This document shows, piece after piece, positions 1 through 64,000 of a DNA stretch of 64,000 nt. A program made the position numbers and the translations under genes. Every line of letters begins with the position of its first letter. Position 1 is the stretch's first letter. Where the stretch lies: positions 1,922,001 through 1,986,000 of the forward strand of contig JABTUL010000001.1 of NCBI GenBank assembly GCA_015075425.1, given 5' to 3'. A model generated the notes under the pieces. It ran no database searches. It had not been told where the DNA came from and worked only from the letters and a program-made list of their open reading frames with translations. Source of the stretch: Spirochaetales bacterium (GTDB lineage: Bacteria; Spirochaetota; Leptospiria; Leptospirales; Leptonemataceae).

Positions 1-109
1 CCAGCATCCGGGCATACAGAAAGGCGGCACGCTCCATCCCAATTTCGTTCCCCAGGCGAGTCTTGACCAGCCCGGGTAGAGGAGGCTTGCAAAAGACGAT
101 CGTTCTCAA
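1..109 (-). CDS. TIGR04282/DUF2064-type glycosyltransferase, N-terminal fragment
   Basis: Only the first 36 codons lie in the window; the rest runs off the left edge. The translation opens with LRTIVFCKPPLPGLVKTRLG, which matches the N-terminal signature of the TIGR04282 (DUF2064) nucleotide-sugar transferase-like family, where a PxPGxVKTRL motif forms the nucleotide-binding loop. It continues with an acidic and Ala-rich helix (AAFLYARML), as in the family. The start is inferred to be TTG at 109-107, overlapping the TGA of the upstream gene as TTGA, a junction used repeatedly in this window. It is the last visible gene of the minus-strand operon that begins at 6983. Substrate is unknown. Confidence 0.7.
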   Translation of the reverse strand, partial: MRTIVFCKPPLPGLVKTRLGNEIGMERAAFLYARML

Positions 110-1020
110 GACGAACGGAAACTCTTGTTGAAAACATCCATAAAGTAATCTTCTTCTGAAACTAAAGCACCGCGATTGGGGAAGGCCTGCTCATAAAATA
201 GAGCCGCCAGAATCTCAAACCTCTCGTCATAGGGACGTTTCTCCTCTTCCCATTTTATATTGCGCAGCTTGATCAGAAAGCTGATCGTTTTGTCTCCGGC
301 GGCGAAATCTATACCCAGGGTATTCATCTGACGGATCAACCAGTTCAAATTCCAGATCTGAAAGGCTCCAAGAAACTCAAGCGCCGCCACTGTCGGCTCA
401 AACTCCATGAGAACTTCCGTCAAATAAAACGCCGTACGCAGCATAGTCTCTTTGCCCTGGTATGCTTCCTCAAGTGCACCGGACAAAGATTCATACATAT
501 CCATAGTGTTGTTGTACGAATCCATGATATCTGTAATGTGCTGGGGATACTCGTTCATGATTTCAATAAGATCTATAAAACGATCCTCGGCCATGTGCTT
601 GCTCAGAATTTCATCTTGAGGGCGGCACCCGGGATTGACCAGAGGAATGTACAGGTATTTGGTCTCCACGGCAAATCTTGATTCTTTGGGTATGTAGTAT
701 TCGATACGGACAGGTTCAACGTAGTAGTTGATGTATTCGCCGCGTGGCAACCTGGGTTCGATGGATAGAGATTTAAGTTTTTTTACGTCATCCGTAACAA
801 CGCGCTGACCTTCATGTTTGACCCGGGCGCGCTGGATCCTTTTGATTTCTGACAGGCTGCTGAGTTCACGCGACCGTAAGCCGGCAGCGCCGGAAGAGAT
901 GGCCGGGAAATCTTTAAAAGGATCGCGCCTTTTCCGCTTCCGTTTGAGCTTTTCTTCATCAATCTGCTCTCCTCCCTCAGTGGCCGGGGCATCTTCGGAA
1001 ACGGGCTCTTCTGGATCCAT
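106..1020 (-). CDS. Conserved hypothetical cytoplasmic protein
   Basis: I do not recognise this 304-residue protein. The N-terminus is acidic and disordered-looking, followed by a basic stretch (KRKRKRR, about residues 27-33), then a mixed alpha/beta body rich in Tyr and aromatic residues (INYYVEPVRIEYYIP) and a helical C-terminal half. There is no signal peptide or membrane segment. The ATG at 1020 shares one base with the TGA of the HEAT-repeat gene (TGATG), so translation is probably coupled; a TTG one codon earlier is also possible. It sits among an exported HEAT protein, a TPR membrane protein and nusB, which says little about function. Confidence 0.75.
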   Translation of the reverse strand: MDPEEPVSEDAPATEGGEQIDEEKLKRKRKRRDPFKDFPAISSGAAGLRSRELSSLSEIKRIQRARVKHEGQRVVTDDVKKLKSLSIEPRLPRGEYINYYVEPVRIEYYIPKESRFAVETKYLYIPLVNPGCRPQDEILSKHMAEDRFIDLIEIMNEYPQHITDIMDSYNNTMDMYESLSGALEEAYQGKETMLRTAFYLTEVLMEFEPTVAALEFLGAFQIWNLNWLIRQMNTLGIDFAAGDKTISFLIKLRNIKWEEEKRPYDERFEILAALFYEQAFPNRGALVSEEDYFMDVFNKSFRSS

Positions 1021-2336
1021 CAACTGTCCATCAAGGACTCGCGCCTGACGCGAGAGAGAGCATGTTCCACATGCTTGCGGAAATCATCACCGCCCATGGC
1101 CGACAGAACGCGCTCAAGGCTGCCCGTGCTATTCCCGGTGACCCGCAAAAGTGCCTGCAGGGCAGCACTGCGAACTTCGTAGTCGTCCTGTCTGAGCACA
1201 GCATGCTCAAGATGATCCGCTGCGGCAGAAAGGCCCAGCATACCCAGGGAATCGGCTGCCTGAGTTCGAACGCGGGCATCTTTGTCTGCACTCAGGGCAT
1301 GAACAAGGTCATACATACCATCCTTGTAGCCCGTATAACCGATAGCCAGGGCCGCCTGCAGCCGCACCTCCGCATCCGGATCCGACCGCAGCACCATACC
1401 CAGGCCACGGCCGCCCCGCTCAAATTCCATGAGCAGGCGTATCCCTGACAGTTTATTTTGTTTGCTGGTTTCAAATTCCAGCATGTTGGAAATAGCTCCG
1501 GCGCTTCCCGTTTCCAGGAGAATGGCGGCGGTTGTAAGCGCTGTCTGGCGCACCAGCTCAGAACGGTCCGTAATCCCATTCTGCACAATATTACGGTGTC
1601 GGACCCAGCCGCGCTCCCCGATCGTGGCCAGAACATGCGCACGGACATCAGGTGACGGATCGTTTTGCATCCGGGCAATGCTTGATTCACTGGCATCCGG
1701 TTGCTTGAGCAGACTGGAAATGGCGTAAACACGCACGGACTTATTAGTATCCTTTAAATAGCTTTCTACACTGGAGGTGATCCGTTTATCACTGATGTGA
1801 CGCAACCCCTCCAGAGCGTAAATGCGATAAATGGGACGCTCGTTGCCCAGCAGCCGTAAAAGCACCGGGATCATATTGTCATTTTCCATGGAAGCCAGCG
1901 TTTCAAAGGCTTTCTCACGAACTTCGCGACGTGGATGTGTTGCCAGCTGGGCCACGGCATGAATCAGGCGATGCTCCCGCCAGGATTCTGCCAGGGCCAG
2001 GATGCGAGTTAAAATTTCAACCGGCAGAAGAGGATCCATGTAGGCATCGAGAAACTTGTACCAGTCGGGCAGATGCATCTCCAGCTCTCCACCGTACGCC
2101 TGCATCATATCCAGAACAGCCAGATGATCGTTGTAATTGGAACTTTTTAATAAATAACCCGCGGCCTGCCGCGCCAGGGAATGGTGCCCGTACTCTTTGA
2201 TCTGGCGAATCGCATTCTGGCGCAGGGCACCGGGCAGTAACATGCGCCGTTGCAAGGAGCGCAGTCCGGGCACCTCCTCTGCCGAAAGAGACGAGCCCAG
2301 CAGGAAAATACTCAAAAGACACAGGATGCGTATCAT
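1020..2336 (-). CDS. Exported HEAT-repeat protein
   Basis: The 438-residue product starts with a hydrophobic signal sequence (MIRILCLLSIFLLGSSLSAEE, likely signal peptidase I site after SLSA). The rest is a chain of helical HEAT/PBS-lyase-like repeats: VREKAFETLASM, VRAHVLATIGERG, VRLQAALAIGYTG, VRTQAADSLGMLG and VRSAALQALLRV are successive repeat cores at about 30-residue spacing. Such solenoids are protein-binding scaffolds; no catalytic motif is visible. It is probably periplasmic. Its ATG overlaps the stop of the TPR gene by ATGA, so the two are likely co-translated and may act together. Confidence 0.8.
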   Translation of the reverse strand: MIRILCLLSIFLLGSSLSAEEVPGLRSLQRRMLLPGALRQNAIRQIKEYGHHSLARQAAGYLLKSSNYNDHLAVLDMMQAYGGELEMHLPDWYKFLDAYMDPLLPVEILTRILALAESWREHRLIHAVAQLATHPRREVREKAFETLASMENDNMIPVLLRLLGNERPIYRIYALEGLRHISDKRITSSVESYLKDTNKSVRVYAISSLLKQPDASESSIARMQNDPSPDVRAHVLATIGERGWVRHRNIVQNGITDRSELVRQTALTTAAILLETGSAGAISNMLEFETSKQNKLSGIRLLMEFERGGRGLGMVLRSDPDAEVRLQAALAIGYTGYKDGMYDLVHALSADKDARVRTQAADSLGMLGLSAAADHLEHAVLRQDDYEVRSAALQALLRVTGNSTGSLERVLSAMGGDDFRKHVEHALSRVRRESLMDS

Positions 2337-4378
2337 CGCCTCAGACTTTCCTCATAGGCTGCCGCCGCCAGTCTCTGGTTGCGATAGGCCGATTGGTTGG
2401 ATCCATCAAGAGCCACTGCCTGATCAAAAGCCTTAAGGGCACGCTCGTACTCTCCATTCTTATAGTAGGCCTGGCCCAGGGAGTCATGCACCTGCGAGGC
2501 CAGAGCTGGACTCAGATCAGTATGCGATAGAGCACGCAAAATTTCAATGGCTTTTTCGCGATCCACAACCGAGTCCGAAGCAAGTAGCACCCGCCCCTGC
2601 ACCAGTCGTGTCAATGTGCTGTCCGGTGACATCTTTGCCGCCTGAAATGCATGTTTGCGCGCCTCATTTTGATCCGCTCGATCAGCGGATGAAGAAAGGG
2701 CTTCTGCCAGCTCCAGATGAGCTTCCTGGCGCATGGTTGCTGTGGCCTGCGGGCTGGCGATGATTGCTTCGTAGTGCTGACGGGCCAGTTCCGGGCGGGA
2801 AAGCCGGGCATACGTCCTTGCCAGCTCAAGCTCTGAGATAAGGTCCGCCGTGGGGGGCGCTTCTTTAGCCCGGGCCAGATTGAGTTGAAACTGAGCAATG
2901 GCCAGATCATGGCCACCCTGACTGCGAAAAAGTCGGCCCAGTTCCAGACGCAATCGGCGTTCATCGTCCCGTTCCAGCCGACCGGTCAGGAGCTGGCGAT
3001 AGATTCCTACTGCCTCATCGATGCGACCGCTGCGGGCCAGAGTAGCCGCACGAGATGCTTCTACTTCTATATCACCGGGAGAAAGTTCCCGGGCACGTTC
3101 CAGCATGGCCAGAGCATCTACCGGTCTCTCCAGGTCTGTATAAATACGGGAAAGCACGAGCAGAGCGTCACGGGTGTTGCTATCTCCCGGCGTCATATTA
3201 ACGATTCGTTTGTAGATATCCAGAGCTTTCAGTAATTCTTTTTCTTTATAATAGAGATCTCCCAGATCCTGAAGGGCAGAAAGATCATTGGGATTGACAA
3301 GGAGAGCCTTGAGGAGAGCTGATTGCGCACGTCCTTTCAATCCCAGCTCCTGGTAGGCAAGGGCAAGACTCCTGTATACCCGGCCTTCGTCCGCCGAAGT
3401 GGCCAGAGCACGATCAAGGAGCTGAGTAGCGCGTTCATTTTGACCCATGCGCATATAGACCACCGCCAGATTGTAAAGGTACTTAGCGTTGGCCGGTGCA
3501 AGATCTACTGCCGCCTTAAGCTGATCGGCTGCCATCTCCAGCCGATTCTGACTGAAATACAACTGACCCAGATGAGCATGTGACGTAACCGCCAGCTGCC
3601 CCGTTGGCGATAGCTCAATGGTCCGGTTGAAATACATTGCGGCCTCTTCCAGATTGCCTGACCGTAAAAGGGACAGGGCCAGATTGTAGTAGAGGTAGGG
3701 GTCGTGTGCATCACCCTTGAGCCCCTCGCGATAGGCAGCAATGGCACCGGACAGGTCCTGTATATCGCTTAAGATATTGCCAAGCAGCACGGCCACGCGA
3801 CTATCATCAGGCGCAAGCTTGCGAGCGCGCAGGGCCATTTCGCGGGCCCCCTGGGGATTGCCCAGCTTGCGCTCCGTAAGAGCCAGATTCACCAGAGCCG
3901 CCAGATTTTTCTCATCGAAGCGCAGAGAGCGTAAAAACTGATGGTGGGCTTCAGCAAATCGCTCCACTTCCATAGCCATGATACCCAGATAGACTAAAGC
4001 CACCGACTTCTCCTGATCTGAAGCCGCACTTTCCACGAATTCTTCCAGAGATCGCCGGGCGCGTGCTCGATCATTCTCTTTATAATAGGCAATCGCTTTC
4101 TGTAAGGGGGGAGAATAACTACCGGCCGGGAAGTAGTAACGGTCCACCGTTCCGTCCAGATCAATTTTTTCGAGTTTTTCCGCCAGAAAACCTTTTATAG
4201 AGTCATCACTTCTGTAGTAAAAAAAATAGACTGCTCCACCAGCCAGAAGCAGCAACAAAGCCAGGCCACCAAAACCAAAGAGCTTGAAATAAAGCCGGCG
4301 CCGATCCCCTGGATCGGCTTCATCAAGATAGACCCGCCCGGCAGGGCGTTCCTCATCTTCCAGCTCAAATCGGCTCAT
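2333..4378 (-). CDS. Membrane-anchored TPR protein
   Basis: This 681-residue protein has a short cytoplasmic N-terminus rich in acidic residues and Arg, one transmembrane helix at about residues 30-53 (FGGLALLLLLAGGAVYFFYY), and then about fourteen tetratricopeptide repeats running to the C-terminus (for example LAALVNLALTERKLGNPQGA and KYLYNLAVVYMRMGQNERA). The topology suggests a single-pass inner-membrane protein with a periplasmic TPR solenoid. TPRs mediate protein-protein contacts; partners are unknown, but the HEAT-repeat gene downstream is translationally coupled. The start lies two bases after the nusB stop. Confidence 0.82.
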   Translation of the reverse strand: MSRFELEDEERPAGRVYLDEADPGDRRRLYFKLFGFGGLALLLLLAGGAVYFFYYRSDDSIKGFLAEKLEKIDLDGTVDRYYFPAGSYSPPLQKAIAYYKENDRARARRSLEEFVESAASDQEKSVALVYLGIMAMEVERFAEAHHQFLRSLRFDEKNLAALVNLALTERKLGNPQGAREMALRARKLAPDDSRVAVLLGNILSDIQDLSGAIAAYREGLKGDAHDPYLYYNLALSLLRSGNLEEAAMYFNRTIELSPTGQLAVTSHAHLGQLYFSQNRLEMAADQLKAAVDLAPANAKYLYNLAVVYMRMGQNERATQLLDRALATSADEGRVYRSLALAYQELGLKGRAQSALLKALLVNPNDLSALQDLGDLYYKEKELLKALDIYKRIVNMTPGDSNTRDALLVLSRIYTDLERPVDALAMLERARELSPGDIEVEASRAATLARSGRIDEAVGIYRQLLTGRLERDDERRLRLELGRLFRSQGGHDLAIAQFQLNLARAKEAPPTADLISELELARTYARLSRPELARQHYEAIIASPQATATMRQEAHLELAEALSSSADRADQNEARKHAFQAAKMSPDSTLTRLVQGRVLLASDSVVDREKAIEILRALSHTDLSPALASQVHDSLGQAYYKNGEYERALKAFDQAVALDGSNQSAYRNQRLAAAAYEESLRR

Positions 4379-4380
4379 AA

Positions 4381-4803
4381 CTAAAGAACCAGCCCCTGGC
4401 GACTTTTTTCAAAAGCATCCAGCACTCCATTCACAAAGGCCACCGCCTCCTCTCCCTCATAACGCCGGGTCAATTCCAGTATATCATCAATGACGATGGC
4501 CGGAGCAAGCTCCGCCCACATGAGTTCAAGAAATCCGATGCGCAGAATGCTATGCACAACAGCGGAAATCTGAGAATAATCGATATGCGCAAAAGCACGG
4601 ATGGATTCATCCAGCGCACTCCAGCTCTGAGCGGCGGCCATAATCAATCTTCGGCAGAATTCCCTGGCTTCCTCTTCCATAGGTCGATTGAGCCATTTGA
4701 GCTCCAGAACCTCTTCTGCGAGGGTTCCCACAACTTCCATCTGATAGAGGGCCTGCAATGCCACTTCCCGGCCATGTGAGTGGGGGTGGCGCGGGGCGGC
4801 CAT
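4381..4803 (-). CDS. nusB: Transcription antitermination factor NusB
   Basis: NusB binds boxA RNA together with NusE (S10) to prevent premature termination, chiefly in rRNA operons. The 140-residue product beginning MAAPRHPHSHGREVALQALY has the family's Arg-rich N-terminal helix and the C-terminal all-helical fold, including the conserved PAIVIDDILELTRRYEGEEAVAFVNGVLD region in which the E and FVNGVLD residues are hallmarks. I chose ATG 4803 because it follows the ribH stop by four bases; the reading frame stays open upstream only because it overlaps ribH. The ribH-nusB order is common in bacteria. Confidence 0.95.
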   Translation of the reverse strand: MAAPRHPHSHGREVALQALYQMEVVGTLAEEVLELKWLNRPMEEEAREFCRRLIMAAAQSWSALDESIRAFAHIDYSQISAVVHSILRIGFLELMWAELAPAIVIDDILELTRRYEGEEAVAFVNGVLDAFEKSRQGLVL

Positions 4804-4807
4804 GCCG

Positions 4808-5323
4808 CTACAGACTCGAAAAAAGGGCGGACATTTCAAGAGCGTTCTGGGCTGCTTCGTAACCTTTATTGCCCGCCTTGGTTCCTGCACGTTCGATCGC
4901 CTGTTCAATTGTGTCCGTGGTGAGCACGCCAAAAATCACCGGCACACCGCTATCATAGCCCGCCTGGGCAATGAGTCGCGCTGCCTGGTTGCAGACGTGA
5001 TCAAAGTGCGGTGTGGCCCCGCGAATCACAGCACCCAGACAAACAACAGCCTTAAATTTTCCGCTCATTGCCAGCCGACGAGCGGTGATGCCCAGCTCAA
5101 AGGCTCCCGGCACATGAACCACAGTTATGCGGTCGGTGCCCAGCCCGTGCCTCTCATAGGCACTCAGAGCCCCCTGCAGCAGGGAACCGGTAATGAACTC
5201 GTTGAAGCGGGCTACGACGATCGCCTGCTCCCCGTAACGGTCCTGGCTGAATGTGCCCTTAATTTCCAGAGGATTTCCTTCGGTTTTCGTATTCCGTGTA
5301 AGCGGCCTGGCCTTCCCGCTCAT
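4808..5323 (-). CDS. ribH: 6,7-dimethyl-8-ribityllumazine synthase
   Basis: RibH condenses 5-amino-6-ribitylaminouracil with 3,4-dihydroxy-2-butanone 4-phosphate, the penultimate step of riboflavin synthesis. Family landmarks are present in order: [50 protein letters not shown] (with the catalytic His in the HFDHV segment) and [20 protein letters not shown]. At 171 residues it is slightly longer than usual because the annotated ATG (5323) lies 65 bases inside the upstream VKOR-DsbA gene. The true start may be nearer residue 20. Other rib genes are not in this cluster, although a RibD-type reductase is encoded at 28078. Confidence 0.95.
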
Positions 5324-6515
5324 ACACCAGAGCGTCCATCAGTTGTAAAAAATAGGAAACATCGGGCATGCCCGGGGGCAGGAGTCGACCATTGACAACC
5401 AGAGTGGGCGTGGATTCTATTTTCAGGCCAACGGCAGCCTCAACATCCCTGTCGATAGCCCGACCTGTAGCGCCGCTGCCCATGCAGGAAACCATATCCT
5501 GCCACTTGTATTCGTTCTTCAGAGCGACAGCTTTGATATTATCAATGGATAGTTCCTTTTGCTCATCCTGAAAAGCGAAGAGCTGGTGGTAGAAGGCAAC
5601 GCTTCCGGAAGGCGCGCACAGAGAGGCCTGCGCACCATTGCAACTGTAGCTGCCCGGTTGCTTGCGCCCAATCCTATCATTGCAACTGCCATCAAGCGGA
5701 AAATGCCGGTAGTAGATCCGCAGACGCCCGGGCCAGCGGTGATTCGCACGCTCGAGCAGCTCCGCCGCGTGCCGACAGTGCGGACAACGAAAATCGGCAA
5801 ATTTATGGATTTCAATGTAAGCGGACGCGCCGCCTTCGACCAGTTTGAGCCCCTCCGCATCCAGTTTGACTTCTTTGAGTGCCTTGAAATCGCGCACCAT
5901 CCGGGCTGCCTCTGCTGCCGGCAACAGACTGCCGCGACTGGCCGGACGAGCTTCTGAAGACGGGGCAACCAGGGCAAAGACGGCCAGAAAAACAATGGTA
6001 ATACCCAGACCCGACAGTCCGGGCAGGATGGATTCTTTCAGTCCTTGCATGAAATCCCCCGCGGGCTTTTCTTTGAGATAGAGCATCAAACAAAAAATGG
6101 CGACGATGAACGTAATGATGTAGGTGACCGTGCAGAGCATACAGGGAACAACCAGCACAAAATAATTTACATAAAAAAGAAATAGATCGAACACCAGTCC
6201 AAAAAGGACCAGAAAAAGAGTAAAGCTAAGGAGTGGCCTGCTGCCCGTGCGGAAAATCTGCAAAAACTGGAGACAGAGCCAGAGATAGTAAAAAAGCCCG
6301 GCATAGGCAATGGGAAAGCCAAGAACCGGGAACTTCGAATGCTTGCTTTTGCCCAGCTCGAGGCAACCATCCACCCCGTCGATGGTGCATCCCAGCGAGG
6401 TTTGACAGAGACCCGGAAAGCTATGTTTGCAGACAAGGAGAGCAGAAAGGACAACACCCAGGAGCGCGGTAATGAGTCCACCCAGAACCAGTTTCTTATT
6501 CTCTGCACTTACCAT
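5259..6515 (-). CDS. VKOR-DsbA fusion, disulfide-bond formation
   Basis: The protein joins a disulfide-generating membrane oxidase to its thiol-oxidase partner. Residues 1-185 carry about five transmembrane helices of the vitamin K epoxide reductase family, with the periplasmic loop cysteine pair C43 and C51 (CTIDGVDGC) and the active-site CMLC at 125-128. Residues 230-415 are a thioredoxin-fold DsbA/DsbG-like domain with the CPHC motif at 244-247 and a cis-Pro region ([11 protein letters not shown]). Bacterial VKOR oxidises its partner using quinone, replacing DsbB. The soluble domain has four further cysteines near residues 278-300 that could form structural disulfides. The globin gene is just upstream. 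Confidence 0.9.
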
Positions 6516-6545
6516 GCTGACAGATCGCCTCTGCCCGTACTGTGG

Positions 6546-6983
6546 TCAATCACTCTTTGCGTTGACCATCCAGGCGGAGAACTCGTCCAGAAATCGTCTG
6601 AACTGCGGGGCAAACTCTGCAGGGAAAGGCAACTCCTCCATGGCCTGAAAAAAGCAGCCCAGCCAGACCTGACGGGCCTCCTCCGTGATGGTAAAAGGCA
6701 AATGACGGGCCCGCATTCGGGGTGGACCATGCTTTTGAATGTAAAGCGGAGGTCCGCCCATGATTTGAATGAAAAAATCCGCAGAGCGATGGGCTGCCGA
6801 TTCCAGATCATCGGAAAACATCTCACGGATGGCGCTCTTACTTAAGTTCTGGTAATGCAAAAGCAAAAGCTTGCGAATCCCATCCTCCCCCATGACGGAA
6901 TACATTTGACGGTCCAGCGGTGGCCCCTGCGGCGGACCACCTGGAGGTACAAAAACGGAAGGCACAGGGTCAGGCAGTACCAT
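6546..6983 (-). CDS. Group II truncated-hemoglobin-like protein
   Basis: This 145-residue protein belongs to the bacterial-like globin family (PF01152). The segment HGPPRMRARHLPF (residues 86-98) matches the F-helix signature of group II truncated hemoglobins, with H94 as the likely proximal haem ligand, and W107 fits the conserved G-helix Trp. Group II globins bind O2 and other small ligands and often act in redox or NO chemistry. The N-terminal 22 residues are Pro/Gly-rich (VPPGGPPQGPP) and are an unusual extension. It is the first gene of the minus-strand operon, directly upstream of the VKOR-DsbA gene. Confidence 0.85.
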   Translation of the reverse strand: MVLPDPVPSVFVPPGGPPQGPPLDRQMYSVMGEDGIRKLLLLHYQNLSKSAIREMFSDDLESAAHRSADFFIQIMGGPPLYIQKHGPPRMRARHLPFTITEEARQVWLGCFFQAMEELPFPAEFAPQFRRFLDEFSAWMVNAKSD

Positions 6984-7012
6984 TCTCTTTAGCGGTCAAC
7001 ATATGCTTGCGC

Positions 7013-7032
7013 ACAGAGTCTGCACTCTCTGT
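7013..7032. promoter_or_regulatory. Small inverted repeat in divergent promoter region
   Basis: The sequence ACAGAG-N8-CTCTGT is a perfect 6-bp inverted repeat between the divergent globin gene (start 6983) and lipoprotein gene (start 7042). A nested pairing AGAGT-CTGC-ACTCT is also possible. It may be an operator for one or both transcripts, but nothing identifies a regulator and short repeats like this occur by chance. Confidence 0.25.
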
Positions 7033-7041
7033 CATGGAGCG

Positions 7042-7452
7042 ATGACTCGATTGCTGCTAAGTCCCCTGCTGATCGCACTCTGCCTGTTTTGTCGCAAGGA
7101 ACCGCCTATCAGTGCTGAAATCAAAGCGCGCTACCAGAAGGAAGCCCATGAGTTCTGCCAATCGATCGTCCATTGTTTGAAAGAGGATATGCAAAAGAAT
7201 CTGAGCGATCCGGTTCAGCGCGAGCACGTGTTGCAGCGCATGACCCTCGATCTTTGCGTGGAAAATCAGTACCGGTCCATTGGCCAGCTAACCTCCCATC
7301 CATCGGGTGGGTCTCCCCTTTCCAATGAAGCCATTTATGAGGCCTACAGTCTCTGCGCACGAGCGGTGGCCGGAGCCGGGAATTGTACGGAGCGCAAAAC
7401 CGTGCACCGCACCCACCCGCAGTGTCAGAAGTTGCGCGATCTCGAGCTTTGA
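7042..7452 (+). CDS. Small Cys-rich putative lipoprotein
   Basis: Starting at ATG 7042 (MTRLLLSPLLIALCLFCRKEPP) the product has a short basic n-region, a hydrophobic core and a spirochete-style lipobox ending at the Cys of LCLFC; GGAG lies just upstream. An in-frame start at 7003 would add 13 residues with no signal-like character and is less likely. The mature 120-residue part is helical and has six or more cysteines (EFCQSIVHC, LDLCVE, YSLCARA, GNCTE, PQCQK), suggesting disulfides in the periplasm. I do not recognise the family. The glycosyltransferase gene follows with a TTGA overlap. Confidence 0.65.
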   Translation: MTRLLLSPLLIALCLFCRKEPPISAEIKARYQKEAHEFCQSIVHCLKEDMQKNLSDPVQREHVLQRMTLDLCVENQYRSIGQLTSHPSGGSPLSNEAIYEAYSLCARAVAGAGNCTERKTVHRTHPQCQKLRDLEL

Positions 7453-8516
7453 AGCCAGCGGTTTACCAGATTTGTGCCGGTTTTTCGCGCGGCGATGCCA
7501 TTTCCAGCGAGGCACTATTCATTGAGAAACGATTGCGGAAACTGGACTTCAAAACGGCTATCTTTGCCGAGCAATTTCCAGAATCTGCGGCCGGGATGGT
7601 GAACTTTTTTCGACATATGCCGGACCGCCGCGATCAAATTCTCATCTACCATCATTCTTTTCATTCCAGCGCCCTGCAATTTGTCTTAAAGGCCAGGGCC
7701 AGGCGCAAGGTTCTCATCTTCCATAACGTCACGCCACCGGAATATGTGGAACCGTACAGCCGCAGCCTTGCCGATCGCCTGGCACTGGCTCGTTCCGAGC
7801 TCCATGGCAATGCTCAGGCTTTTGAAAAAGTGATGGCTGATTCTTATTTTAATGCTGCCGATCTGACAGGTCTCGGGTTTCGAAACGTGGAAGTGATGCC
7901 CGTGATTATGGATTTCCCGGCCCTGGACAGCACACAAAAACGCCGGCCGCGCTATTTTCTGGAAGATGGTCTGAATATCCTGTTTGTGGGCAGAATCTTC
8001 CCCAACAAGCGGCACCAGGATATCATAAAAACATTTTATTACTTAAAGAAGATCCACCGCAAAAGCCGGCTGATTCTGGTGGGTCCCTTTCATCCAGGGG
8101 TGCGCAACTATGCCGGCGAATTGTTCAATTTAGCCGCGGAGCTCGGACTCAAAGAAGATGTGATCTTCACGGGTATGATCGATCAGGCCGACCTCAATCT
8201 TTGTTACGACTCTGCTGATCTTTTCTTTTCCATGAGCGAACACGAAGGTTTTTTTGTGCCGCTCATTGAATGCATGTACAAGCAGGTGCCGGTGCTGGCC
8301 TTTGGCTCAACAGTCATCCCGGAAACTCTGGGCCGTTCCGGTATCATTTTCTATGAAAAAGATTATGCACGTCTGGCAGAAATGATTCTGATGCTGGCAA
8401 AAACTCCCGAACTGAAAGCCGGAGTGCTGGCCTCCCAGGCCAAACGCCTGAAAGATTTTGCACCCGAGCGAGCCCTGCCGGTGCTCGAAGGAGTCTTTAG
8501 CCCGGATTATTCATGA
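7449..8516 (+). CDS. GT-B glycosyltransferase (family 4-like)
   Basis: The 355-residue product is a GT-B fold retaining glycosyltransferase. The C-terminal nucleotide-sugar domain shows LNILFVGRIFPNKRHQDII, the phosphate-contact region RLILVGPF, and the EHEGFFVPLIE acidic motif (E-x9-E variant of EX7E) followed by VPVLAF. The N-terminal domain has HNVTPPEY, typical of the acceptor side. The start is inferred as TTG 7449, overlapping the lipoprotein stop as TTGA (protein begins with KPAVYQICAG); an ATG 66 bases upstream would lie deep inside the lipoprotein gene. It probably acts in surface polysaccharide or LPS assembly; donor and acceptor cannot be told. Confidence 0.85.
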   Translation: MKPAVYQICAGFSRGDAISSEALFIEKRLRKLDFKTAIFAEQFPESAAGMVNFFRHMPDRRDQILIYHHSFHSSALQFVLKARARRKVLIFHNVTPPEYVEPYSRSLADRLALARSELHGNAQAFEKVMADSYFNAADLTGLGFRNVEVMPVIMDFPALDSTQKRRPRYFLEDGLNILFVGRIFPNKRHQDIIKTFYYLKKIHRKSRLILVGPFHPGVRNYAGELFNLAAELGLKEDVIFTGMIDQADLNLCYDSADLFFSMSEHEGFFVPLIECMYKQVPVLAFGSTVIPETLGRSGIIFYEKDYARLAEMILMLAKTPELKAGVLASQAKRLKDFAPERALPVLEGVFSPDYS

Positions 8517-8554
8517 AGGTGCGTGCAAAGTGCAGGTCAGGGCTTCCCGTTTGA

Positions 8555-9310
8555 TTACATGCCGATGGCCATGCCACCATCCACCCGGATGATATTGCCG
8601 GTCATGAAAGAAGCATCATCGGAACAAAGAAAGCGCACCACTCGGGAGATATCCTTCACCTGCCCGGGACGACCGAGCGGCACCATCTGCGTAAGCATCT
8701 CCTGAACTTTAGGAGGCAATGCACCGGTCATATCCGTTTGCACATACCCGGGACAGACGGCATTCACGAGTACTCCCTTGGCTGCATACTCGCGGGCTAC
8801 AGATTTGGTCAGGCCAATCAGACCCGCTTTGCTGGAGGAGTAGTTTGCCTGACCCGCCTGACCCACGACGCCGGAAACAGAACTGATGTTGACGATCCTT
8901 CCGCCACCATCTGCTTTCATGAGAAAGCGAATCATAGCCTGCGACATGAGAAAAGCGCCTTTCAAATTCACATCAAGGACAAGATCCCACTCCTCTTCTT
9001 TCATACGCAGCAGGAGATTGTCGCGCAGTACGCCGGCATTGTTCACCAGAATGTTGAGCTTGCCAAATTCGCTTTCAATGCGCTCAACGGCCTTCTGCAC
9101 TTCATCTTTCTTTGTGATGTTGCAACCCACGCCGATTGCCTTTACGTTGTAGCGGGCAGCGATTTCTCCGGCGGTGCGTTCACAGTCGCTCTGATTGACA
9201 TCAAGGATGACCTGCCCCGCTCCCCATTCTGCCAGATCCTCAGCAATGGCCCGGCCAATGCCGCGTGCCGACCCGGTTACCAGAGCTACTCGATCTTTTA
9301 AAGCTGCCAT
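8555..9310 (-). CDS. fabG: 3-oxoacyl-ACP reductase FabG
   Basis: A 251-residue short-chain dehydrogenase/reductase. The nucleotide-binding GSARGIG is at residues 12-18, NNAG follows the fourth strand, and the catalytic Ser-Tyr-Lys set is present in ISSVSGVVG and ANYSSSKAG. The C-terminus (DDASFMTGNIIRVDGGMAIGM) is typical of FabG, which reduces 3-oxoacyl-ACP with NADPH in fatty-acid elongation. ATG 9310 is preferred: GGAG sits about nine bases upstream, and the upstream extension (28 residues) has no family match. The gene stands alone, convergent with the glycosyltransferase and divergent from cutA, so the exact substrate is inferred from family only. Confidence 0.85.
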   Translation of the reverse strand: MAALKDRVALVTGSARGIGRAIAEDLAEWGAGQVILDVNQSDCERTAGEIAARYNVKAIGVGCNITKKDEVQKAVERIESEFGKLNILVNNAGVLRDNLLLRMKEEEWDLVLDVNLKGAFLMSQAMIRFLMKADGGGRIVNISSVSGVVGQAGQANYSSSKAGLIGLTKSVAREYAAKGVLVNAVCPGYVQTDMTGALPPKVQEMLTQMVPLGRPGQVKDISRVVRFLCSDDASFMTGNIIRVDGGMAIGM

Positions 9311-9386
9311 AAAGCCAGCTCCAGCGCACCAACACCCCCTGACAAGAACATATTGACAGAGGTCCGCTACAGGCCAGAAGTTCAGG

Positions 9387-9707
9387 ATGGACATACGCTT
9401 GATTTACATTACCTGCAAAGATACCGACCAGGCAAAAAGGATCGGCAGGACGCTCGTGGAGGAACGACTGGCCGCATGCGTGAATATCCTGCCGGCGATG
9501 CAGTCCCTCTACCGCTGGGAAGGGAAAATCGTGGAAGAGGAAGAGGCCGTGCTCATCGCAAAAACCACAGCCGATGCCTTGAGTGCTCTAAGAGAGCGGG
9601 TATGCGAGCTGCACAGCTACACCTGTCCGTGCATCGTAGCCCTGCCCGTTCTCTCCGGTCATGAACCCTATCTGGCCTGGATTCGCACGGAAACAGCAAA
9701 GGAATAG
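9387..9707 (+). CDS. cutA: CutA1-like divalent-cation tolerance protein
   Basis: The 106-residue product shows the CutA core: RLIYITCKDTDQAKRIGRTL, LAACVNILPAMQSLYRWEGK (with the AACVN and YxWxGK motifs) and the C-terminal YTCPCIVALPV...YLAWI. CutA proteins form PII-like trimers; a role in copper tolerance was proposed but the molecular function is unsettled. It heads a plus-strand group with an acyltransferase and the MNT/HEPN pair. A second, more divergent CutA-like gene lies at 59067-59384. Confidence 0.88.
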   Translation: MDIRLIYITCKDTDQAKRIGRTLVEERLAACVNILPAMQSLYRWEGKIVEEEEAVLIAKTTADALSALRERVCELHSYTCPCIVALPVLSGHEPYLAWIRTETAKE

Positions 9708-9750
9708 AAAAAATCCTTTCAAAGACGGCCGGCCGACTTAATACCAACCC

Positions 9751-11025
9751 ATGAAAGCTTTTGTCCCTGCCCGCTTCAACCTGCCCCTGGCCTGGGCGCT
9801 CGACTTCCTCTCCCCTGCCCTTTTCAAGGCCATGCACAATATTGAAACTTTAGAAATTTCAAAGGAAGACCGCGCCCTGCTTCGCAGCCTGCGCAAAGAT
9901 CGGCTCCTCTTTTTTACCAATCACCCGTCAACCGCCGAGCCTCCCATCGTGTACCAACTGGGCAATATGATGGGCGCCCGTTTTAAATACATGGCCTCGC
10001 GCCAGGTTTTTGACTGGTGGGGCGGCCTTGTTGGGCGGGTGATCTCGAACATGGGTGCTTTCTCCGTGATCGCTGGCATTGCCGATCGCGAATCCCTCAA
10101 GGCAGCTCGCGAAACACTGGCGGCAAAAGAAGGCAAACTTGTCCTTTTTCCGGAAGGGGAACCAACCAGCGGCGAAAACGATTCTCTCATGCCTTTTCAG
10201 GCAGGAGCCGCACAACTTTCTTTCTGGGCTTTAGAAGATGCGCGCAAGATCGACCCATCGGCAGACATCACCGTCCTTTCCGGCTTCATTAAGTACATTG
10301 TGACCGCAGATAAGGAAACCATCATCAAAACCCTGACCGATTCCATCTCTCGATTGGAGAAGAGCTGTCATGTGGATCCGGGCAACCGCAACTTACTGCG
10401 TCGTTATCTGCACTTCGGTAAGGTTATGCTGGAAGAAGCAGAGCGTACCTACAAAATTCCCATGGCTTCAGAGAAGGATTTCGATTATCGTGTGGGCCGC
10501 CTTCGCCATGTCATTCTGGACAGTCTGGCCGAGCGCATTCAGATGACCAACTATGATCGATCAGCCGATGCCATCAGCAAACTGCGCCAGATCTGGGCTG
10601 TTCTGGAAATGATCGAAATCGGCTACCCGGACGTACGTTTGCCCAGGCTCACACCGGCAGAACTGGAATGGGCGCAGAATGAAATTATAAAAGCTTTTGA
10701 CTTTATTGTGATTCGTAAGGATTACCTGCTGGAATATCCTTCAGCCGAACGCTTCTTCGAGTGGCTCAGTCGCTTTGAGTTCTATGCTTCCGGTAAAACA
10801 GCGCGGGCCAAAGGCGGCGAGCCCACGCCTCTGCCGCGCAAGGCACACATTTTTCTCAACCCGCCCTTCCAGCTCAGTGAGTACTGGAGTGAAGATAAGC
10901 GCGAACGAAAACTCAACCTGGAAAAACTCTTAAAACGCCTTCGAGACGACCTTGAGGAGAAACTGAAAGCCTCACTGGCTTTAAGCCAGCCGCTCTTCAC
11001 GCCAGGGGATATGGGTGGAATCTAA
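9751..11025 (+). CDS. PlsC-like glycerolipid acyltransferase
   Basis: The N-terminal 200 residues resemble the 1-acyl-glycerol-3-phosphate acyltransferase superfamily: NHPSTAEPP near residue 57 corresponds to motif I and LVLFPEGEPTSGEND near residue 133 to motif III (FPEGTRS). Motif I is HX4E rather than the usual HX4D. The remaining 220 residues are helical, charged and unlike standard PlsC; the protein is 424 residues against about 240 for PlsC. It has a weak hydrophobic segment near the N-terminus and may be peripheral on the membrane. Its end overlaps the MNT gene start by about ten bases. Substrate is unknown. Confidence 0.75.
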   Translation: MKAFVPARFNLPLAWALDFLSPALFKAMHNIETLEISKEDRALLRSLRKDRLLFFTNHPSTAEPPIVYQLGNMMGARFKYMASRQVFDWWGGLVGRVISNMGAFSVIAGIADRESLKAARETLAAKEGKLVLFPEGEPTSGENDSLMPFQAGAAQLSFWALEDARKIDPSADITVLSGFIKYIVTADKETIIKTLTDSISRLEKSCHVDPGNRNLLRRYLHFGKVMLEEAERTYKIPMASEKDFDYRVGRLRHVILDSLAERIQMTNYDRSADAISKLRQIWAVLEMIEIGYPDVRLPRLTPAELEWAQNEIIKAFDFIVIRKDYLLEYPSAERFFEWLSRFEFYASGKTARAKGGEPTPLPRKAHIFLNPPFQLSEYWSEDKRERKLNLEKLLKRLRDDLEEKLKASLALSQPLFTPGDMGGI

Positions 11026-11533
11026 ACCCGTAGATCCACAAATCGTTACTTTTTGCTTTGAGTCCATCGTCCGCGCCCTACAGAAAGCCGCTGTAGATTT
11101 TTACCAGGAACGCCTGGTCAGCCTGGCCATTTTTGGTTCCGTGGCCCGGCGGGCTATGCGCCCGGATTCTGACCTGGATCTGCTCCTGGTGGCCAGTCCG
11201 CTACCGGACGGTCGCATAGCCCGGAGGCGCGAATTCGATCAAGTGGAAGAACGCCTGATCCAGGAATTCGACCGGGCCCGACAGGCGGGAATCTGCACCA
11301 GAATATCTGTGATCCTCAAGACTCCGGCCGAAGTGGAACATGGCAGTCTCATCTTTCTGGACATGATTGAAGAGGCAAAAATCCTTATCGACCAGGGCAG
11401 TTTTTTTCAAAATTATCTGAACCGACTTTCAGAGAAACTCAAGGAACTGGGATCTGTTAAAGTAATGAAAGAGAATGGTTACTACTGGATTCTTAAGCCC
11501 GGCAAGAAACCGGAGGAAAATATCCTTCTTTAG
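11015..11533 (+). CDS. MNT-type nucleotidyltransferase
   Basis: A 172-residue minimal nucleotidyltransferase domain protein, starting at GTG 11015. The Pol-beta-like signature GSVARRAMRPDSDLDLLLV (GSx10DxD) is at residues 42-60. The third acidic residue expected a strand later is not obvious (RISVILKT). The last 50 residues end in a YYWILKPG segment seen in some archaeal-type members. MNT proteins paired with HEPN proteins can form toxin-antitoxin modules in which MNT AMPylates the HEPN toxin. The HEPN gene follows after seven bases. Confidence 0.82.
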   Translation: MESKPVDPQIVTFCFESIVRALQKAAVDFYQERLVSLAIFGSVARRAMRPDSDLDLLLVASPLPDGRIARRREFDQVEERLIQEFDRARQAGICTRISVILKTPAEVEHGSLIFLDMIEEAKILIDQGSFFQNYLNRLSEKLKELGSVKVMKENGYYWILKPGKKPEENILL

Positions 11534-11540
11534 GCGACGT

Positions 11541-11942
11541 ATGACGACTCATGATCTGGGCAAGAGCTATCTTTTAAAGGCCCGTCAAAGAAGACGAGTG
11601 CTTGAAGTTCTCATGGAAGAAGAAGCCTATTCTGACGTTGTGCGCGAAGCTCAGGAATTGGTCGAGCTTGCGCTCAAGGGCATATTGAGACTGGCAGGTC
11701 TCGAACCACCGCACTGGCATGACGTCGGCCCCATCTTGCTGGAAAACATGGCTCTACTGCCTGCGGCCGTGCAGGCAGAGGCCGCAGAACTTGCCCGGAT
11801 ATCCCGCTGGCTCAGAGAAGAGCGCGAACTATCGATGTACGGCGATGAGGATACGATCCCTTCCGAGCATTACAAAAAGGAAGACGCCGAGCGGGCCATC
11901 CAGGATGCCCTTCAAGTTCTCCGCATTGCTACAGAGAGTTAG
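11541..11942 (+). CDS. HEPN-domain protein
   Basis: This 133-residue all-helical protein matches the PF05168 HEPN pattern: REAQELVELALKGILRLAGLEPPHWHDVGPILL (residues 33-65) is the conserved core with the Glu-Leu-Ala-Lys-Gly helix and the P-x-x-H-D turn. The C-terminal YGDED...YKKEDAERAIQDAL is also family-like. The RX4-6H RNase motif of toxic HEPN proteins such as HepT is not evident; where it would sit I read RELSMYG. The ATG at 11541 is the first start after the MNT stop. It is likely the obligate partner of the upstream MNT gene, either as an atypical toxin-antitoxin pair or as a substrate-binding subunit. Confidence 0.8.
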   Translation: MTTHDLGKSYLLKARQRRRVLEVLMEEEAYSDVVREAQELVELALKGILRLAGLEPPHWHDVGPILLENMALLPAAVQAEAAELARISRWLREERELSMYGDEDTIPSEHYKKEDAERAIQDALQVLRIATES

Positions 11943-11983
11943 GGCCGTCCTTAGTTGCAGACTCTTTCCAACTCAAGACCAGA

Positions 11984-14872
11984 TCAGGGACAGTTCACAT
12001 TGGCCGCGCCCATCGTATGGGCACCCATGCACCATTCAACATTCGTATTCGTGTCCCTGATACCACCACCAAGGGGTGTATAGTCGCTGTCCCGCTGCAC
12101 GGACTGCCCGGCCCCCAAATCGATATCACCGGCGGCTTCACCTTGAATAGTAGCATCATTGGAGCCGTCCACCGGCAGAACGGAAAACCCGGTCCATAGA
12201 TAGGTGGCTGTTGCCCCAAAAACGGTGGCAAAATTGGTCATCCACGCCGCTGTTGCATCCCCATCCCTGTTGCTGATGGCCACGCTGTCAACCGTCACGG
12301 AACTGGCATTTTGCAACTGTATGAAGTTGTCAGTACAAGTCAGACTTGCTGTGGCGACATAGACATCCCAGGCCGTAGCAGAACTATCTGTTCCCGCGCT
12401 TTCATTGATCGTGGAGGCGGCATCATCTTCCTGGGCGAACCCCCCCTGGTTGCCGCTATCAAAATGGAGGACCACGTAATCTCCGGCCGTTACGGCAAGA
12501 TTAGCGCCGAACGTATAACGCAATGTGCCGGTACCATTTTCCAGGATTCTAAAGCCGGCCAGACTCCCCGAGCCGGTAACATAAAGTTCAATAAAATCCT
12601 CCGGTCCAGCGGATCCAACGCACATCACCTCGTTGATCAGGGCAGTGGCTGCGGCAATGGACCCGGTGAAACTGGCGTTGGCCGTGGTCATGGCGATACC
12701 ACCGTTTGCCGATGTCACATTTTGCACCCACACATTGTAGGTTACCAGAGACTGTGCTGCTGTTGTTACGGTAACCGTACTTCCAGCAAGCGTTGGCGTT
12801 CCGGAAAGACTCAAAACACCGCCAGAGGCCTGGCAGGCAGCAAAGCTCACCACAGCAGATGTCGTGACGCAGTAATTACCCAGTGTGGTGGAACTGGTTG
12901 CATGCGGAGGATCGGAAAAAGTAACCTGAACGCTGGTGTTGCTCGCGCTTGTTGCTCCGGTAACGTTGAAGACGCAGTTGTTCGTACCGCCCTGAGAAAC
13001 AGACTTACTGGAAAAATCATTGGCATTCACATCTGAATCGTTGCCGTCCGGACAGCGCGAATTTTGCCCGTTGCTGGCTCCACCCGGCGCATAGGAAGCA
13101 TTTTCCCGGTAGGTTGCATCAGACGATGTGCCAATTGCGACAAAATCGATGACTTGCGAGTCCGCCGGTGACGTTGGTGCAGTCGAGCTTGAGAGAATGG
13201 CGACGCAATAACCGTCATCAATATTGCCCATATTGGTCTGATTGGCACTGCCACCATAACCTGTTGCATCATTGGATATGGTAAAGTAACTACCCGCATT
13301 AATCGTTCCGGTGAGAGCAACTATGGCTGTAACACCATTACCCAGATTACAGCCGCTGTCGCGCATAATGTAAGCGCCGGCAGCACCCAGATCAATGGCA
13401 GATGTGCCAGAATTGTAAATTTCCACGAAATCCTGTGTTGTTGTGCCACCGGTATCCCAGACCACTTCATTAATCTTGAGCGGACTCAGATCGACAACCG
13501 TGCAGTTATTGGCGGCATCAATGGACGTGGGCCGTGAAAGAAAATCGGCACCATTGTCATTTGTATCCGTACCATTCGGGCAACGTGACAGTGTTTTACT
13601 TCCTGGAGCGACTGAACCATTTTCCCGATCCACGGCGTTGCCGAAGGCCACAAAGTCCACCAGATGGCTGTTGTTTGTAGCGGTCAGATTGGTACTGGAA
13701 CTTGTCAGGGCCACGCAATCATCGGCGTTGAGAGTAAAAGTAAAGGTTTGATCCGCGCTGCCCGCATGGATGCCGGTATCGCGGGCCAGAAGGTAGTAGC
13801 CGCCTGCCGGTATGCTTCCGGTCAGAGCCAGCTTATCCGGGCTCCCGGAGCTCAAATTGCAGTCCGAATCACGCTGGATGTGCGCCGTTGCCGCTGCAAG
13901 ATCAATGGCAAAGGATCCGGGATTGTAGAGTTCAATAAAGTCGTCGGCCGCGGCTGAGGTATCCCAGCCGATCTCGTTGATAACTATGCCGGTGAGATCA
14001 GGCACAATGCTGAAGCTAACGTTATTCGTGGTCATTGCCAGGCCAAGGCTTGACGAGGTTACATTCTGCACCCAGAGATAGTATGTCCCGGATCCTATCG
14101 CCGGTGTGGTCAAAGTGACAGTGCTGCCGCCCACACTGGCCCCGGTAACAGCACCAACGTAACCTCCGGATCCGGTACATCCGCCAAAGCTTCCGGCACC
14201 GGAAGTGCTGGTAATGCAGTAGTTTCCTGGCGTTCCGCCGCTGCCAGCAGCCGGTGCTTCAGAAAAAGTCACGGCAGTACTTGTGCTTCCTGATGAACTG
14301 GCGGAATTCACATTAAAGGGATTCAGAGTGAAACTGGTAGAACTGTTGGCCAGAGCCTGACCCGTTGACGAGGTAATGTTCTGCACCCAGATGTAGTAGG
14401 TCCCGGAACTCACGCCAGAAGCCAGAGTGAGGGTAACCGTGCTTCCGGTAAGAGAAGGGGCTGCAGCACTGAGCAGATTGGGAGCACACGCCGCAAAGGT
14501 TGCTACAGAGTTCGTAGTAACACAATAATTTGCCAGAACAACGGCCGCAGCTCCGTCGGGCGCGGCGGAAAAACTCACGTTCAGAGTGGTGGAGGCCGTG
14601 GCTGCACCTGTGGTAATGAAGAAGGAACTACCCGAAGAACCCGTGCTTCCCGTATCAGTCCCGGAAGACTGAAACGCTCCGGCCTCGGGGGAGAGGCTGG
14701 CTATGAAGAGATTTCCCAGGTTGGTTTTCCAGTAATCGTAAGACCCCTGGTCGAGGAAATTGCAGCCCGCGCCCATTAGTCCGGCAAGAAAAATGAGCAT
14801 CGTCCGCCCTGATGCGCGCGCCGGATTTCGCCTGGAAAGGCCCGGTGAATGTTTTTTTAGAAACCGGTTCAT
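11984..14872 (-). CDS. Large lipoprotein with Ig-like and lamin-tail domains
   Basis: A 962-residue surface-type protein. From ATG 14872 there is a long basic n-region, a hydrophobic core and lipobox LMGAGC, so the mature protein should be lipidated. The body alternates beta-sandwich units containing a repeated NYCVTT...FAAC motif (three copies, near residues 110, 215 and 660) with lamin-tail (LTD) domains marked by INEIGWDT...DFIELYN, INEVVWDT...DFVEIYN and INEVMCVG...DFIELYV. Each full LTD unit ends in a Cys-containing SRCPxGxDxxxNxxDF segment. The start is one base after the stop of the PLD/LTD gene. Composition is very Thr/Ser/Ala/Gly rich, typical of secreted beta proteins. Role is probably adhesion or matrix interaction (inference). 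Confidence 0.8.
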   Translation of the reverse strand: MNRFLKKHSPGLSRRNPARASGRTMLIFLAGLMGAGCNFLDQGSYDYWKTNLGNLFIASLSPEAGAFQSSGTDTGSTGSSGSSFFITTGAATASTTLNVSFSAAPDGAAAVVLANYCVTTNSVATFAACAPNLLSAAAPSLTGSTVTLTLASGVSSGTYYIWVQNITSSTGQALANSSTSFTLNPFNVNSASSSGSTSTAVTFSEAPAAGSGGTPGNYCITSTSGAGSFGGCTGSGGYVGAVTGASVGGSTVTLTTPAIGSGTYYLWVQNVTSSSLGLAMTTNNVSFSIVPDLTGIVINEIGWDTSAAADDFIELYNPGSFAIDLAAATAHIQRDSDCNLSSGSPDKLALTGSIPAGGYYLLARDTGIHAGSADQTFTFTLNADDCVALTSSSTNLTATNNSHLVDFVAFGNAVDRENGSVAPGSKTLSRCPNGTDTNDNGADFLSRPTSIDAANNCTVVDLSPLKINEVVWDTGGTTTQDFVEIYNSGTSAIDLGAAGAYIMRDSGCNLGNGVTAIVALTGTINAGSYFTISNDATGYGGSANQTNMGNIDDGYCVAILSSSTAPTSPADSQVIDFVAIGTSSDATYRENASYAPGGASNGQNSRCPDGNDSDVNANDFSSKSVSQGGTNNCVFNVTGATSASNTSVQVTFSDPPHATSSTTLGNYCVTTSAVVSFAACQASGGVLSLSGTPTLAGSTVTVTTAAQSLVTYNVWVQNVTSANGGIAMTTANASFTGSIAAATALINEVMCVGSAGPEDFIELYVTGSGSLAGFRILENGTGTLRYTFGANLAVTAGDYVVLHFDSGNQGGFAQEDDAASTINESAGTDSSATAWDVYVATASLTCTDNFIQLQNASSVTVDSVAISNRDGDATAAWMTNFATVFGATATYLWTGFSVLPVDGSNDATIQGEAAGDIDLGAGQSVQRDSDYTPLGGGIRDTNTNVEWCMGAHTMGAANVNCP

Positions 14873-14873
14873 T

Positions 14874-17729
14874 TTACTGCTGGAATTCGAAATCCTCAAA
14901 ATTATTTCCCGAGGCACTGCCACTCTTAACGCGGGTAAGCCGGACGGAATTGCCGCTGGTTGTTTTCAGATGCGTACAGAGCCGCTGTACGTTGTAATCG
15001 TTGACCTGAAAGACCGGTTGCAGGGGAAAGCGATAGATTGCCTGGTTCTGATTGTACATGGTGTTGAAACCACCAACCATCAAAGTTTCCGGCACACTGC
15101 CGTCCTGATTGCTGTAGCACATCATATCCATCGGGTCACGGCTCAGATCATAGCTGATAAAAACCACGCCATCCGTGGACACAATGTTGAGCGGACTGAA
15201 AACCGACCAGGTGTCATTGGCCACAAGACCGGTTTGCGCCAGACCGTCAGAAGGGTTGGTTGTAATATCAAAAGTATTGGCCGAGCCAATCTGCGCATCC
15301 TCGGGCCTGATATTGGCAAGGCTGCAGGGGATATCGCAGGACTGGCCTAAATTTAACTGGATGTACTGACCGGCGTTAATGGGTACGTCATTCATGCGGT
15401 AGAGGAGGGTCGGAGTTACCGCGAAGGTATCATAGATATAGATACCCAGATTGTTCACGGTGCCGCCGGTAAGAGCCCGTAGAACAATAATGTCTTTGGA
15501 GCCGGAGCGGCCGGGATAAACCCTTTCAATCTCCAGGCTTGCCGGAGTTGTACTGCCGGTAAAGCTGATGGCCCCACCTTCTGCTACCTGACCGGTCATG
15601 TCAAGAGCCGTGCTGGCAACGGAAAAGGTGTAACGCGTTCCAGCCGTCTGCGCGGCCGTCGTCACTTTGATACTTGAAGGATCATTGCTATCCAGCTCCA
15701 CAGTACATGCAGGGCCGCAAAGAGTCGCCTGGGTAACACCCGGTGCGCTCTGCATGGCCCAGCGCATCTGAATCACCGCAGAGGTGGAACCGGTGGAATA
15801 AGCACGGACCGGCACGTTTGTATAACCATTCACGCCACTACGAGCGTTCGATGCTGAGGTCAGTGTCACAAAGTTACCGGAATAGTAGGGCGTAGCAATC
15901 GTGCCATTGCGAAAGTCTGTTCCGAGTTGTCCTGTCCCGGCAGCACTCGAACCAAACAATCCATTGCCATTTGAGGTATACCAGCTACCGGCATACTTTC
16001 CAGGCAAAGCCTTGCCTGTAGCCGGATGAAAAAAGCGCTCCATGGAGTGCAGTCTTTTGTAAAAAGTATCTACTTTGCCTGCAAAGGGGGCCTCGCCAAT
16101 GCCTGCTTCATCAATCAGTGTCATAGCAGGATCATAAAGTCTGATATGAAGCTGCCCGCTGGTAAGAGTAAAATTCTTGGTACCGCTCACTTTATTGTCC
16201 GTATTGTCCAGGGCACCATTCTGGGCGTTGATAATGCCAAAACGGCGGGCAGGGATTACGATTCGCCCGGCAAAGCGGTGCCTTGATGCGACGCTCGGCT
16301 CATACCAGTTGTAGCGGTCGGGAATGGGATAAAATTTCCGCTCGCTGGTTTCCCAGGACATGGCCCAGTGGCTGATATCAATATCACGATCGGTTGTATT
16401 GTAAAGCTCAATCCAATCATCGTCTTTATTTTCAAAAGACTCTCCGCTTTCCCAGGATCCCGCCCACATGACTTCAGAAATGACAACGTCTCCAGGGCTG
16501 GCCCGGTCCCCTGAGGTAAAGCGCAGTCGCTTACCATCTCCGCAACAAAAGGCTTTGGAGACGTTCCAGATTCCTTCCCATTGCTTGAGTATCTCCTGGG
16601 CAACAAATGGATCATGGATGATCAGCATATTTTCATCATTGTTTTCCACGGCATTGGTGGAAAAATTAAACGATCCTGTAGCCACAATGGAGCCATCAAT
16701 GATCATCGTCTTGGTGTGCAGCTTGCCCCCGTGGGCTTTGATACCCGGGACGTTAGTATTTTCATTGCCATCGCCACGAACATAAGCCGCACCGTCGCCA
16801 TAGATATGGCGAAAGGAACTGAAAAATCGGGGCGCTTCTTCGGATACACCATTGATAAATGTGTCATCATGCACACCGCGCACCACAACACCGCGGCGGG
16901 CCGCTCGTGTTTTGGCCACATCCAGCTCATCATGCGTATGAGCAAAGATCATGTAGTGAACGGTATTTTTTGCCCCATCCACCAGCTGGATCAAACGATC
17001 CATGGCCCGCTGACCATCGTAAGGAGAGAAGTAGACTTCAAAGCGTGAGAGATTGACGCGATGGTTGTAGTCCGTAGTCAGCGGGACCTTCTTGGCACCG
17101 TATTTTCCGTAGAACATCTGATCAAATTCTGCAGAAAAAACCCGGGCGATGGATGGACTTTCCAGCATGACAAAGTTCTCATTATTGCGCAAGAAGCCTG
17201 ATGACGTGATATTCCCTGTCCCCATAAAAACATATCTATCGTCAATGATAAAGAACTTATTGTGATGAATGGCCGTGGTGTTGCCCATAGAAAAAGGGAT
17301 ATCTGTGCGTAAAATAGTCCGGTAGCCGTCCGTGACCACTTCATCCACATCACCGACCATGCGCACATCAAGGCCACGCGCCTTGGCATTGATTATGGCA
17401 TTCATGATGGGCGTATGCCCCAGATTGTACACGGCCACAATGACCTTTTTCTCTGCATTGTCGATCATCTTGATCAGCTCAACATCGATCTTCTTATCCA
17501 CCCCGTTGTCCCGGGTGGTTCCCGGATCCGTGTAAAAAGTGCGTAGCAGGTGGGGGCCACGCAAAGCGTAGCCCGGATCCGCAAAGAAGTTGTCTACATC
17601 ATCATAGGAACAGGAAAGGGCTGCGCTTAAAGCAAGGATCAGTAAACTTTTGACAGGCACCTGCATTCCCCCGCGTAGAGTAACAGAGCAACGGGGAACT
17701 TTCCCACCTTTTTTTGCAGAAAAATTCAT
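14874..17729 (-). CDS. Lipoprotein with twin PLD (HKD) domains and lamin-tail domain
   Basis: The 951-residue protein has a signal sequence ending in lipobox ALSC (Cys40), then two phospholipase D/nuclease domains, each with an intact HKD motif: H156-x-K158-x4-D163 and H338-x-K340-x4-D345, the latter followed by GSFNFS. This pair resembles the Nuc/endonuclease and cardiolipin-synthase branches of the PLD family. From about residue 410 a lamin-tail domain follows (VVISEVMWAGS...DDWIELYN) and then beta-rich repeats. ATG 17729 shares a base with the barrel gene's stop (TAATG); ATG 17666 would give a shorter signal peptide. It should be an envelope-anchored phosphodiesterase acting on nucleic acid or phospholipid. 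Confidence 0.87.
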   Translation of the reverse strand: MNFSAKKGGKVPRCSVTLRGGMQVPVKSLLILALSAALSCSYDDVDNFFADPGYALRGPHLLRTFYTDPGTTRDNGVDKKIDVELIKMIDNAEKKVIVAVYNLGHTPIMNAIINAKARGLDVRMVGDVDEVVTDGYRTILRTDIPFSMGNTTAIHHNKFFIIDDRYVFMGTGNITSSGFLRNNENFVMLESPSIARVFSAEFDQMFYGKYGAKKVPLTTDYNHRVNLSRFEVYFSPYDGQRAMDRLIQLVDGAKNTVHYMIFAHTHDELDVAKTRAARRGVVVRGVHDDTFINGVSEEAPRFFSSFRHIYGDGAAYVRGDGNENTNVPGIKAHGGKLHTKTMIIDGSIVATGSFNFSTNAVENNDENMLIIHDPFVAQEILKQWEGIWNVSKAFCCGDGKRLRFTSGDRASPGDVVISEVMWAGSWESGESFENKDDDWIELYNTTDRDIDISHWAMSWETSERKFYPIPDRYNWYEPSVASRHRFAGRIVIPARRFGIINAQNGALDNTDNKVSGTKNFTLTSGQLHIRLYDPAMTLIDEAGIGEAPFAGKVDTFYKRLHSMERFFHPATGKALPGKYAGSWYTSNGNGLFGSSAAGTGQLGTDFRNGTIATPYYSGNFVTLTSASNARSGVNGYTNVPVRAYSTGSTSAVIQMRWAMQSAPGVTQATLCGPACTVELDSNDPSSIKVTTAAQTAGTRYTFSVASTALDMTGQVAEGGAISFTGSTTPASLEIERVYPGRSGSKDIIVLRALTGGTVNNLGIYIYDTFAVTPTLLYRMNDVPINAGQYIQLNLGQSCDIPCSLANIRPEDAQIGSANTFDITTNPSDGLAQTGLVANDTWSVFSPLNIVSTDGVVFISYDLSRDPMDMMCYSNQDGSVPETLMVGGFNTMYNQNQAIYRFPLQPVFQVNDYNVQRLCTHLKTTSGNSVRLTRVKSGSASGNNFEDFEFQQ

Positions 17730-19522
17730 TAAAAAACGACCTTCGTGCCGGCCTGAAAGCCAACAAAGGGTGTACTGCCCTCGGGAGCTCCTTCCACGTC
17801 ACCTTTCGTGGTGTAGTAGCGCCCGGGCTTGAAAATTCCGGCGGTGGCCCAGGCCTTCCAGGTGGGCTGGATACGCCATTCGACGGTAAGATTGAATTCT
17901 TCGCCCACCTTCTGGCCCATCCGCCGCTGGGCTTCGATGGCCGTGCGCTGCTCCGGGTATTTATCCAGAATCTTGACGATCCTGTAGTTCTGCTCGAGAA
18001 GCGAGCTTGTCCCCTTGTAGAAAGCAGCCTCATTGGTATCCTGAAATTCCCACCAGGCAAGGATCAAAAAAACCTTTTCTGTGATGCCGCCGGTGAGACT
18101 CATGCTCTTGACTTCTGTGCCCGTGCGACGACGGCGCTCATACGGCCAGTCATCAATGCCGTCATCATCCACATAGGCGCTGGGGGTTCCACCATAATGC
18201 ATGGCCGTGAGAATTCCACCCATGGGGTTGCCCTTAAAACTCACAAAACCGTGTGAGCGCTGGGTGCCATCGTAATCGTAGCGGCCCCCTTCTGCCAGAA
18301 AGTAGGCGGGAACAAACTCCAGTCTTTTGTCAAAGAAACTGAATTTCACCTCCAGGGCCCAGGACCGGCCATTGGTATCCGTGTCTTTATTGACAAAGGC
18401 CGCTTCCGGATTGATGAGCAAAATATTACGATCAATATCCGTGACCAGAAGGTCGGGACGCTTGCGGTCAATACCGTAACTCTCGGCGTAGGTTCCCGAT
18501 ACAAAAAGCCAGTTGTCCACACCAGCATTCATTCGTAGCCCGCGCATAAAGGTTACATCGTTATCCGCATAGTTGCCGTTGGCTCCTTCATTGGTCCGGT
18601 CCGATCCACCCTCGTTGACGGCGCCAAATCGCGCTGCATAGTAAAAGATTCGCCCATCCACATGGGTGCCACCTACCATGGAATCGCCATAGATGGGATA
18701 GCGATAGGTGAAACCGGAGCGCAGGGTATTGACATCACCGCCAAAGCCATCGACCTTTTCGCTGTCATAGCTCAAATACTGCACAAAATAGACATCCTGG
18801 GTGGAGGAGCCGCTGCTGTACACATCCAGTAGAAGCAGATCCAGAAAACCAAAACGTCCGTGCCAGTTGAGAACAATCGCATCAAGGATATCACTCATCA
18901 AGTAGTCACGGTCCAGCTGGCCGCCGATTTTGTGTTCCTGGCGACCAACCACGAGATCCGCCCGGCGCTGCGGAGTGGGTGCAGTGAGCAAATGCATGTT
19001 CAAGTAGAAGAGGCCAAAGTTGACCGTATTGGCTCCTGTATAGGTGCTGCGGCTGTCGTTGTTGGCGTCGCGGCCCCCAAGCTGATCATGACCCCAGAAA
19101 CCCGCCTTCCATAAATCGAGCCTGACGTCCAGGCGGGGCGAAACAGGAATGAAGGTAGCCAGTTCCGCGCCAGATACCATGAAATAAAGCCGATCATCGG
19201 TCAGCTCAATGGACGTTTCACTGGACTCATCCAGGGAGCGGAGATCGCTGTTGTTGGCATAATTGAAGTTCATCCAGACAGTCATCTTCCACTGGATGCG
19301 CTTGAGCAGCGCCGATTTTTCTGCCTGATCCAGATTAAAATAATTGTCCTGATACTGAAAGTCCATGGCACCGGGACTTACAACAGGAGCCGCTCCAGGC
19401 GCGGTGGGAATGGCATTCTGGGCCCACAGACCGCTCGTTAGCATAAGAGCCCACAACAGGCCAGAAGAAAATCTCCGCATTGCCCTCACCAGAAATCCTA
19501 ATCGCTTTTTATTTGTTTTCAT
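17729..19522 (-). CDS. Outer-membrane beta-barrel protein (alginate-export/porin-like)
   Basis: The 597-residue protein begins with a basic n-region and signal peptide (cleavage likely after LWA, residue 35). The mature chain alternates aromatic and hydrophilic residues in many amphipathic strands (RLDVRLDLWKAGFWG, RGLRMNAGVDNWLFVSGTYAESYG, WALEVKFSFFDKRLEFVPAYF) and ends in Phe (GTKVVF), the usual outer-membrane insertion signal. Polar stretches with DANND and YVDDDGIDDW may be metal-binding loops. Length and strand pattern resemble alginate-export or large porin-like barrels, but I cannot assign a substrate. It lies between two LTD lipoprotein genes with one-base overlaps on both sides, so it may export or anchor them. 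Confidence 0.75.
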   Translation of the reverse strand: MKTNKKRLGFLVRAMRRFSSGLLWALMLTSGLWAQNAIPTAPGAAPVVSPGAMDFQYQDNYFNLDQAEKSALLKRIQWKMTVWMNFNYANNSDLRSLDESSETSIELTDDRLYFMVSGAELATFIPVSPRLDVRLDLWKAGFWGHDQLGGRDANNDSRSTYTGANTVNFGLFYLNMHLLTAPTPQRRADLVVGRQEHKIGGQLDRDYLMSDILDAIVLNWHGRFGFLDLLLLDVYSSGSSTQDVYFVQYLSYDSEKVDGFGGDVNTLRSGFTYRYPIYGDSMVGGTHVDGRIFYYAARFGAVNEGGSDRTNEGANGNYADNDVTFMRGLRMNAGVDNWLFVSGTYAESYGIDRKRPDLLVTDIDRNILLINPEAAFVNKDTDTNGRSWALEVKFSFFDKRLEFVPAYFLAEGGRYDYDGTQRSHGFVSFKGNPMGGILTAMHYGGTPSAYVDDDGIDDWPYERRRRTGTEVKSMSLTGGITEKVFLILAWWEFQDTNEAAFYKGTSSLLEQNYRIVKILDKYPEQRTAIEAQRRMGQKVGEEFNLTVEWRIQPTWKAWATAGIFKPGRYYTTKGDVEGAPEGSTPFVGFQAGTKVVF

Positions 19523-21357
19523 CAGCGGCTGTCCGCCCGCACATCATCGAAACAGAAATTATCATCATTATTAGGCGATCCGTTGTCGTCCTGGACACGC
19601 AGCGTGATCCGCAGGCCCGTGGCTGGGCCAGGCGGAAGAGTCCCGACTATAACTCTGTTGTAGCTGCCCTGGGTCAGTGTCACGGATCCTCCGGCCTCCT
19701 GACTGTAAGCCGTAGTGCAAGCACCACCCGTATACCAGTCCAGGTCCAGGCGCGCATAGAGGTTATTGCCTCCATTGGCTGTTGATGCCTGCACATAGCC
19801 CTCGGCAAAAACCGGCCTCCCGGCGGTAAATCCGGTAATGCAGGTTGCGGAACTCATGGTTCGGCCGCTAAAACTGGATGTCAGGGAGTCAATGCTGTAG
19901 CCCTGAGTTCCCGTACGGGCTGACGTGCCGGCCGGGCAGGTATTGGATTCCGGCAGTCCAGCGGCTTCAACAACGTTGAAAGTAGACTGCGCTGCCTCAA
20001 AGGAAGTGCTGAAAATCTGGCCTGCCCCGCTGCCGGTGCAGGTATTGGCGCTACCTGGCGTTGCCGTCTGATACAGAAAATCCGTCCCGTTCTCATTAGT
20101 GTCCTGGCCATTGGCGCAACGGGAAATGGAGGTGCGAAAGCCCAGATAGGGCGCGTTCGCGCTACCTTCACGCAGATTGGTGCGGGCAGCATCTTCCAGG
20201 CCGACAAAATCAATCACCGAAGTACTGTTCACGCTACCCAGGGATTTGTTGCCAATTCCGAGAGCCACACAGTCACTTTCCCCAAGGGTAAAGCTCCTTT
20301 CCGTGCGCGGAACAGCAGCCGTCATAAAGCCATCCGTAATCAAAGGATGACTGGCCGTGCCATCGGAACGGGTGATCACATGGTAGCCACCGGCGGGAAT
20401 GGTGATGCCGCTAAGGCTCAGGCGATCCGTGGCATCGGACAGGGTATCGCAGGCTCCGTCCGTGTAGCGATGGATGTAGGCCCCGTCCATGCTGATTTCG
20501 AGGGCTGTGGGATTGTAGAGCTCGATGAAATCGCTGTCTGTGTTGCCATTGATGGCATTGCCTACTTCATTGATGACAATCCCCCGACGCGGGTCCACTT
20601 TGGCCGGGAAGCCATTGTGGTTATGCCATTCTGCCAGATGCGGAATGATATAGTGGGAACCGGTGGGATCTATTGTTGACTGACTGAAAAAACGCGCCTC
20701 GATGGGAATGCGCGGACTGAGCAGGTCCGGGGCCACGGGATGGTAGTACTGTTGCTCGCCAAAGTTAAAAGTCTTTAGAATAGGCCGCACTCCTTGAAAT
20801 CCTGCATCCGCTCCATAGATGGAGTAGTACACGCCCAGGTAAAGATCATACTGGGCCCGGTCACTGACCGCATTCACCGGACTCGAAAAGTGGGTATACT
20901 CTCCCTGGTAGTTGGTGGGGACTCCTGTCCGGTCCGCAACGTAAACCTGCATATACCAGTGCTCTGCATTTTTATTGAACCACTGCGGCGGATGTTGCAT
21001 GATGTAAAACGTATCCGCAAAACCCAGGTCATTGGAAAAGCCCACGCCCACCAGACAGGCCTTACTTTCCACAGCGGAACAGTCGCTTGACCCACTGCAA
21101 CAATGGGCATACACATCCGCTCCGCGTTCAAAGACCCAAACAGAAATAAAACTGGTCTCATTAAAGGAAGGATTGTGTTTAATCTGTAAATTGTTAAACT
21201 GCACATGGATGTTACCCGTATCATCGAAATGCACATAGCCCTGATCACGGGCTAATGGATCCGTCAGGCTGGCAAAATGCTTCTCCGCAAAGTCATCCAG
21301 ATTGTGACAGCTCAGTGTCAGCAGAGAAAGAAACAGGAAAACACGCTTCAGGGACAT
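19522..21357 (-). CDS. Lipoprotein with lamin-tail domain and C-terminal jelly-roll
   Basis: From ATG 21357 the 611-residue protein starts MSLKRVFLFLSLLTLSC, a classic short signal peptide with lipidated Cys17. Residues 20-260 form an unknown domain with aromatic beta segments and a CC pair (AHCCSGSSDCS). A lamin-tail domain follows at about 270-420 (IVINEVGN...DFIELYN) and ends in SRCANGQDTNENGTDF. The last 160 residues start FSTSFEAAQ and resemble a carbohydrate-binding-module-like jelly-roll (NFCFDDVRADS near the end). The start lies inside the last codons of the upstream PLD-like gene and its stop overlaps the barrel start (TGATG). It is probably a surface binding protein. Confidence 0.78.
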   Translation of the reverse strand: MSLKRVFLFLSLLTLSCHNLDDFAEKHFASLTDPLARDQGYVHFDDTGNIHVQFNNLQIKHNPSFNETSFISVWVFERGADVYAHCCSGSSDCSAVESKACLVGVGFSNDLGFADTFYIMQHPPQWFNKNAEHWYMQVYVADRTGVPTNYQGEYTHFSSPVNAVSDRAQYDLYLGVYYSIYGADAGFQGVRPILKTFNFGEQQYYHPVAPDLLSPRIPIEARFFSQSTIDPTGSHYIIPHLAEWHNHNGFPAKVDPRRGIVINEVGNAINGNTDSDFIELYNPTALEISMDGAYIHRYTDGACDTLSDATDRLSLSGITIPAGGYHVITRSDGTASHPLITDGFMTAAVPRTERSFTLGESDCVALGIGNKSLGSVNSTSVIDFVGLEDAARTNLREGSANAPYLGFRTSISRCANGQDTNENGTDFLYQTATPGSANTCTGSGAGQIFSTSFEAAQSTFNVVEAAGLPESNTCPAGTSARTGTQGYSIDSLTSSFSGRTMSSATCITGFTAGRPVFAEGYVQASTANGGNNLYARLDLDWYTGGACTTAYSQEAGGSVTLTQGSYNRVIVGTLPPGPATGLRITLRVQDDNGSPNNDDNFCFDDVRADSR

Positions 21358-23666
21358 CCGTTTGCCGCCCGGGGTGAAACTGCCAGATTGATAAAGTCCG
21401 TCCCATTCATGTCCGTGTCCTGCCCGTTGGGACAACGCGAGATACCCGGTCCGCCATTGGGAGCCTGCGAGCTGTTCTCCAGAGTTGTTCCGGACATGCT
21501 GACCCAGTCGATGATATGACTGTCCGTTGCTGCCGTTCCCACGATGCCATTTGTTGTCAGGAAGACGCAGTACGAACTGGTAATGCTACCGGCCGTGGCC
21601 AGATCGAAAGTAGATAAGGCAAAAGTATTGTCTCCGGCGACCAGGAAATATCCACCGGCAGGAATACTGCCGCTAAGCTTCGCCGTACGCGTAATGCCGC
21701 CGGTACTGATGCTACAGCCGGAATCGAGCTGCAATTCCATCCCCGTTAGATCAATTGTCTGGCCGGATTTGTTGAACAATTCCACAAAGTCCGTTCCGGT
21801 GGCGCCACTGAAACCTATTTCATTGATGACCAGAGCGCCGCGGTAGGGATTGCTTGAGGTCGGTGGAACGCCAGGACTGGAGTTGGCATAGCCTGGAGTC
21901 CCGTACACTCCATCGAGAAAAGCAATGCCAATGTTTTGATTCTGCTGGTAACTGGTATGCGTGTTGGGGTGCCAGTTGTTCAAATCCGTTCCGTCAGCAC
22001 TCAGGCCCGTGCGCTCCATGGTGCGCATCCAGCCACTGAGTTTATCATTGCGACCCATTTGATCCGGACGGCTGGCAAAAGCAGTCCCGGCCTGCCCGAT
22101 GGTATCCACGACCTGCCCACCCGGGTCCGCAAGCTGGCATTGATCCGTCAAATTGTCATCGATGCGATTGCTGCCCCCCAGATCCACAACCAGATGTGCG
22201 AGGGTGACCACTTTATTATCCGATGAAGTAGCGTCGTCCTTGACAACGAGGTACTGACCCGGACCGATCATGGTGCGGGCTGGAAAGGTGAATTTGGACA
22301 CCATGACCGGTGAAGCCGTGGTGCGACAGCTGAATACCCAGCCGGAGAGATTAACGGCACTTCCTGAATTGTTAAAAAATTCAATGTATTCATAAGCACC
22401 GGAATCCTTGTCCGTGTCGTAGGAGCCAGCGTAGTTGAGTTCAGAAACCACCACTTCCCGTCCACCGGCAGCGGGCATGGTATCGCCGGTCACGGAAGGT
22501 ACGCCACCTGCCCTGCCTTCCAGAGCCCGGTAAAAACCGAGCAACTGGTCGAGCATTTGCTCCGCTTCAAAAACCAGAGTGATACCGTCATGAGAAGAGT
22601 CGGCACGCTTGCCAAAAGGATAGGAAGACACAAAAGCCATGCGCGTGGAATGACCGTAATCGCGGATGATCATGTTCAATCCCATGCCTGCCCAGTCACC
22701 CGGCATCACCGTGCGGGTAACTCCGCGATCCGCCACGTAAGTAACATTGTTGTACTCGGTCTGACTGGTTGAACAACTACCCGTACTGACTCCCGGATTC
22801 ATAAAAGCTGTCCAGCTGGCCACCACGCGACGATCGGCTGCCTTTGAATTCGCCACTTCATAGCCCAGGTCCAGGGCTTCCTGAGCACAGTTGCTATCGA
22901 TCTCATTAGACAGCCATTCCGTAGTATAGATATAGACACTCTTTTCCGCCTGACCTGTACGAACCGTTGTAAATCCCTCAAAGGGATTATCCGACGGCGC
23001 CATGTACACACCAACATCTACGTTGCCTACAAGCCAGTGGTTGCGGCGGTTGAGTCGTTGTTTGGCCGAGCCAAAGGCACCGTGGGTGATGAGATCCAGT
23101 TCTGTAGCAAATTTGGTCGCAAGTCCATAGATATCTGTTTGAAAGTACATACCAAAAGCAGATTTGCTGTAGAGATCCTGAACGGTTGGCGCTGCCGTGG
23201 ATACCCAGACCCGCTGGCCGTCCGCAATACAGGTATTCAAATACACCTGACCCGCACCGGAGTTGCCCAGCCAGAGTTTGCGTCCACCAGGAGCCGATGT
23301 GCTGGTGTGGATGTACTCCTTCAAGGCGCGGTAGCCAATTCCATCCAGATTGTCTTCATCAAGACCCACGCGCACATCCACACCACGCAGGTGAGCGTAG
23401 AATAAACCATCCAGAACCCTGGGCAGAGAAACATCATAGAAAACACAGTAAAGAGTTTCCCTTGCCGGGAACATGGTATTATCAATGAGCAGCCCCTCTA
23501 TGGCCGAAGCGTTGTCCCCTACCACGGATGTTCGGGTGGTCATATAGGGGTTGTTGGCATTGAGGAGTTGGGCCAGATAATCCGTGGGATCCTCATTCTG
23601 CCAGTAACAGGCAGGGAGTGCGCCCAGGGCCGCAGTCATCATTACTAATCTGGCTTTAGTGAACAC
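21348..23666 (-). CDS. Lipoprotein with degenerate PLD fold and lamin-tail domains
   Basis: A paralogue in layout of the PLD/LTD lipoprotein at 14874-17729, but with catalytic residues lost. In the segment aligned with the first HKD motif, VYLNTCIADG has Tyr and Asn at the His and Lys positions while Asp remains; in the second, GLNMIIRDYG has Gly and Asn. Two lamin-tail domains follow (VVVSELNYAGS...YEYIEFFN and LVINEIGFSG...DFVELFN), the second ending SRCPNGQDTDMNGTDF. The proposed GTG start (23666) gives a 20-residue signal peptide with lipobox LPAC; an ATG at 23777 would lie inside the phosphatase gene. Probably a binding pseudoenzyme. Confidence 0.75.
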   Translation of the reverse strand: MFTKARLVMMTAALGALPACYWQNEDPTDYLAQLLNANNPYMTTRTSVVGDNASAIEGLLIDNTMFPARETLYCVFYDVSLPRVLDGLFYAHLRGVDVRVGLDEDNLDGIGYRALKEYIHTSTSAPGGRKLWLGNSGAGQVYLNTCIADGQRVWVSTAAPTVQDLYSKSAFGMYFQTDIYGLATKFATELDLITHGAFGSAKQRLNRRNHWLVGNVDVGVYMAPSDNPFEGFTTVRTGQAEKSVYIYTTEWLSNEIDSNCAQEALDLGYEVANSKAADRRVVASWTAFMNPGVSTGSCSTSQTEYNNVTYVADRGVTRTVMPGDWAGMGLNMIIRDYGHSTRMAFVSSYPFGKRADSSHDGITLVFEAEQMLDQLLGFYRALEGRAGGVPSVTGDTMPAAGGREVVVSELNYAGSYDTDKDSGAYEYIEFFNNSGSAVNLSGWVFSCRTTASPVMVSKFTFPARTMIGPGQYLVVKDDATSSDNKVVTLAHLVVDLGGSNRIDDNLTDQCQLADPGGQVVDTIGQAGTAFASRPDQMGRNDKLSGWMRTMERTGLSADGTDLNNWHPNTHTSYQQNQNIGIAFLDGVYGTPGYANSSPGVPPTSSNPYRGALVINEIGFSGATGTDFVELFNKSGQTIDLTGMELQLDSGCSISTGGITRTAKLSGSIPAGGYFLVAGDNTFALSTFDLATAGSITSSYCVFLTTNGIVGTAATDSHIIDWVSMSGTTLENSSQAPNGGPGISRCPNGQDTDMNGTDFINLAVSPRAANGCP

Positions 23667-23718
23667 GATACGACCCAGGACCAGACTGAAAGCGTTTCGC
23701 AAAAAGGCCAATATTTTT

Positions 23719-25311
23719 TCAGGGCAGATCAACAATGACCACCGTAAAATCATCCGTGAATGGTTGCCCTTCTCCAAAGGCCCGCAGTTCCTCTTCCATA
23801 AGGGTCAGAGTATCTTCCGGTGTCTCCTGACGGGTGCGGGTCAAAAAATGCTGAAAGCGGGCCATCCCGTACTCTTCCCGTGCTCGATTTTTGTGCTCAA
23901 TGCAGCAATCCGTGTAAACCACAAGGCGCATATTCGGCCCGTAGTGAGCCCTCCTCATGCCAAATTCACCGGAAAGAGCGGATCCAATGATGGACCCGGT
24001 GGGATCGAGTAAAGTGATCTGGCCTGTGGCATTCACCAGAGCAGCGGGCACATGCGCCCCACTGGCATAAGTGAGTTCACGTTCTGCTGTATCGATATTG
24101 ATGAAAATGCCGGTCAGATAATGGTAATCGGTCACTTTTTCTATAGTCCGGGACAGTCGGGCCAGGACATTTCCGGGCATGGTATTATGCAAATTGATCC
24201 GGGAAATGGACATCTTGGTCATGGCCCCGATCAAAGCCGATGGCATACCGTGTCCGGAAATATCGGCCATGAAAAGAAACACATGGCGATCATCAAGCCG
24301 GCCCAGATCATAGAGGTCGCCGGAAACGGCCGAGCAGGGTAAAAAGCGCGTGGCATAGGTCAGACCGGGCATGCGGTTTTTTTCCGGAAGCATAGCGCGC
24401 TGCACATCAGCAGCCATGGCCAGCTCATATTCAATCTGGGATTGTTTTTCGCGGATCTGCTGGGTTCTTTCTTCCACCATGATTTCCAGGCGTTCGGCGT
24501 ACTCCCGCAATTCTTCGTTGGCCTTACGTAAGTCCTCCTGCAAATCCTCTATTTTTTTAAATATGTCCAGGGTGCCGCGATTGAGATTTAAGTGACTGCG
24601 TTTTTCAAACCAGCGGATGTAGAGGGCAAAAGGCCCGGCGGCACCAAGAACAATGAGGGACTTAAAGACGACGTGTGAGAATAAAGTTTCCAGAAAAGGC
24701 AGAGTCTTTACGTCTTCGCGCAGAAATCCTTCCAGTTGGGTCAGAGAAATAAAAAGCAGAGAGTCCACAAACATGGTGACAAGCAGCGCCAGAGCCACCT
24801 GAACACCCAGGGGCAAGCGCCTGAAAGTATTGACCAGAAACTGGAAAAAAGCGACAGCAAAAAAAAGATCGATTACAGCAGCAAGAATGGAAACAAGGAG
24901 CCGAAAGTAGCGCGGCTCGAAAAGAACGGTGGCAGCATCAAGAGCCGCCGGAGAGAGGAGCGGACCGGCCACATAGAAAAGAAAAACCTGACTCAGAAGC
25001 AGCATAAGCTGGATCAGTATAGAGACACGGATCAGGTTGCGGCTTTCTTTGATTCCTTCGCAGATGTACACCAGAAGGATCGCCACAAAAATTAAAGTAA
25101 AGATGGCTGAAGAATAACGAAAGGTGACCGGAAATCCCAGAGCATCGCTGGAAATGCGGTAGTTGAGGCCTCCGGTGAGAAAGCTCAGGAACCATAGAAA
25201 AGAAACGTAGGCCACATAGGGGCCGTGGCCTGTCCGGTGCCGCAGAGCATGGAAACCAAATATCCCAGAGCAGAGCAGAAGCAAGAAAGCGGCAAAATAA
25301 AAAAGATCCAT
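23719..25311 (-). CDS. Membrane SpoIIE/RsbU-type PP2C phosphatase
   Basis: A 530-residue regulator. Residues 1-235 contain about seven hydrophobic helices forming a membrane sensor I do not recognise; about 245-300 is a coiled coil (LQEDLRKANEELREYAERL); the rest is a PP2C-like SpoIIE domain with SGDLYDL, ADISGHGMPSALIGA and TDDFTVVIVDL as metal-binding motifs. Enzymes of this class dephosphorylate STAS anti-anti-sigma factors in partner-switching pathways. A STAS protein is encoded at 32769 and a second such phosphatase at 28726. Its ATG overlaps the adenosine deaminase stop by one base. It may transduce an envelope signal. Confidence 0.88.
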   Translation of the reverse strand: MDLFYFAAFLLLLCSGIFGFHALRHRTGHGPYVAYVSFLWFLSFLTGGLNYRISSDALGFPVTFRYSSAIFTLIFVAILLVYICEGIKESRNLIRVSILIQLMLLLSQVFLFYVAGPLLSPAALDAATVLFEPRYFRLLVSILAAVIDLFFAVAFFQFLVNTFRRLPLGVQVALALLVTMFVDSLLFISLTQLEGFLREDVKTLPFLETLFSHVVFKSLIVLGAAGPFALYIRWFEKRSHLNLNRGTLDIFKKIEDLQEDLRKANEELREYAERLEIMVEERTQQIREKQSQIEYELAMAADVQRAMLPEKNRMPGLTYATRFLPCSAVSGDLYDLGRLDDRHVFLFMADISGHGMPSALIGAMTKMSISRINLHNTMPGNVLARLSRTIEKVTDYHYLTGIFINIDTAERELTYASGAHVPAALVNATGQITLLDPTGSIIGSALSGEFGMRRAHYGPNMRLVVYTDCCIEHKNRAREEYGMARFQHFLTRTRQETPEDTLTLMEEELRAFGEGQPFTDDFTVVIVDLP

Positions 25312-26315
25312 CAGAGGTTACTCAGCAGTTGCGCTTCCAGCACGGTCCGATCGGCTTCATTGACAAAAGCTGCGCGCGCTGCATTTCTGGCTATTTGCTG
25401 CACGTCCGCCAGACTTAAACCATAGGTTCGGCGTGCCAACTCCCATTCCGAAGCCAGAGTTATTCCTGATATGGCCGGATCATCGGTATTCAGAGTCACG
25501 CAAAGGCCTGCCGCAAGGTATTTGGCAAAAGGATGCTCTTCTAAGGAAGAAACTGTGCCCGTTTGCAGATTGGAAGTCAGACAGATCTCCAGAGCAATGC
25601 CCTTTTCCCGAACCACCTTTACCAGATCAGGATCCTCCTGGATGCGTACACCATGTCCGATTCGCCGCGCCCCCAGAAGCTCAATGGCCTTGCGCGCAGA
25701 ATCGGCCGGAGCTGCTTCGGCCGCGTGAATGGTCACGGGTAACTTCCCGCCAAGATTGCCAAATGCGGCGGCATAAAGTGAAGCATCATAGCGCGATTCA
25801 TCACCGGCCAGATCTATTCCGCAGATGCTTCCGGGACGTTCCTCATTTAAGTCCAGGGCCAGCCGGATCGTCTTTTCTGCAAGATCCGGCGGGAAACCCC
25901 GGTAACAGCACAAAATGAGACCGGTGCGCAACTGCTGCGCGCTGGAAAGACCGTACAGGACAGCCTCCACCGCGGCGCGCAGTTGCGCTGTATCGGCTGG
26001 ATCAGCAACATTCAAAATGGGAGCAAAACGCACCTCCGCATAGATGAGCCCCTGGTTTTCCAGGTCTTCCACCAGCTCCCGGGAAATACGCTCCAGTGCA
26101 TTTGTTGTTTTCAGTAATGGATAAAAAATCTCAAATGTTTTCAGGAAGTCAGTTAAAGTGTGGCAGTCGGCAGAAACACGAACAAACCGGTCCAGTTCCG
26201 GCACGGTACCTGCCGGCAGAGCGTAGCCCGCTTCCCGGGCCAGTTCAAGAATCGTGGCCGTCTGGACGGCACCGTCCAGATGCAGGTGAAGATCAATGGC
26301 CGGAAATGATTTCAC
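25311..26315 (-). CDS. add: Adenosine deaminase family protein
   Basis: The enzyme deaminates adenosine to inosine in purine salvage. The zinc amidohydrolase landmarks are present: HLHLDGA near the N-terminus, HAAEA for the third zinc ligand region with catalytic Glu nearby, IGHGVRI, and TLNTDDPAISG with the paired aspartates. The 334-residue length is normal. I prefer GTG 26315 (KSFPAIDLHLHLDGA) because it overlaps the upstream stop as GTGA; an ATG six codons earlier is the alternative. Family members acting on adenine or on 6-aminodeoxyfutalosine share these motifs, so substrate is probable but not certain. Confidence 0.85.
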   Translation of the reverse strand: MKSFPAIDLHLHLDGAVQTATILELAREAGYALPAGTVPELDRFVRVSADCHTLTDFLKTFEIFYPLLKTTNALERISRELVEDLENQGLIYAEVRFAPILNVADPADTAQLRAAVEAVLYGLSSAQQLRTGLILCCYRGFPPDLAEKTIRLALDLNEERPGSICGIDLAGDESRYDASLYAAAFGNLGGKLPVTIHAAEAAPADSARKAIELLGARRIGHGVRIQEDPDLVKVVREKGIALEICLTSNLQTGTVSSLEEHPFAKYLAAGLCVTLNTDDPAISGITLASEWELARRTYGLSLADVQQIARNAARAAFVNEADRTVLEAQLLSNL

Positions 26316-27157
26316 CGAGCGGGCACGGGGCAATCTTCGCTGTCGTAAGTGGCCCCTTCGCGGAAGGGGCGCTGGTCCGGCAGGCGCCAGCGCCCCTTTT
26401 CAAAAGAGATGGCCTTCTCCTGTCTGTAGGCGTTGGGCGAACCGGGCGTGCGGATGTAGTCAAAGATATCAATGCGAACCTGTGGAAAGAGCCCACCCAG
26501 AAGTTCCACACTCCCCGTTACGTAACGATCGGTATCTTCATGGTATTCGATGCGCTCAAAATGCACTCCCTGTTTGCCGGCAAGATTCACAAGCGCGGCA
26601 ATGATAAACGGTTTTTTGAGCTGTCCTGGAAGCGCTCTGTCAGTGCTTAATTTTTTCCAGATGTGATTTTGCACATCCTCCGTGTTGATAGCAATGACCG
26701 CTACAGGCTGCGCTCCGCGAGACTGGAGGTAGTTTTGCAGATTCACGACCGTATCACTCTGACCGCGTGCGGTCACAATAACAGCCGTGTCGGTGAGCTG
26801 CACTCGCCTGAGTAAATCGAAGGCCGCGGGAATGGGCGCTGTCGTTGCCACCTCTGTAGCATTGAAAACGGAATAGTCGGCCTCCTCTCCCTCTGCCAGG
26901 TCCATACACTTGGAGTCCATCTGACGCAAAGTGCCCTCTCTGGTTTTCACCGGGATGGTGGTGACTGTGTCTCCCAGCGTATGATCAAAATCAAAGACAT
27001 AAAGTGTTTTCCCCTGCGGAAGAAAATCCTGACCCTTGAGCACCTCTGTCAGTCCTTTCTGTAAAACCGCCTCCTGCGAGCGATACAGCTCCAGAGCCGC
27101 ATTCTTCTGGCAATACAGCGAAGTAAAAAAAAGCAGGACCGGGAGGGAATAACGCAT
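26312..27157 (-). CDS. Putative HAD-fold phosphatase, exported or lipid-anchored
   Basis: The 281-residue product has a short signal sequence ending SLYC, a plausible spirochete lipobox with Cys16. The HAD nucleophile motif appears as VFDFDHTLGDT (residues 53-63, DxDxT) and a second-motif Thr in VIVTARGQSD. The HAD motif III Lys and motif IV acids are less clear (HEDTD is a candidate for motif IV). An N-terminal secretion signal on such a fold recalls class B acid phosphatases, but the sequence is not a close match. It is the first gene of the eight-gene minus-strand run that leads into the LTD cluster. Confidence 0.7.
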   Translation of the reverse strand: MRYSLPVLLFFTSLYCQKNAALELYRSQEAVLQKGLTEVLKGQDFLPQGKTLYVFDFDHTLGDTVTTIPVKTREGTLRQMDSKCMDLAEGEEADYSVFNATEVATTAPIPAAFDLLRRVQLTDTAVIVTARGQSDTVVNLQNYLQSRGAQPVAVIAINTEDVQNHIWKKLSTDRALPGQLKKPFIIAALVNLAGKQGVHFERIEYHEDTDRYVTGSVELLGGLFPQVRIDIFDYIRTPGSPNAYRQEKAISFEKGRWRLPDQRPFREGATYDSEDCPVPAR

Positions 27158-27236
27158 CCGGCACTTTTAGAGGAAGCGGCTGTGGTCGGCAATATTTTTT
27201 TGTCGCCAGCGCGGCCGTGCGGTAGCTCATCAACCC

Positions 27237-28076
27237 ATGAGCAGGACTGAAATCCTTGAATTTCCGGCAGACGATGTATACTTCCGGCTAAAAGCTCTGG
27301 GAGCGATCCTGCCGGAAATCGGTCAGAAGCTCCTCGATTTCCAGAAAAGCCTCCGCGCGGCAGAGCCCGGAAATGCGGCCGGTGACCTCGAGTTAATGGA
27401 AGAAATCGATCGTCATGCGGAGGAACTACTCTTTGCCCGAATGCGCCCGGAAATGCCAGCAGATGAAATCATCAGTGAAAGCTCCGGTCGCTTGAGCGGC
27501 AGCAATGAATTCCTGTGGTACATTGATCCGGTTGATGGAGCGCGCAATTTTCTGCACGGCAATCCCCTCTTTGCCATTTCCCTGGGTCTGTGCTTTCGAA
27601 GCGAGGTTGTGGCCGGCATGGTCTATGTTCCCGGGCTATCCCGTTTGTATGCGGCCATTGCCGGCCAGGGGGCAACGCAAAATGGCAGTCCGATTTTTGC
27701 CTCTACCATGGCGGATATCAGTCGCAGCCTGATCGCTACAGGTCTACCCTACCGGCGACGGGAAATACTCAGTGAACTGATGAGCGATATCAGTGCTTTC
27801 ATCGCTGCTGGCTCGGGGCTGCGACGCACGGGATCCGCAGTTCTGGATCTGTGCTGGGTGGCAGAGGGAACCTACGATGCTTTCTGGGAAAGCAACCTGA
27901 AACCCTGGGATTTCTGTGCTGCATCCATCATCATCCGCGAAGCCGGAGGGAAAGTTACAGATTTCCACGGCCAGCTTCCAGCCTTTGAAGAATGCGACAT
28001 TGTGGCCACCAACGGCAAACTGCACCAGCCGGTCATTGATCTACTGGCCCGCGCTGCAGATGAAAATTTAAATTAA
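27237..28076 (+). CDS. Inositol-monophosphatase family protein
   Basis: A 279-residue Mg-dependent sugar-phosphate phosphatase of the IMPase/FBPase/CysQ fold. The metal-binding motif DPVDGARNFLHG (residues 97-108) and C-terminal PWDFCAASIIIREAGG match the family, although the usual DGTxNF is DGARNF and the upstream GEE motif reads SES. That leaves activity likely but slightly atypical. Substrates in the family include inositol phosphate, fructose-bisphosphate and PAP; none can be chosen here. The RibD-type reductase starts one base after the stop. Confidence 0.82.
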   Translation: MSRTEILEFPADDVYFRLKALGAILPEIGQKLLDFQKSLRAAEPGNAAGDLELMEEIDRHAEELLFARMRPEMPADEIISESSGRLSGSNEFLWYIDPVDGARNFLHGNPLFAISLGLCFRSEVVAGMVYVPGLSRLYAAIAGQGATQNGSPIFASTMADISRSLIATGLPYRRREILSELMSDISAFIAAGSGLRRTGSAVLDLCWVAEGTYDAFWESNLKPWDFCAASIIIREAGGKVTDFHGQLPAFEECDIVATNGKLHQPVIDLLARAADENLN

Positions 28077-28077
28077 T

Positions 28078-28695
28078 TTGCTTATTTCCCTGAACATGGC
28101 TATGACTCTGGACGGACGGGTCACTCTGCCGGACGGGCGCTGGCATTCTCTGTCCAGCCGCGAAGACTCACGGCGCATGCAGGAGATCCGCCGCCTGCAT
28201 GACCTGGTCATCCTGGGAAAGCATTCTGTTCTGCGCGATAACATCCGCTCTCCCTTACGGCCACCGGGACTCCTGCTGTGTCGCAGCTTTTTACCCCCGG
28301 CCACCTCCCGCTTCCTGCGCGGGAAGCCGATTCTATTCGTCCATATCTCTCTGAAAAGCCGGGCCGTGCAGTTGCAGAACAAAGCGCGACTCTGCTTTCT
28401 CTCCTCAGCGGATTTTGAGCCGCGTGCTTTGCTGCGCCGACTGGAAAGGATGGGGTTTCGAAAACTGCTCTTTGAAACGGGACCAGCATTCAATCATATT
28501 CTTCTGGGCCAGGGCATCATTGATCGGTTGTTTTTGACCCTGACCCCCTTTATCATTGGCCAGGAGGATCTACCTGGACTTGCCAGCGGCCCGCAGGCCC
28601 TGCCACGCTTTGAACAACCCCACTGGACGCTGATCCGCTGGCACCGCGGAAGCCGGGAAATCTTTCTCGAGTACAGGCGGACCGGGGCCCTGTAG
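28078..28695 (+). CDS. RibD C-terminal/DHFR-like reductase
   Basis: This 205-residue protein has the dihydrofolate-reductase fold of the RibD C-terminal domain, with the NADPH-binding start SLNMAMTLDGRV, the DLVILGKHSVLRDN segment and FRKLLFETGPAFNHILLGQGIID near the end. It lacks the N-terminal deaminase domain of a full RibD, so it may be a stand-alone diaminopyrimidine reductase or a related pteridine/ketone reductase. The start is TTG 28078 (RBS weak), directly after the phosphatase gene. ribH is elsewhere (4808). Confidence 0.75.
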   Translation: MLISLNMAMTLDGRVTLPDGRWHSLSSREDSRRMQEIRRLHDLVILGKHSVLRDNIRSPLRPPGLLLCRSFLPPATSRFLRGKPILFVHISLKSRAVQLQNKARLCFLSSADFEPRALLRRLERMGFRKLLFETGPAFNHILLGQGIIDRLFLTLTPFIIGQEDLPGLASGPQALPRFEQPHWTLIRWHRGSREIFLEYRRTGAL

Positions 28696-28725
28696 GCGGA
28701 ATTCACTTGCCGACAATAGGGGAGT

Positions 28726-30690
28726 ATGCCAGTGTCTGCCATGGCTCGTGAGTCCAGCGTGAACAGCGTGCGCCTGCAGACTTTTTTTGAATTGCTGGCG
28801 GCAAAAATCGGCTACGGTGAACTGCAGTCGTGCATTGCTGCCCTGTCCCCTGCAGAAGCTCAGGTAGCCCGAACAGCAACCAGCAACAGCTGGATTGCTG
28901 CAGCCATAGAAGAAAAAATTCTCACGGCCCTGGTTGAGCGCTGCGATGCTCTGGAACTGCTGGAAAAATCCGGGTCAGAAACCTTCAATATCCACCTGGC
29001 CGGGATCATTCCGGCGCTGCCCGCTGCAGGAAAGGAAAGTCGCTCTATCTTTTACCTCCCCGGACTCCTGCGCCTGGTGAATGCCAGCTATGATGCCAGA
29101 CTGATGGAAGAGGAGGCTCAGCTAACGATTGAGCTGGAAAACGGGGCGGATCACGTCCATGACATCCTCTATATCAAGGGGCTGCTGCGGGCCTTTCTGA
29201 ACTTTCTAAAAAAGGAAAATGCGCAGATCCTGATTCCCTCGCTGGCACTGGAAAGTAGCGCCTGGCCCCTGCCAGCGGAAGGCATCGAATTTAATGGCAA
29301 AACACGTTTTGTCATTCCCGACTATGCCGATGCGCCGGATCCAGCCCTTGTTCGCGGCATGGCCACGCTTGGCTGGGGCACCTCCCCTCGCGATGCCTTT
29401 GTGAAGCAGGTAGTGGCCCGTTCCACCAAATTGATTCGAGACAAGCGGGAACTGTCTACTGCCGTGGAATACTTGAATGTGGCCAACGATGAACTGGATC
29501 GTGAAATCCAGGAGAACAAACGTGAACTTACAATGGCCCGCAACATCCAGAAAGGTATGATCCCGGGCACAATCCCCGACTGGCACGGTCTGCAGTTCTT
29601 CGTTTACTATGCACCGCTTCGTGAAGTATCCGGTGATATTTATGATTTTATTGAAATTGATCAAAACACGGCCGGCCTTCTCGTTGGTGATGTCTCCGGT
29701 CATGGCGTGCCGGCCGCTCTGATTTCGGCAATCGCTAAAATTTCTTTTCAGAATCATCGGCATGGACGGCCGGCGGAAGTATTCAGCAATGTAAACCTGG
29801 ACATGCTGAATTTTGTCAAAATGGAAGGCTACCTGACAGCCATCTACCTGAGACTTCAGAACGACTTTACTTTGAGCTACAGCCTGGCCGGGATCCCCGG
29901 ACCATTTCTGCTGCGCTACCGCACGGGGGAACTGACCCGGCTTCCGGGAACGGGAACACTGCTGGGCATGTTTCTCAACGCCAGTGACTTCTTCTCAGAA
30001 GAATCGCTAATCCTGGAACCGGGCGATAAACTTTTTATTTATACAGACGGTATAACGGAATCCACAGATAAAACAGGCCAGCAGTTTGGCGAAGAACGAC
30101 TCAAGGCCGCGATCCTGGCTACCCGGGAAATGAATGCGGAAGAGGCTTCCAGCGCCGTCCTGCGCTCTTACCGGCAATTCATGCTGGGATCGAGTGTCCA
30201 TGATGATATGACCCTGCTGGTGATGGCGGCCAGCCTCAATAAAGAGGAATACGATGGCCATTACCGCAATTACCAGGAACACCGCGCAGCCGGTCGGCTT
30301 ACTCTTGCCCTGGAAGCGCTGACCGCAGCCGTAGCGATTTCGCCAAGGGACCCCAATTGCCTGCTGGAACTCGGGGAACTCCTGGCCCATTGTCGGGATT
30401 ACAGCCAGGCGATCGAAGTACTCAAAAGGCATCAACAACTGAAAAGCAATTCCGCCCAGGCCTGGACCATCCAGGGCTACTGCCACTTCAAACTGGGACA
30501 GTATGATCAGGCCCGATCGTACCTGCGACGATCTCTTTCCATCAAAAGACAGAATCTCTCCGCCCTGTACCATCTTTACCGGGTGTGTAAGGCTCAGGGC
30601 GCGGAAAAAGAGGCCACGGAAATCCTGCTCGAACTCAAAGCCATGGCTCCGCGCAATTCCATTGTGCAAAAGCTCAAGCTGATCGGTTAA
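28726..30690 (+). CDS. SpoIIE-type PP2C phosphatase with C-terminal TPRs
   Basis: The 654-residue protein has three parts. Residues 1-240 are an unrecognised, soluble sensor-like region. A short coiled coil (EYLNVANDELDREIQENKREL) leads into a SpoIIE/PP2C domain (about 270-495) with SGDIYDF, GDVSGHGVPAAL, FIYTDGITES and HDDMTLLVM as the metal site. The C-terminal 150 residues are about four TPRs (PNCLLELGELLAHCRDYSQA, AWTIQGYCHFKLGQYDQA). It should dephosphorylate a STAS partner; the TPRs may bring in other proteins. Its end overlaps the opposite-strand lipoyl gene by 17 bases. Confidence 0.88.
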   Translation: MPVSAMARESSVNSVRLQTFFELLAAKIGYGELQSCIAALSPAEAQVARTATSNSWIAAAIEEKILTALVERCDALELLEKSGSETFNIHLAGIIPALPAAGKESRSIFYLPGLLRLVNASYDARLMEEEAQLTIELENGADHVHDILYIKGLLRAFLNFLKKENAQILIPSLALESSAWPLPAEGIEFNGKTRFVIPDYADAPDPALVRGMATLGWGTSPRDAFVKQVVARSTKLIRDKRELSTAVEYLNVANDELDREIQENKRELTMARNIQKGMIPGTIPDWHGLQFFVYYAPLREVSGDIYDFIEIDQNTAGLLVGDVSGHGVPAALISAIAKISFQNHRHGRPAEVFSNVNLDMLNFVKMEGYLTAIYLRLQNDFTLSYSLAGIPGPFLLRYRTGELTRLPGTGTLLGMFLNASDFFSEESLILEPGDKLFIYTDGITESTDKTGQQFGEERLKAAILATREMNAEEASSAVLRSYRQFMLGSSVHDDMTLLVMAASLNKEEYDGHYRNYQEHRAAGRLTLALEALTAAVAISPRDPNCLLELGELLAHCRDYSQAIEVLKRHQQLKSNSAQAWTIQGYCHFKLGQYDQARSYLRRSLSIKRQNLSALYHLYRVCKAQGAEKEATEILLELKAMAPRNSIVQKLKLIG

Positions 30691-30922
30691 GCTCCAGCCG
30701 ACCCACGGCTTCCCCTACTTTTACCGGGGAACCGGCCTCTTTCATAATAGCAATGAGTTTACCGGCTGACGGCGCCTCAAGAGGGAAAGCGGCCTTGTCT
30801 GTGACCAGTTCGCAGAGTTCCTGACCTTCTACTACCTGCTCGCCGACCCTGACAGCCCAGCGCACCAGTTCGATGCTTTCTGCCGGACCTATATCCGGAA
30901 TAAATAGATCGATTTGCGCCAT
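30674..30922 (-). CDS. Stand-alone lipoyl-domain protein
   Basis: An 82-residue protein that is only a biotin/lipoyl attachment domain. The lipoyl Lys is in [17 protein letters not shown], where the DKA motif with flanking V and F marks the swinging-arm hairpin, and GEAVGRLEL closes the fold. Such domains normally sit in E2 components of 2-oxoacid dehydrogenases or in GcvH; here it is free. It starts with ATG 30922, is divergent from nadA and convergent with the phosphatase gene. A lone carrier may serve a distant 2-oxoacid dehydrogenase or decarboxylase complex. Confidence 0.85.
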
Positions 30923-30999
30923 GCGCCCACCTGTGCGCGGTAGCTGGCTGCACCACCTTTTTTTGTGGTCAAAGAAAGCATCCTGTCTCTCCCTGGGAT

Positions 31000-31965
31000 A
31001 TGGACCAGAGTGCGCTTCGCCAAAAGTTACAGGCCTCCCTCCTGCCCCATGAGATCGAAATGGCCTGGCCTTTGATCCTTGAGATCCAGGAACTCAAAAA
31101 GCAAAAGAATGCGGTCATACTCGGGCACAACTATATGACTCCGGATGTTTACCACGGCGTTTCCGATTTTACCGGCGATTCTCTGGGTCTCGCCCGCAAG
31201 GCGGCCGAGACCCGGGCAGATATCATTCTCTTTAATGGTGTGCACTTCATGGCGGAGACGGCAAGCATTGTAAACCCGCATAAAAAAGTCCTCATTGCGG
31301 ACCCTCAGGCCGGTTGTTCCCTTGCAGAAAGCATTACCGCTGTGGACGTGCGCCGGCTCAAGACTGAGTATCCCGGAGTGCCCGTCGTCACCTATGTCAA
31401 TTGCAGTGCTGAGGTGAAGGCAGAGACCGACATTTGTTGCACGAGTGCCAATGCTGTAGCCGTGGTCAACAGCTTGCCTGATCCGGCCGTTATCTTTTTA
31501 CCCGATGCTTACCTTGCGCGCAATGTTGCCCGACAGACGGACAAAGAAATCATTCTCTGGGAAAAGGGAAAATGCATGGTCCACGAGCAATACCTGCCCG
31601 GAGACATCCGCGCCGTACGCAAACAATTTCAGAATCTGACTGTCATCACCCATCCGGAGTGCTCACCGGAAGTCGTGGCCGAATCGGATTTTTCCGGAAG
31701 CACGTCGCAGATGGCTGATTTCATTGCGAAAAGCCCGGCAGAGAACATCATGCTGGTGACGGAATGCAGCATGGGAGACAATCTGCGCAGTCTCTTTCCG
31801 GAGAAAAGCTTTGTGTCCACCTGCCAGACCTGCCCGCACATGAAAAAAATAACTCTGAGGAAAGTCCGCGATGCTCTCCTCCATGAACAGTACGAGGTCA
31901 AAGTAGCGCCAGAAATTCAGGTAAAGGCCCTGCGCGCGGTGGAAAGGATGCTGGAACTGGGATGA
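31000..31965 (+). CDS. nadA: Quinolinate synthase
   Basis: NadA condenses iminoaspartate with dihydroxyacetone phosphate to quinolinate in NAD synthesis, using a [4Fe-4S] cluster. The 321-residue protein shows [59 protein letters not shown] and the C-terminal [14 protein letters not shown]. The three conserved cluster cysteines fit these positions. It begins the plus-strand operon nadA-ispF-dehydratase-STAS and overlaps ispF by ATGA. Confidence 0.95.
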
Positions 31966-32459
31966 GGCCGGCTCAGCGCCAGGGACATGGCCTTGATTTT
32001 CATCGTCTGAGTGTGGATCCAGGACGCCCTTTGATTCTGGGTGGCACCACCATCCCGAGCGATCTGGCCCTCCTGGGCCATTCCGATGCTGATGTGATTT
32101 TGCATGCCCTCTCAGATGCCCTGCTCGGTGCTCTGGCCAGAGGAGACATTGGAGACCTTTTCCCGGACACAGAGGAGCGTTATAAGAACATGGATTCGCA
32201 GCTTATTCTAAAAGCAGCTCTGGATCTCATGCAAAAGGATGGCTACCACCTGGCCAATGTTGACCTCACGGTCATGGGGGAAGTGCCCCGCATCAAACCC
32301 CATCGGCTGGCAATCCGTGAGCGACTCAGTGAGTTGCTGGGTCTGCCGCTTTCCTCTATCAGCCTCAAAGCCACAACTACAGAAACCATGGGCGCACTGG
32401 GACGCAAAGAAGGAGTGGGCTGCATGGCCTCTGTCTTGCTGCTGGACGCCGGGCCATGA
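31962..32459 (+). CDS. ispF: 2-C-methyl-D-erythritol 2,4-cyclodiphosphate synthase
   Basis: IspF cyclises CDP-ME-2-phosphate in the MEP isoprenoid pathway. The 165-residue protein has the N-terminal GHGLDFHRL (zinc ligands Asp and His), [32 protein letters not shown] and the C-terminal [16 protein letters not shown], all family hallmarks. The start overlaps nadA by ATGA, and the end overlaps the dehydratase by ATGA, so these three genes are tightly coupled. Confidence 0.95.
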
Positions 32460-32734
32460 AAATGGAAGAAACGATTCCAGAAGGCTGGCAAATCAAAGAA
32501 AATGCCCTGCAGCGCGAGTTTGTGTTCCCTGATTTTCGTTCAGCTTTCAGCTTCATGACCGCCGTTGCTTTGCTTGCCGAAGCGGACAACCACCATCCGG
32601 ATTGGTCCAATTCGTACAACCGGGTACGCATCTGCCTTACCACACATTCGGAAGGCCGGGTGAGTCAGAAAGACTTTCGTCTGGCCAGGAAAATCAACGA
32701 AGTCAGTGCGGGCTTTCTGCCATTAGAAAATTGA
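32456..32734 (+). CDS. phhB: Pterin-4a-carbinolamine dehydratase
   Basis: A 92-residue protein of the PCD/DCoH family, which dehydrates 4a-hydroxytetrahydropterin to recycle the cofactor of aromatic hydroxylases. The active-site motif is AEADNHHPDWSNSYNRV, matching the usual [E/D]xxxHHP...WxxxYnxV, and the C-terminal STDGVT-like segment reads TTHSEGRVSQKD. It starts four bases inside ispF. No aromatic hydroxylase is visible in the window; many bacteria use the protein in other pterin chemistry such as molybdopterin. Confidence 0.88.
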   Translation: MKMEETIPEGWQIKENALQREFVFPDFRSAFSFMTAVALLAEADNHHPDWSNSYNRVRICLTTHSEGRVSQKDFRLARKINEVSAGFLPLEN

Positions 32735-32768
32735 ATTCCATCTCCGGCAGGCTGGAAAATCCTGACCT

Positions 32769-33107
32769 GTGCTCGGGCAGGTCAAACTTCAGGAACGTCA
32801 TTCCCTGCCCGTCATTTCCGTTGCCGGCCGGATGACTGTGGAACTGGGTGAACAGCTCACGGACCTGTACGAATCTATCCCCGAGACCAACCGGCGCCGC
32901 GTTCTTCTCGATTTGTCCCAGACAGAATACATCAATTCCGCGGGATTGGCCCTGCTCATCAACCTGGTCTCCCGTGCCCAGGAAAAAGCCCGGATCGTGG
33001 ACCTTGTCGGAGTCCAGGATTCAGTCAAGCGCCTCATTGAAATCGTAGGGCTGATCGAATTTGTGACCATTTATCCGGACCTGCACACAGCAGCCGGTAC
33101 TGCCTGA
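32769..33107 (+). CDS. STAS-domain anti-anti-sigma factor
   Basis: This 112-residue STAS protein has the expected N-terminal strand, the acceptor region RVLLDLSQTEYINSAGLALLI with the phosphorylatable Ser in NSAG, and LVGVQDSVKRLIEIVGL. Proteins of this type sequester an anti-sigma kinase when their Ser is dephosphorylated. Two SpoIIE-type phosphatases are encoded nearby (23719 and 28726), but no anti-sigma kinase is seen in the window. The start is GTG 32769, 34 bases after the dehydratase stop. Confidence 0.88.
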   Translation: MLGQVKLQERHSLPVISVAGRMTVELGEQLTDLYESIPETNRRRVLLDLSQTEYINSAGLALLINLVSRAQEKARIVDLVGVQDSVKRLIEIVGLIEFVTIYPDLHTAAGTA

Positions 33108-33148
33108 CACCTGAACCCCGAAGCCACGCAGGCGGGTCAGGAGCATGC

Positions 33149-33178
33149 TTGCGACGCCCCACTGTTTCCTGAAATAAT
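33149..33178 (+). promoter_or_regulatory. Candidate promoter for the secreted-protein pair
   Basis: TTGCGA at 33149-33154 and AATAAT at 33173-33178 are separated by 18 bases in the 111-base gap between the STAS gene and the next gene. A TATAAA lies at 33194-33199 but has no clear -35. The match is loose and rests on visual inspection only. Confidence 0.25.
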
Positions 33179-33218
33179 CCGGGCTAATTGAAGTATAAAA
33201 AGCGTCCGATGGATAAAC

Positions 33219-34070
33219 GTGGCGCGACTTATCCTTTGCTTACTGTGTGTTTCCCCGCTTTACGCCCAGCTACGTACAGCTCTGCCGGATCCCTACTACC
33301 CGCAGCTACCCCAGGGAGAACTGCGCCTCAACTTCTACTATGACCGCACGGGGCGCTGGGTCAAATTTTCCGACTGGATACCTTTCAAGCAGCACAAGTA
33401 TGAGCCCCGTTTTCTGGAAGATTTCTACCATCTCTACGGCCTGAAGCATTCCTACAATGTTCCGGAAGTGAAGGAAAGCATTTACTGGCTCACCCAGAGC
33501 CTGACCCACCGCTTCCGCCATCCCCGTCATGCCCTCTGCTCCATTAAAAACGAAGCCGAATACCACAAATACCGTAATCTTATGTTTATGCATATCAATA
33601 TGCTGATCATGCGTATGTATCTTCGTCTTGGTTCGCTCTATGACAAACGACAGCTCTACTTTCATGATCTTGATTTTGCCGATGACCTGGAGATTTCCTT
33701 TCTTATTGCTGCAACCTATTACAAAGAGGCCCGCCCTTACTGGCGGGCCGCTCAGCGCTACGCTAAGGTGGCATCGGAGTACACCTTCCATCTGGACTTA
33801 CCAGGACTCGAATCAGAAATGCATCTGATTCAGGTTGGCAAAACCGATTACGACCGGATTATTCATCTTCACGAAGAGCGGTTGAAGCAAAAGCAGTTGA
33901 TGACCAGAACATTCCTCGACCGCGAAGGCCGTCCACGCCCGGTAAAGACAGCCATCCAGCGTGATCTGGAAAAGATGTACGATGAAAGTTTTAAGCCCGA
34001 TCCACTGGGCCCGCCTGTCCTTGATCCAGAGTGGAAAGAGGAACCGCTCTTTCCGGATCCTGTAAAGTGA
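33219..34070 (+). CDS. Secreted helical protein, unknown family
   Basis: The 283-residue protein starts at GTG 33219 and has a clean signal peptide, with likely cleavage after SPLYA. The mature chain is largely helical, rich in Tyr, His and Arg (RFLEDFYHLYGLKHSYN, HKYRNLMFMHINMLIMRMYLRLG) and ends in a Pro-rich tail (DPLGPPVLDPEWKEEP). No catalytic motif is seen. A second secreted helical protein is translationally coupled to it. Leptospiral flagellar coiling proteins FcpA and FcpB are also secreted and helical, but I cannot confirm similarity. Confidence 0.7.
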   Translation: MARLILCLLCVSPLYAQLRTALPDPYYPQLPQGELRLNFYYDRTGRWVKFSDWIPFKQHKYEPRFLEDFYHLYGLKHSYNVPEVKESIYWLTQSLTHRFRHPRHALCSIKNEAEYHKYRNLMFMHINMLIMRMYLRLGSLYDKRQLYFHDLDFADDLEISFLIAATYYKEARPYWRAAQRYAKVASEYTFHLDLPGLESEMHLIQVGKTDYDRIIHLHEERLKQKQLMTRTFLDREGRPRPVKTAIQRDLEKMYDESFKPDPLGPPVLDPEWKEEPLFPDPVK

Positions 34071-34891
34071 CCGTGTGCTCCCTCTGTCTGGCCACCTGCT
34101 CGTTATTTCTGTTCTCTATGCCGTTATTCGCTCAGGATGCCGTGCTGGAATTCAAGAATCTGGAACGGTCCCGGCAGATGCCGTCTGTTCTTCTTACGCA
34201 GCAGATTGAACAAAAGTGGGCGGCGATAGACTTCCTGAGCACCGATCCGGTTTACACACTGCACACCGCAGATTCGTGGGATAGCGCTTACTACAGACAG
34301 GCGCTGAGCCACTATGAACTGGCCATCACAACACACCGGGAACTTAAAGAAAAACAAAAAGAATACAAAGAACATCTGGATTTTCTGGATATGCAAACGC
34401 CCGTCCTCTGGATGAAAGCTGATGTTCTCGATGCTGCAGCCAGATTTCAGCGCGCTCTGGAACAGAGATTTTTACAGAAACTGAACCGGCACTACCATGA
34501 CATCTTCACCAGCCTGTCACAGATCCGGCTCCAGGAAAATCAAAAGAAGGCAGCCGATTTACAGGCAATCGCGGAGCGCCACTATGCGGTGGGATTGCTC
34601 TTTACCGGACATTACGCAGCAGCCGCTGATATTCTACAGAAGTATTCCCGCCGGCCTGGCGTTCAAAACGAGTGGCCCCTGTACTACTACTGGCATCTGG
34701 CTCTGGGAGGTCTATTTGCCGCAGCCCGAAAGGATCGTGGAGTGAGTGATCAGGATCTGCGGCGTTTACGCAAGGACAAAAATGACAGACTGCGCGAAGC
34801 GGTAAGACTTAAATTTGGCGAGGATTCCCCGCAGATGCAATTCGTAGCCGGTAAAATCCGTCTGGATGAACTGGGCTCGCCCAGAAGCTAA
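34067..34891 (+). CDS. Secreted helical protein, partner of upstream gene
   Basis: I place the start at GTG 34067, overlapping the upstream stop as GTGA; this yields a signal peptide ending FSMPLFA-QD. The 274-residue product is nearly all helix with Gln, Lys and Leu-rich stretches (HRELKEKQKEYKEHLDF) and a repeat-like central part (YAVGLLFTGHYAAAADILQKY) that resembles a TPR pair. An upstream GTG at 34031 would lie within the previous gene and adds no signal features. Function is unknown. The pair probably acts together in the periplasm. Confidence 0.65.
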   Translation: MTVCSLCLATCSLFLFSMPLFAQDAVLEFKNLERSRQMPSVLLTQQIEQKWAAIDFLSTDPVYTLHTADSWDSAYYRQALSHYELAITTHRELKEKQKEYKEHLDFLDMQTPVLWMKADVLDAAARFQRALEQRFLQKLNRHYHDIFTSLSQIRLQENQKKAADLQAIAERHYAVGLLFTGHYAAAADILQKYSRRPGVQNEWPLYYYWHLALGGLFAAARKDRGVSDQDLRRLRKDKNDRLREAVRLKFGEDSPQMQFVAGKIRLDELGSPRS

Positions 34892-34909
34892 ACAAAAGTC
34901 TCCCACAGC

Positions 34910-35203
34910 TCAGGTACCACCGGCCTCTTCTCCTCCTCCGTCTTCCCCCTGTCCCTGGGGAACCCCGGAGCCGCCCTCACCACCAGCAGCAGGCAGCGCT
35001 ATCAGCAGCATCAGAACCTGGCGTGCCCGGGCATCTTCCTGGGTGTCGGCCTGGCAACGGGTCTTGAATTGCAACGCTTCTGCCGGACAGCGGTCCATAC
35101 CATTACAGGCGGAAATCCAGGGTAAAAAGGAGATGGCAAGAAGGGCATAAAGGCCCATCCGTCGCGCTCCTTTGAACCAGGATCTGTAAGGTAATCTGCC
35201 CAT
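34910..35203 (-). CDS. Small putative lipoprotein
   Basis: A 97-residue product with a basic n-region, hydrophobic core and lipobox ISAC (Cys33). The mature part has a further Cys pair (MDRCPAEALQFKTRC) and an Gly/Glu-rich disordered tail (GGEGGSGVPQGQGEDGGGEE). Purine-rich RBS-like sequence precedes both the ATG at 35203 (GAGAGG) and an internal ATG at 35158 (GGAG), so the start is uncertain. It is last in an apparent rpmF-plsX operon and starts 12 bases after plsX. Confidence 0.55.
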   Translation of the reverse strand: MGRLPYRSWFKGARRMGLYALLAISFLPWISACNGMDRCPAEALQFKTRCQADTQEDARARQVLMLLIALPAAGGEGGSGVPQGQGEDGGGEEAGGT

Positions 35204-35214
35204 AAAGCCCTCTC

Positions 35215-36216
35215 TTAGCCAAATCGCCGGATGCTATCCGCAATCCGATGGTTTACATCCTTTCTACCATAATCAAGCACAACCCGGATGGCATTCTTAA
35301 AAGCTGTGGCATTGCTGCGGCCATGTCCAATGATGCAGGGATGGGCCACACCGAGCAGCGGAGCCCCGCCATATTCCGCATAATCCAGGCGCCGCTTCAC
35401 GCCCTGAAAGGTAGGTTTGAGCAGCAAGGCTCCTGCGCTGGCCAGCGGACTCTGGGCAATGTTGTCGCGGATCAACTTGAACATGCTCTCCGCAAGCCCT
35501 TCCGTTGCTTTTAGAACAATGTTGCCCACAAAGCCATCGCAAACCACAACGTCAGCGCTACGCTCCCCCCCGTAGATGTCACGTCCTTCTACATTCCCGG
35601 TAAAATTCATGGGCAGCCGGGCCAGGCGTTCATAGGCAGAAACCACAGCTGCATTGCCCTTGCCCGGTTCCTCCCCGTTGGAAAGCAAAGCCACGCGCGG
35701 ATTGGTCAGCCCGAGGATTTCACGGGCATAGATCTCACCCATGATGGCAAATTGCACAAGCCAGCCTGGTTTACAGTCCACATTGGCACCGCCATCAAGC
35801 AGCAGGCAGACTCCGCCATCTTCCCGTGGGAGAGGCAGGGCAATCCCCGGCCGGTCCACACCGGAAATGCGGCCCAGGAAAAAAAGAGCAGCGGCCATAG
35901 TCGCTCCTGTATTGCCGGGAGAAAACATGCCGACGGCACGACCTTCCTTCACCAGCCTGGCAGCAACGCTAACGGATGCATCAGGATTCTTACGCACCGC
36001 CGAAGCCGGACTGTCAGTCATCTCCACCACAGAGCGAGCACCGGCAATGGTGACACTCTCTGTGGAGCCGCCCTGGCGGGAAAGGAGGGCATCCAGAATG
36101 GATTCCTGCCCCACAAGGATAACTTTTGCCCCGTGATCGCGGACGGCCTGCAGGGCACCCTGAACCGCAACTTCCGGTCCGGCATCGCCACTCATAGTAT
36201 CCACGGCCACCCACAT
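35215..36216 (-). CDS. plsX: Phosphate acyltransferase PlsX
   Basis: PlsX converts acyl-ACP to acyl-phosphate for phosphatidic acid synthesis with PlsY. The 333-residue sequence begins VAVDTMSGDAGP and has FSPGNTGATMAAAL, LLLDGGANVDCKP, ALLSNGEEPGKGN, NFTGNVEGRDI, VVVCDGFVGNIVLK and GGAPLLGV, all diagnostic of the family. rpmF lies immediately upstream, the common bacterial rpmF-plsX arrangement. The fab genes that often follow are absent; a small lipoprotein gene follows instead. Confidence 0.96.
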   Translation of the reverse strand: MWVAVDTMSGDAGPEVAVQGALQAVRDHGAKVILVGQESILDALLSRQGGSTESVTIAGARSVVEMTDSPASAVRKNPDASVSVAARLVKEGRAVGMFSPGNTGATMAAALFFLGRISGVDRPGIALPLPREDGGVCLLLDGGANVDCKPGWLVQFAIMGEIYAREILGLTNPRVALLSNGEEPGKGNAAVVSAYERLARLPMNFTGNVEGRDIYGGERSADVVVCDGFVGNIVLKATEGLAESMFKLIRDNIAQSPLASAGALLLKPTFQGVKRRLDYAEYGGAPLLGVAHPCIIGHGRSNATAFKNAIRVVLDYGRKDVNHRIADSIRRFG

Positions 36217-36273
36217 GACGACCCAAGGGGGAGGCCAGTCTATGAACGTAAAGCTTCTTTTAGAAAAGTTCTG

Positions 36274-36462
36274 TCAGGACGCTTTGCTGCGCGGCGGCAG
36301 CACGACCCGGTCTTTGTAATAGCCGCAGGCCGGGCAGATGCGATGGGAAACAACGTAGGTACTGCAATTCCTGCAGGGCACGAGATTGGCCTTAACAATG
36401 GCATGATGCGCCCGTCGGGAACGCTTCTTTTGTTTAGAGGTTTTTCTTTTAGGAACCGCCAT
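36274..36462 (-). CDS. rpmF: Ribosomal protein L32
   Basis: The 62-residue product [20 protein letters not shown]... is bL32. A zinc ribbon is visible as VPCRNC...[12 protein letters not shown] (two CxxC pairs), so this is the zinc-binding C+ form. ATG 36462 is the proper start; a longer open frame upstream overlaps the promoter of the divergent lipoprotein gene. It forms an operon with plsX. Confidence 0.96.
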
Positions 36463-36544
36463 TGCTGCCACTCCGCTGCGGGGCGCCGCGGCGGCAACCA
36501 AATATTTGCTATTGACAGAGCCGACCGCCTGGAGAAGCTCAACT

Positions 36545-37054
36545 ATGCGCAGCCTGATGGTAAGCCTACTCGCCATGGTTCTGTCCGCCTGTCTTGTCAC
36601 GGATCGTTTTGATGTGAAGCCGCGCAAGGCCACGCTGGGCGCTCATCTCAAAAAGGACATTGCCCGCGAGGCCATGCTTGGCTGGAAAATGGGGATCATT
36701 CTGTATGGAGGTGAGAAAGGGGTTAACTCTGATCGCTTGCGCGAGCATGACACTCTGCTCTTGCGCGTGGGTTACTACGCTTCCGAGCACATGATAAAAA
36801 TCAAAGACCGCACTTTCTATACCAGGGATTCCGTGGCCCCCTGCCTGGATCAGGTTTTTACCAACGCACTGCTTTACACCAAACTCTATCTGGAGCGGGC
36901 GGAGGATAGCTTTATCCGTTCGGGCAGCAGTCTGACCCGGATAGCCAGCTACGGTCGCTTTGAGGATTCTACCTACTACGCCGCATCAGCAGCCCGCGAT
37001 TGCAAGGTAGAAGAAACGGGCAACGTCTTTGAAACCGGCGAGTTTGGCTGGTAA
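36545..37054 (+). CDS. Putative lipoprotein, unknown family
   Basis: From ATG 36545 the 169-residue product starts [20 protein letters not shown], a good signal peptide with lipobox LSAC. The mature protein is mixed alpha/beta with a charged middle ([19 protein letters not shown]) and two further cysteines (VAPCLDQV and AARDCKVEE). I do not recognise the family; similar small lipoproteins are common in Leptospira-like spirochetes. A 13-residue upstream extension in frame is possible but has no signal character. It is divergent from rpmF and convergent with argF. Confidence 0.7.
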
Positions 37055-37093
37055 ACTGGTAAACTTACTTTTGCGCCCACCTTCATGAATCTT

Positions 37094-37110
37094 CCCGACT
37101 GCACGTCGGG
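37094..37110. terminator. Hairpin between convergent genes
   Basis: CCCGAC-TGCAC-GTCGGG is a perfect 6-bp stem with a five-base loop between the lipoprotein stop (37054) and the argF stop (37117). It has no T-run on either side, so it would be a weak or factor-assisted terminator at best. Confidence 0.35.
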
Positions 37111-37116
37111 CATGAC

Positions 37117-38010
37117 TCAGATGCGCTCAAAGATCCATTCGAGCACCGCTTTTTGGGCATGCAATCGGTTCTCTGCCTGATCAAAAATGACCGGTGAAAA
37201 ACGACTCATGACCGCTGAACTGATCTCTTTACCGCGATAAGCCGGCAGGCAATGCATCACGATGGCATCCGCGGTGGCCACATCAAGCAGGGGCAAGTCC
37301 ACCTGGTAGGGGGCAAAAATCTTTTCGCGCTCCTGTTTTTCATTTTCCTGGCCCATGGACACCCATACATCCGTATAAAGAACGTTGGCACCGCGGGCTG
37401 CCTCTATCGGGTCCGTAGTTTCGAAAATCGGCAGATCAGGAAGAAGGGCTCGTAAGCTGGAGCTCACACCGTAGCCGGCCGGGCTCGAAATCCGCAACTC
37501 CCAGCCCAGGAAGTGGGCGGCAACCGCCAGAGAGTTGAATACATTGTTTCCTTCGCCAATAAAAGCCAGGCGAACCGGGCCTTTCACTTTGCAGGCAATT
37601 GTATAAGCATCAGCCAGAATCTGGCAGGGATGCCACTGATCGGTCAGGCCATTGATGATGGGAAGGAGGTTACGTCCGGCAAGATCAACCAGAATGTCAT
37701 GCCGACCGGTGCGCATCACCAGAGCGTGCAAATAGCGGGCCATGACTTCGAGCGTATCATCCATGCTCTCTCCGCGTCCCATTTGCAGAGCACTGCGATC
37801 CAGATTGATTACGTTGCCGCCCAGTTCAGCTATGGCCACCTGAAAGGAAAGTCGGGTGCGCGTGGAGGCCTTCTCAAACAAAAGTCCAATGTTGCAGCCA
37901 TCAAGCGCATGAACGGCAAGCCGACGATTCTTTGCATGCAAAGCGGTTCGCTCCAGCAGGGCGTCAATGGTTCCGGGACCGGGATCAAGGAGGCGCAAAA
38001 AATGACGCAT
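37117..38010 (-). CDS. argF: Ornithine carbamoyltransferase
   Basis: ArgF makes citrulline from ornithine and carbamoyl phosphate in arginine synthesis. The 297-residue protein has the carbamoyl-phosphate loop KASTRTRLSF, the QMGRGESMDDT segment, DQWHPCQILADAYT and the ornithine loop VMHCLPAYRGKEI. The E in KASTRT is typical of OTCases, as is HCLP. ATG 38010 shares a base with the lpxB stop (TGATG). It is the last gene of the fmdB-like/lpxI/lpxB/argF group; the link with LPS genes looks like chance organisation. Confidence 0.94.
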   Translation of the reverse strand: MRHFLRLLDPGPGTIDALLERTALHAKNRRLAVHALDGCNIGLLFEKASTRTRLSFQVAIAELGGNVINLDRSALQMGRGESMDDTLEVMARYLHALVMRTGRHDILVDLAGRNLLPIINGLTDQWHPCQILADAYTIACKVKGPVRLAFIGEGNNVFNSLAVAAHFLGWELRISSPAGYGVSSSLRALLPDLPIFETTDPIEAARGANVLYTDVWVSMGQENEKQEREKIFAPYQVDLPLLDVATADAIVMHCLPAYRGKEISSAVMSRFSPVIFDQAENRLHAQKAVLEWIFERI

Positions 38011-39152
38011 CAGCCCTTCTTCCCCGGAGCACGCGCCAGATCCAGCATTTCAAGAACGGCCCGCGCGGCCTTTTCCGCCGGATTCCCGCGACCCAGCTCA
38101 AAACGCACGTCCTCATAGTCCGTCACCCGCTTCTCCAGCATGCGCAAGGCCACCGTAGAGATCACCTCCGGATCCACCTCTGTTTGCAAGAATTCTGGAG
38201 CGACCTGCTTCTTTGCCAGTAGATTGACCATCCCGATAAATTTCGTGCGGACAACAAGACCGGCCAGAAGAAAGTTGAGCCAGCTCACCCGGTAAAGGAT
38301 AATCATGGGAACATCCAGAACCGCAGCTTCCAGCGTGGCCGTCCCTGAGGCAACGAGCAAAAGATCGCTGGCCTGCATGACGTTCAGTGAATTCTGCCAG
38401 CTATATTCTACATTCAGATCCGGATAAGCGCGCAGATTTTCTATGATAAAATCGCTGAGTTCTGCATTGACGTTGGGCAGTAGAAAACGGACATTTTTCT
38501 CTTTCTTTATCAAGCGGGCTGCCTGAAGCATGGGATGAAGAAGTCTCACAATTTCTGAACGACGGCTGCCTGGCAAGAGCCCGACAATCTTCTGCCTGCC
38601 CTTCTTAACCGGCTCGCCCTGCTTCAGTCGCCTGGTAAGGCTACCCACCAGAGGATGTCCTATAAAAGTGCAACGAACGCCTGCACGATCATACATTTCT
38701 TTTTCAAAGCGAAATAGAGTTAACATAAGATCGACATTCTTCTGGATTTGCTTCATACGGCCGTATCGCCAGGCCCATAGCTGGGGAGAAACTACCTGGA
38801 CCACTTTGGTCCCGGCCGCATGGAGTAGTCCGGCCAGATATAAATTGAAGCCGGGATAATCAATGAGCAGAGCCACATCCACTTCTCTCCGGATAGCTTC
38901 CCCTGCCAGGTGCTGCGCCAGTTTTTTCAGCCGGAAGTAGTTGCGCAGACCTTCCGTAAATCCAATGACCGCCATGGACTCCACTGTTTCAAAAAGCTCC
39001 ACACCGGCTGCGGCCAGGGCAGGGCCTCCGGTACCGCAAAGGGAAAGCTTGACCTCACTTTTTAGAGCGCGCACCACGGCGGCACCCAGCTCATCGCCAG
39101 AGTGCTCACCGGCTACAACCAGAACTTTGAGAGTACGCTTAGCCTTTGCCAT
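38010..39152 (-). CDS. lpxB: Lipid-A-disaccharide synthase
   Basis: LpxB joins UDP-diacylglucosamine and lipid X to form the lipid A disaccharide. The 380-residue GT-B protein has VVAGEHSGDELGAAVVRAL, LSLCGTGGPALAAAG, AVIGFTEGL, VALLIDYPGFNLYLA, VVQVVSPQLWAWRYGRMKQI and FIGHPLVGSL, all typical of LpxB. The C-terminal domain carries VGLLPGSRRSEI for nucleotide binding. It follows lpxI with a 14-base overlap, matching the biochemical order. The gene supports an LPS-producing spirochete. Confidence 0.96.
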   Translation of the reverse strand: MAKAKRTLKVLVVAGEHSGDELGAAVVRALKSEVKLSLCGTGGPALAAAGVELFETVESMAVIGFTEGLRNYFRLKKLAQHLAGEAIRREVDVALLIDYPGFNLYLAGLLHAAGTKVVQVVSPQLWAWRYGRMKQIQKNVDLMLTLFRFEKEMYDRAGVRCTFIGHPLVGSLTRRLKQGEPVKKGRQKIVGLLPGSRRSEIVRLLHPMLQAARLIKKEKNVRFLLPNVNAELSDFIIENLRAYPDLNVEYSWQNSLNVMQASDLLLVASGTATLEAAVLDVPMIILYRVSWLNFLLAGLVVRTKFIGMVNLLAKKQVAPEFLQTEVDPEVISTVALRMLEKRVTDYEDVRFELGRGNPAEKAARAVLEMLDLARAPGKKG

Positions 39153-40014
39153 AAAAAAAACGATTCATCCGCTGGAGTTCCCGTTCATCCGTGGCTTCTG
39201 GATCCAGAGCCAGGATGGTAATGCCGGCCTCCCTTGCCTGTTTCCGGAAGCGATCGGGCTCGACAACGAATGTACGCCCGGCCTCAATGGCCAGCACCCG
39301 ACAACCCGAGCTCAGCATGGAAAAGAGCGTGCTTGCACCCACAACGGGCATGTCAAAACGTAAATCGTGTTCTTTCTTTGCTACCTTGCAGACCACGGCG
39401 CCTTTCTTTTGAAAGAGTTCACCACCGCGTACGATGCAGGCATCGGTCCCTTCCGCACACTCAATGGCTAAGATCGCCCGCTGACCACAAACCACAGCCT
39501 GCCCCACATCCAGTGCATTGATGGTCCGGGCATACTTTAAAGCAAAAAGCACGTCGCGCAACTCCCGGCCACTCAGTCGCCGGCCATAACGTCCGGGTTC
39601 CAGAAAAAATTCCCGGAGATAAAGGGGCTGTTCTACAATGGTAATCCCGCGCTTTTCCAGTTCCTGGGCCAGGCGCAGGAATAAAGAGGTATCACTTTGC
39701 GATGCGCTGCGTAAAAGGAGCCAGATAGAACGTAAATCAAAGGATGGATTGCGGTAGAGAATGTCGCGGCGAGCCTTGCCCAGAAGAAGCAGGCGGCGAA
39801 CATTCTCTTCCTGCATGGTTTTGATCACGGACCGGAAAAAGCGGGTCAGCACAACAGGCCGACAAAAGTCAGCCAGATCTTCTGGCCAGGGGTCGGAGGT
39901 GAAGGGGAGAATACGGATATCCTCGCCGGCGCGCAATGCATTGCGCGCTGCTATCCAGGGCAACTCGCCGGTGCCGGCCAGAATACCCAGCCGGCCTTCA
40001 GTCACTTTTGCCAC
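39139..40014 (-). CDS. lpxI: UDP-2,3-diacylglucosamine pyrophosphatase LpxI
   Basis: LpxI replaces LpxH in many bacteria and makes lipid X for LpxB. The 291-residue protein of the DUF1009 family has LGILAGTGELPWIAA at the start, VRRLLLLGKARR, ALKYARTINALDVGQAVVCGQRAILAIECAEGTDA and the Asp-containing RFDMPVVGASTLFSML active-site region. It starts 17 bases inside the fmdB-like gene and overlaps lpxB. The enzyme should be cytoplasmic or peripheral at the inner membrane. Confidence 0.92.
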   Translation of the reverse strand: MAKVTEGRLGILAGTGELPWIAARNALRAGEDIRILPFTSDPWPEDLADFCRPVVLTRFFRSVIKTMQEENVRRLLLLGKARRDILYRNPSFDLRSIWLLLRSASQSDTSLFLRLAQELEKRGITIVEQPLYLREFFLEPGRYGRRLSGRELRDVLFALKYARTINALDVGQAVVCGQRAILAIECAEGTDACIVRGGELFQKKGAVVCKVAKKEHDLRFDMPVVGASTLFSMLSSGCRVLAIEAGRTFVVEPDRFRKQAREAGITILALDPEATDERELQRMNRFFYGKG

Positions 40015-40291
40015 TGGCAGGTGCGGCCGTGGCCTTTTCCGTGCCGGAGCTCGAGCTCGGGGCCGGCCCGCTCTTCTCTGCCGCAGCGTTTGTGGTGCTG
40101 GAAGGCTCCGATTTACGATAATCGGTCACGTAGAAACCGCTGCCCTTGAAGACAATACCCGCTCCAGCTCCTATCATGCGCTGCACCGCTGCACCACAAA
40201 CATCACAGCTACGCAGAGGCTCATCCTTCATGGACTGAAAGACATCAAAATTCCGGTCACAGGCCGGACAGTGATATGTGTATGTCGGCAT
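39998..40291 (-). CDS. FmdB-family zinc-ribbon protein
   Basis: From ATG 40291 the 97-residue protein begins MPTYTYHCPACDRNFDVFQS, the FmdB/putative regulatory protein signature, with a second CxxC in RSCDVCGAAV making a zinc ribbon. The segment KGSGFYVTDYRKSE is also conserved, and the C-terminus is a low-complexity Ser/Ala/Pro tail, as is usual. The family's role is unclear; the link to lpxI is by close spacing only. Confidence 0.88.
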   Translation of the reverse strand: MPTYTYHCPACDRNFDVFQSMKDEPLRSCDVCGAAVQRMIGAGAGIVFKGSGFYVTDYRKSEPSSTTNAAAEKSGPAPSSSSGTEKATAAPASGKSD

Positions 40292-40371
40292 GAGCCAGGG
40301 AAGGCAGCCCGCCTTCCCCTGGCTACTATAAAAAGAGCTGCCTGTAGCATGCACCTGTCGATTTTTGACCT

Positions 40372-41292
40372 ATGCTCCCATTTCTGGCACAGGCAACTTC
40401 CCTGGCAGGAGCCGGAGTGGCCGCCGCCGGCATTGCCGTGGCTTCGTACTTCACTCTGCGCTTTCCCGATCCGCCGGAGCTACTCTTTGTCGATGAACGC
40501 GAGCAGTACCTGGTCATCTACAGCCAGCGCCAGGAAAAAAAGCAGTACGGCAGTGAAGATAAACAGGCCGGCTATCGGCATCGACTGCTGGGCAACACCT
40601 ATGCCATGCAACGGTCCGGTCGCAAACGCCTCTACGACCATAACATTTTGCTGCGCGGCCTTTTCGCGGGAAAAATTTCCCATCATCGGTTTGGCAATCT
40701 AAAAGAGATCTTTCCACGTGTGGTCTTCATTGACATCGGCTCCGCCATTCTCTACGGGGAAGGAGCACCGACTGTCCGTGACCTCTATGAGGATCCGCAG
40801 ATCTACCCCTATCTGGAAAACCTGGTGGCAACGGATATCGATGATCCCGACCATCCCGAGGCTCGCTACATCAGTGATTACCGCAATGGCCGCAACAATT
40901 TGCCCTTCATGGTCCTTGAAATCCCCAAACTCCTGGTCACAACCGGTCAGGTGAAGAAACTGCTCGGCGCGGCCACCAGAGGCGCACCGGAAGCAACTGC
41001 CATCATTATGCGCTCAACCAATTCCGGGCCGGATCTGTTCTATTCCAATGCAGAGGTAATGGCCCATTTCCGCGCCATCCTTTCCGTCAGCCACAATGTG
41101 AATCTAATGTATTTTTTTCATAAATATATCCTGTTCAAACCGGCGCAGAGCATGCAATTTCATATTCTTGGTGAAATTGACGAAAACATTGGATTGTCCC
41201 GGGGAAAAAATCTCTGGATGGGAATCAACTGGTCCAGACGCACTCTAAGGCAGTCCTTCTATCCCTGGCCCGCAGTGGACATTGAGCGCTAG
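40372..41292 (+). CDS. Hypothetical protein with N-terminal membrane helix
   Basis: A 306-residue protein that I do not recognise. Residues 1-28 form one hydrophobic helix (ATSLAGAGVAAAGIAVASYFTL). The rest is soluble. The segment FPRVVFIDIGSAILYGEG followed by ENLVATDIDDPDHPEA looks like the motif I and II strands of a Rossmann-type SAM-dependent methyltransferase, but later motifs are not clear. The gene is divergent from the fmdB-like gene and convergent with ruvA, so it splits the two minus-strand blocks. Confidence 0.65.
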   Translation: MLPFLAQATSLAGAGVAAAGIAVASYFTLRFPDPPELLFVDEREQYLVIYSQRQEKKQYGSEDKQAGYRHRLLGNTYAMQRSGRKRLYDHNILLRGLFAGKISHHRFGNLKEIFPRVVFIDIGSAILYGEGAPTVRDLYEDPQIYPYLENLVATDIDDPDHPEARYISDYRNGRNNLPFMVLEIPKLLVTTGQVKKLLGAATRGAPEATAIIMRSTNSGPDLFYSNAEVMAHFRAILSVSHNVNLMYFFHKYILFKPAQSMQFHILGEIDENIGLSRGKNLWMGINWSRRTLRQSFYPWPAVDIER

Positions 41293-41318
41293 CCCTGAGG
41301 GCTCTGGCGTGCCGAATA

Positions 41319-41876
41319 TCAAAGTTCCCGTAGGGCCAGAGCAATGGCGCGGGCCACGTCTTCCGTCGCCGGAATGCGGGAAAGGGCCCGCTCCACTTCC
41401 GTGTCCCTGTAACCCAGCTGCAGCAAAGCTTCCCGGGTGAGTTGCATCTGCCCGGCACCGGGCACGCTGCCCTGTCGGGAAAAATCACGACCCTTCATCT
41501 CAAAGATCAGGCGTTCAGCCGTTTTCTTGCCGATGCGCGGAATACGGGCGAGCGCCGTAACACTCCCCTGTCGACAGTATTCCAGAAATTCGCCGGGAGT
41601 AGTGTGACTGAGGATAACAAGAGCCAGAGATGGACCAATGCCCTTGATCGCTGTGAGCTCCCGAAAAAAATTACGTTCCTCAATAGTTAAAAAACCATAA
41701 AGTCTCTGCACCTCCTGACCAAAATGGTGATGCACAAAAAGTTCCACTTCCTGTCCGATGCGCACCTGGGCCATTGTCTTTAAGGGTACATGTATCTCAT
41801 AGCCGGTATGGCCTGCATGAAGTTCCAGCCGCAAACCATCCAGTGAATGCACCATTCCGCGCAGAAAAGCAATCAT
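41319..41876 (-). CDS. ruvA: Holliday junction helicase subunit RuvA
   Basis: RuvA binds Holliday junctions and loads the RuvB motor. The 185-residue protein has the N-terminal OB fold (MIAFLRGMVHSLDG, HHHFGQEVQRLYGFLTIEERNFFREL), two helix-hairpin-helix motifs (AIKGIGPSLALVILS and RIPRIGKKTAERLIFEMKG), and the C-terminal UBA-like domain (EALLQLGYRDTEVERAL). It overlaps ruvC by ATGA. ruvB is not in the window. Confidence 0.96.
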   Translation of the reverse strand: MIAFLRGMVHSLDGLRLELHAGHTGYEIHVPLKTMAQVRIGQEVELFVHHHFGQEVQRLYGFLTIEERNFFRELTAIKGIGPSLALVILSHTTPGEFLEYCRQGSVTALARIPRIGKKTAERLIFEMKGRDFSRQGSVPGAGQMQLTREALLQLGYRDTEVERALSRIPATEDVARAIALALREL

Positions 41877-42346
41877 GACAACCTCCAGGCCATTTCCGAG
41901 AGCCCCGCCAGAGCACAGGCCAGACCATCGGCCGCATCATCACGCTGTGGGCGTACACCAAGCAATCGCTCTACCATCCGCAGCACGTCCGACTTGCTGG
42001 CCCGGCCGCTGCCCGTGAGGGCTTGTTTGATTTCCTGCGGTGTCAACTCAAGGAGTGGCAGGCCGGCCAGCCCGATGGCTGCCAGAATGACCCCCCGGGC
42101 CTGGTACACACCGGCTGCAGTCTTCTGATTGCGGGTAAAAAAAAGTCGCTCCACCACACAACGCTCTGGCCGAAACTCCGCGATTAACGCGTTCACGTCG
42201 GTGAAAAGCCGAGAAAGGCGCAAAGTCATAGCATCTGCAGGTGCGGTTTCCAGTGTACCGTAGCCGCGCACAACCACCTTATGCTCTTTTTTTTCCAGAG
42301 CGCCCCAGCCAGTTATGGCAAAGCCGGGATCAAAACCCAGTACCAA
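41873..42346 (-). CDS. ruvC: Holliday junction endonuclease RuvC
   Basis: RuvC resolves Holliday junctions. The 157-residue protein starts at TTG 42346 (VLGFDPGFAITGWG), with the first catalytic Asp in FDPG, Glu in CVVERLFFTRNQKTA, and Asp pair in QRDDAADGLACAL. The start directly follows the yebC stop (TAGTTG), so the non-ATG start is well placed. The yebC-ruvC-ruvA order is widespread. Confidence 0.95.
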   Translation of the reverse strand: MVLGFDPGFAITGWGALEKKEHKVVVRGYGTLETAPADAMTLRLSRLFTDVNALIAEFRPERCVVERLFFTRNQKTAAGVYQARGVILAAIGLAGLPLLELTPQEIKQALTGSGRASKSDVLRMVERLLGVRPQRDDAADGLACALAGLSEMAWRLS

Positions 42347-43081
42347 CTATTCATCCAGAGCGAGCAGGTTGTGGTAAACGGCCTGCACATCATCATGATC
42401 TTCAAGTTTTTCGATGCCACTGAGAATCCTGGGCGTCTTCTCCAGGTCCACGGTAATTTCCGTTCCGGGCAGAGGGAGCAGACGCACACCCGATTCATCT
42501 ATCCGCAGCGCCTTCCCTTCCAGCGCTTCCATTACCTGGGAAAAATCCTCCGGAGCGGTCAGAATTTCAAAATCGTCGCCGGAAACCGATAGGTCCAGTG
42601 CTCCCGCTTCCAGAGCCAGTTCCATCAGTTCGTCTTCTGCGATGCCCGCCCGAGTTCCAATCATCTGCCCCTTGCGCTCAAAAAGACGCGACACGGCCCC
42701 CGGTTCGGCCATGCTGAAGTTGTATTTGGTCAGGATGGATTTGATTTCCGGTGTAGTCCGACTTTTTTTATCTGTGAGAGCAAGGGTCAAAACTCCCACA
42801 CCACCGGGAGCATAGGCTTCATAAAGGATTTCTTCGTAGCTGTCTGCCTGGAGTTCGCCCGCTCCTTTTTTGATAGCCCGTTCCATTGTGTCTCGCGGAA
42901 TGTTGGCCGCACGGGCACGATTCATGGCAATACGCAGACGAGTATTGCTCGATGGATCCGTGCCGCCCAGCCGTGCGCTGACCATGAGCTCACGGGTGAT
43001 GCGTGTAAAAGCAGCGCCGCGTTTTTTATCAGTGAGGGCTTTTCTATGTTTGATATTGGCCCATTTAGAATGTCCAGCCAT
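42347..43081 (-). CDS. yebC: YebC/PmpR-family protein
   Basis: The 244-residue protein starts MAGHSKWANIKHRKALTDKKRG, the invariant YebC N-terminus, and has NMxRARAANIPRDTMERAIKKG, EAYAPGGVGVLTLALTDKKSRT and the C-terminal IEKLEDHDDVQAVYHN. Family members act as regulators and have been linked to translation of difficult sequences such as poly-Pro. It lies directly upstream of ruvC, which is usual. Confidence 0.94.
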   Translation of the reverse strand: MAGHSKWANIKHRKALTDKKRGAAFTRITRELMVSARLGGTDPSSNTRLRIAMNRARAANIPRDTMERAIKKGAGELQADSYEEILYEAYAPGGVGVLTLALTDKKSRTTPEIKSILTKYNFSMAEPGAVSRLFERKGQMIGTRAGIAEDELMELALEAGALDLSVSGDDFEILTAPEDFSQVMEALEGKALRIDESGVRLLPLPGTEITVDLEKTPRILSGIEKLEDHDDVQAVYHNLLALDE

Positions 43082-43092
43082 GGCACTCCCTT

Positions 43093-43716
43093 TCAGGATT
43101 CAGCAATGGAGCTGGCATCGCCCCGCCCCTGCCGGACAAGTCTTATGTCTCCCTCTGAACAGTCAATCACAGTTGAAAACTCATGGGTACGAATGCCGCC
43201 GTCAACAACTCCACCCATACTGGCATGGTGACCGTACAGGGTCTCGAGCCTCTGCGGATCCGTATGAAATTCTTCCGGCACGGTGATCGATGAACTCATC
43301 AGCGGCAGCTCCAGCTCTTCCATCAAAATGCGATGCAGAACGTGATCCACAATGCGAATGCCCATCGTTTTACGGGATCCTGTACTGCGACGGTCCACAA
43401 GCCGGTTGGCCGCAAAGATAAAGGTGTAGGGGCCCGGAGTGTGAGCCTTCATAAAACGGAACACCTGGTTGGGAATGTTACGGGCATAAACGCTGGCCAT
43501 GGCCACATCGCGGCATAAAAGCGATAGGGGCTGCTTGTCGGACATCTTCTTGATCCGATAGATCTCATTGATGGCCCGCGGTTGATCAAAAAGGGCGATA
43601 AAAGCATAGACGGTGTCCGTGGGAACAATGTAGATAAGTCCCTCGTGCAGCCCGCTTAAAATGCGCTGCACCAGTCGCTTTTCCGGGTGAGTGGGATGCA
43701 ATACGATCAGCGCCAC
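43093..43716 (-). CDS. Sua5/YciO/YrdC-family protein
   Basis: Members bind ATP and threonine and make threonylcarbamoyl-AMP for tRNA t6A (TsaC/Sua5), while the YciO branch has no settled role. The protein shows LIYIVPTDTVYAFIALF, IYRIKKMSDKQPLSLL, TPGPYTFIFAAN and MGIRIVDHVLHRILMEEL...SSITVPEE, the core family set, and resembles YciO in length (about 207 residues). The start is taken as GTG 43716, overlapping the upstream Cys-rich gene by ten bases; TTG 43701 is an alternative. It is part of the CHAT-to-ruvA run. Confidence 0.85.
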   Translation of the reverse strand: MALIVLHPTHPEKRLVQRILSGLHEGLIYIVPTDTVYAFIALFDQPRAINEIYRIKKMSDKQPLSLLCRDVAMASVYARNIPNQVFRFMKAHTPGPYTFIFAANRLVDRRSTGSRKTMGIRIVDHVLHRILMEELELPLMSSSITVPEEFHTDPQRLETLYGHHASMGGVVDGGIRTHEFSTVIDCSEGDIRLVRQGRGDASSIAES

Positions 43717-44345
43717 GAGCGGCCTTTCCGCTGCACCAGACCCTGTAAAGGAATTTTCGCTTCTTCCCCGCACAGGCCGACCAGAATTTCTTCAGGCTCA
43801 AGGAGCGGCTGAAAATCGATCTCAAAGGAATGCACGCCCTGCTGCCTTTGCAAACGCAGCTGACAGAGGCTGCGTAACTCTGTCCAATCATCATCTCCGG
43901 CCCCCATGCGAATCAGCGCCCGATAGAACAGTGTATCCCCCATAAGCTGGCCGTACTGATCGGGAAATTCGCGCTCGAGAAACCTGGACCACCAGCCACT
44001 ATCGTTTTCTTTGGGGTAGCAATCGTACGCCTGACAGATCGACGCGCCGTAAAAACTGAAATTCTGGGAATCGGCAAGACCGGTGCGTTCGGGATGAATG
44101 AGGCAGCCGGTCCGATTCGCGGCGATGAAACCCACAAAAGGGCAGACATAAACATCGCTGACAAATCGCTCTATGGACTGTTCCTCTGCCTCGCGCTCTT
44201 TGCGGAATTCATACCAGGTATCCGGCCGCAAAACAAAGCGAGCGCTGCGCCCGGCAAGGAGGGCCTGCCTGGCTTCCCGGGAAAGCTTCAGATTGTACAG
44301 GCCGCAACAAGCGCTGCAGGAAGCATTTTCCCGCTGACAACTCAA
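43707..44345 (-). CDS. Cys-rich protein, possible CxxCxxCC-type metal-binding family
   Basis: A 212-residue protein that starts at TTG 44345, overlapping the CHAT stop as TTGA. It has CQRENASCSACCGLYN at the N-terminus, then YVCPFVGF, RTGCLIHPERTG and ICQAYDCYP. The clustering resembles the YkgJ-type iron/zinc-chelating family (CxxCC followed by CP..., GC and C), but the spacing differs. No membrane segment is seen. It is most likely a metal-binding protein; its coupling to a CHAT protease gene is unusual and might reflect a functional link. Confidence 0.68.
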   Translation of the reverse strand: MSCQRENASCSACCGLYNLKLSREARQALLAGRSARFVLRPDTWYEFRKEREAEEQSIERFVSDVYVCPFVGFIAANRTGCLIHPERTGLADSQNFSFYGASICQAYDCYPKENDSGWWSRFLEREFPDQYGQLMGDTLFYRALIRMGAGDDDWTELRSLCQLRLQRQQGVHSFEIDFQPLLEPEEILVGLCGEEAKIPLQGLVQRKGRSWR

Positions 44346-46105
44346 GTCCGGCTCATCTGGTTTTGCCAGAGAACAAAACGGAGGCTCTGCTCCTGTGGGT
44401 CGTAGCTTACAAAATCACTGACCGAATAGATGATGCGTCTGCTGCGATTGTAAATGCAGGTCTGCCCGGAAAGCCCTTGCATGCGTTCGGCGGATTTCTG
44501 GAATTCGGCCGCATCAATCTTTTGAGTCCCCTGTCCGTGCAGAACAAGAGCTGTCTCTCCGTGCGAATCGACATAGATCAAAAGATTGCGGGAAAGGGCA
44601 GAAAGGTCACTAAGCAGGTTGTCCAGTTGAAACTGGAAAGTGACCAGATGAACAAGAACCTCCTCTTCCTTGATTTGATCCTGTTCGATTTGTTCGCTCC
44701 AGCCGGCCAGTTTCTGAATGCTCTGCCGGTGCAAGGAAAGGGTTTCCACGAGCCCGGGGGCCACCAGAGAAAGGTTCAGGGATCGGATCAGGGCCATGCA
44801 GTTAAATGTGGCATCGATGAGATCCAGAAGCGTCTGCCCGGTCGGAAGTTTCAGATCACGAATTTTCAAGTAGTGGTAATTCCCGAACACGATTGCGGAA
44901 ACCAGAAACATGGTATTGCGAAAGGTTCTACTGAGCAGCCGCAGCAAATCTGCTCCCGGACTTTCACTTTCCAGCAATCGAAAGGCAGCGTACGGCCGGG
45001 CAATAGGCGCGGGGTACTCGGCCATCACGCGCTTGAGTTTGAGTTCGCTGCGGGAAGCATCAAAAGTACGGCGTGCCCGAGCCCGGAAAATGCGAGCCAT
45101 GGGATTGCCGTGCAGTGTATAGTTGGCCCAGGATAGATCCCCTTCCTTGTTGCGGGCCTCGCGACGTGCTTCATAAAGGGCCTCACCAATGGTCCTTTCA
45201 TCAAAAATGCCGCGGTAAAAATTGAGCGCGAATTTCAATGCGTGTTCGGAATCCCCGATTTCCCAGTTGGTATCGACATAGTTGCCGATACCAGCCCGCA
45301 GAAAGGCACGGGCCAGATCATCCGTGCGCGAACGATCCAGCGCGGTCGCAGGCTGACAGCCGTTAGAGAACACAAGAAAGGGACGTGATCCTGATTGTTC
45401 AATTTCCCGTGCACGCAGAATCTTACCATCCGCCAGCAGCCAGCCGGTAGCCCCGGATTCTTTATGGTATTTCACATGACCGCTGTAATGGATGACATCC
45501 CGTTCGCGGATGGCAGAAAGAAGTTGCAGGCGGGAAATCCGTCTACCACTCATGAGTTGCACGTCAATGAGATCGGGAGAGACTTCCGCATTGAGTGAAT
45601 CAAACAAGGACTCGCCCTCCAGGCGTGCCCAGGGTAAATCCTCTGTGGGATCCGCAAGAATCAGCACGCGGAGCTTTCGAGCCCCGGCCCGACTGCGCGA
45701 TTGACGAAACCCGCCGCTGTTCTTTCCCATAAAAAAACGATCAGAAAGAAAACCCGTACCATCATGCATGAGTTCCCAGGGCACCATCCCCAGATGCTCC
45801 GCGACGTGAAAAAAAAGAAAGCCGCGTTCCAGCTCAAGAAGACGCTTCTGCACCCGTTCGGGAAAAAATTGTCGATAAAAGGCCTCAGATGGCCGGGCCA
45901 GTTCCAGAGTGGCATCGTGGGGGGACTGGGTTCCTCTTTCCCGCTGCACGCGGGCTACTCTTTCGAGTTCGTTTAGATACTCAGCGATCAAATCATCGTC
46001 AACGTAGGATGTCAGATGGGCGTCCCGGCCGGGGATACGACCTTCCAGCACATTGAACACATTTGTGTGCCCCACGCGATCAATGAGTATATTTAGTATG
46101 TCCAC
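44342..46105 (-). CDS. CHAT-domain (caspase-like) protease
   Basis: The 587-residue protein has a CHAT domain at about residues 85-345. VPWELMHDGTGFLSDRF is typical of the N-terminal side. The catalytic dyad is His210 in VIHYSGH and Cys250 in LVFSNGCQPA, matching the HG/SAC positions of separase-like CHAT proteases, and the fold closes with WANYTLHGNP. The first 80 residues are helical. The last 240 residues are helical and unrecognised, possibly a target-sensing domain. CHAT proteins act as effectors in many bacterial conflict and signalling systems. It is first in the minus-strand run with the Cys-rich gene, Sua5-like, yebC and ruvCA. Confidence 0.82.
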   Translation of the reverse strand: MDILNILIDRVGHTNVFNVLEGRIPGRDAHLTSYVDDDLIAEYLNELERVARVQRERGTQSPHDATLELARPSEAFYRQFFPERVQKRLLELERGFLFFHVAEHLGMVPWELMHDGTGFLSDRFFMGKNSGGFRQSRSRAGARKLRVLILADPTEDLPWARLEGESLFDSLNAEVSPDLIDVQLMSGRRISRLQLLSAIRERDVIHYSGHVKYHKESGATGWLLADGKILRAREIEQSGSRPFLVFSNGCQPATALDRSRTDDLARAFLRAGIGNYVDTNWEIGDSEHALKFALNFYRGIFDERTIGEALYEARREARNKEGDLSWANYTLHGNPMARIFRARARRTFDASRSELKLKRVMAEYPAPIARPYAAFRLLESESPGADLLRLLSRTFRNTMFLVSAIVFGNYHYLKIRDLKLPTGQTLLDLIDATFNCMALIRSLNLSLVAPGLVETLSLHRQSIQKLAGWSEQIEQDQIKEEEVLVHLVTFQFQLDNLLSDLSALSRNLLIYVDSHGETALVLHGQGTQKIDAAEFQKSAERMQGLSGQTCIYNRSRRIIYSVSDFVSYDPQEQSLRFVLWQNQMSRT

Positions 46106-46189
46106 GTAAGAGCAAACTGTGGTTTCCCTCAGGGTTTGAAAGAACTTTTTTGCATGACTTCTGCCGGGCCGGGGATGGTCTTGTTATGA

Positions 46190-46468
46190 GTGGCGCAGAA
46201 AGAAACAGTCTATTTTTGTGTTTCCGGCCGGGTGCAGGGGGTTGGCTTTCGGGCTTTTGTAGAAAAGCAGGCCCGGCGCCTCAAACTCGGCGGCTACGTC
46301 CGCAATACAGCCGATGGGCGGGTCGAAGGCGTTGCCTGTGGCAGCCAGACAGACCTGAGTGAATTCAAAGAGCAACTGGAGCGGGGTCCCTCACTGGCCC
46401 ATGTAAGTGCTGTTACCATGCAGAGCGCGCCTCCTTTCGATGAACCGGATTTCCAGATCGTGCCTTGA
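46190..46468 (+). CDS. acyP: Acylphosphatase
   Basis: A 92-residue acylphosphatase, which hydrolyses carboxyl-phosphate bonds in small metabolites. FCVSGRVQGVGFRAFVEKQARRL carries the catalytic Arg and phosphate loop, GGYVRNTADGRVEGVA has the catalytic Asn, and the C-terminus is FQIVP. Start is GTG 46190. It overlaps the following sigma-54 activator gene by one base (TGATG). Confidence 0.94.
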   Translation: MAQKETVYFCVSGRVQGVGFRAFVEKQARRLKLGGYVRNTADGRVEGVACGSQTDLSEFKEQLERGPSLAHVSAVTMQSAPPFDEPDFQIVP

Positions 46469-48810
46469 TGGATCCCTTTCAATCTGTCCTCGCCTTCTCC
46501 GCTTTTTTCATTCCGCTGCCTGCCTGCTGGTTATTGCTGCGTAAAAGGGATCCTATCCGCTGGATTTTCCTTTTGCTCTCCCTGTCTCTTTCCCTGTTTG
46601 CCGCTGCAACGATCTGGCAAATTATGGCAGGTGAATGGTTCCTTTTGCTGTCCGGCCCGCTGCTCATTCATCTGGCCCATCTCTTTCCTGGACGCAGCAC
46701 CCTTCGTTTTCAGGAAAAAGAAAGGCGCAGACCCTTTTTTGTAGAATATGCACTGGTCTGGCTGACTGCCCTCATCCTCGGCAGCCTGCTTTACTTCTTT
46801 CAAGAATCGGTGCTGTGGATTTTGCGCCTGTTTCTTTTTTTATGCCTCCTCTTCGCCATTCGTGAGCAGCGCTACTTTTTGCGGGCAGGACACCAGGACC
46901 CGCGCAAGGCGTACTCAAGGTATCTGATTCTGGTGCTTGCTCTCATCCTTGTGTCCGGTGTGGTTTTTTTTATCGCTCATGAAACCGGTTTTCTGGAAAG
47001 TGCAGCACCGCTACCGGTGCTCCTTCTGTCCGCCTGCATAACCGTTGCTTTCATCCTGGACTATAGAGCGATTGCTTTTCGCGACATCCACTACCGGGCT
47101 GCCCTGCTGCTCATCATCAGCGGTCTTTTGCTTTTGCCGCTGTACTTTCTGATCACTTCCCTTCTTGGCGTAATGTATACGACAACGATCGGTCGCATAG
47201 GGCTCGTGCTCTGTCTGATCTTTATTGTGTTCCAGTTGCTACAGAATCAGCTTCTCCCGCTGGGCTACCGGCTTCTATTACCGCGACGCTCGCGCACGGA
47301 AGAAGTCTTAAAGCAATTTCGTCAGAGGATGGGAACCCTGCAATCAGAAAGTGTAGAGGCGGAGTTGCTCAAATTGCTTGATACTCTTTACGAACCGGCT
47401 TTTTTTGTTTGCTACCGCCACAAGGACGGACGCATGGTTCAGACCCGTGAGCTCACGCGATTGCCGCAGTCAGATCGCTTGCCGCCGGGTATGCTTTCAC
47501 CGGATCTTGTGCAATTGGTGCAGACTTACCCTCATCTTTTGATTTTTGATCTGCAAAGCCGCGCCAGAGAAGAGGGCGGGGAAGTTCAACTGGAGCTGGG
47601 CGCTCTGTCTGCTCTGGGAGCCGAATTCATTTTGATTATCGGTCAGGATGAACCCCTGACAGTTGTACTGGCAGGTCTTGCTCGTGACGGGCATCCCTTT
47701 GATCATTCCGATCTGGAACAGTTGCACAGTATCGAAACAGCAACGGCGCTGGCCATTCGCAACCACCGGCTGCTTTCTTCGGTAGAATCGCTAAAGCAAA
47801 GATTGCAGGAGGAGAATCAACGCATATCCAGTCAGTTGACCAGGAGCGCGAGCCTCCCCGCGGCACTGCGCAGCGCCGCTTTTGTTTTTGCGCCGGATGG
47901 CCCCATGCAAAGCATCATGGCAGAGCTGGAACGGTTGGCGGCGCAGAATTCTCCCCTGCTTCTCTCCGGAGAAACAGGCACAGGCAAGGAACAGCTGGCC
48001 CGATTTGTACATATGGAATCGGCTCGAAGCGGGCAATGGGTGGCCATCAATTGCGCTGCTCTGCCGGCCGATCTACTCGAGAATGAGCTCTTTGGCCATG
48101 AGCGCGGAGCCTATACCGGCGCGTCTGAAGACCGCAGCGGGCTTGTGGAACGGGCCAGCGGCGGAACCCTGTTCCTTGATGAAATCAGTGAAATGCCGCT
48201 GGGCGGGCAGGCCAAGCTTCTGCGGCTGGTGCAGGAGGGAGAATACGAACGACTCGGAGGCAGCGCAGTGCAAAAATCCACAGCCCGACTCGTATTCGCC
48301 ACCAACCGGGATCTGGCAATGGAAGTAAAGGAGGGCCGATTCCGCGAAGACCTTTACTATCGAATTGCGGCCTTTGAAGTACGTATCCCGCCTCTGCGCA
48401 AAAGGGGAAAGGATCTTTCTTTGCTGATCGATCATTTTTTGCTCATTTACTCGGAAGAACTCGGACGCAACAAACCCGAACTCACTACGGAAACACGCTC
48501 CATGCTTCTGGAATACAACTGGCCCGGCAATGTTCGGGAACTGGAAAATATTCTGCTGCGCACACTGGTCCTTGCTCGGAGCGACCGGCTCACTCCCGCA
48601 GACCTGCCGGTCGCTTTTTCCGCCGGAAGTGATTTTGAAGAAAAAAAAGAAAGGCTGGCCCGACTGGAAAAAGAGCGGGAAAACCTGGAAAAGGAAATGC
48701 TACTCCAGGCACTGGAGGAAGCCGGGGGAAATCAGCGCGAAGCGGCGCGCCTGCTCAATATCTCTCGCGGCGCTCTGCAATACAGATTAAAAAATGCCGG
48801 CATCGGCTGA
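46468..48810 (+). CDS. Membrane sigma-54-dependent activator (AAA+)
   Basis: The 780-residue protein has about eight hydrophobic helices (residues 10-270), a GAF-like region (about 290-430), a sigma-54 AAA+ domain and a C-terminal Fis-type HTH. Walker A is SGETGTGKE (about 499-506), the sigma-54 contact motif GAYTGA is intact near 547, and NWPGNVRELEN near 685 marks the R-finger region; the HTH is REAARLLNISRGALQYRLK. A membrane sensor fused directly to the AAA+ activator is uncommon, since most such activators are cytoplasmic response regulators. The start is ATG 46468. A second activator gene overlaps its end by 17 bases. Confidence 0.9.
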   Translation: MDPFQSVLAFSAFFIPLPACWLLLRKRDPIRWIFLLLSLSLSLFAAATIWQIMAGEWFLLLSGPLLIHLAHLFPGRSTLRFQEKERRRPFFVEYALVWLTALILGSLLYFFQESVLWILRLFLFLCLLFAIREQRYFLRAGHQDPRKAYSRYLILVLALILVSGVVFFIAHETGFLESAAPLPVLLLSACITVAFILDYRAIAFRDIHYRAALLLIISGLLLLPLYFLITSLLGVMYTTTIGRIGLVLCLIFIVFQLLQNQLLPLGYRLLLPRRSRTEEVLKQFRQRMGTLQSESVEAELLKLLDTLYEPAFFVCYRHKDGRMVQTRELTRLPQSDRLPPGMLSPDLVQLVQTYPHLLIFDLQSRAREEGGEVQLELGALSALGAEFILIIGQDEPLTVVLAGLARDGHPFDHSDLEQLHSIETATALAIRNHRLLSSVESLKQRLQEENQRISSQLTRSASLPAALRSAAFVFAPDGPMQSIMAELERLAAQNSPLLLSGETGTGKEQLARFVHMESARSGQWVAINCAALPADLLENELFGHERGAYTGASEDRSGLVERASGGTLFLDEISEMPLGGQAKLLRLVQEGEYERLGGSAVQKSTARLVFATNRDLAMEVKEGRFREDLYYRIAAFEVRIPPLRKRGKDLSLLIDHFLLIYSEELGRNKPELTTETRSMLLEYNWPGNVRELENILLRTLVLARSDRLTPADLPVAFSAGSDFEEKKERLARLEKERENLEKEMLLQALEEAGGNQREAARLLNISRGALQYRLKNAGIG

Positions 48811-49954
48811 TGGATGGCTGATGGAAGGCAATCTCAAAAAGCTTCTGGATGAGCACATTATTTCACGAAAGCAGTACCGGGAATTGCGCGCAATGCGATT
48901 GCGCACGCCAGAGGAGGTGCTCGATGCGCTGAAAGCTCAGGCCATCATAGACCCTGTTGAAAAAAAGGAAGTGGAGGCATTGATCCGGGGTACGGGTCCC
49001 TTAGCATTTCCAGAAAGCAAAAGCCCGCTCCTGCGGGCGCTTTTTTCGGAGGCCAGACAGGTTGCATCCAGCGATACAACAGTCCTTTTGCTCGGAGAAT
49101 CGGGGGTCGGAAAATCACGCCTGGCACGCTTTATCCATGAACACTCCGGGCGGCGCACTCATCCTTTTGTGACTGTTTCTTGTGGAAGTATTCCCGAAAC
49201 CCTGCTCGAATCGGAACTTTTTGGCGCAGAGAAAGGAGCCTATACCGGAGCTGTGCGCGACAGAGAAGGCAAATTCAAAACCGCAGATCCCGGTACTCTT
49301 TTTCTCGATGAAATCGGGGATGTGCCGCTTTCCGTGCAGGTAAAGTTACTTCGGGCCATTCAGGAGCGGCGGATTGAGCCACTGGGGAGCGACCGGGAAG
49401 TAGAAATCAATGTCCGCTTGATAGCAGCTACCAATCGCGACCTGGACAGTGCCGTGCGGACTGGCCATTTCCGCCAGGACCTGTACTACAGACTCAACGT
49501 GGTCCCTTTTACTCTACCGCCGCTGCGCGAGCGTGCTATGGATCTCCCCGACTTGATCGAATATTTCCTGGCGCAGCAAACAAAAAAACAGAGTCGTCCT
49601 TTTGAACTTCCGGGAGCGCTGAAGGAACATCTCCTTACCTGGAAATGGCCCGGAAACATCCGCGAGCTGGAAAACTGCATCGAACGCCTTTGTGTCCTCT
49701 GCCCCGATCACCTGCTGCGCTTTGAACATCTACCGCCCGCCATCCAGTCGGCGCCTGCCCTGGCTCCATCTTCTTCTGGCGCCCAGGGAACTCTGCAGGA
49801 GGCTGAAGCGGAGCTGCTTCGACAGGCCTTAAAAAAGACAGACGGGAATATCTCCGGGGCTGCCCGGCTTCTCGGAATTCATAGAAATTCTCTGGCCCGG
49901 AAGATGCGCCGGATGGGCCTGAGTCTGCGCCAGTTTCGAAATCGGGAGGGCTAA
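48794..49954 (+). CDS. Sigma-54-dependent activator (AAA+), cytoplasmic
   Basis: A 386-residue activator. Residues 1-70 are helical (LLDEHIISRKQYRELRAMRL...EVLDALKAQAIID) with no receiver, GAF or PAS domain, so the input is unclear. Walker A is LGESGVGKS (about 100-108), the GAYTGA motif near 149 is intact, and WPGNIRELEN and the C-terminal HTH (ISGAARLLGIHRNSLARKMRRMG) are present. ATG 48794 lies within the upstream gene; ATG 48821 is an alternative start. Both sigma-54 activators likely come from one transcript and may form a cascade or mixed complex. Confidence 0.88.
   Translation: MPASADGWLMEGNLKKLLDEHIISRKQYRELRAMRLRTPEEVLDALKAQAIIDPVEKKEVEALIRGTGPLAFPESKSPLLRALFSEARQVASSDTTVLLLGESGVGKSRLARFIHEHSGRRTHPFVTVSCGSIPETLLESELFGAEKGAYTGAVRDREGKFKTADPGTLFLDEIGDVPLSVQVKLLRAIQERRIEPLGSDREVEINVRLIAATNRDLDSAVRTGHFRQDLYYRLNVVPFTLPPLRERAMDLPDLIEYFLAQQTKKQSRPFELPGALKEHLLTWKWPGNIRELENCIERLCVLCPDHLLRFEHLPPAIQSAPALAPSSSGAQGTLQEAEAELLRQALKKTDGNISGAARLLGIHRNSLARKMRRMGLSLRQFRNREG
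49023..49046 (+). terminator. Intragenic terminator-like hairpin
   Basis: GCCCGC-TCCT-GCGGGC is followed by GC and six T residues inside the second sigma-54 activator's coding region (about codon 77-85). The form is that of an intrinsic terminator. It may be an attenuator or a coincidence of codon use. Confidence 0.3.
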
Positions 49955-50000
49955 CGGAAAATCGCTGCAAAAAGATGGGGGGGTCTCCGAAGAATAAAAC

Positions 50001-50756
50001 GTGCCCACTACCGTTGCAAACATTATCTCCCTCTGGGAAAAATACGCAAAAGAAGATTTTCATGAGCTCTCCGGCGTGTCGGCGGACGGAGAGGCGCGGG
50101 TCCTCTGCGCCCTGGCCGGCCTCGAGCGCGGAGAGCCCATGCCTCCTGAGCTTGCTCTTGACGGCAGTACTTTTGAAAATCTGGCCCGGGGCATGGAAGC
50201 CTACCATGCAGGTGACTACAGTCAGGCCACTGCCCTTCTTTATGCCCACCTGCATGAGAAAGAATACTTCAGCGAATGGATTTTAGACCGTTTCCTGCGC
50301 TGTGCAGAAGCCAGCGCCAACTACAAGGAACTTTACACCATTGCCTCCAAATACTCTTCCTGGCCTGGATATCAGGAGAAACTTGCCGGACCTCTTTTTT
50401 ACAGCGCCCATGCTCTGGGCAACCATGCGCGTGCCCTGAAAACTTTTGAAGAGCACCATCGCATACTCTCTACAACCGATGTTTTATTCAAAGTAGCCTG
50501 CTCATTGATTGCGCTCAAAGAGTATCGCCGGGCGGAAGCGTTGCTGCTCAAGCTTTATCAAAAAATCACCGGTCGCAGTTACGATCCGGATTTCAAGGCC
50601 CTGGAATCAACCTACGCACCACTCATTGCCCGGCTGCCGGATCTGATGAAAAAACAACTCAGTCCCAAAGAAAGCTGGCAGGTAGGTATGGCTTGCATAG
50701 TGAATCGTGACTACGATAAGGCTCTGTCCATTTTTAAGACTCTGGTGGCCGCCTGA
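50001..50756 (+). CDS. TPR-like helical protein
   Basis: A 251-residue helical protein starting at GTG 50001. It resembles degenerate TPRs: FENLARGMEAYHAGDYSQATALLYAHL, LFYSAHALGNHARALKTFEEHH, and MACIVNRDYDKALSIFKTLV. No signal peptide or membrane segment is present, so it should be cytoplasmic. It is last in the acyP/sigma-54 group, separated by 46 bases, and its 3' end overlaps the convergent small TPR gene by 23 bases. Partners are unknown. Confidence 0.72.
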   Translation: MPTTVANIISLWEKYAKEDFHELSGVSADGEARVLCALAGLERGEPMPPELALDGSTFENLARGMEAYHAGDYSQATALLYAHLHEKEYFSEWILDRFLRCAEASANYKELYTIASKYSSWPGYQEKLAGPLFYSAHALGNHARALKTFEEHHRILSTTDVLFKVACSLIALKEYRRAEALLLKLYQKITGRSYDPDFKALESTYAPLIARLPDLMKKQLSPKESWQVGMACIVNRDYDKALSIFKTLVAA

Positions 50757-50994
50757 GTCTCCTCTGTATCTGACTGCGAGCGTCTTTTAGACGCTGATTT
50801 AGCGGATCCAGACGGACGGCTTCCTCTATGGATTCAAGAGCCTCTGCAAGGCGACCCAGACCGTACAGCGCTGAGGCCCGCAGGCTGTAGTAGGAACGAT
50901 CCCGTGTCTCTACTATTTTAAGTTCTTCAAGAGCCTGGCCGTACTTGCGCTCACGTATCAAACTCTGAACGGCTGCCATGGCCGGTCTGACCAC
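50734..50994 (-). CDS. Small TPR protein
   Basis: An 86-residue protein with two TPRs (SLIRERKYGQALEELKIVETRD and YYSLRASALYGLGRLAEALESIEEAVRLDP) and a basic C-terminus. Start is GTG 50994 (ATG 50979 is also possible). It follows the SPFH genes by 17 bases and ends within the opposite-strand TPR-like gene. It may be an accessory factor of the SPFH/NfeD unit. Confidence 0.7.
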   Translation of the reverse strand: MVRPAMAAVQSLIRERKYGQALEELKIVETRDRSYYSLRASALYGLGRLAEALESIEEAVRLDPLNQRLKDARSQIQRRLRRPPES

Positions 50995-51011
50995 CGGCCG
51001 GGTCTGTTCCC

Positions 51012-51938
51012 TTACTTTTTTTTTAAGATCGTCTCGAGAGATGCCAGCACGTTACCGGGATTGGAAATATCCAGCGGTAAAATCAGGGATGTTTCTTTGC
51101 GACCCAGCAAACTGAACTTCTCCAGATAGTCGCGGGCAATGGAAAGACGCACGGCATCGGCACCACCCGGCTGACGAACGGCTTCTGCTATTTTACGCAC
51201 ACCTGCCGCCGTGGCCAGAGCAATACTGCGAATTTCCGCTGCCTCTCCCTCTGCTTCATTGATGCGCTTTTGCTTTTCACCCTCGGAGTGATTGATCAGT
51301 TCCTGCTTGAGACCTTCTGATTTGTTGATGGCTGCAAATTTATCCCCTTCCGACAGGGCGATGACCGCACGTTTATCACGCTCGGCCGTCATCTGCTTTT
51401 CCATTGATTCCACAACCGTTTTGGGCGGTGTAATATTCTGGATCTCATAACGAAGAACCTGAACTCCCCAGGGCTGGGCTGCCGCGCTCACCACGGAAAC
51501 AATCTGGGAATTGATCGACTCTCTTTCCTCAAACGTCTTATCCAGATCCAGGTGACCAAAAACAGAACGCATGGTGGTCTGTGAAAGCTGGATAAGCGCA
51601 TAACGATAGTCCGTTACGTTGTAGGCCGCCTTTTCTGACTCCATCACGCGCATATAGATCACGCCATCCACTCGTATTTGCACGTTATCACGGGTGATAC
51701 AGATCTGGGTGGGCACGTCAATGGCCTCTTCCTTCAGGGTCAATATGTAAGCCACCTTATCCATAAAGGGTACCAGCAGGTGGAAACCTGCACCCAGTGA
51801 TTTATGGTATTTGCCCCAGCGCTCCACAATATAAACGTCCTGCGCGGGAATAATTCGCACGGACCGAATGAATTTATAAGCAACATAGATAATGAGAATA
51901 CCCCAAATAATCCAGCCAAACGTGTCCAGAGTGCCCAT
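51012..51938 (-). CDS. SPFH/stomatin-family membrane protein (first paralogue)
   Basis: The 308-residue protein has one N-terminal transmembrane helix (WIIWGILIIYVAYKFI) followed by the band-7/SPFH domain (IIPAQDVYIVERWGKYHKSL, DKVAYILTLKEEAIDVPTQICITRDNV, PWGVQVLRYEIQNITPP) and a coiled-coil region with a KSEG/HSEGEKQKRINEAEGEA repeat. Stomatins and QmcA-type proteins form rings that organise membrane proteases. The gene shares one base with the next SPFH paralogue, and the NfeD gene upstream is its usual partner. Confidence 0.92.
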   Translation of the reverse strand: MGTLDTFGWIIWGILIIYVAYKFIRSVRIIPAQDVYIVERWGKYHKSLGAGFHLLVPFMDKVAYILTLKEEAIDVPTQICITRDNVQIRVDGVIYMRVMESEKAAYNVTDYRYALIQLSQTTMRSVFGHLDLDKTFEERESINSQIVSVVSAAAQPWGVQVLRYEIQNITPPKTVVESMEKQMTAERDKRAVIALSEGDKFAAINKSEGLKQELINHSEGEKQKRINEAEGEAAEIRSIALATAAGVRKIAEAVRQPGGADAVRLSIARDYLEKFSLLGRKETSLILPLDISNPGNVLASLETILKKK

Positions 51939-52864
51939 TATTTTGTACCTGCCTTAGTTTTCATGCCTTCCACCACATCGCTGACACCGCGGAACACACC
52001 ATCGATTCTGCCAATATCCAGGGGAACGACTGAGGTCTGAGCTTTAGCAACCACATGACCAAAGCGTTTAATGAATTCCTGGGCAATCTGTAAATTCAAA
52101 GCGTCCTCACCACCGGGAGCGTTCAAAGCCTGAGCTACCTCACGGATGCCCTCCGCCGTGGCTTCGGCCACCAGTTCTATAGCCCGGGCCGCACCTTCCG
52201 CCTCATTGATCCGTTTTTGCTTCTCACCTTCAGAGATATTGATGCTTTCCTGCTTGTTTCCTTCTGAGCGATTGATGGTCGCCGCACGCGCGCCTTCTGA
52301 ATGGGCAATCTCTGCCCGCTTATCGCGCTCGGCCTTCATTTGCTGCTCCATGGTATGAAGCACACCCTCAGTCGGAATGATATTGCGGATTTCATAACGA
52401 GTCACTTTGACTCCCCAGGGGTCACTGGCCGTATCCACAGACTTGATTACGGCATCGTTGATCTTCTCACGCTCGGAGAAGGTGTGGTCGAGATCCAGTT
52501 TACCCACTTCCGAACGCATGGAAGTCTGCGCCAGCTGAATGGCGGCGAAGCGATAGTTGTTGATCCCGTAACTGGCCTTGCGAGCGTCCATCACCCGTAT
52601 GTAGAGAATTCCATCAACTTCTACCTGAACGTTGTCGCGGGTGATACAAACTTGCGGCGGGACATCAATAACTTCCTCTTTGAGTGTATGCCTGTAGGCC
52701 ACGCGGTCAATGATGGGGACCAGGAAATGGAAGCCTGCTTCCAGGGTGCGTTTGTAATTACCGAGGCGCTCCTGGATGAATGCCTGCTGGTAGGGAACAA
52801 CGATAAATACGCGGCTGATGATCCACACCAGAATGACGAGAAAAATTGCACTTAAAAAGACCAT
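51938..52864 (-). CDS. SPFH/stomatin-family membrane protein (second paralogue)
   Basis: This paralogue of the downstream gene has the same layout: one transmembrane helix (FLSAIFLVILVWIISRVF), SPFH domain (VVPYQQAFIQERLGNYKRTL, DRVAYRHTLKEEVIDVPPQVCITRDNVQ) and a coiled coil with NRSEGNKQESINISEGEKQKR motifs. I take ATG 52864 as the start, with GGAG seven bases upstream; a GTG four codons earlier lacks an RBS. The close identity to the neighbour suggests duplication and a hetero-oligomeric ring. It is 308 residues long. Confidence 0.92.
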   Translation of the reverse strand: MVFLSAIFLVILVWIISRVFIVVPYQQAFIQERLGNYKRTLEAGFHFLVPIIDRVAYRHTLKEEVIDVPPQVCITRDNVQVEVDGILYIRVMDARKASYGINNYRFAAIQLAQTSMRSEVGKLDLDHTFSEREKINDAVIKSVDTASDPWGVKVTRYEIRNIIPTEGVLHTMEQQMKAERDKRAEIAHSEGARAATINRSEGNKQESINISEGEKQKRINEAEGAARAIELVAEATAEGIREVAQALNAPGGEDALNLQIAQEFIKRFGHVVAKAQTSVVPLDIGRIDGVFRGVSDVVEGMKTKAGTK

Positions 52865-52877
52865 GCGATACTCCACA

Positions 52878-52893
52878 GAGAGCGTACGCTCTC
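52878..52893. repeat. Perfect 16-bp palindrome GAGAGCGTACGCTCTC
   Basis: The sequence is its own reverse complement with no loop. It lies across the nfeD stop codon and 14 bases upstream of the SPFH start, so it could influence translation or be a protein-binding site in the DNA or mRNA. It may simply be chance. Confidence 0.5.
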
Positions 52894-53326
52894 AATGGCG
52901 GGAAACATGGAGGATGATATTATCGCGTCCAGTAATTTTTACTTTTTCTCCCGCAGCGATGGATTGCTCGGAGCGGGCTTTCCAGCTTGTGCCCTGAAAG
53001 CGCACCCTTCCCTCGCCGCCGGCTGGAATTTCTTCCAGTACCTCCACGATTTCACCGGTCAGACTTTCCTCCGGATGGCCGATTTCTTCCAGCGAGGGGA
53101 ACCAGTGGCGGAATTGACGCCGCAAAGCTAAAATCAAAAGCAGGGAAAGCACAGCCCAGACAAAGATCTGACTCTGCCAGGCGGGAAAAAAACCAAGGCT
53201 GATAAAAAGGGCCACGATCAGAGCGGCGGCACCAAAGAAAACGACAACCAGGCCCGGAACAATAAACTCAAGGACGATCAGGGCAACTCCCAGAAAAATC
53301 CAGATGTACAGAGCCAGTTCGGTCAT
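52892..53326 (-). CDS. NfeD-family membrane protein
   Basis: The 144-residue protein has two or three transmembrane helices ([40 protein letters not shown] and [17 protein letters not shown]) followed by an OB-fold domain ([45 protein letters not shown]), the NfeD short form. NfeD proteins work with SPFH partners, both of which are next to it. The start (ATG 53326) overlaps the ftsZ stop by four bases, so the SPFH unit is fused to the division operon. Confidence 0.92.
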
Positions 53327-54600
53327 TTTTTCCGTCGCAGGAAAGCCGGGGTATCGTAATCGTCCGGATCATAGGCAGTGCGGCGCGGGGCCGGCGTACG
53401 CTCCGGGGGCGCCGGGCGCGGCACGCGCACAATGCGATCCACTTCCGGCTCCACTTCATCATACTCGGCTACCGCGCTGGGGATGTCAGCCGATGGGAGA
53501 ACCGGAGTCCGGCGTTCCTGGGCCCCCTCGCGGGCCTGATGATGAATCGGCGGATGATGCGGAGCCCGTAAAGACACGGCCTGCTGCTCCGGCAATTCAT
53601 AACTTTTCCATATCTTTTGCTCCTCCACGGGATGGTGCTCTTTCTTGCGATCAAAGCCTGTAGCAATGACCGTCACCCGAATGCTATCGGTTATGGAAGG
53701 ATCTTTGGCCAGTCCAATGATGATGTTGGCATCGGAATCGACCTGGGCTGTAATCAGCTCCGCTACCTCTTTCCATTCTGAAATGGACATGTCTTCACCA
53801 CCGGTAACGTTGATGAGTATGGCGCGAGCCCCGGCAATTGATGTATCCTCGAGAAGGACATTGCTGATGGCCTGATTCACGGCATCCTGCACCCGATTTT
53901 CACCGGAACCCTCTCCCGCGCCCATTATGGCATCGCCGGTCTGACCCATTATGGAGCGAACATCAGCGAAGTCTACATTTACAAGTCCGGCTGTATTGAT
54001 GAGGTCTGAAATGCCTTTCACGGCATTGAGCAAAATTTCATCTACCATGCGGAAGGCCACGTCAACGGATGTATTGCGATCCACGATTTTAAAGATCGAA
54101 TCATTTTTGATAGTGATCAGGGTATCGACTTTGTCGCGCAGCTGGGCCAGTCCGCGGCGGGCCAGATCCATGCGTCGATTCCCTTCGTAATGAAACGGTA
54201 GAGTGACAACACCAACCGTCAGTGCTCCCTGCTCGCGGGCAATTCCGGCCACGACCGGGGCAGCTCCGGTACCCGTGCCGCCGCCCATACCGGCGGTCAC
54301 GAAAACCATATCGGCACCCTTGACGGCCTGTTCGATACGATCACGATCTTCCTGGGCTGCCTTGTAGCCAATGTCCGGGTCACCGCCCGCACCCATTCCA
54401 CGGGTGGTGCGCTGGCCAATCTGCACGCGCTCTTCTGCAGCGGATTTCTGCAGTACCTGCTCATCGGTATTCATGACAATAAATTCCACGCCCTTAAGGC
54501 GAGCATGTATCATCCGGCTGACAGCATTCATCCCGCCACCACCCACACCAATGACCTTAATACGCGTGGGCGAATCTCTTTCTTCTTCCAGTTCGAGCAT
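53323..54600 (-). CDS. ftsZ: Cell-division GTPase FtsZ
   Basis: FtsZ polymerises at mid-cell to form the Z ring. The 425-residue protein has [18 protein letters not shown], the tubulin signature [17 protein letters not shown], the synergy-loop [11 protein letters not shown] and the catalytic T7 loop, and a long variable linker from about residue 330. The C-terminal tail ([11 protein letters not shown]) is the FtsA/ZipA-binding peptide. ATG 54600 is used; an upstream ATG at 54666 would overlap ftsA. Confidence 0.97.
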
Positions 54601-54613
54601 GTTTCTGACCTTC

Positions 54614-55831
54614 TTAAAAATTCTCAACCAGCCAGCGACGCATCCGCGCAAAAACTCCCCGTTCATCGTCTGCGTACACAGAACGATGAACGGGGCCCTG
54701 CTGACTCATGTACCGAAGCAAACCGACCGCTGTTGCATACTCCGGACCGGAGACCCGGTCCGCAAAACCACCCACACCGGAAGGAGACGCCACGACAGCA
54801 GGCAGGCCCAGAACCTGCTCTGCCAGATCGGCAGTTCCTTCCAGAAGCGCTGCTCCGCCCGTCAGAATCAAACCACCCCCCAGGGCCGATTTTCTTCCAG
54901 ACTTGAGAAGCTCAGCATCCACCAGCTCAAAAATTTCACGCATTCGCGGCTCAACAATGTAAGCAATATCCTGGCGCAAAATCCAGCGCGCCGGACGACC
55001 GGGCGTTCCCGGCAATTCCACTTTCTCGATGGGGTCCACCAGACTTTCCAGGGCCACACCGCTTGTCTTTTTGACGATCTCTGCCGCATCAAAGGGAATC
55101 TTAAGACCAATGGAAAGGTCCTGCGTTACATGGTTGCCGCCCAGAGGAAGGACAGCGCTATAAAACACTCCCCCATCCAGAAAAACAATAACATCCACGA
55201 CGCCTCCGCCTGTATCAACAAGGACAACTCCCAGATCCTTCTCTCCCGCGGAGAGTTCAACGGAGGCGGAGGCCAGCGAGCTCATCACAATTTCATCGAT
55301 GTGGATGCCTGCAGCAGTTACCGCCTTTTCCAGGTTGCCAATAGCTGTTGTGCTGGCTGTGACTATGTGGACATCTGCCTCAAGCCGGACCCCGGTCATG
55401 CCAACGGGATCGCGGACCCCTGATTGATCATCTACGGCAAATTCGCGGGAAAGAACATGGATCACTTCTTGATCAGCAGGGATCCGTATATTCTGCGCAC
55501 CCTCAATGACCCGCAGGACATCGGCCTGTGTGACAACACGCTCGCGATTGGTGATCGCCACCACTCCGCGGGAATTGTCGCCACGCAAGTGTTTACCGCT
55601 AATATTTACGGAGGCTCCCTCCACAACGAGTCCGCTCATGAGTTCCGCTTCGCGGACCGCCTCCCGCAGAGCCTGGACTGTAGCGTCAATATTCACAATG
55701 GCACCGGCACGCACTCCGCGGGACGGACTGCAGCCCACTCCCAGAACATCCAGACGCCCTTCCTCGCTGCGCCCCACCAGGACACGCACAAGACTCGAAC
55801 CGATATCAATGGCGCAAAGATAATCTTTCAT
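54614..55831 (-). CDS. ftsA: Cell-division protein FtsA
   Basis: FtsA anchors FtsZ to the membrane and has an actin fold. The 405-residue protein begins [18 protein letters not shown] (phosphate-1), then contains the 1C domain region ([19 protein letters not shown]), [20 protein letters not shown] and [16 protein letters not shown], the actin-type phosphate-2 and adenosine motifs. The C-terminus ([11 protein letters not shown]) is an amphipathic helix for membrane attachment. The start overlaps ftsQ by ATGA and ftsZ follows after 13 bases. Confidence 0.96.
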
Positions 55832-56586
55832 ATGCCGGGCACAAACAGGACATCGGCTCCGCGCAGATCAAATACTCCGCGGAATTTTTTTTCCTGCTCC
55901 ATGAATGCAAAGGCCGCATAAAGGCGTTTGATATTGCGTCCATCCAGTCCACCGGCCAGCTCCATACGTGCACCGGCCATAGTAAAAAGGGAAAGCTCAC
56001 CCGCCTTGCCGGGACGCATTTCAGAAATACGCGATGCCATTTCTGGATGATCTTTTTTGAGCAATCGAAATCCAGCGAGCAATTGATAGAGTGTCATATC
56101 CCGAAATCGATCCAGACTGCGCTCAAAATTACCGCTGACCAGCGGTACATTCTTGCAGCGAACTTTATTTTCTGATATAATAAAAAGATCATAGTCTATT
56201 TCAAATAACAGCTCTTCCGTCAAGCCGGTTCTCACGATGGCCGCACACTCGCGCTCCCGGACCAATAAAATCAACCTTGAACCTTCACGCTTCCAGGAAA
56301 AATCCAAAATGGCCGGTAGCATGAGCAATCGTTTACGCAGGGCCTTCAGCTCCTGTGCACGAATAGACCTGTTGATACTCAGATCCGTTAGCTCAAGAAT
56401 CTCCTGATCCGAATAGTAATGATTTCCTTCAACCTCTATCTCAGAAACCACCCTTGCGTCCTGCTCCGCCTGGAACAAAAGAAAGGCGCCCGCTCCCAGA
56501 AAAATCACAGATATTACAAAGAGCCCGAGAGTGAAATAAAGCTTCCCATTACTGTTTTCGCCAGATCCTGCTTCTGCCTGCTCCAC
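55828..56586 (-). CDS. ftsQ: Cell-division protein FtsQ/DivIB
   Basis: The 252-residue protein has one transmembrane helix (LYFTLGLFVISVIFLGAGAFLLF), a POTRA domain starting VSEIEVEGNHYYSDQEILELTDLSINRSI, and a beta domain ending in FAFMEQEKKFRGVFDLRGADVLF. That is the usual FtsQ layout, though sequence identity in this family is low. Position before ftsA and ftsZ supports the call. Start is GTG 56586 with an AGGAG that directly abuts it, so the real start might be slightly later. Confidence 0.9.
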   Translation of the reverse strand: MEQAEAGSGENSNGKLYFTLGLFVISVIFLGAGAFLLFQAEQDARVVSEIEVEGNHYYSDQEILELTDLSINRSIRAQELKALRKRLLMLPAILDFSWKREGSRLILLVRERECAAIVRTGLTEELLFEIDYDLFIISENKVRCKNVPLVSGNFERSLDRFRDMTLYQLLAGFRLLKKDHPEMASRISEMRPGKAGELSLFTMAGARMELAGGLDGRNIKRLYAAFAFMEQEKKFRGVFDLRGADVLFVPGI

Positions 56587-56611
56587 CTCCTGACCGCAGT
56601 TCCCCTTCTGG

Positions 56612-56639
56612 ATTATGTCACATTACTGTAAAGCAAGAA
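56612..56639 (-). promoter_or_regulatory. Candidate promoter upstream of ftsQAZ
   Basis: On the minus strand, TTCTTG (56639-56634) and CATAAT with a TGA extension (56617-56612) are 16 bases apart. It lies 26 bases upstream of the ftsQ start, inside the 112-base gap after murC. The match is moderate; it would give ftsQAZ its own promoter in addition to read-through from the mur genes. Confidence 0.35.
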
Positions 56640-56698
56640 TTTTTTTTCAGCTTTTTTCCGGCAAACTCCAGGCGCACCCGCACCCGCCGGAAAGCTTA

Positions 56699-58009
56699 TC
56701 ATTTATTAAGTAAATCTCGAACCATGACGGAGATGCTTCCGGCACCAAGAGACAGAACAACATAGTTGTGACCCCCGTCGGGCAGCAGAGCCCCGCTGAG
56801 TTCCTCCGGCTGCACCACGCCACCCGAGCATCCTTTGGGAAGGTGGGCGGCAATGAGCTCACTGTTCACTCCCTCAAGGGGCTCTTCCCCGGCACTGTAA
56901 AGGGGTAAAAGATACACAAAGTCGGCAAGGGACAGGGACCGGGCAAATTCCCGGAACAGTTCCTTTGTCCTGGTGTAGCGATGCGGCTGGAAAAAAACAC
57001 AGATCCGGCGGCCCGTTTTACGACGCAAGGCAGCGATGACGGCAGCTATCTCTGTAGGATGATGGCCGTAGTCATCATAGACATCCACACCAGACAACTG
57101 CCCTATAAACTCCAGCCGGCGGCTCACTCCCGGAAAGCTGGCAATGGCATCGAGCAGGGAGGCATCCAGATCGGCAGTTGAGGGAAGCAAACCCTGCTCC
57201 TTGATCAGTTCCTTGATGAGTGCCAGCGCACCCAGAGCATTGAGAGAAAGCTCCCGGCCGGGGCGCTCAATTTTTCGCCCGTTGTAGTAAAGATCTTCTC
57301 CCTGCCAGCTGGCCGGGTAAAGAGAATCGGCTGCGCCGTAGAAAATGGTGCGAGGCGCCTGAAAGGCGAGGCCGCTAAGGCCCGGATCTGCCGCGTTGAT
57401 AACCAGCGTCTGAGCTGCCGAACCAAAACGCAAAAAAGCCTGACGCAAAGAGGCAAAATCCCCGTACGTTTCCATATGGTCTCGATCGGCATTCAGGCAC
57501 AGACGGAACTGTGCCCTGCTTTTTAGGAACGATGCATCCGATTCATCGGTTTCATAAACAATGAGCTGGCCATTGCCGGCGCTGACTCCTTCGGGCAAAT
57601 AAAGGGGAGCCCCACCAACAAGAATGGCGGGATCCAGACCGATCTCACGCAGCATCCAGCCCAGAAGGCTTGTGGTCCCTGTCTTGCCGTGCGTCCCGGC
57701 AACTGCCAGCTGCAGCGAGTAGCCGCGTGCCAGCTCAAGGAGAAAATCCATGCGATGAAGGGCCCGCTCGCCGGCTGCTTGCCGTTCAGGATGATCGTGA
57801 GCAATGGCTGAACTGTATACGATTGTGCTGTATTTTTTTAATGAATCTGGATGGGGCTCGGTGAATACTTCCCAGTCTTTGCGGTCTAAAGAAAGGCTCG
57901 CGAGCCTTGGATCCGAGCCACCAATCCGGTAGCCACGCAGGGCTGCCAGCCGGGCCAGCGGTAGCATTCCTGAGCCACCCAGACCGATGAAATACGCCGA
58001 CTCCTTCAT
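56699..58009 (-). CDS. murC: UDP-N-acetylmuramate--alanine ligase
   Basis: MurC adds L-Ala to UDP-MurNAc. The 436-residue protein has the N-terminal FIGLGGSGMLPLA, the ATP loop GTHGKTGTTS, EsDESDASFL and the DDYGHHPTEIAAVIAAL and FQPHRYTR motifs that separate MurC from other Mur ligases. The start overlaps murG by ATGA. A loose inverted repeat (CCGGC...GCCGG) follows the stop in the gap to ftsQ. Confidence 0.96.
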   Translation of the reverse strand: MKESAYFIGLGGSGMLPLARLAALRGYRIGGSDPRLASLSLDRKDWEVFTEPHPDSLKKYSTIVYSSAIAHDHPERQAAGERALHRMDFLLELARGYSLQLAVAGTHGKTGTTSLLGWMLREIGLDPAILVGGAPLYLPEGVSAGNGQLIVYETDESDASFLKSRAQFRLCLNADRDHMETYGDFASLRQAFLRFGSAAQTLVINAADPGLSGLAFQAPRTIFYGAADSLYPASWQGEDLYYNGRKIERPGRELSLNALGALALIKELIKEQGLLPSTADLDASLLDAIASFPGVSRRLEFIGQLSGVDVYDDYGHHPTEIAAVIAALRRKTGRRICVFFQPHRYTRTKELFREFARSLSLADFVYLLPLYSAGEEPLEGVNSELIAAHLPKGCSGGVVQPEELSGALLPDGGHNYVVLSLGAGSISVMVRDLLNK

Positions 58010-59070
58010 GCCATCATACTTCGAATGTGTGCTGCGATGTCGGCGGCAGCGCCCGGCCGGGCGAGCGATAGAGCCGCGCGACTCATCGAAAGAAGAGCCG
58101 GGCGATCCTCCAGCATGGATCGCAGCAGATCCACAAATAGAGCCGGATCAATCGTTTCACCGTAAAGCATGCGGGCCGCACCGGCCGCAACGAGAACTTC
58201 AGCATTGGCCTTTTGATGATCATCGCTCGCAAAAGGATAAGGAATCAAAAGCATGGGAAGGCCAAAGAGCAAAGCCTCTGAAAGAACACCGGCACCTGAT
58301 CGGCAAATAAGAAGATCCGCTTTGCTGTAAAGAGAAGCCGGATCGGGATGAAATCCAAATACGGTCAGATCCTCTCCTTCGGGCCGCGGCAGACGGCGGC
58401 GAACCGGTTCCAGCTGCGACTCGCCGCACTGAAAAAGCCAGCGGACTTCCAGCAACGGCAGGGCATGCAAAATCAGGTCGTTGATCTGTGCCGAACCCTG
58501 ACTGCCGCCGAGAACCAGAATCGTGGGCTTTTCCGCAGAAGAACGTCCTGCTCTTCCGGCGGCTACCTCCGCAGCTCTTTCTTCTATAGAGGAACGCACG
58601 GGATTGCCCATTACCCGGGAATGGGCCGGTGGCCTGGCAACAGGAAGGTGGAAAAAGATCGCACGGGCTCTCGAGGTGAAGAGCCGGGTAATCCGCCCGG
58701 GCACAGCATTCTGTTCACAGAGAAAATAGGGCACAGAAAAAAAACGGCAGTAAAGTAGCGCGGGCAGCGCTGGATACCCGCCCAGGCCAACCACAAAGTG
58801 CGGTTGGAATTTCCGAAAAATTTTACGAAAGCGATACAGAGCCCGCAGCATCCGGAAGGGCAATAGAACCAGGTCGCGAAGCCCTCTTTTCAAGCTGGGC
58901 GCCGGATAGTTCTCTACCGTGACGGCATCCGGTAAACCATACAGGGTAACAGCCTGCTGGTTCTCCGGCAGGGTCAGGAACAGAGTGTTTTCAACCGCAA
59001 ACCGGGCCGCCAGGGCAAGACCGGGAGCCAGATGCCCGCCCGTCCCGCCAGCCACGATCATTACATTCAC
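58006..59070 (-). CDS. murG: UDP-GlcNAc--lipid I GlcNAc transferase MurG
   Basis: MurG makes lipid II on the inner face of the membrane. The 354-residue GT-B protein starts MIVAGGTGGHLAPGLALA, has VGLGGYPALPALL and LCEQNAVPGRITRLF, and the UDP-binding LVLGGSQGSAQIND, CRSGAGVLSEALLFGLPMLLIPYP segments. The start overlaps the CutA-like gene by ATGA. The murG-murC-ftsQAZ order is part of the usual dcw cluster, but ftsW and murB/ddl are missing. Confidence 0.96.
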   Translation of the reverse strand: MNVMIVAGGTGGHLAPGLALAARFAVENTLFLTLPENQQAVTLYGLPDAVTVENYPAPSLKRGLRDLVLLPFRMLRALYRFRKIFRKFQPHFVVGLGGYPALPALLYCRFFSVPYFLCEQNAVPGRITRLFTSRARAIFFHLPVARPPAHSRVMGNPVRSSIEERAAEVAAGRAGRSSAEKPTILVLGGSQGSAQINDLILHALPLLEVRWLFQCGESQLEPVRRRLPRPEGEDLTVFGFHPDPASLYSKADLLICRSGAGVLSEALLFGLPMLLIPYPFASDDHQKANAEVLVAAGAARMLYGETIDPALFVDLLRSMLEDRPALLSMSRAALSLARPGAAADIAAHIRSMMA

Positions 59071-59384
59071 AGCTGCTTTTTACTCAAAATGTACTGACGG
59101 AAATCGGGGCTGCCAAATTCCGCATCAATTTTGATGATTTCTGGAGCCTGGTAGGGATGCTTCTCCATGATGTACTTTTCTATGGCTGCGTAGTTCCCCT
59201 TGCGGGCCTTGAGCATAAGGCGAAATTCCTCGTCAATGGTCATCTGTCCTTCCCAGATGTACATGGTCCGCACACCGGAAAAAATCGTGGCACTCAGGAT
59301 CAGAGATTCTTCCAGCAAATCGCCAATGAATTGCTGGGCCAGATCGTCGTCATTGATAGTAGTAAAAATAATGCATTCTTCCAT
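59067..59384 (-). CDS. CutA-like protein (second paralogue)
   Basis: A 105-residue CutA-fold protein: CIIFTTINDDDLAQQFIGDLL, LSATIFSGVRTMYIWEGQMTIDEEFRLMLKARK and YQAPEIIKIDAEF...YILSKK match the ferredoxin-like strands of CutA1, including the YxWEG motif. The usual AACVN Cys region reads LSATIFSG, so the Cys is missing. It is placed between murG and pssA, with an ATGA overlap with murG, an unusual place for a CutA gene. A canonical CutA is encoded at 9387. Confidence 0.82.
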   Translation of the reverse strand: MEECIIFTTINDDDLAQQFIGDLLEESLILSATIFSGVRTMYIWEGQMTIDEEFRLMLKARKGNYAAIEKYIMEKHPYQAPEIIKIDAEFGSPDFRQYILSKKQL

Positions 59385-59388
59385 TATG

Positions 59389-60153
59389 TTACACTCTGTA
59401 AACCTGGATCACATGGATCACGAAGGCCACAAGTCCGGTCAATACATAAACCAGGGCAATGGTGAGCAGCAGGGCCGCAGCATGGGAGGGTCCGTAGCGC
59501 AAATAGAGCACAACCAGGGCCAGGACCATAAAGGAAAGAACAATGATCAGCCGTCCCCGGGAGAAGCGTCTTAGAAAGGTCACCTGGGGCTTGCTGTAGC
59601 GAATGGTACTGACCATGAGAAAGGCCATCACCAGAAACACAAGCGCTGGCAAAAAGAGCGGTAACTCAAAGAGAGCAGGATGGACAAAAACGAGCAGGGC
59701 CATGATCACACCGGCAATCGGTGACGGCAGGCCGGCGAAACTATCCGTCACGTGAACCACGTTAAATCGCGCCAGCCTGTACGCTGCACAGGCCGGGTAG
59801 ATGGCAGCCAGAGCCATGCCCAGTGGAAGCCCGGGCGGCCAGAAGGCAACATGATCGAGCTCGCGAAGCACCATGACATAAGCAAGGGCGGCCGGTGCCA
59901 CGCCAAAGGTGACGAGATCCGCCAGACTATCGAGCTGCGCACCCAGCTCGGAACCGGCCTTGAGAAGTCTTGCGGCCGCACCATCGACGCCATCACAGAG
60001 AGCTGCAAGGAATATGAGACTGCCCGCCAGTTGCAGGTTCTCCTGGCCATTTCCATGGAGGGCAAAAACAATGGCAAAGAAGCCCAGCGTTAGATTACCC
60101 AGAGTGAAAAGATTGGGCACCCAGTTGAGCTTTTTTCCGATCACAGCGCACAA
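59389..60153 (-). CDS. pssA: CDP-alcohol phosphatidyltransferase, probable PS synthase
   Basis: The 254-residue protein has six to eight transmembrane segments and the CDP-alcohol motif DGVDGAAARLLKAGSELGAQLDSLAD (DGx2ARx8Gx3Dx3D), with the substrate-side TFGVAPAALAYV downstream. Length and N-terminus (NWVPNLFTLGNLTLGFFAIVFA) resemble bacterial PssA-type phosphatidylserine synthases. It begins the minus-strand mur/fts block, divergent from groES. Phosphatidylcholine or other synthases of this family are not excluded. Confidence 0.85.
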   Translation of the reverse strand: MCAVIGKKLNWVPNLFTLGNLTLGFFAIVFALHGNGQENLQLAGSLIFLAALCDGVDGAAARLLKAGSELGAQLDSLADLVTFGVAPAALAYVMVLRELDHVAFWPPGLPLGMALAAIYPACAAYRLARFNVVHVTDSFAGLPSPIAGVIMALLVFVHPALFELPLFLPALVFLVMAFLMVSTIRYSKPQVTFLRRFSRGRLIIVLSFMVLALVVLYLRYGPSHAAALLLTIALVYVLTGLVAFVIHVIQVYRV

Positions 60154-60216
60154 ACTGCTCCCCGCTGCCCGGGCGCAAATCCTTTTCCTGACCCGGAAAG
60201 CCGATTAGCAGTCGGA

Positions 60217-60248
60217 AGCTTTTTTTGCCAGAATTTGCAAAAAAAGCT
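60217..60248. repeat. Perfect 12-bp inverted repeat in pssA-groES divergent region
   Basis: AGCTTTTTTTGC (60217-60228) and GCAAAAAAAGCT (60237-60248) are exact reverse complements separated by an eight-base spacer. It lies between the divergent pssA and groES genes, so a terminator role is unlikely for these genes. It could bind a regulator, form a cruciform, or provide A-tract bending for promoters. I have no family match. Confidence 0.6.
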
Positions 60249-60286
60249 GGACGCCGCACCCATTACCTTTTTTTTTCGCCTTCATC

Positions 60287-60311
60287 TGGCAAACGAAAGC
60301 TCTGTTTGCCA
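60287..60311 (+). promoter_or_regulatory. Putative groES operator, CIRCE-like geometry
   Basis: TGGCAAAC-N9-GTTTGCCA is a perfect 8-bp inverted repeat with a nine-base spacer, ending 36 bases before the groES ATG. CIRCE, the HrcA operator, has a 9-N9-9 layout (TTAGCACTC-N9-GAGTGCTAA), but the sequence here is different. It is probably an operator for groESL; whether HrcA or another repressor binds it is unknown. Confidence 0.6.
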
Positions 60312-60347
60312 ATGCGCTCATTTAGTTCAAATGAAAGAGGAGGAACT

Positions 60348-62293
<1,946 letters not shown>

Positions 62294-62318
62294 ATCCGTT
62301 AGCGTTAGCCCTCAGGCC

Positions 62319-62347
62319 AAAAAGCAGCCCGCAAGGGCTGCTTTTTT
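62319..62347 (+). terminator. Intrinsic terminator after groEL
   Basis: GCAGCCC-GCAA-GGGCTGC forms a perfect 7-bp stem with a GNRA-like tetraloop, preceded by A residues and followed by six T residues. It is 26 bases after the groEL stop and is a strong terminator for the groESL transcript. Confidence 0.9.
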
Positions 62348-62383
62348 ATTGTCTCGCCATCCAGACCGAATTTTTTCTCTTTC

Positions 62384-64000
62384 GTGCTAATCCCCGACTC
62401 CGTACTCATCACCCAGTGTTTGCAAAATGACTTTGTGAAACGCCTGGATCGTTACGAACCGCTGCCCAATCAGCTGCATGTAGGTTACAGTGAGGCTCTA
62501 CGTCTTCTCGGTGAAATCCCGGAGGAGGGCCCCGTCCACAGACTCATCGAGTGGGCTTACGATCAGCCAGCGGAGAAACTGGAAATTCTGCACATTCGCG
62601 ACTATCACGATCCGCAGTCAGCATCGCAAAAAGCGCATCTGGAGCAGTTTGGATACCATTGTTTGCAAGGTACAGAAGGAGCCGATTTTGTCTTCCGCTC
62701 GCGCATCCAGGATGAGTCGCGGCACACGATCTTTGATGCGACTGGCCTCAATGATTTTGCTGAAACCGCGCTCGCGCATGCATTTACAGGACGTGAAGAT
62801 AAACCTTTGCGCATAGGCATCATGGGTGTGTGGACGGAAGCCAAGATTACCTTTCTGTGCTATGATCTAAAAACTCGTTTCAGCGGCTTTCGCATTGGCG
62901 TGTGCAGCGCCCTGTGCGCTTCAAGTTCCAGAAGCATGCACTTTATTGCATTGGATCAATTGCAAAGTATTCTGGGCATTGAAGTATTTGCTTCTACCGG
63001 AGCGTTTGCTGAATTCCTGACAGGTGATATGCCTGTGGTCCGGCCCACCCCCCACCTGCGCGGGGGCAACCTTCGCATCCACAGTGAGCTGGAAGTCGGT
63101 TCCACCGACCGGGCATTACTGTCCTATTTGTTCCGTGATTGCCGCAGCGTCGAACTGAAGAGTCTGGACGGAGGCTTCTCCGGCAATCTGGTACTCAAAG
63201 CCGCCGGTCAGGATCAACTCGGACACCGGCAGGTACCGGTCGTGGTAAAAATCGGACCGCGCGACGCGATTGCCAGCGAAAGGCAGGCCTTTGAACGTAT
63301 CCAGGAGGTGCTGGGCAACGCAGCACCGGGAATTGTGGATGCCGCCGAAATCGATGAACGGGGAGCCATTAAATATCGCTACGCATCCATGCTCGATAGT
63401 TCCGTGGAAACCTTTCAAGATTTCTACCAGCGAGCGAGCATAGAAGAACTTCTGCCCGTACTCGATCGAGTGTTTCGCAACCAGCTCGGGCGGCTGTACG
63501 AAGCGGCAAGTCTGGAAAAACTGAATCTCCTTGAATATTACGATTTCCGCCCCGCTTATGCTGAGGGGGTGCGCCTCAGAGTAGAACAACTACTGGGAAG
63601 GATAAGCGGAAAGGAAGAAATTTTGCCCGGATTATCCGCAGCGAGCGTGGTTCCCTTTTATCAAAGCGAACTACCGACCCTCCAGGAATATGTACCCGGA
63701 CAGCATTATGTTAGCTACGTGCATGGCGATCTAAACGGAAAGAATATTCTTCTGGATGCGGCGCACAATGTATGGTTGATCGATTTTTTTCATACGCATC
63801 GCGGGCATGTTTTGAAAGACCTTATAAAACTGGAAAATGACATTCTTTATATTTTCTGTGAAATCAACAGCGATCAAGAACTTGCTCTGGCCTGTGAACT
63901 ATCCCGCCGGCTCTATGATGTTGTGGATCTGGCTGTCTTACCGGACCTGACGGATCTTAGAATGCCACCGGCCATAGAGAAAGCGGCAAAAATCGTCCTC
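62384..64000 (+). CDS. Isochorismatase-like/kinase-fold fusion protein, 3' end missing
   Basis: The frame is open from GTG 62384 to the window edge (539 codons). Residues 1-220 resemble the isochorismatase/nicotinamidase fold: VLITQCLQNDFV, LHIRDYHDPQS, HLEQFGYHCL and GIMGVWTEAKITFLCYDL. The catalytic Asp appears as Cys12 (QCLQNDF) and the nucleophilic Cys position as Ala (TEAKI), so hydrolase activity is doubtful. From about residue 255 an aminoglycoside-phosphotransferase/kinase fold follows: VVVKIGPRD (Lys), YVHGDLNGKNILLD (catalytic loop) and VWLIDFFHTHRGHVLKDLIKLE, with the catalytic residues kept. Similar kinase-fold domains occur in predicted bacterial conflict systems. No RBS is seen, so the start is provisional. 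Confidence 0.8.
   Translation, partial: MLIPDSVLITQCLQNDFVKRLDRYEPLPNQLHVGYSEALRLLGEIPEEGPVHRLIEWAYDQPAEKLEILHIRDYHDPQSASQKAHLEQFGYHCLQGTEGADFVFRSRIQDESRHTIFDATGLNDFAETALAHAFTGREDKPLRIGIMGVWTEAKITFLCYDLKTRFSGFRIGVCSALCASSSRSMHFIALDQLQSILGIEVFASTGAFAEFLTGDMPVVRPTPHLRGGNLRIHSELEVGSTDRALLSYLFRDCRSVELKSLDGGFSGNLVLKAAGQDQLGHRQVPVVVKIGPRDAIASERQAFERIQEVLGNAAPGIVDAAEIDERGAIKYRYASMLDSSVETFQDFYQRASIEELLPVLDRVFRNQLGRLYEAASLEKLNLLEYYDFRPAYAEGVRLRVEQLLGRISGKEEILPGLSAASVVPFYQSELPTLQEYVPGQHYVSYVHGDLNGKNILLDAAHNVWLIDFFHTHRGHVLKDLIKLENDILYIFCEINSDQELALACELSRRLYDVVDLAVLPDLTDLRMPPAIEKAAKIVL

Follow-up and report, generated by a model that had tools for sequence, protein, structure and literature searches.

The window analysed here, a stretch of 64,000 nucleotides, carries five genes at positions 11984–23666, all on the minus strand and transcribed in the order E-D-C-B-A. 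Gene E (21348–23666) starts at GTG and encodes a lipoprotein (lipobox LPAC) with a twin-PLD domain that is predicted to be dead and two lamin-tail domains (LTDs; PF00932). Gene D (19522–21357), which has an ATG start, encodes a lipoprotein (lipobox TLSC) in which an N-terminal, cysteine-containing conserved domain without a known fold is followed by a single LTD and a variable C terminus. Gene C (17729–19522) encodes a predicted outer-membrane β-barrel with a signal peptide and 18 predicted strands, resembling AlgE. The lipoprotein encoded by gene B (14874–17729; lipobox ALSC) matches PF13091 twice and PF00614 twice, and has an LTD (16098–16502, residues 410–544) and a C-terminal region. Gene A (11984–14872) encodes an accessory lipoprotein (lipobox GAGC) with three LTDs. 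E and D overlap by 10 bases, and D and C, like C and B, by 1 base; B and A are separated by a 1-base gap, provided that A starts at the ATG at 14872. An earlier note on this DNA had the genes joined by overlaps of 1–10 bases, which is right for the first three junctions but not for B/A. It also described four lipoproteins with lamin-tail domains, and here we agree: lipobox-like cysteines and signal peptides are present in A, B, D, and E, which score 88.4, 48.7, 35.6, and 97.9 bits against PF00932 (Pfam gathering cut-off 34.3), in three, one, one, and two stretches, respectively. These four are not consecutive, as had been stated, because the barrel gene separates D from B; the barrel does lie mid-cluster, where the earlier note placed it.

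Cysteines C86, C87, C93, and C101 are invariant in the alignment of D. Sequence comparison found no relative of D with a solved structure, and a fold model, which was poor (mean pLDDT 46.9), was left uninterpreted. A weak match of D to the ExeM model (15.4 bits against a cut-off of 1300) runs across the LTD. The ends of the LTDs are rich in Asp, Asn, and Gly (DTNENGTDF), as are the outer loops of the barrel, and could be calcium sites.

In B, two PLDc_2 stretches lie within a single chain (Pfam, E = 2.3e-41), with two copies of the HxK(x)4D(x)6GSxN motif at 17211–17264 (HNKFFIID...GTGN) and 16665–16718 (HTKTMIID...GSFN), both on the minus strand. The twin HKD domains had been called active-looking, and both HxKx4D sets at the catalytic sites are indeed kept in 14 of 14 B-type homologues, the first copy of the motif ending in GTGN in 13 and in GSxN in 1. 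The B protein scores 88.8 bits against the NucT model, whose curated equivalog cut-off is 297, and is therefore NucT-like, not NucT; all 14 members match NucT models (NCBIfam) below cut-off. A search of the PDB with the B profile found mitoPLD/Zucchini, Nuc, and NucT, and a single phospholipase, weakly. Matches to cardiolipin synthase models are weak (32 bits), and the surroundings of the HKD motifs (TGSFN..NA..NNDEN) are Nuc-like. Among PLD proteins, then, B appears closest to nucleases, the activity that we predict for it. NucT is a membrane-associated protein with a preference for single strands, and it has been linked to transformation and to the salvage of purines (PMC5714352). Proteins of the Nuc/NucT/Zucchini type share with B the HxKx4D-x6-GSxN signature and are its best sequence matches, but they are single-HKD homodimers (PMC5714352), whereas B, besides its LTD, has two HKD halves per chain and a dead paralogue encoded by a separate gene, and scores far under the NucT cut-offs. 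A second PLD plus LTD lipoprotein is encoded elsewhere in the same genome (L069, 9811–12627; C1:280948); it is 34% identical to B and has no barrel nearby.

The inactivated copy that the earlier note recognised is E. No PLD family is matched by E in Pfam, but hhalign aligns it to the B family over 506 columns covering the PLD and LTD regions (probability 99.9, E = 1.4e-37), with both HKD sites replaced. In the alignment and motif listing, GNSGAGQVYLNTCIADGQRV (23208–23267, minus strand) takes the place of HxKx4D at the degenerate first site. The motif is missing from 7 of 7 E orthologues and from all 23 of 23 E-type proteins, and in the seven orthologues the catalytic positions have largely conserved substitutes, GNxGxGQVYxNxCVAD and SSHDG. 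Read from these alignments, E is a true but catalytically dead paralogue of B; because the replacement residues are conserved, we infer that it has long been maintained as a pseudoenzyme and did not decay recently. Active (B-type) and dead (E-type) PLD proteins are kept as separate types, and the E-type partners are linked by profile (A8/A5, 98.1%; A6/A5, 99.5% over 484 columns; A7/A6, 98.5%). One Turneriella-like genome (G032) also encodes, away from the module, an E-type dead PLD protein of 1758 residues with several LTDs (L143, 3713–8989).

The barrel protein matches no Pfam or NCBIfam family, including no TonB or plug domain, and sequence comparison gave no match to an unrelated nutrient porin; such a match is what the earlier note had named as speaking against its reading. 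An AlphaFold model built on 13 sequences contains 18 strands, with a pLDDT of mostly 70–92 in the strands and of 62.9 on average, and the best 16 Foldseek matches in the PDB are all AlgE (top E = 3.0e-10, TM-score 0.42/0.55). The window's own C protein has no match to PF13372 (Alginate_exp); a single homologue, L060, does match, at 22.7 bits, below the cut-off of 25.2 (E = 4.9e-5). C thus models as an 18-strand AlgE-like barrel. The predicted fold is shared with AlgE and EpsX (PMC9601211), but identity to AlgE is only about 10%, the TM-score is modest, and C has conserved outer loops of its own. AlgE-like barrels with a known function are exporters, and 18-strand barrels of this kind also serve OPX pathways (PMC9601211). 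The putative outer loops of C are more conserved than its strands (mean pairwise identity 0.425 versus 0.362, p = 0.026), four of them strongly so. Porins do not usually show such conservation, which could be explained by partners that are themselves conserved. The conserved loops are rich in Asp, Asn, and Gly (GRDANND, DRTNEGANGNYADND, DDDGIDD) and are possible calcium sites. We considered an anion-selective pore from the interior charge and rejected it: the net charge is −13 to +1, so the interior is not net positive and a polyanion channel is unsupported by charge.

To what extent is this set of genes conserved as a unit? We searched 61 related genomes, 30 of them in the window's order, counting matches with E < 1e-50 as close homologues. 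Within the order, close homologues of B, C, D, and E occur in one identical set of 11 genomes (G000, G003, G004, G008, G012, G015, G018, G019, G021, G023, and G028), and none is found in the other 19; in G008 the D gene is truncated by a contig end, and its C-terminal part remains, adjoining the barrel gene. The chance of two identical sets would be 1.8e-8 if genomes were independent, a figure that is overstated because they are related. The order E-D-C-B is preserved in G003, G004, G012, G015, and G018, and in G023 D-C-B lie together with E elsewhere. The families co-occur in order, and a lack of joint conservation in relatives, the other finding that the earlier note had named against its reading, did not arise. 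For gene A, relatives match partial stretches only, mostly of the LTDs, which ruled it out as a core member. Within this sample, E, D, C, and B are a conserved four-gene unit and A is lineage-specific, and the five-gene unit of the earlier note is accordingly reduced to four.

In searches with profiles of these families, rearranged forms of the module, with barrel, active PLD, dead PLD, and LTD genes, occur across Spirochaetota. Turneriella-like genomes have the order C-D'-E'-B' (L058, L059, L062, L085–L089, and L145–L148), and this form is present in a Turneriella parva MAG (L086) and in G032, where Endonuclease I lies nearby. Other arrangements are B-C-E''-D'' (G054), D'-B-...-C-E'' (family f36; L118, L120, L131), C-E''-D'-B (G100), D'-B-C (G137), and B-(dead PLD/LTD)-C (G068, G010, G104, and G172). 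Of 393 genomes sampled across the phylum, 43 have the barrel, and these span 28 of 168 genera; by a hand count it adjoins PLD and/or LTD genes in about 32 of the 43, the others being isolated, at contig ends, or marginal matches. Against the module reading, Turneriella-type genomes also have relatives of the barrel and B that stand alone, outside the cluster. The common phyletic pattern and the repeated linkage rule out chance neighbours. Mobile-element cargo was also rejected: B has no plasmid match, C has no relative on viral contigs, and composition is even across the window. We dropped the idea that the 'Caldithrix' contig L089 is misbinned, as its gene content equals that of G035:C368 and the genome tree puts G035 in the Turneriella-like family; given this placement, the organism name 'Caldithrix sp.' of L089 and L145 is likely wrong. 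Taken together, the evidence supports the barrel with its LTD/PLD lipoproteins as a real, conserved, and apparently undescribed system.

In the window, an adenosine deaminase gene (25311–26333, minus strand; TIGR01430, 273.5 bits against a cut-off of 216.55) lies two genes upstream of E, as context and not as part of the core. The gene immediately upstream of E, in the same orientation, encodes a phosphatase of the SpoIIE type that has a VUPS membrane sensor domain (23719–25311); it was rejected as a member, as no such gene was found next to those modules for which we read the upstream genes. Upstream of the deaminase gene is a secreted protein that looks like a HAD phosphatase (26312–27157; FDFDHTLGDT), with no Pfam or NCBIfam match. 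On the other side, and convergent with gene A, a nucleotidyltransferase-domain gene and then an overlapping HEPN gene (11015–11942; PF01909, PF05168) are probably a HEPN/MNT pair. A promoter scan did no better than on shuffles.

Elsewhere, too, genes of nucleotide catabolism adjoin the module. In family f36 (L118), an LTD lipoprotein, a PLD-LTD protein, two 5'-nucleotidases, the barrel, and a dead PLD-LTD protein are followed by Endonuclease I, a NupC-type nucleoside transporter, and uridine kinase, a series that is repeated in L120; this transporter has an N-terminal bacterial Ig/OmpL47-type extension (L118, 15708–18062; L120, 3687–5987). A 5'-nucleotidase gene directly precedes the barrel in G100, and Endonuclease I lies ∼2–4 kb beyond the PLD gene in the Turneriella-like genomes G031, G032, G033, G035, G039, and G043. 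In G003, E is preceded by DeoC (TIGR00126, above cut-off) and by two aldehyde dehydrogenases; this DeoC is also a neighbour in G018, and in G015 the neighbours are two aldehyde dehydrogenases and an aldolase of the DeoC family. These three genomes are a single genus. In G004, purine-nucleoside phosphorylase (PNP) precedes E and uracil phosphoribosyltransferase (UPRT) follows B. A contig of G031 (L142, 1752–8393) carries in a row a TonB-dependent receptor, a 5'-nucleotidase-C lipoprotein, and a separate PLD-LTD lipoprotein, possibly a TonB-based version of the same function. No recognisable nucleotide-catabolism genes were found in the flanks of G012 and G023, and, within the flanks that were scanned, G010, G054, G068, G104, G137, and G172 likewise have no such neighbours. 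Such neighbours are thus present in roughly half of the lineages; the genes vary by lineage, and the pathway is common to them. Across the order, a NupC-type transporter is present in 6 of 11 genomes with the module and in 13 of 19 without it, which shows no association, and the association with a 5'-nucleotidase is only weak (3 of 11 versus 1 of 19); Endonuclease I is missing in most carriers.

In Sus-like polysaccharide utilisation, an outer-membrane pore works with several surface lipoproteins, one an enzyme and the others binders, and catabolic genes adjoin. The present module likewise combines a pore, several surface-type lipoproteins, and catabolic neighbours, but it has neither SusC, the TonB barrel, nor SusD, to which A, B, D, and E have no Pfam match, and its substrate class, by inference, is nucleic acid. 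We think it probable that E-D-C-B is an outer-membrane system of nucleic-acid acquisition, Sus-like in plan and without a TonB receptor. In this model, D, E, and the LTDs generally would keep DNA or RNA from outside the cell bound at its surface, and B would cut this nucleic acid as a twin-HKD phosphodiesterase of the Nuc/NucT/Zucchini type, which its dead paralogue E would assist by binding or presentation and not by catalysis. The products would then traverse the outer membrane inward via the dedicated AlgE-like barrel C and be dephosphorylated, salvaged, or catabolised by the enzymes often encoded next door. More tentatively, the lipoproteins and barrel may form a complex that acts as a dedicated importer without a TonB receptor, in which the LTD lipoproteins gate or dock onto the AlgE-type barrel and the active PLD and its obligatory dead partner cut and feed oligonucleotides or nucleotides through; we regard this more specific version as possible and somewhat doubtful.

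Several other functions could, in principle, be served by the same proteins. C could be an AlgE/EpsX-type translocon that exports eDNA or a polymer that is anionic or contains phosphodiesters, with B, D, and E trimming or anchoring it at the surface to build a matrix. The structural neighbours of C, the sub-threshold PF13372 match of its one homologue, and the use of such barrels in OPX pathways (PMC9601211) all point this way, and LTD proteins such as ExeM have been discussed for biofilms (PMC6085458). Yet, unlike for AlgE/EpsX, no export or polymer-synthesis genes lie near C: no glycosyltransferase, synthase, OPX, or alginate/EPS synthesis gene was recognised in the Pfam-scanned flanks of the modules, the repeated neighbours are catabolic, and in one genome a TonB uptake receptor sits beside a PLD-LTD gene. 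Export thus seems unlikely. It is very unlikely, in our judgment, that the substrate is phospholipid or cardiolipin, with B a phospholipase D that the barrel and LTDs position at its target membrane. The PLD superfamily fold of B and its weak cardiolipin synthase matches are compatible with such a role, but the nuclease models score clearly higher, the HKD surroundings are Nuc-like, and the recognised flanks hold nucleases and nucleotidases and no lipid-metabolism genes. We favor nucleic acid over phospholipid because of these nuclease-type HKD signatures and the nucleotide-catabolism neighbours; of the two substrates, DNA or phospholipid, that the earlier note allowed for, the former is retained, widened to nucleic acid, and the latter is the less likely.

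A further alternative keeps the nuclease and changes its purpose: the module could degrade surface DNA nets, matrix, or phage or competitor DNA, with the barrel a structural anchor and not a channel. Surface nucleases with LTDs have been proposed to act in defence against NETs and in biofilm control (PMC6085458), and outer loops somewhat more conserved than the strands would suit a docking platform. Against this, the adjoining DeoC, PNP, UPRT, and uridine kinase genes, which act in intracellular salvage and deoxyribose metabolism, suggest that the products are used, and those carriers that are known by name, MAGs of uncultured Leptospirales/Spirochaetia and of Turneriella, are not known host-associated pathogens. 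We therefore consider a defensive or biofilm role improbable.

Nucleic-acid acquisition as proposed here has partial precedents. Feeding on eDNA with an LTD-nuclease protein has been described for the 'DNA-degradation loci' of Candidatus Izemoplasmatales, which likewise colocalise extracellular nucleases, phosphohydrolases, transporters, and the LTD-nuclease protein (PMC8289736). Izemoplasma is wall-less and has no outer membrane, and the loci as described there include no barrel, active/dead PLD pair, or set of LTD lipoproteins (PMC8289736). LTD nucleases are also known in Shewanella, where ExeM has an LTD fused to a secreted nuclease; there, however, the nuclease domain is of the EEP type, and the protein is not a lipoprotein with a barrel partner (PMC6085458). 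An EEP nuclease domain has no Pfam match in any of our five proteins. In the open-licence papers searched, we found no description of a module of barrel, active and dead PLD, and LTD proteins, nor of eDNA feeding in these spirochaete lineages.

The function of bacterial LTDs is not agreed upon (PMC6085458). The module connects these domains to nucleotide catabolism, together with a dedicated barrel and a pair of PLD proteins, one active and one dead, in a single gene set that recurs between genomes. To our knowledge, how the breakdown products of nucleic acids pass the outer membrane of diderm bacteria is poorly worked out. The C-D'-E'-B' form in Turneriella parva offers a test system in a non-pathogen, and the module would probably let these spirochaetes feed on DNA from outside the cell.
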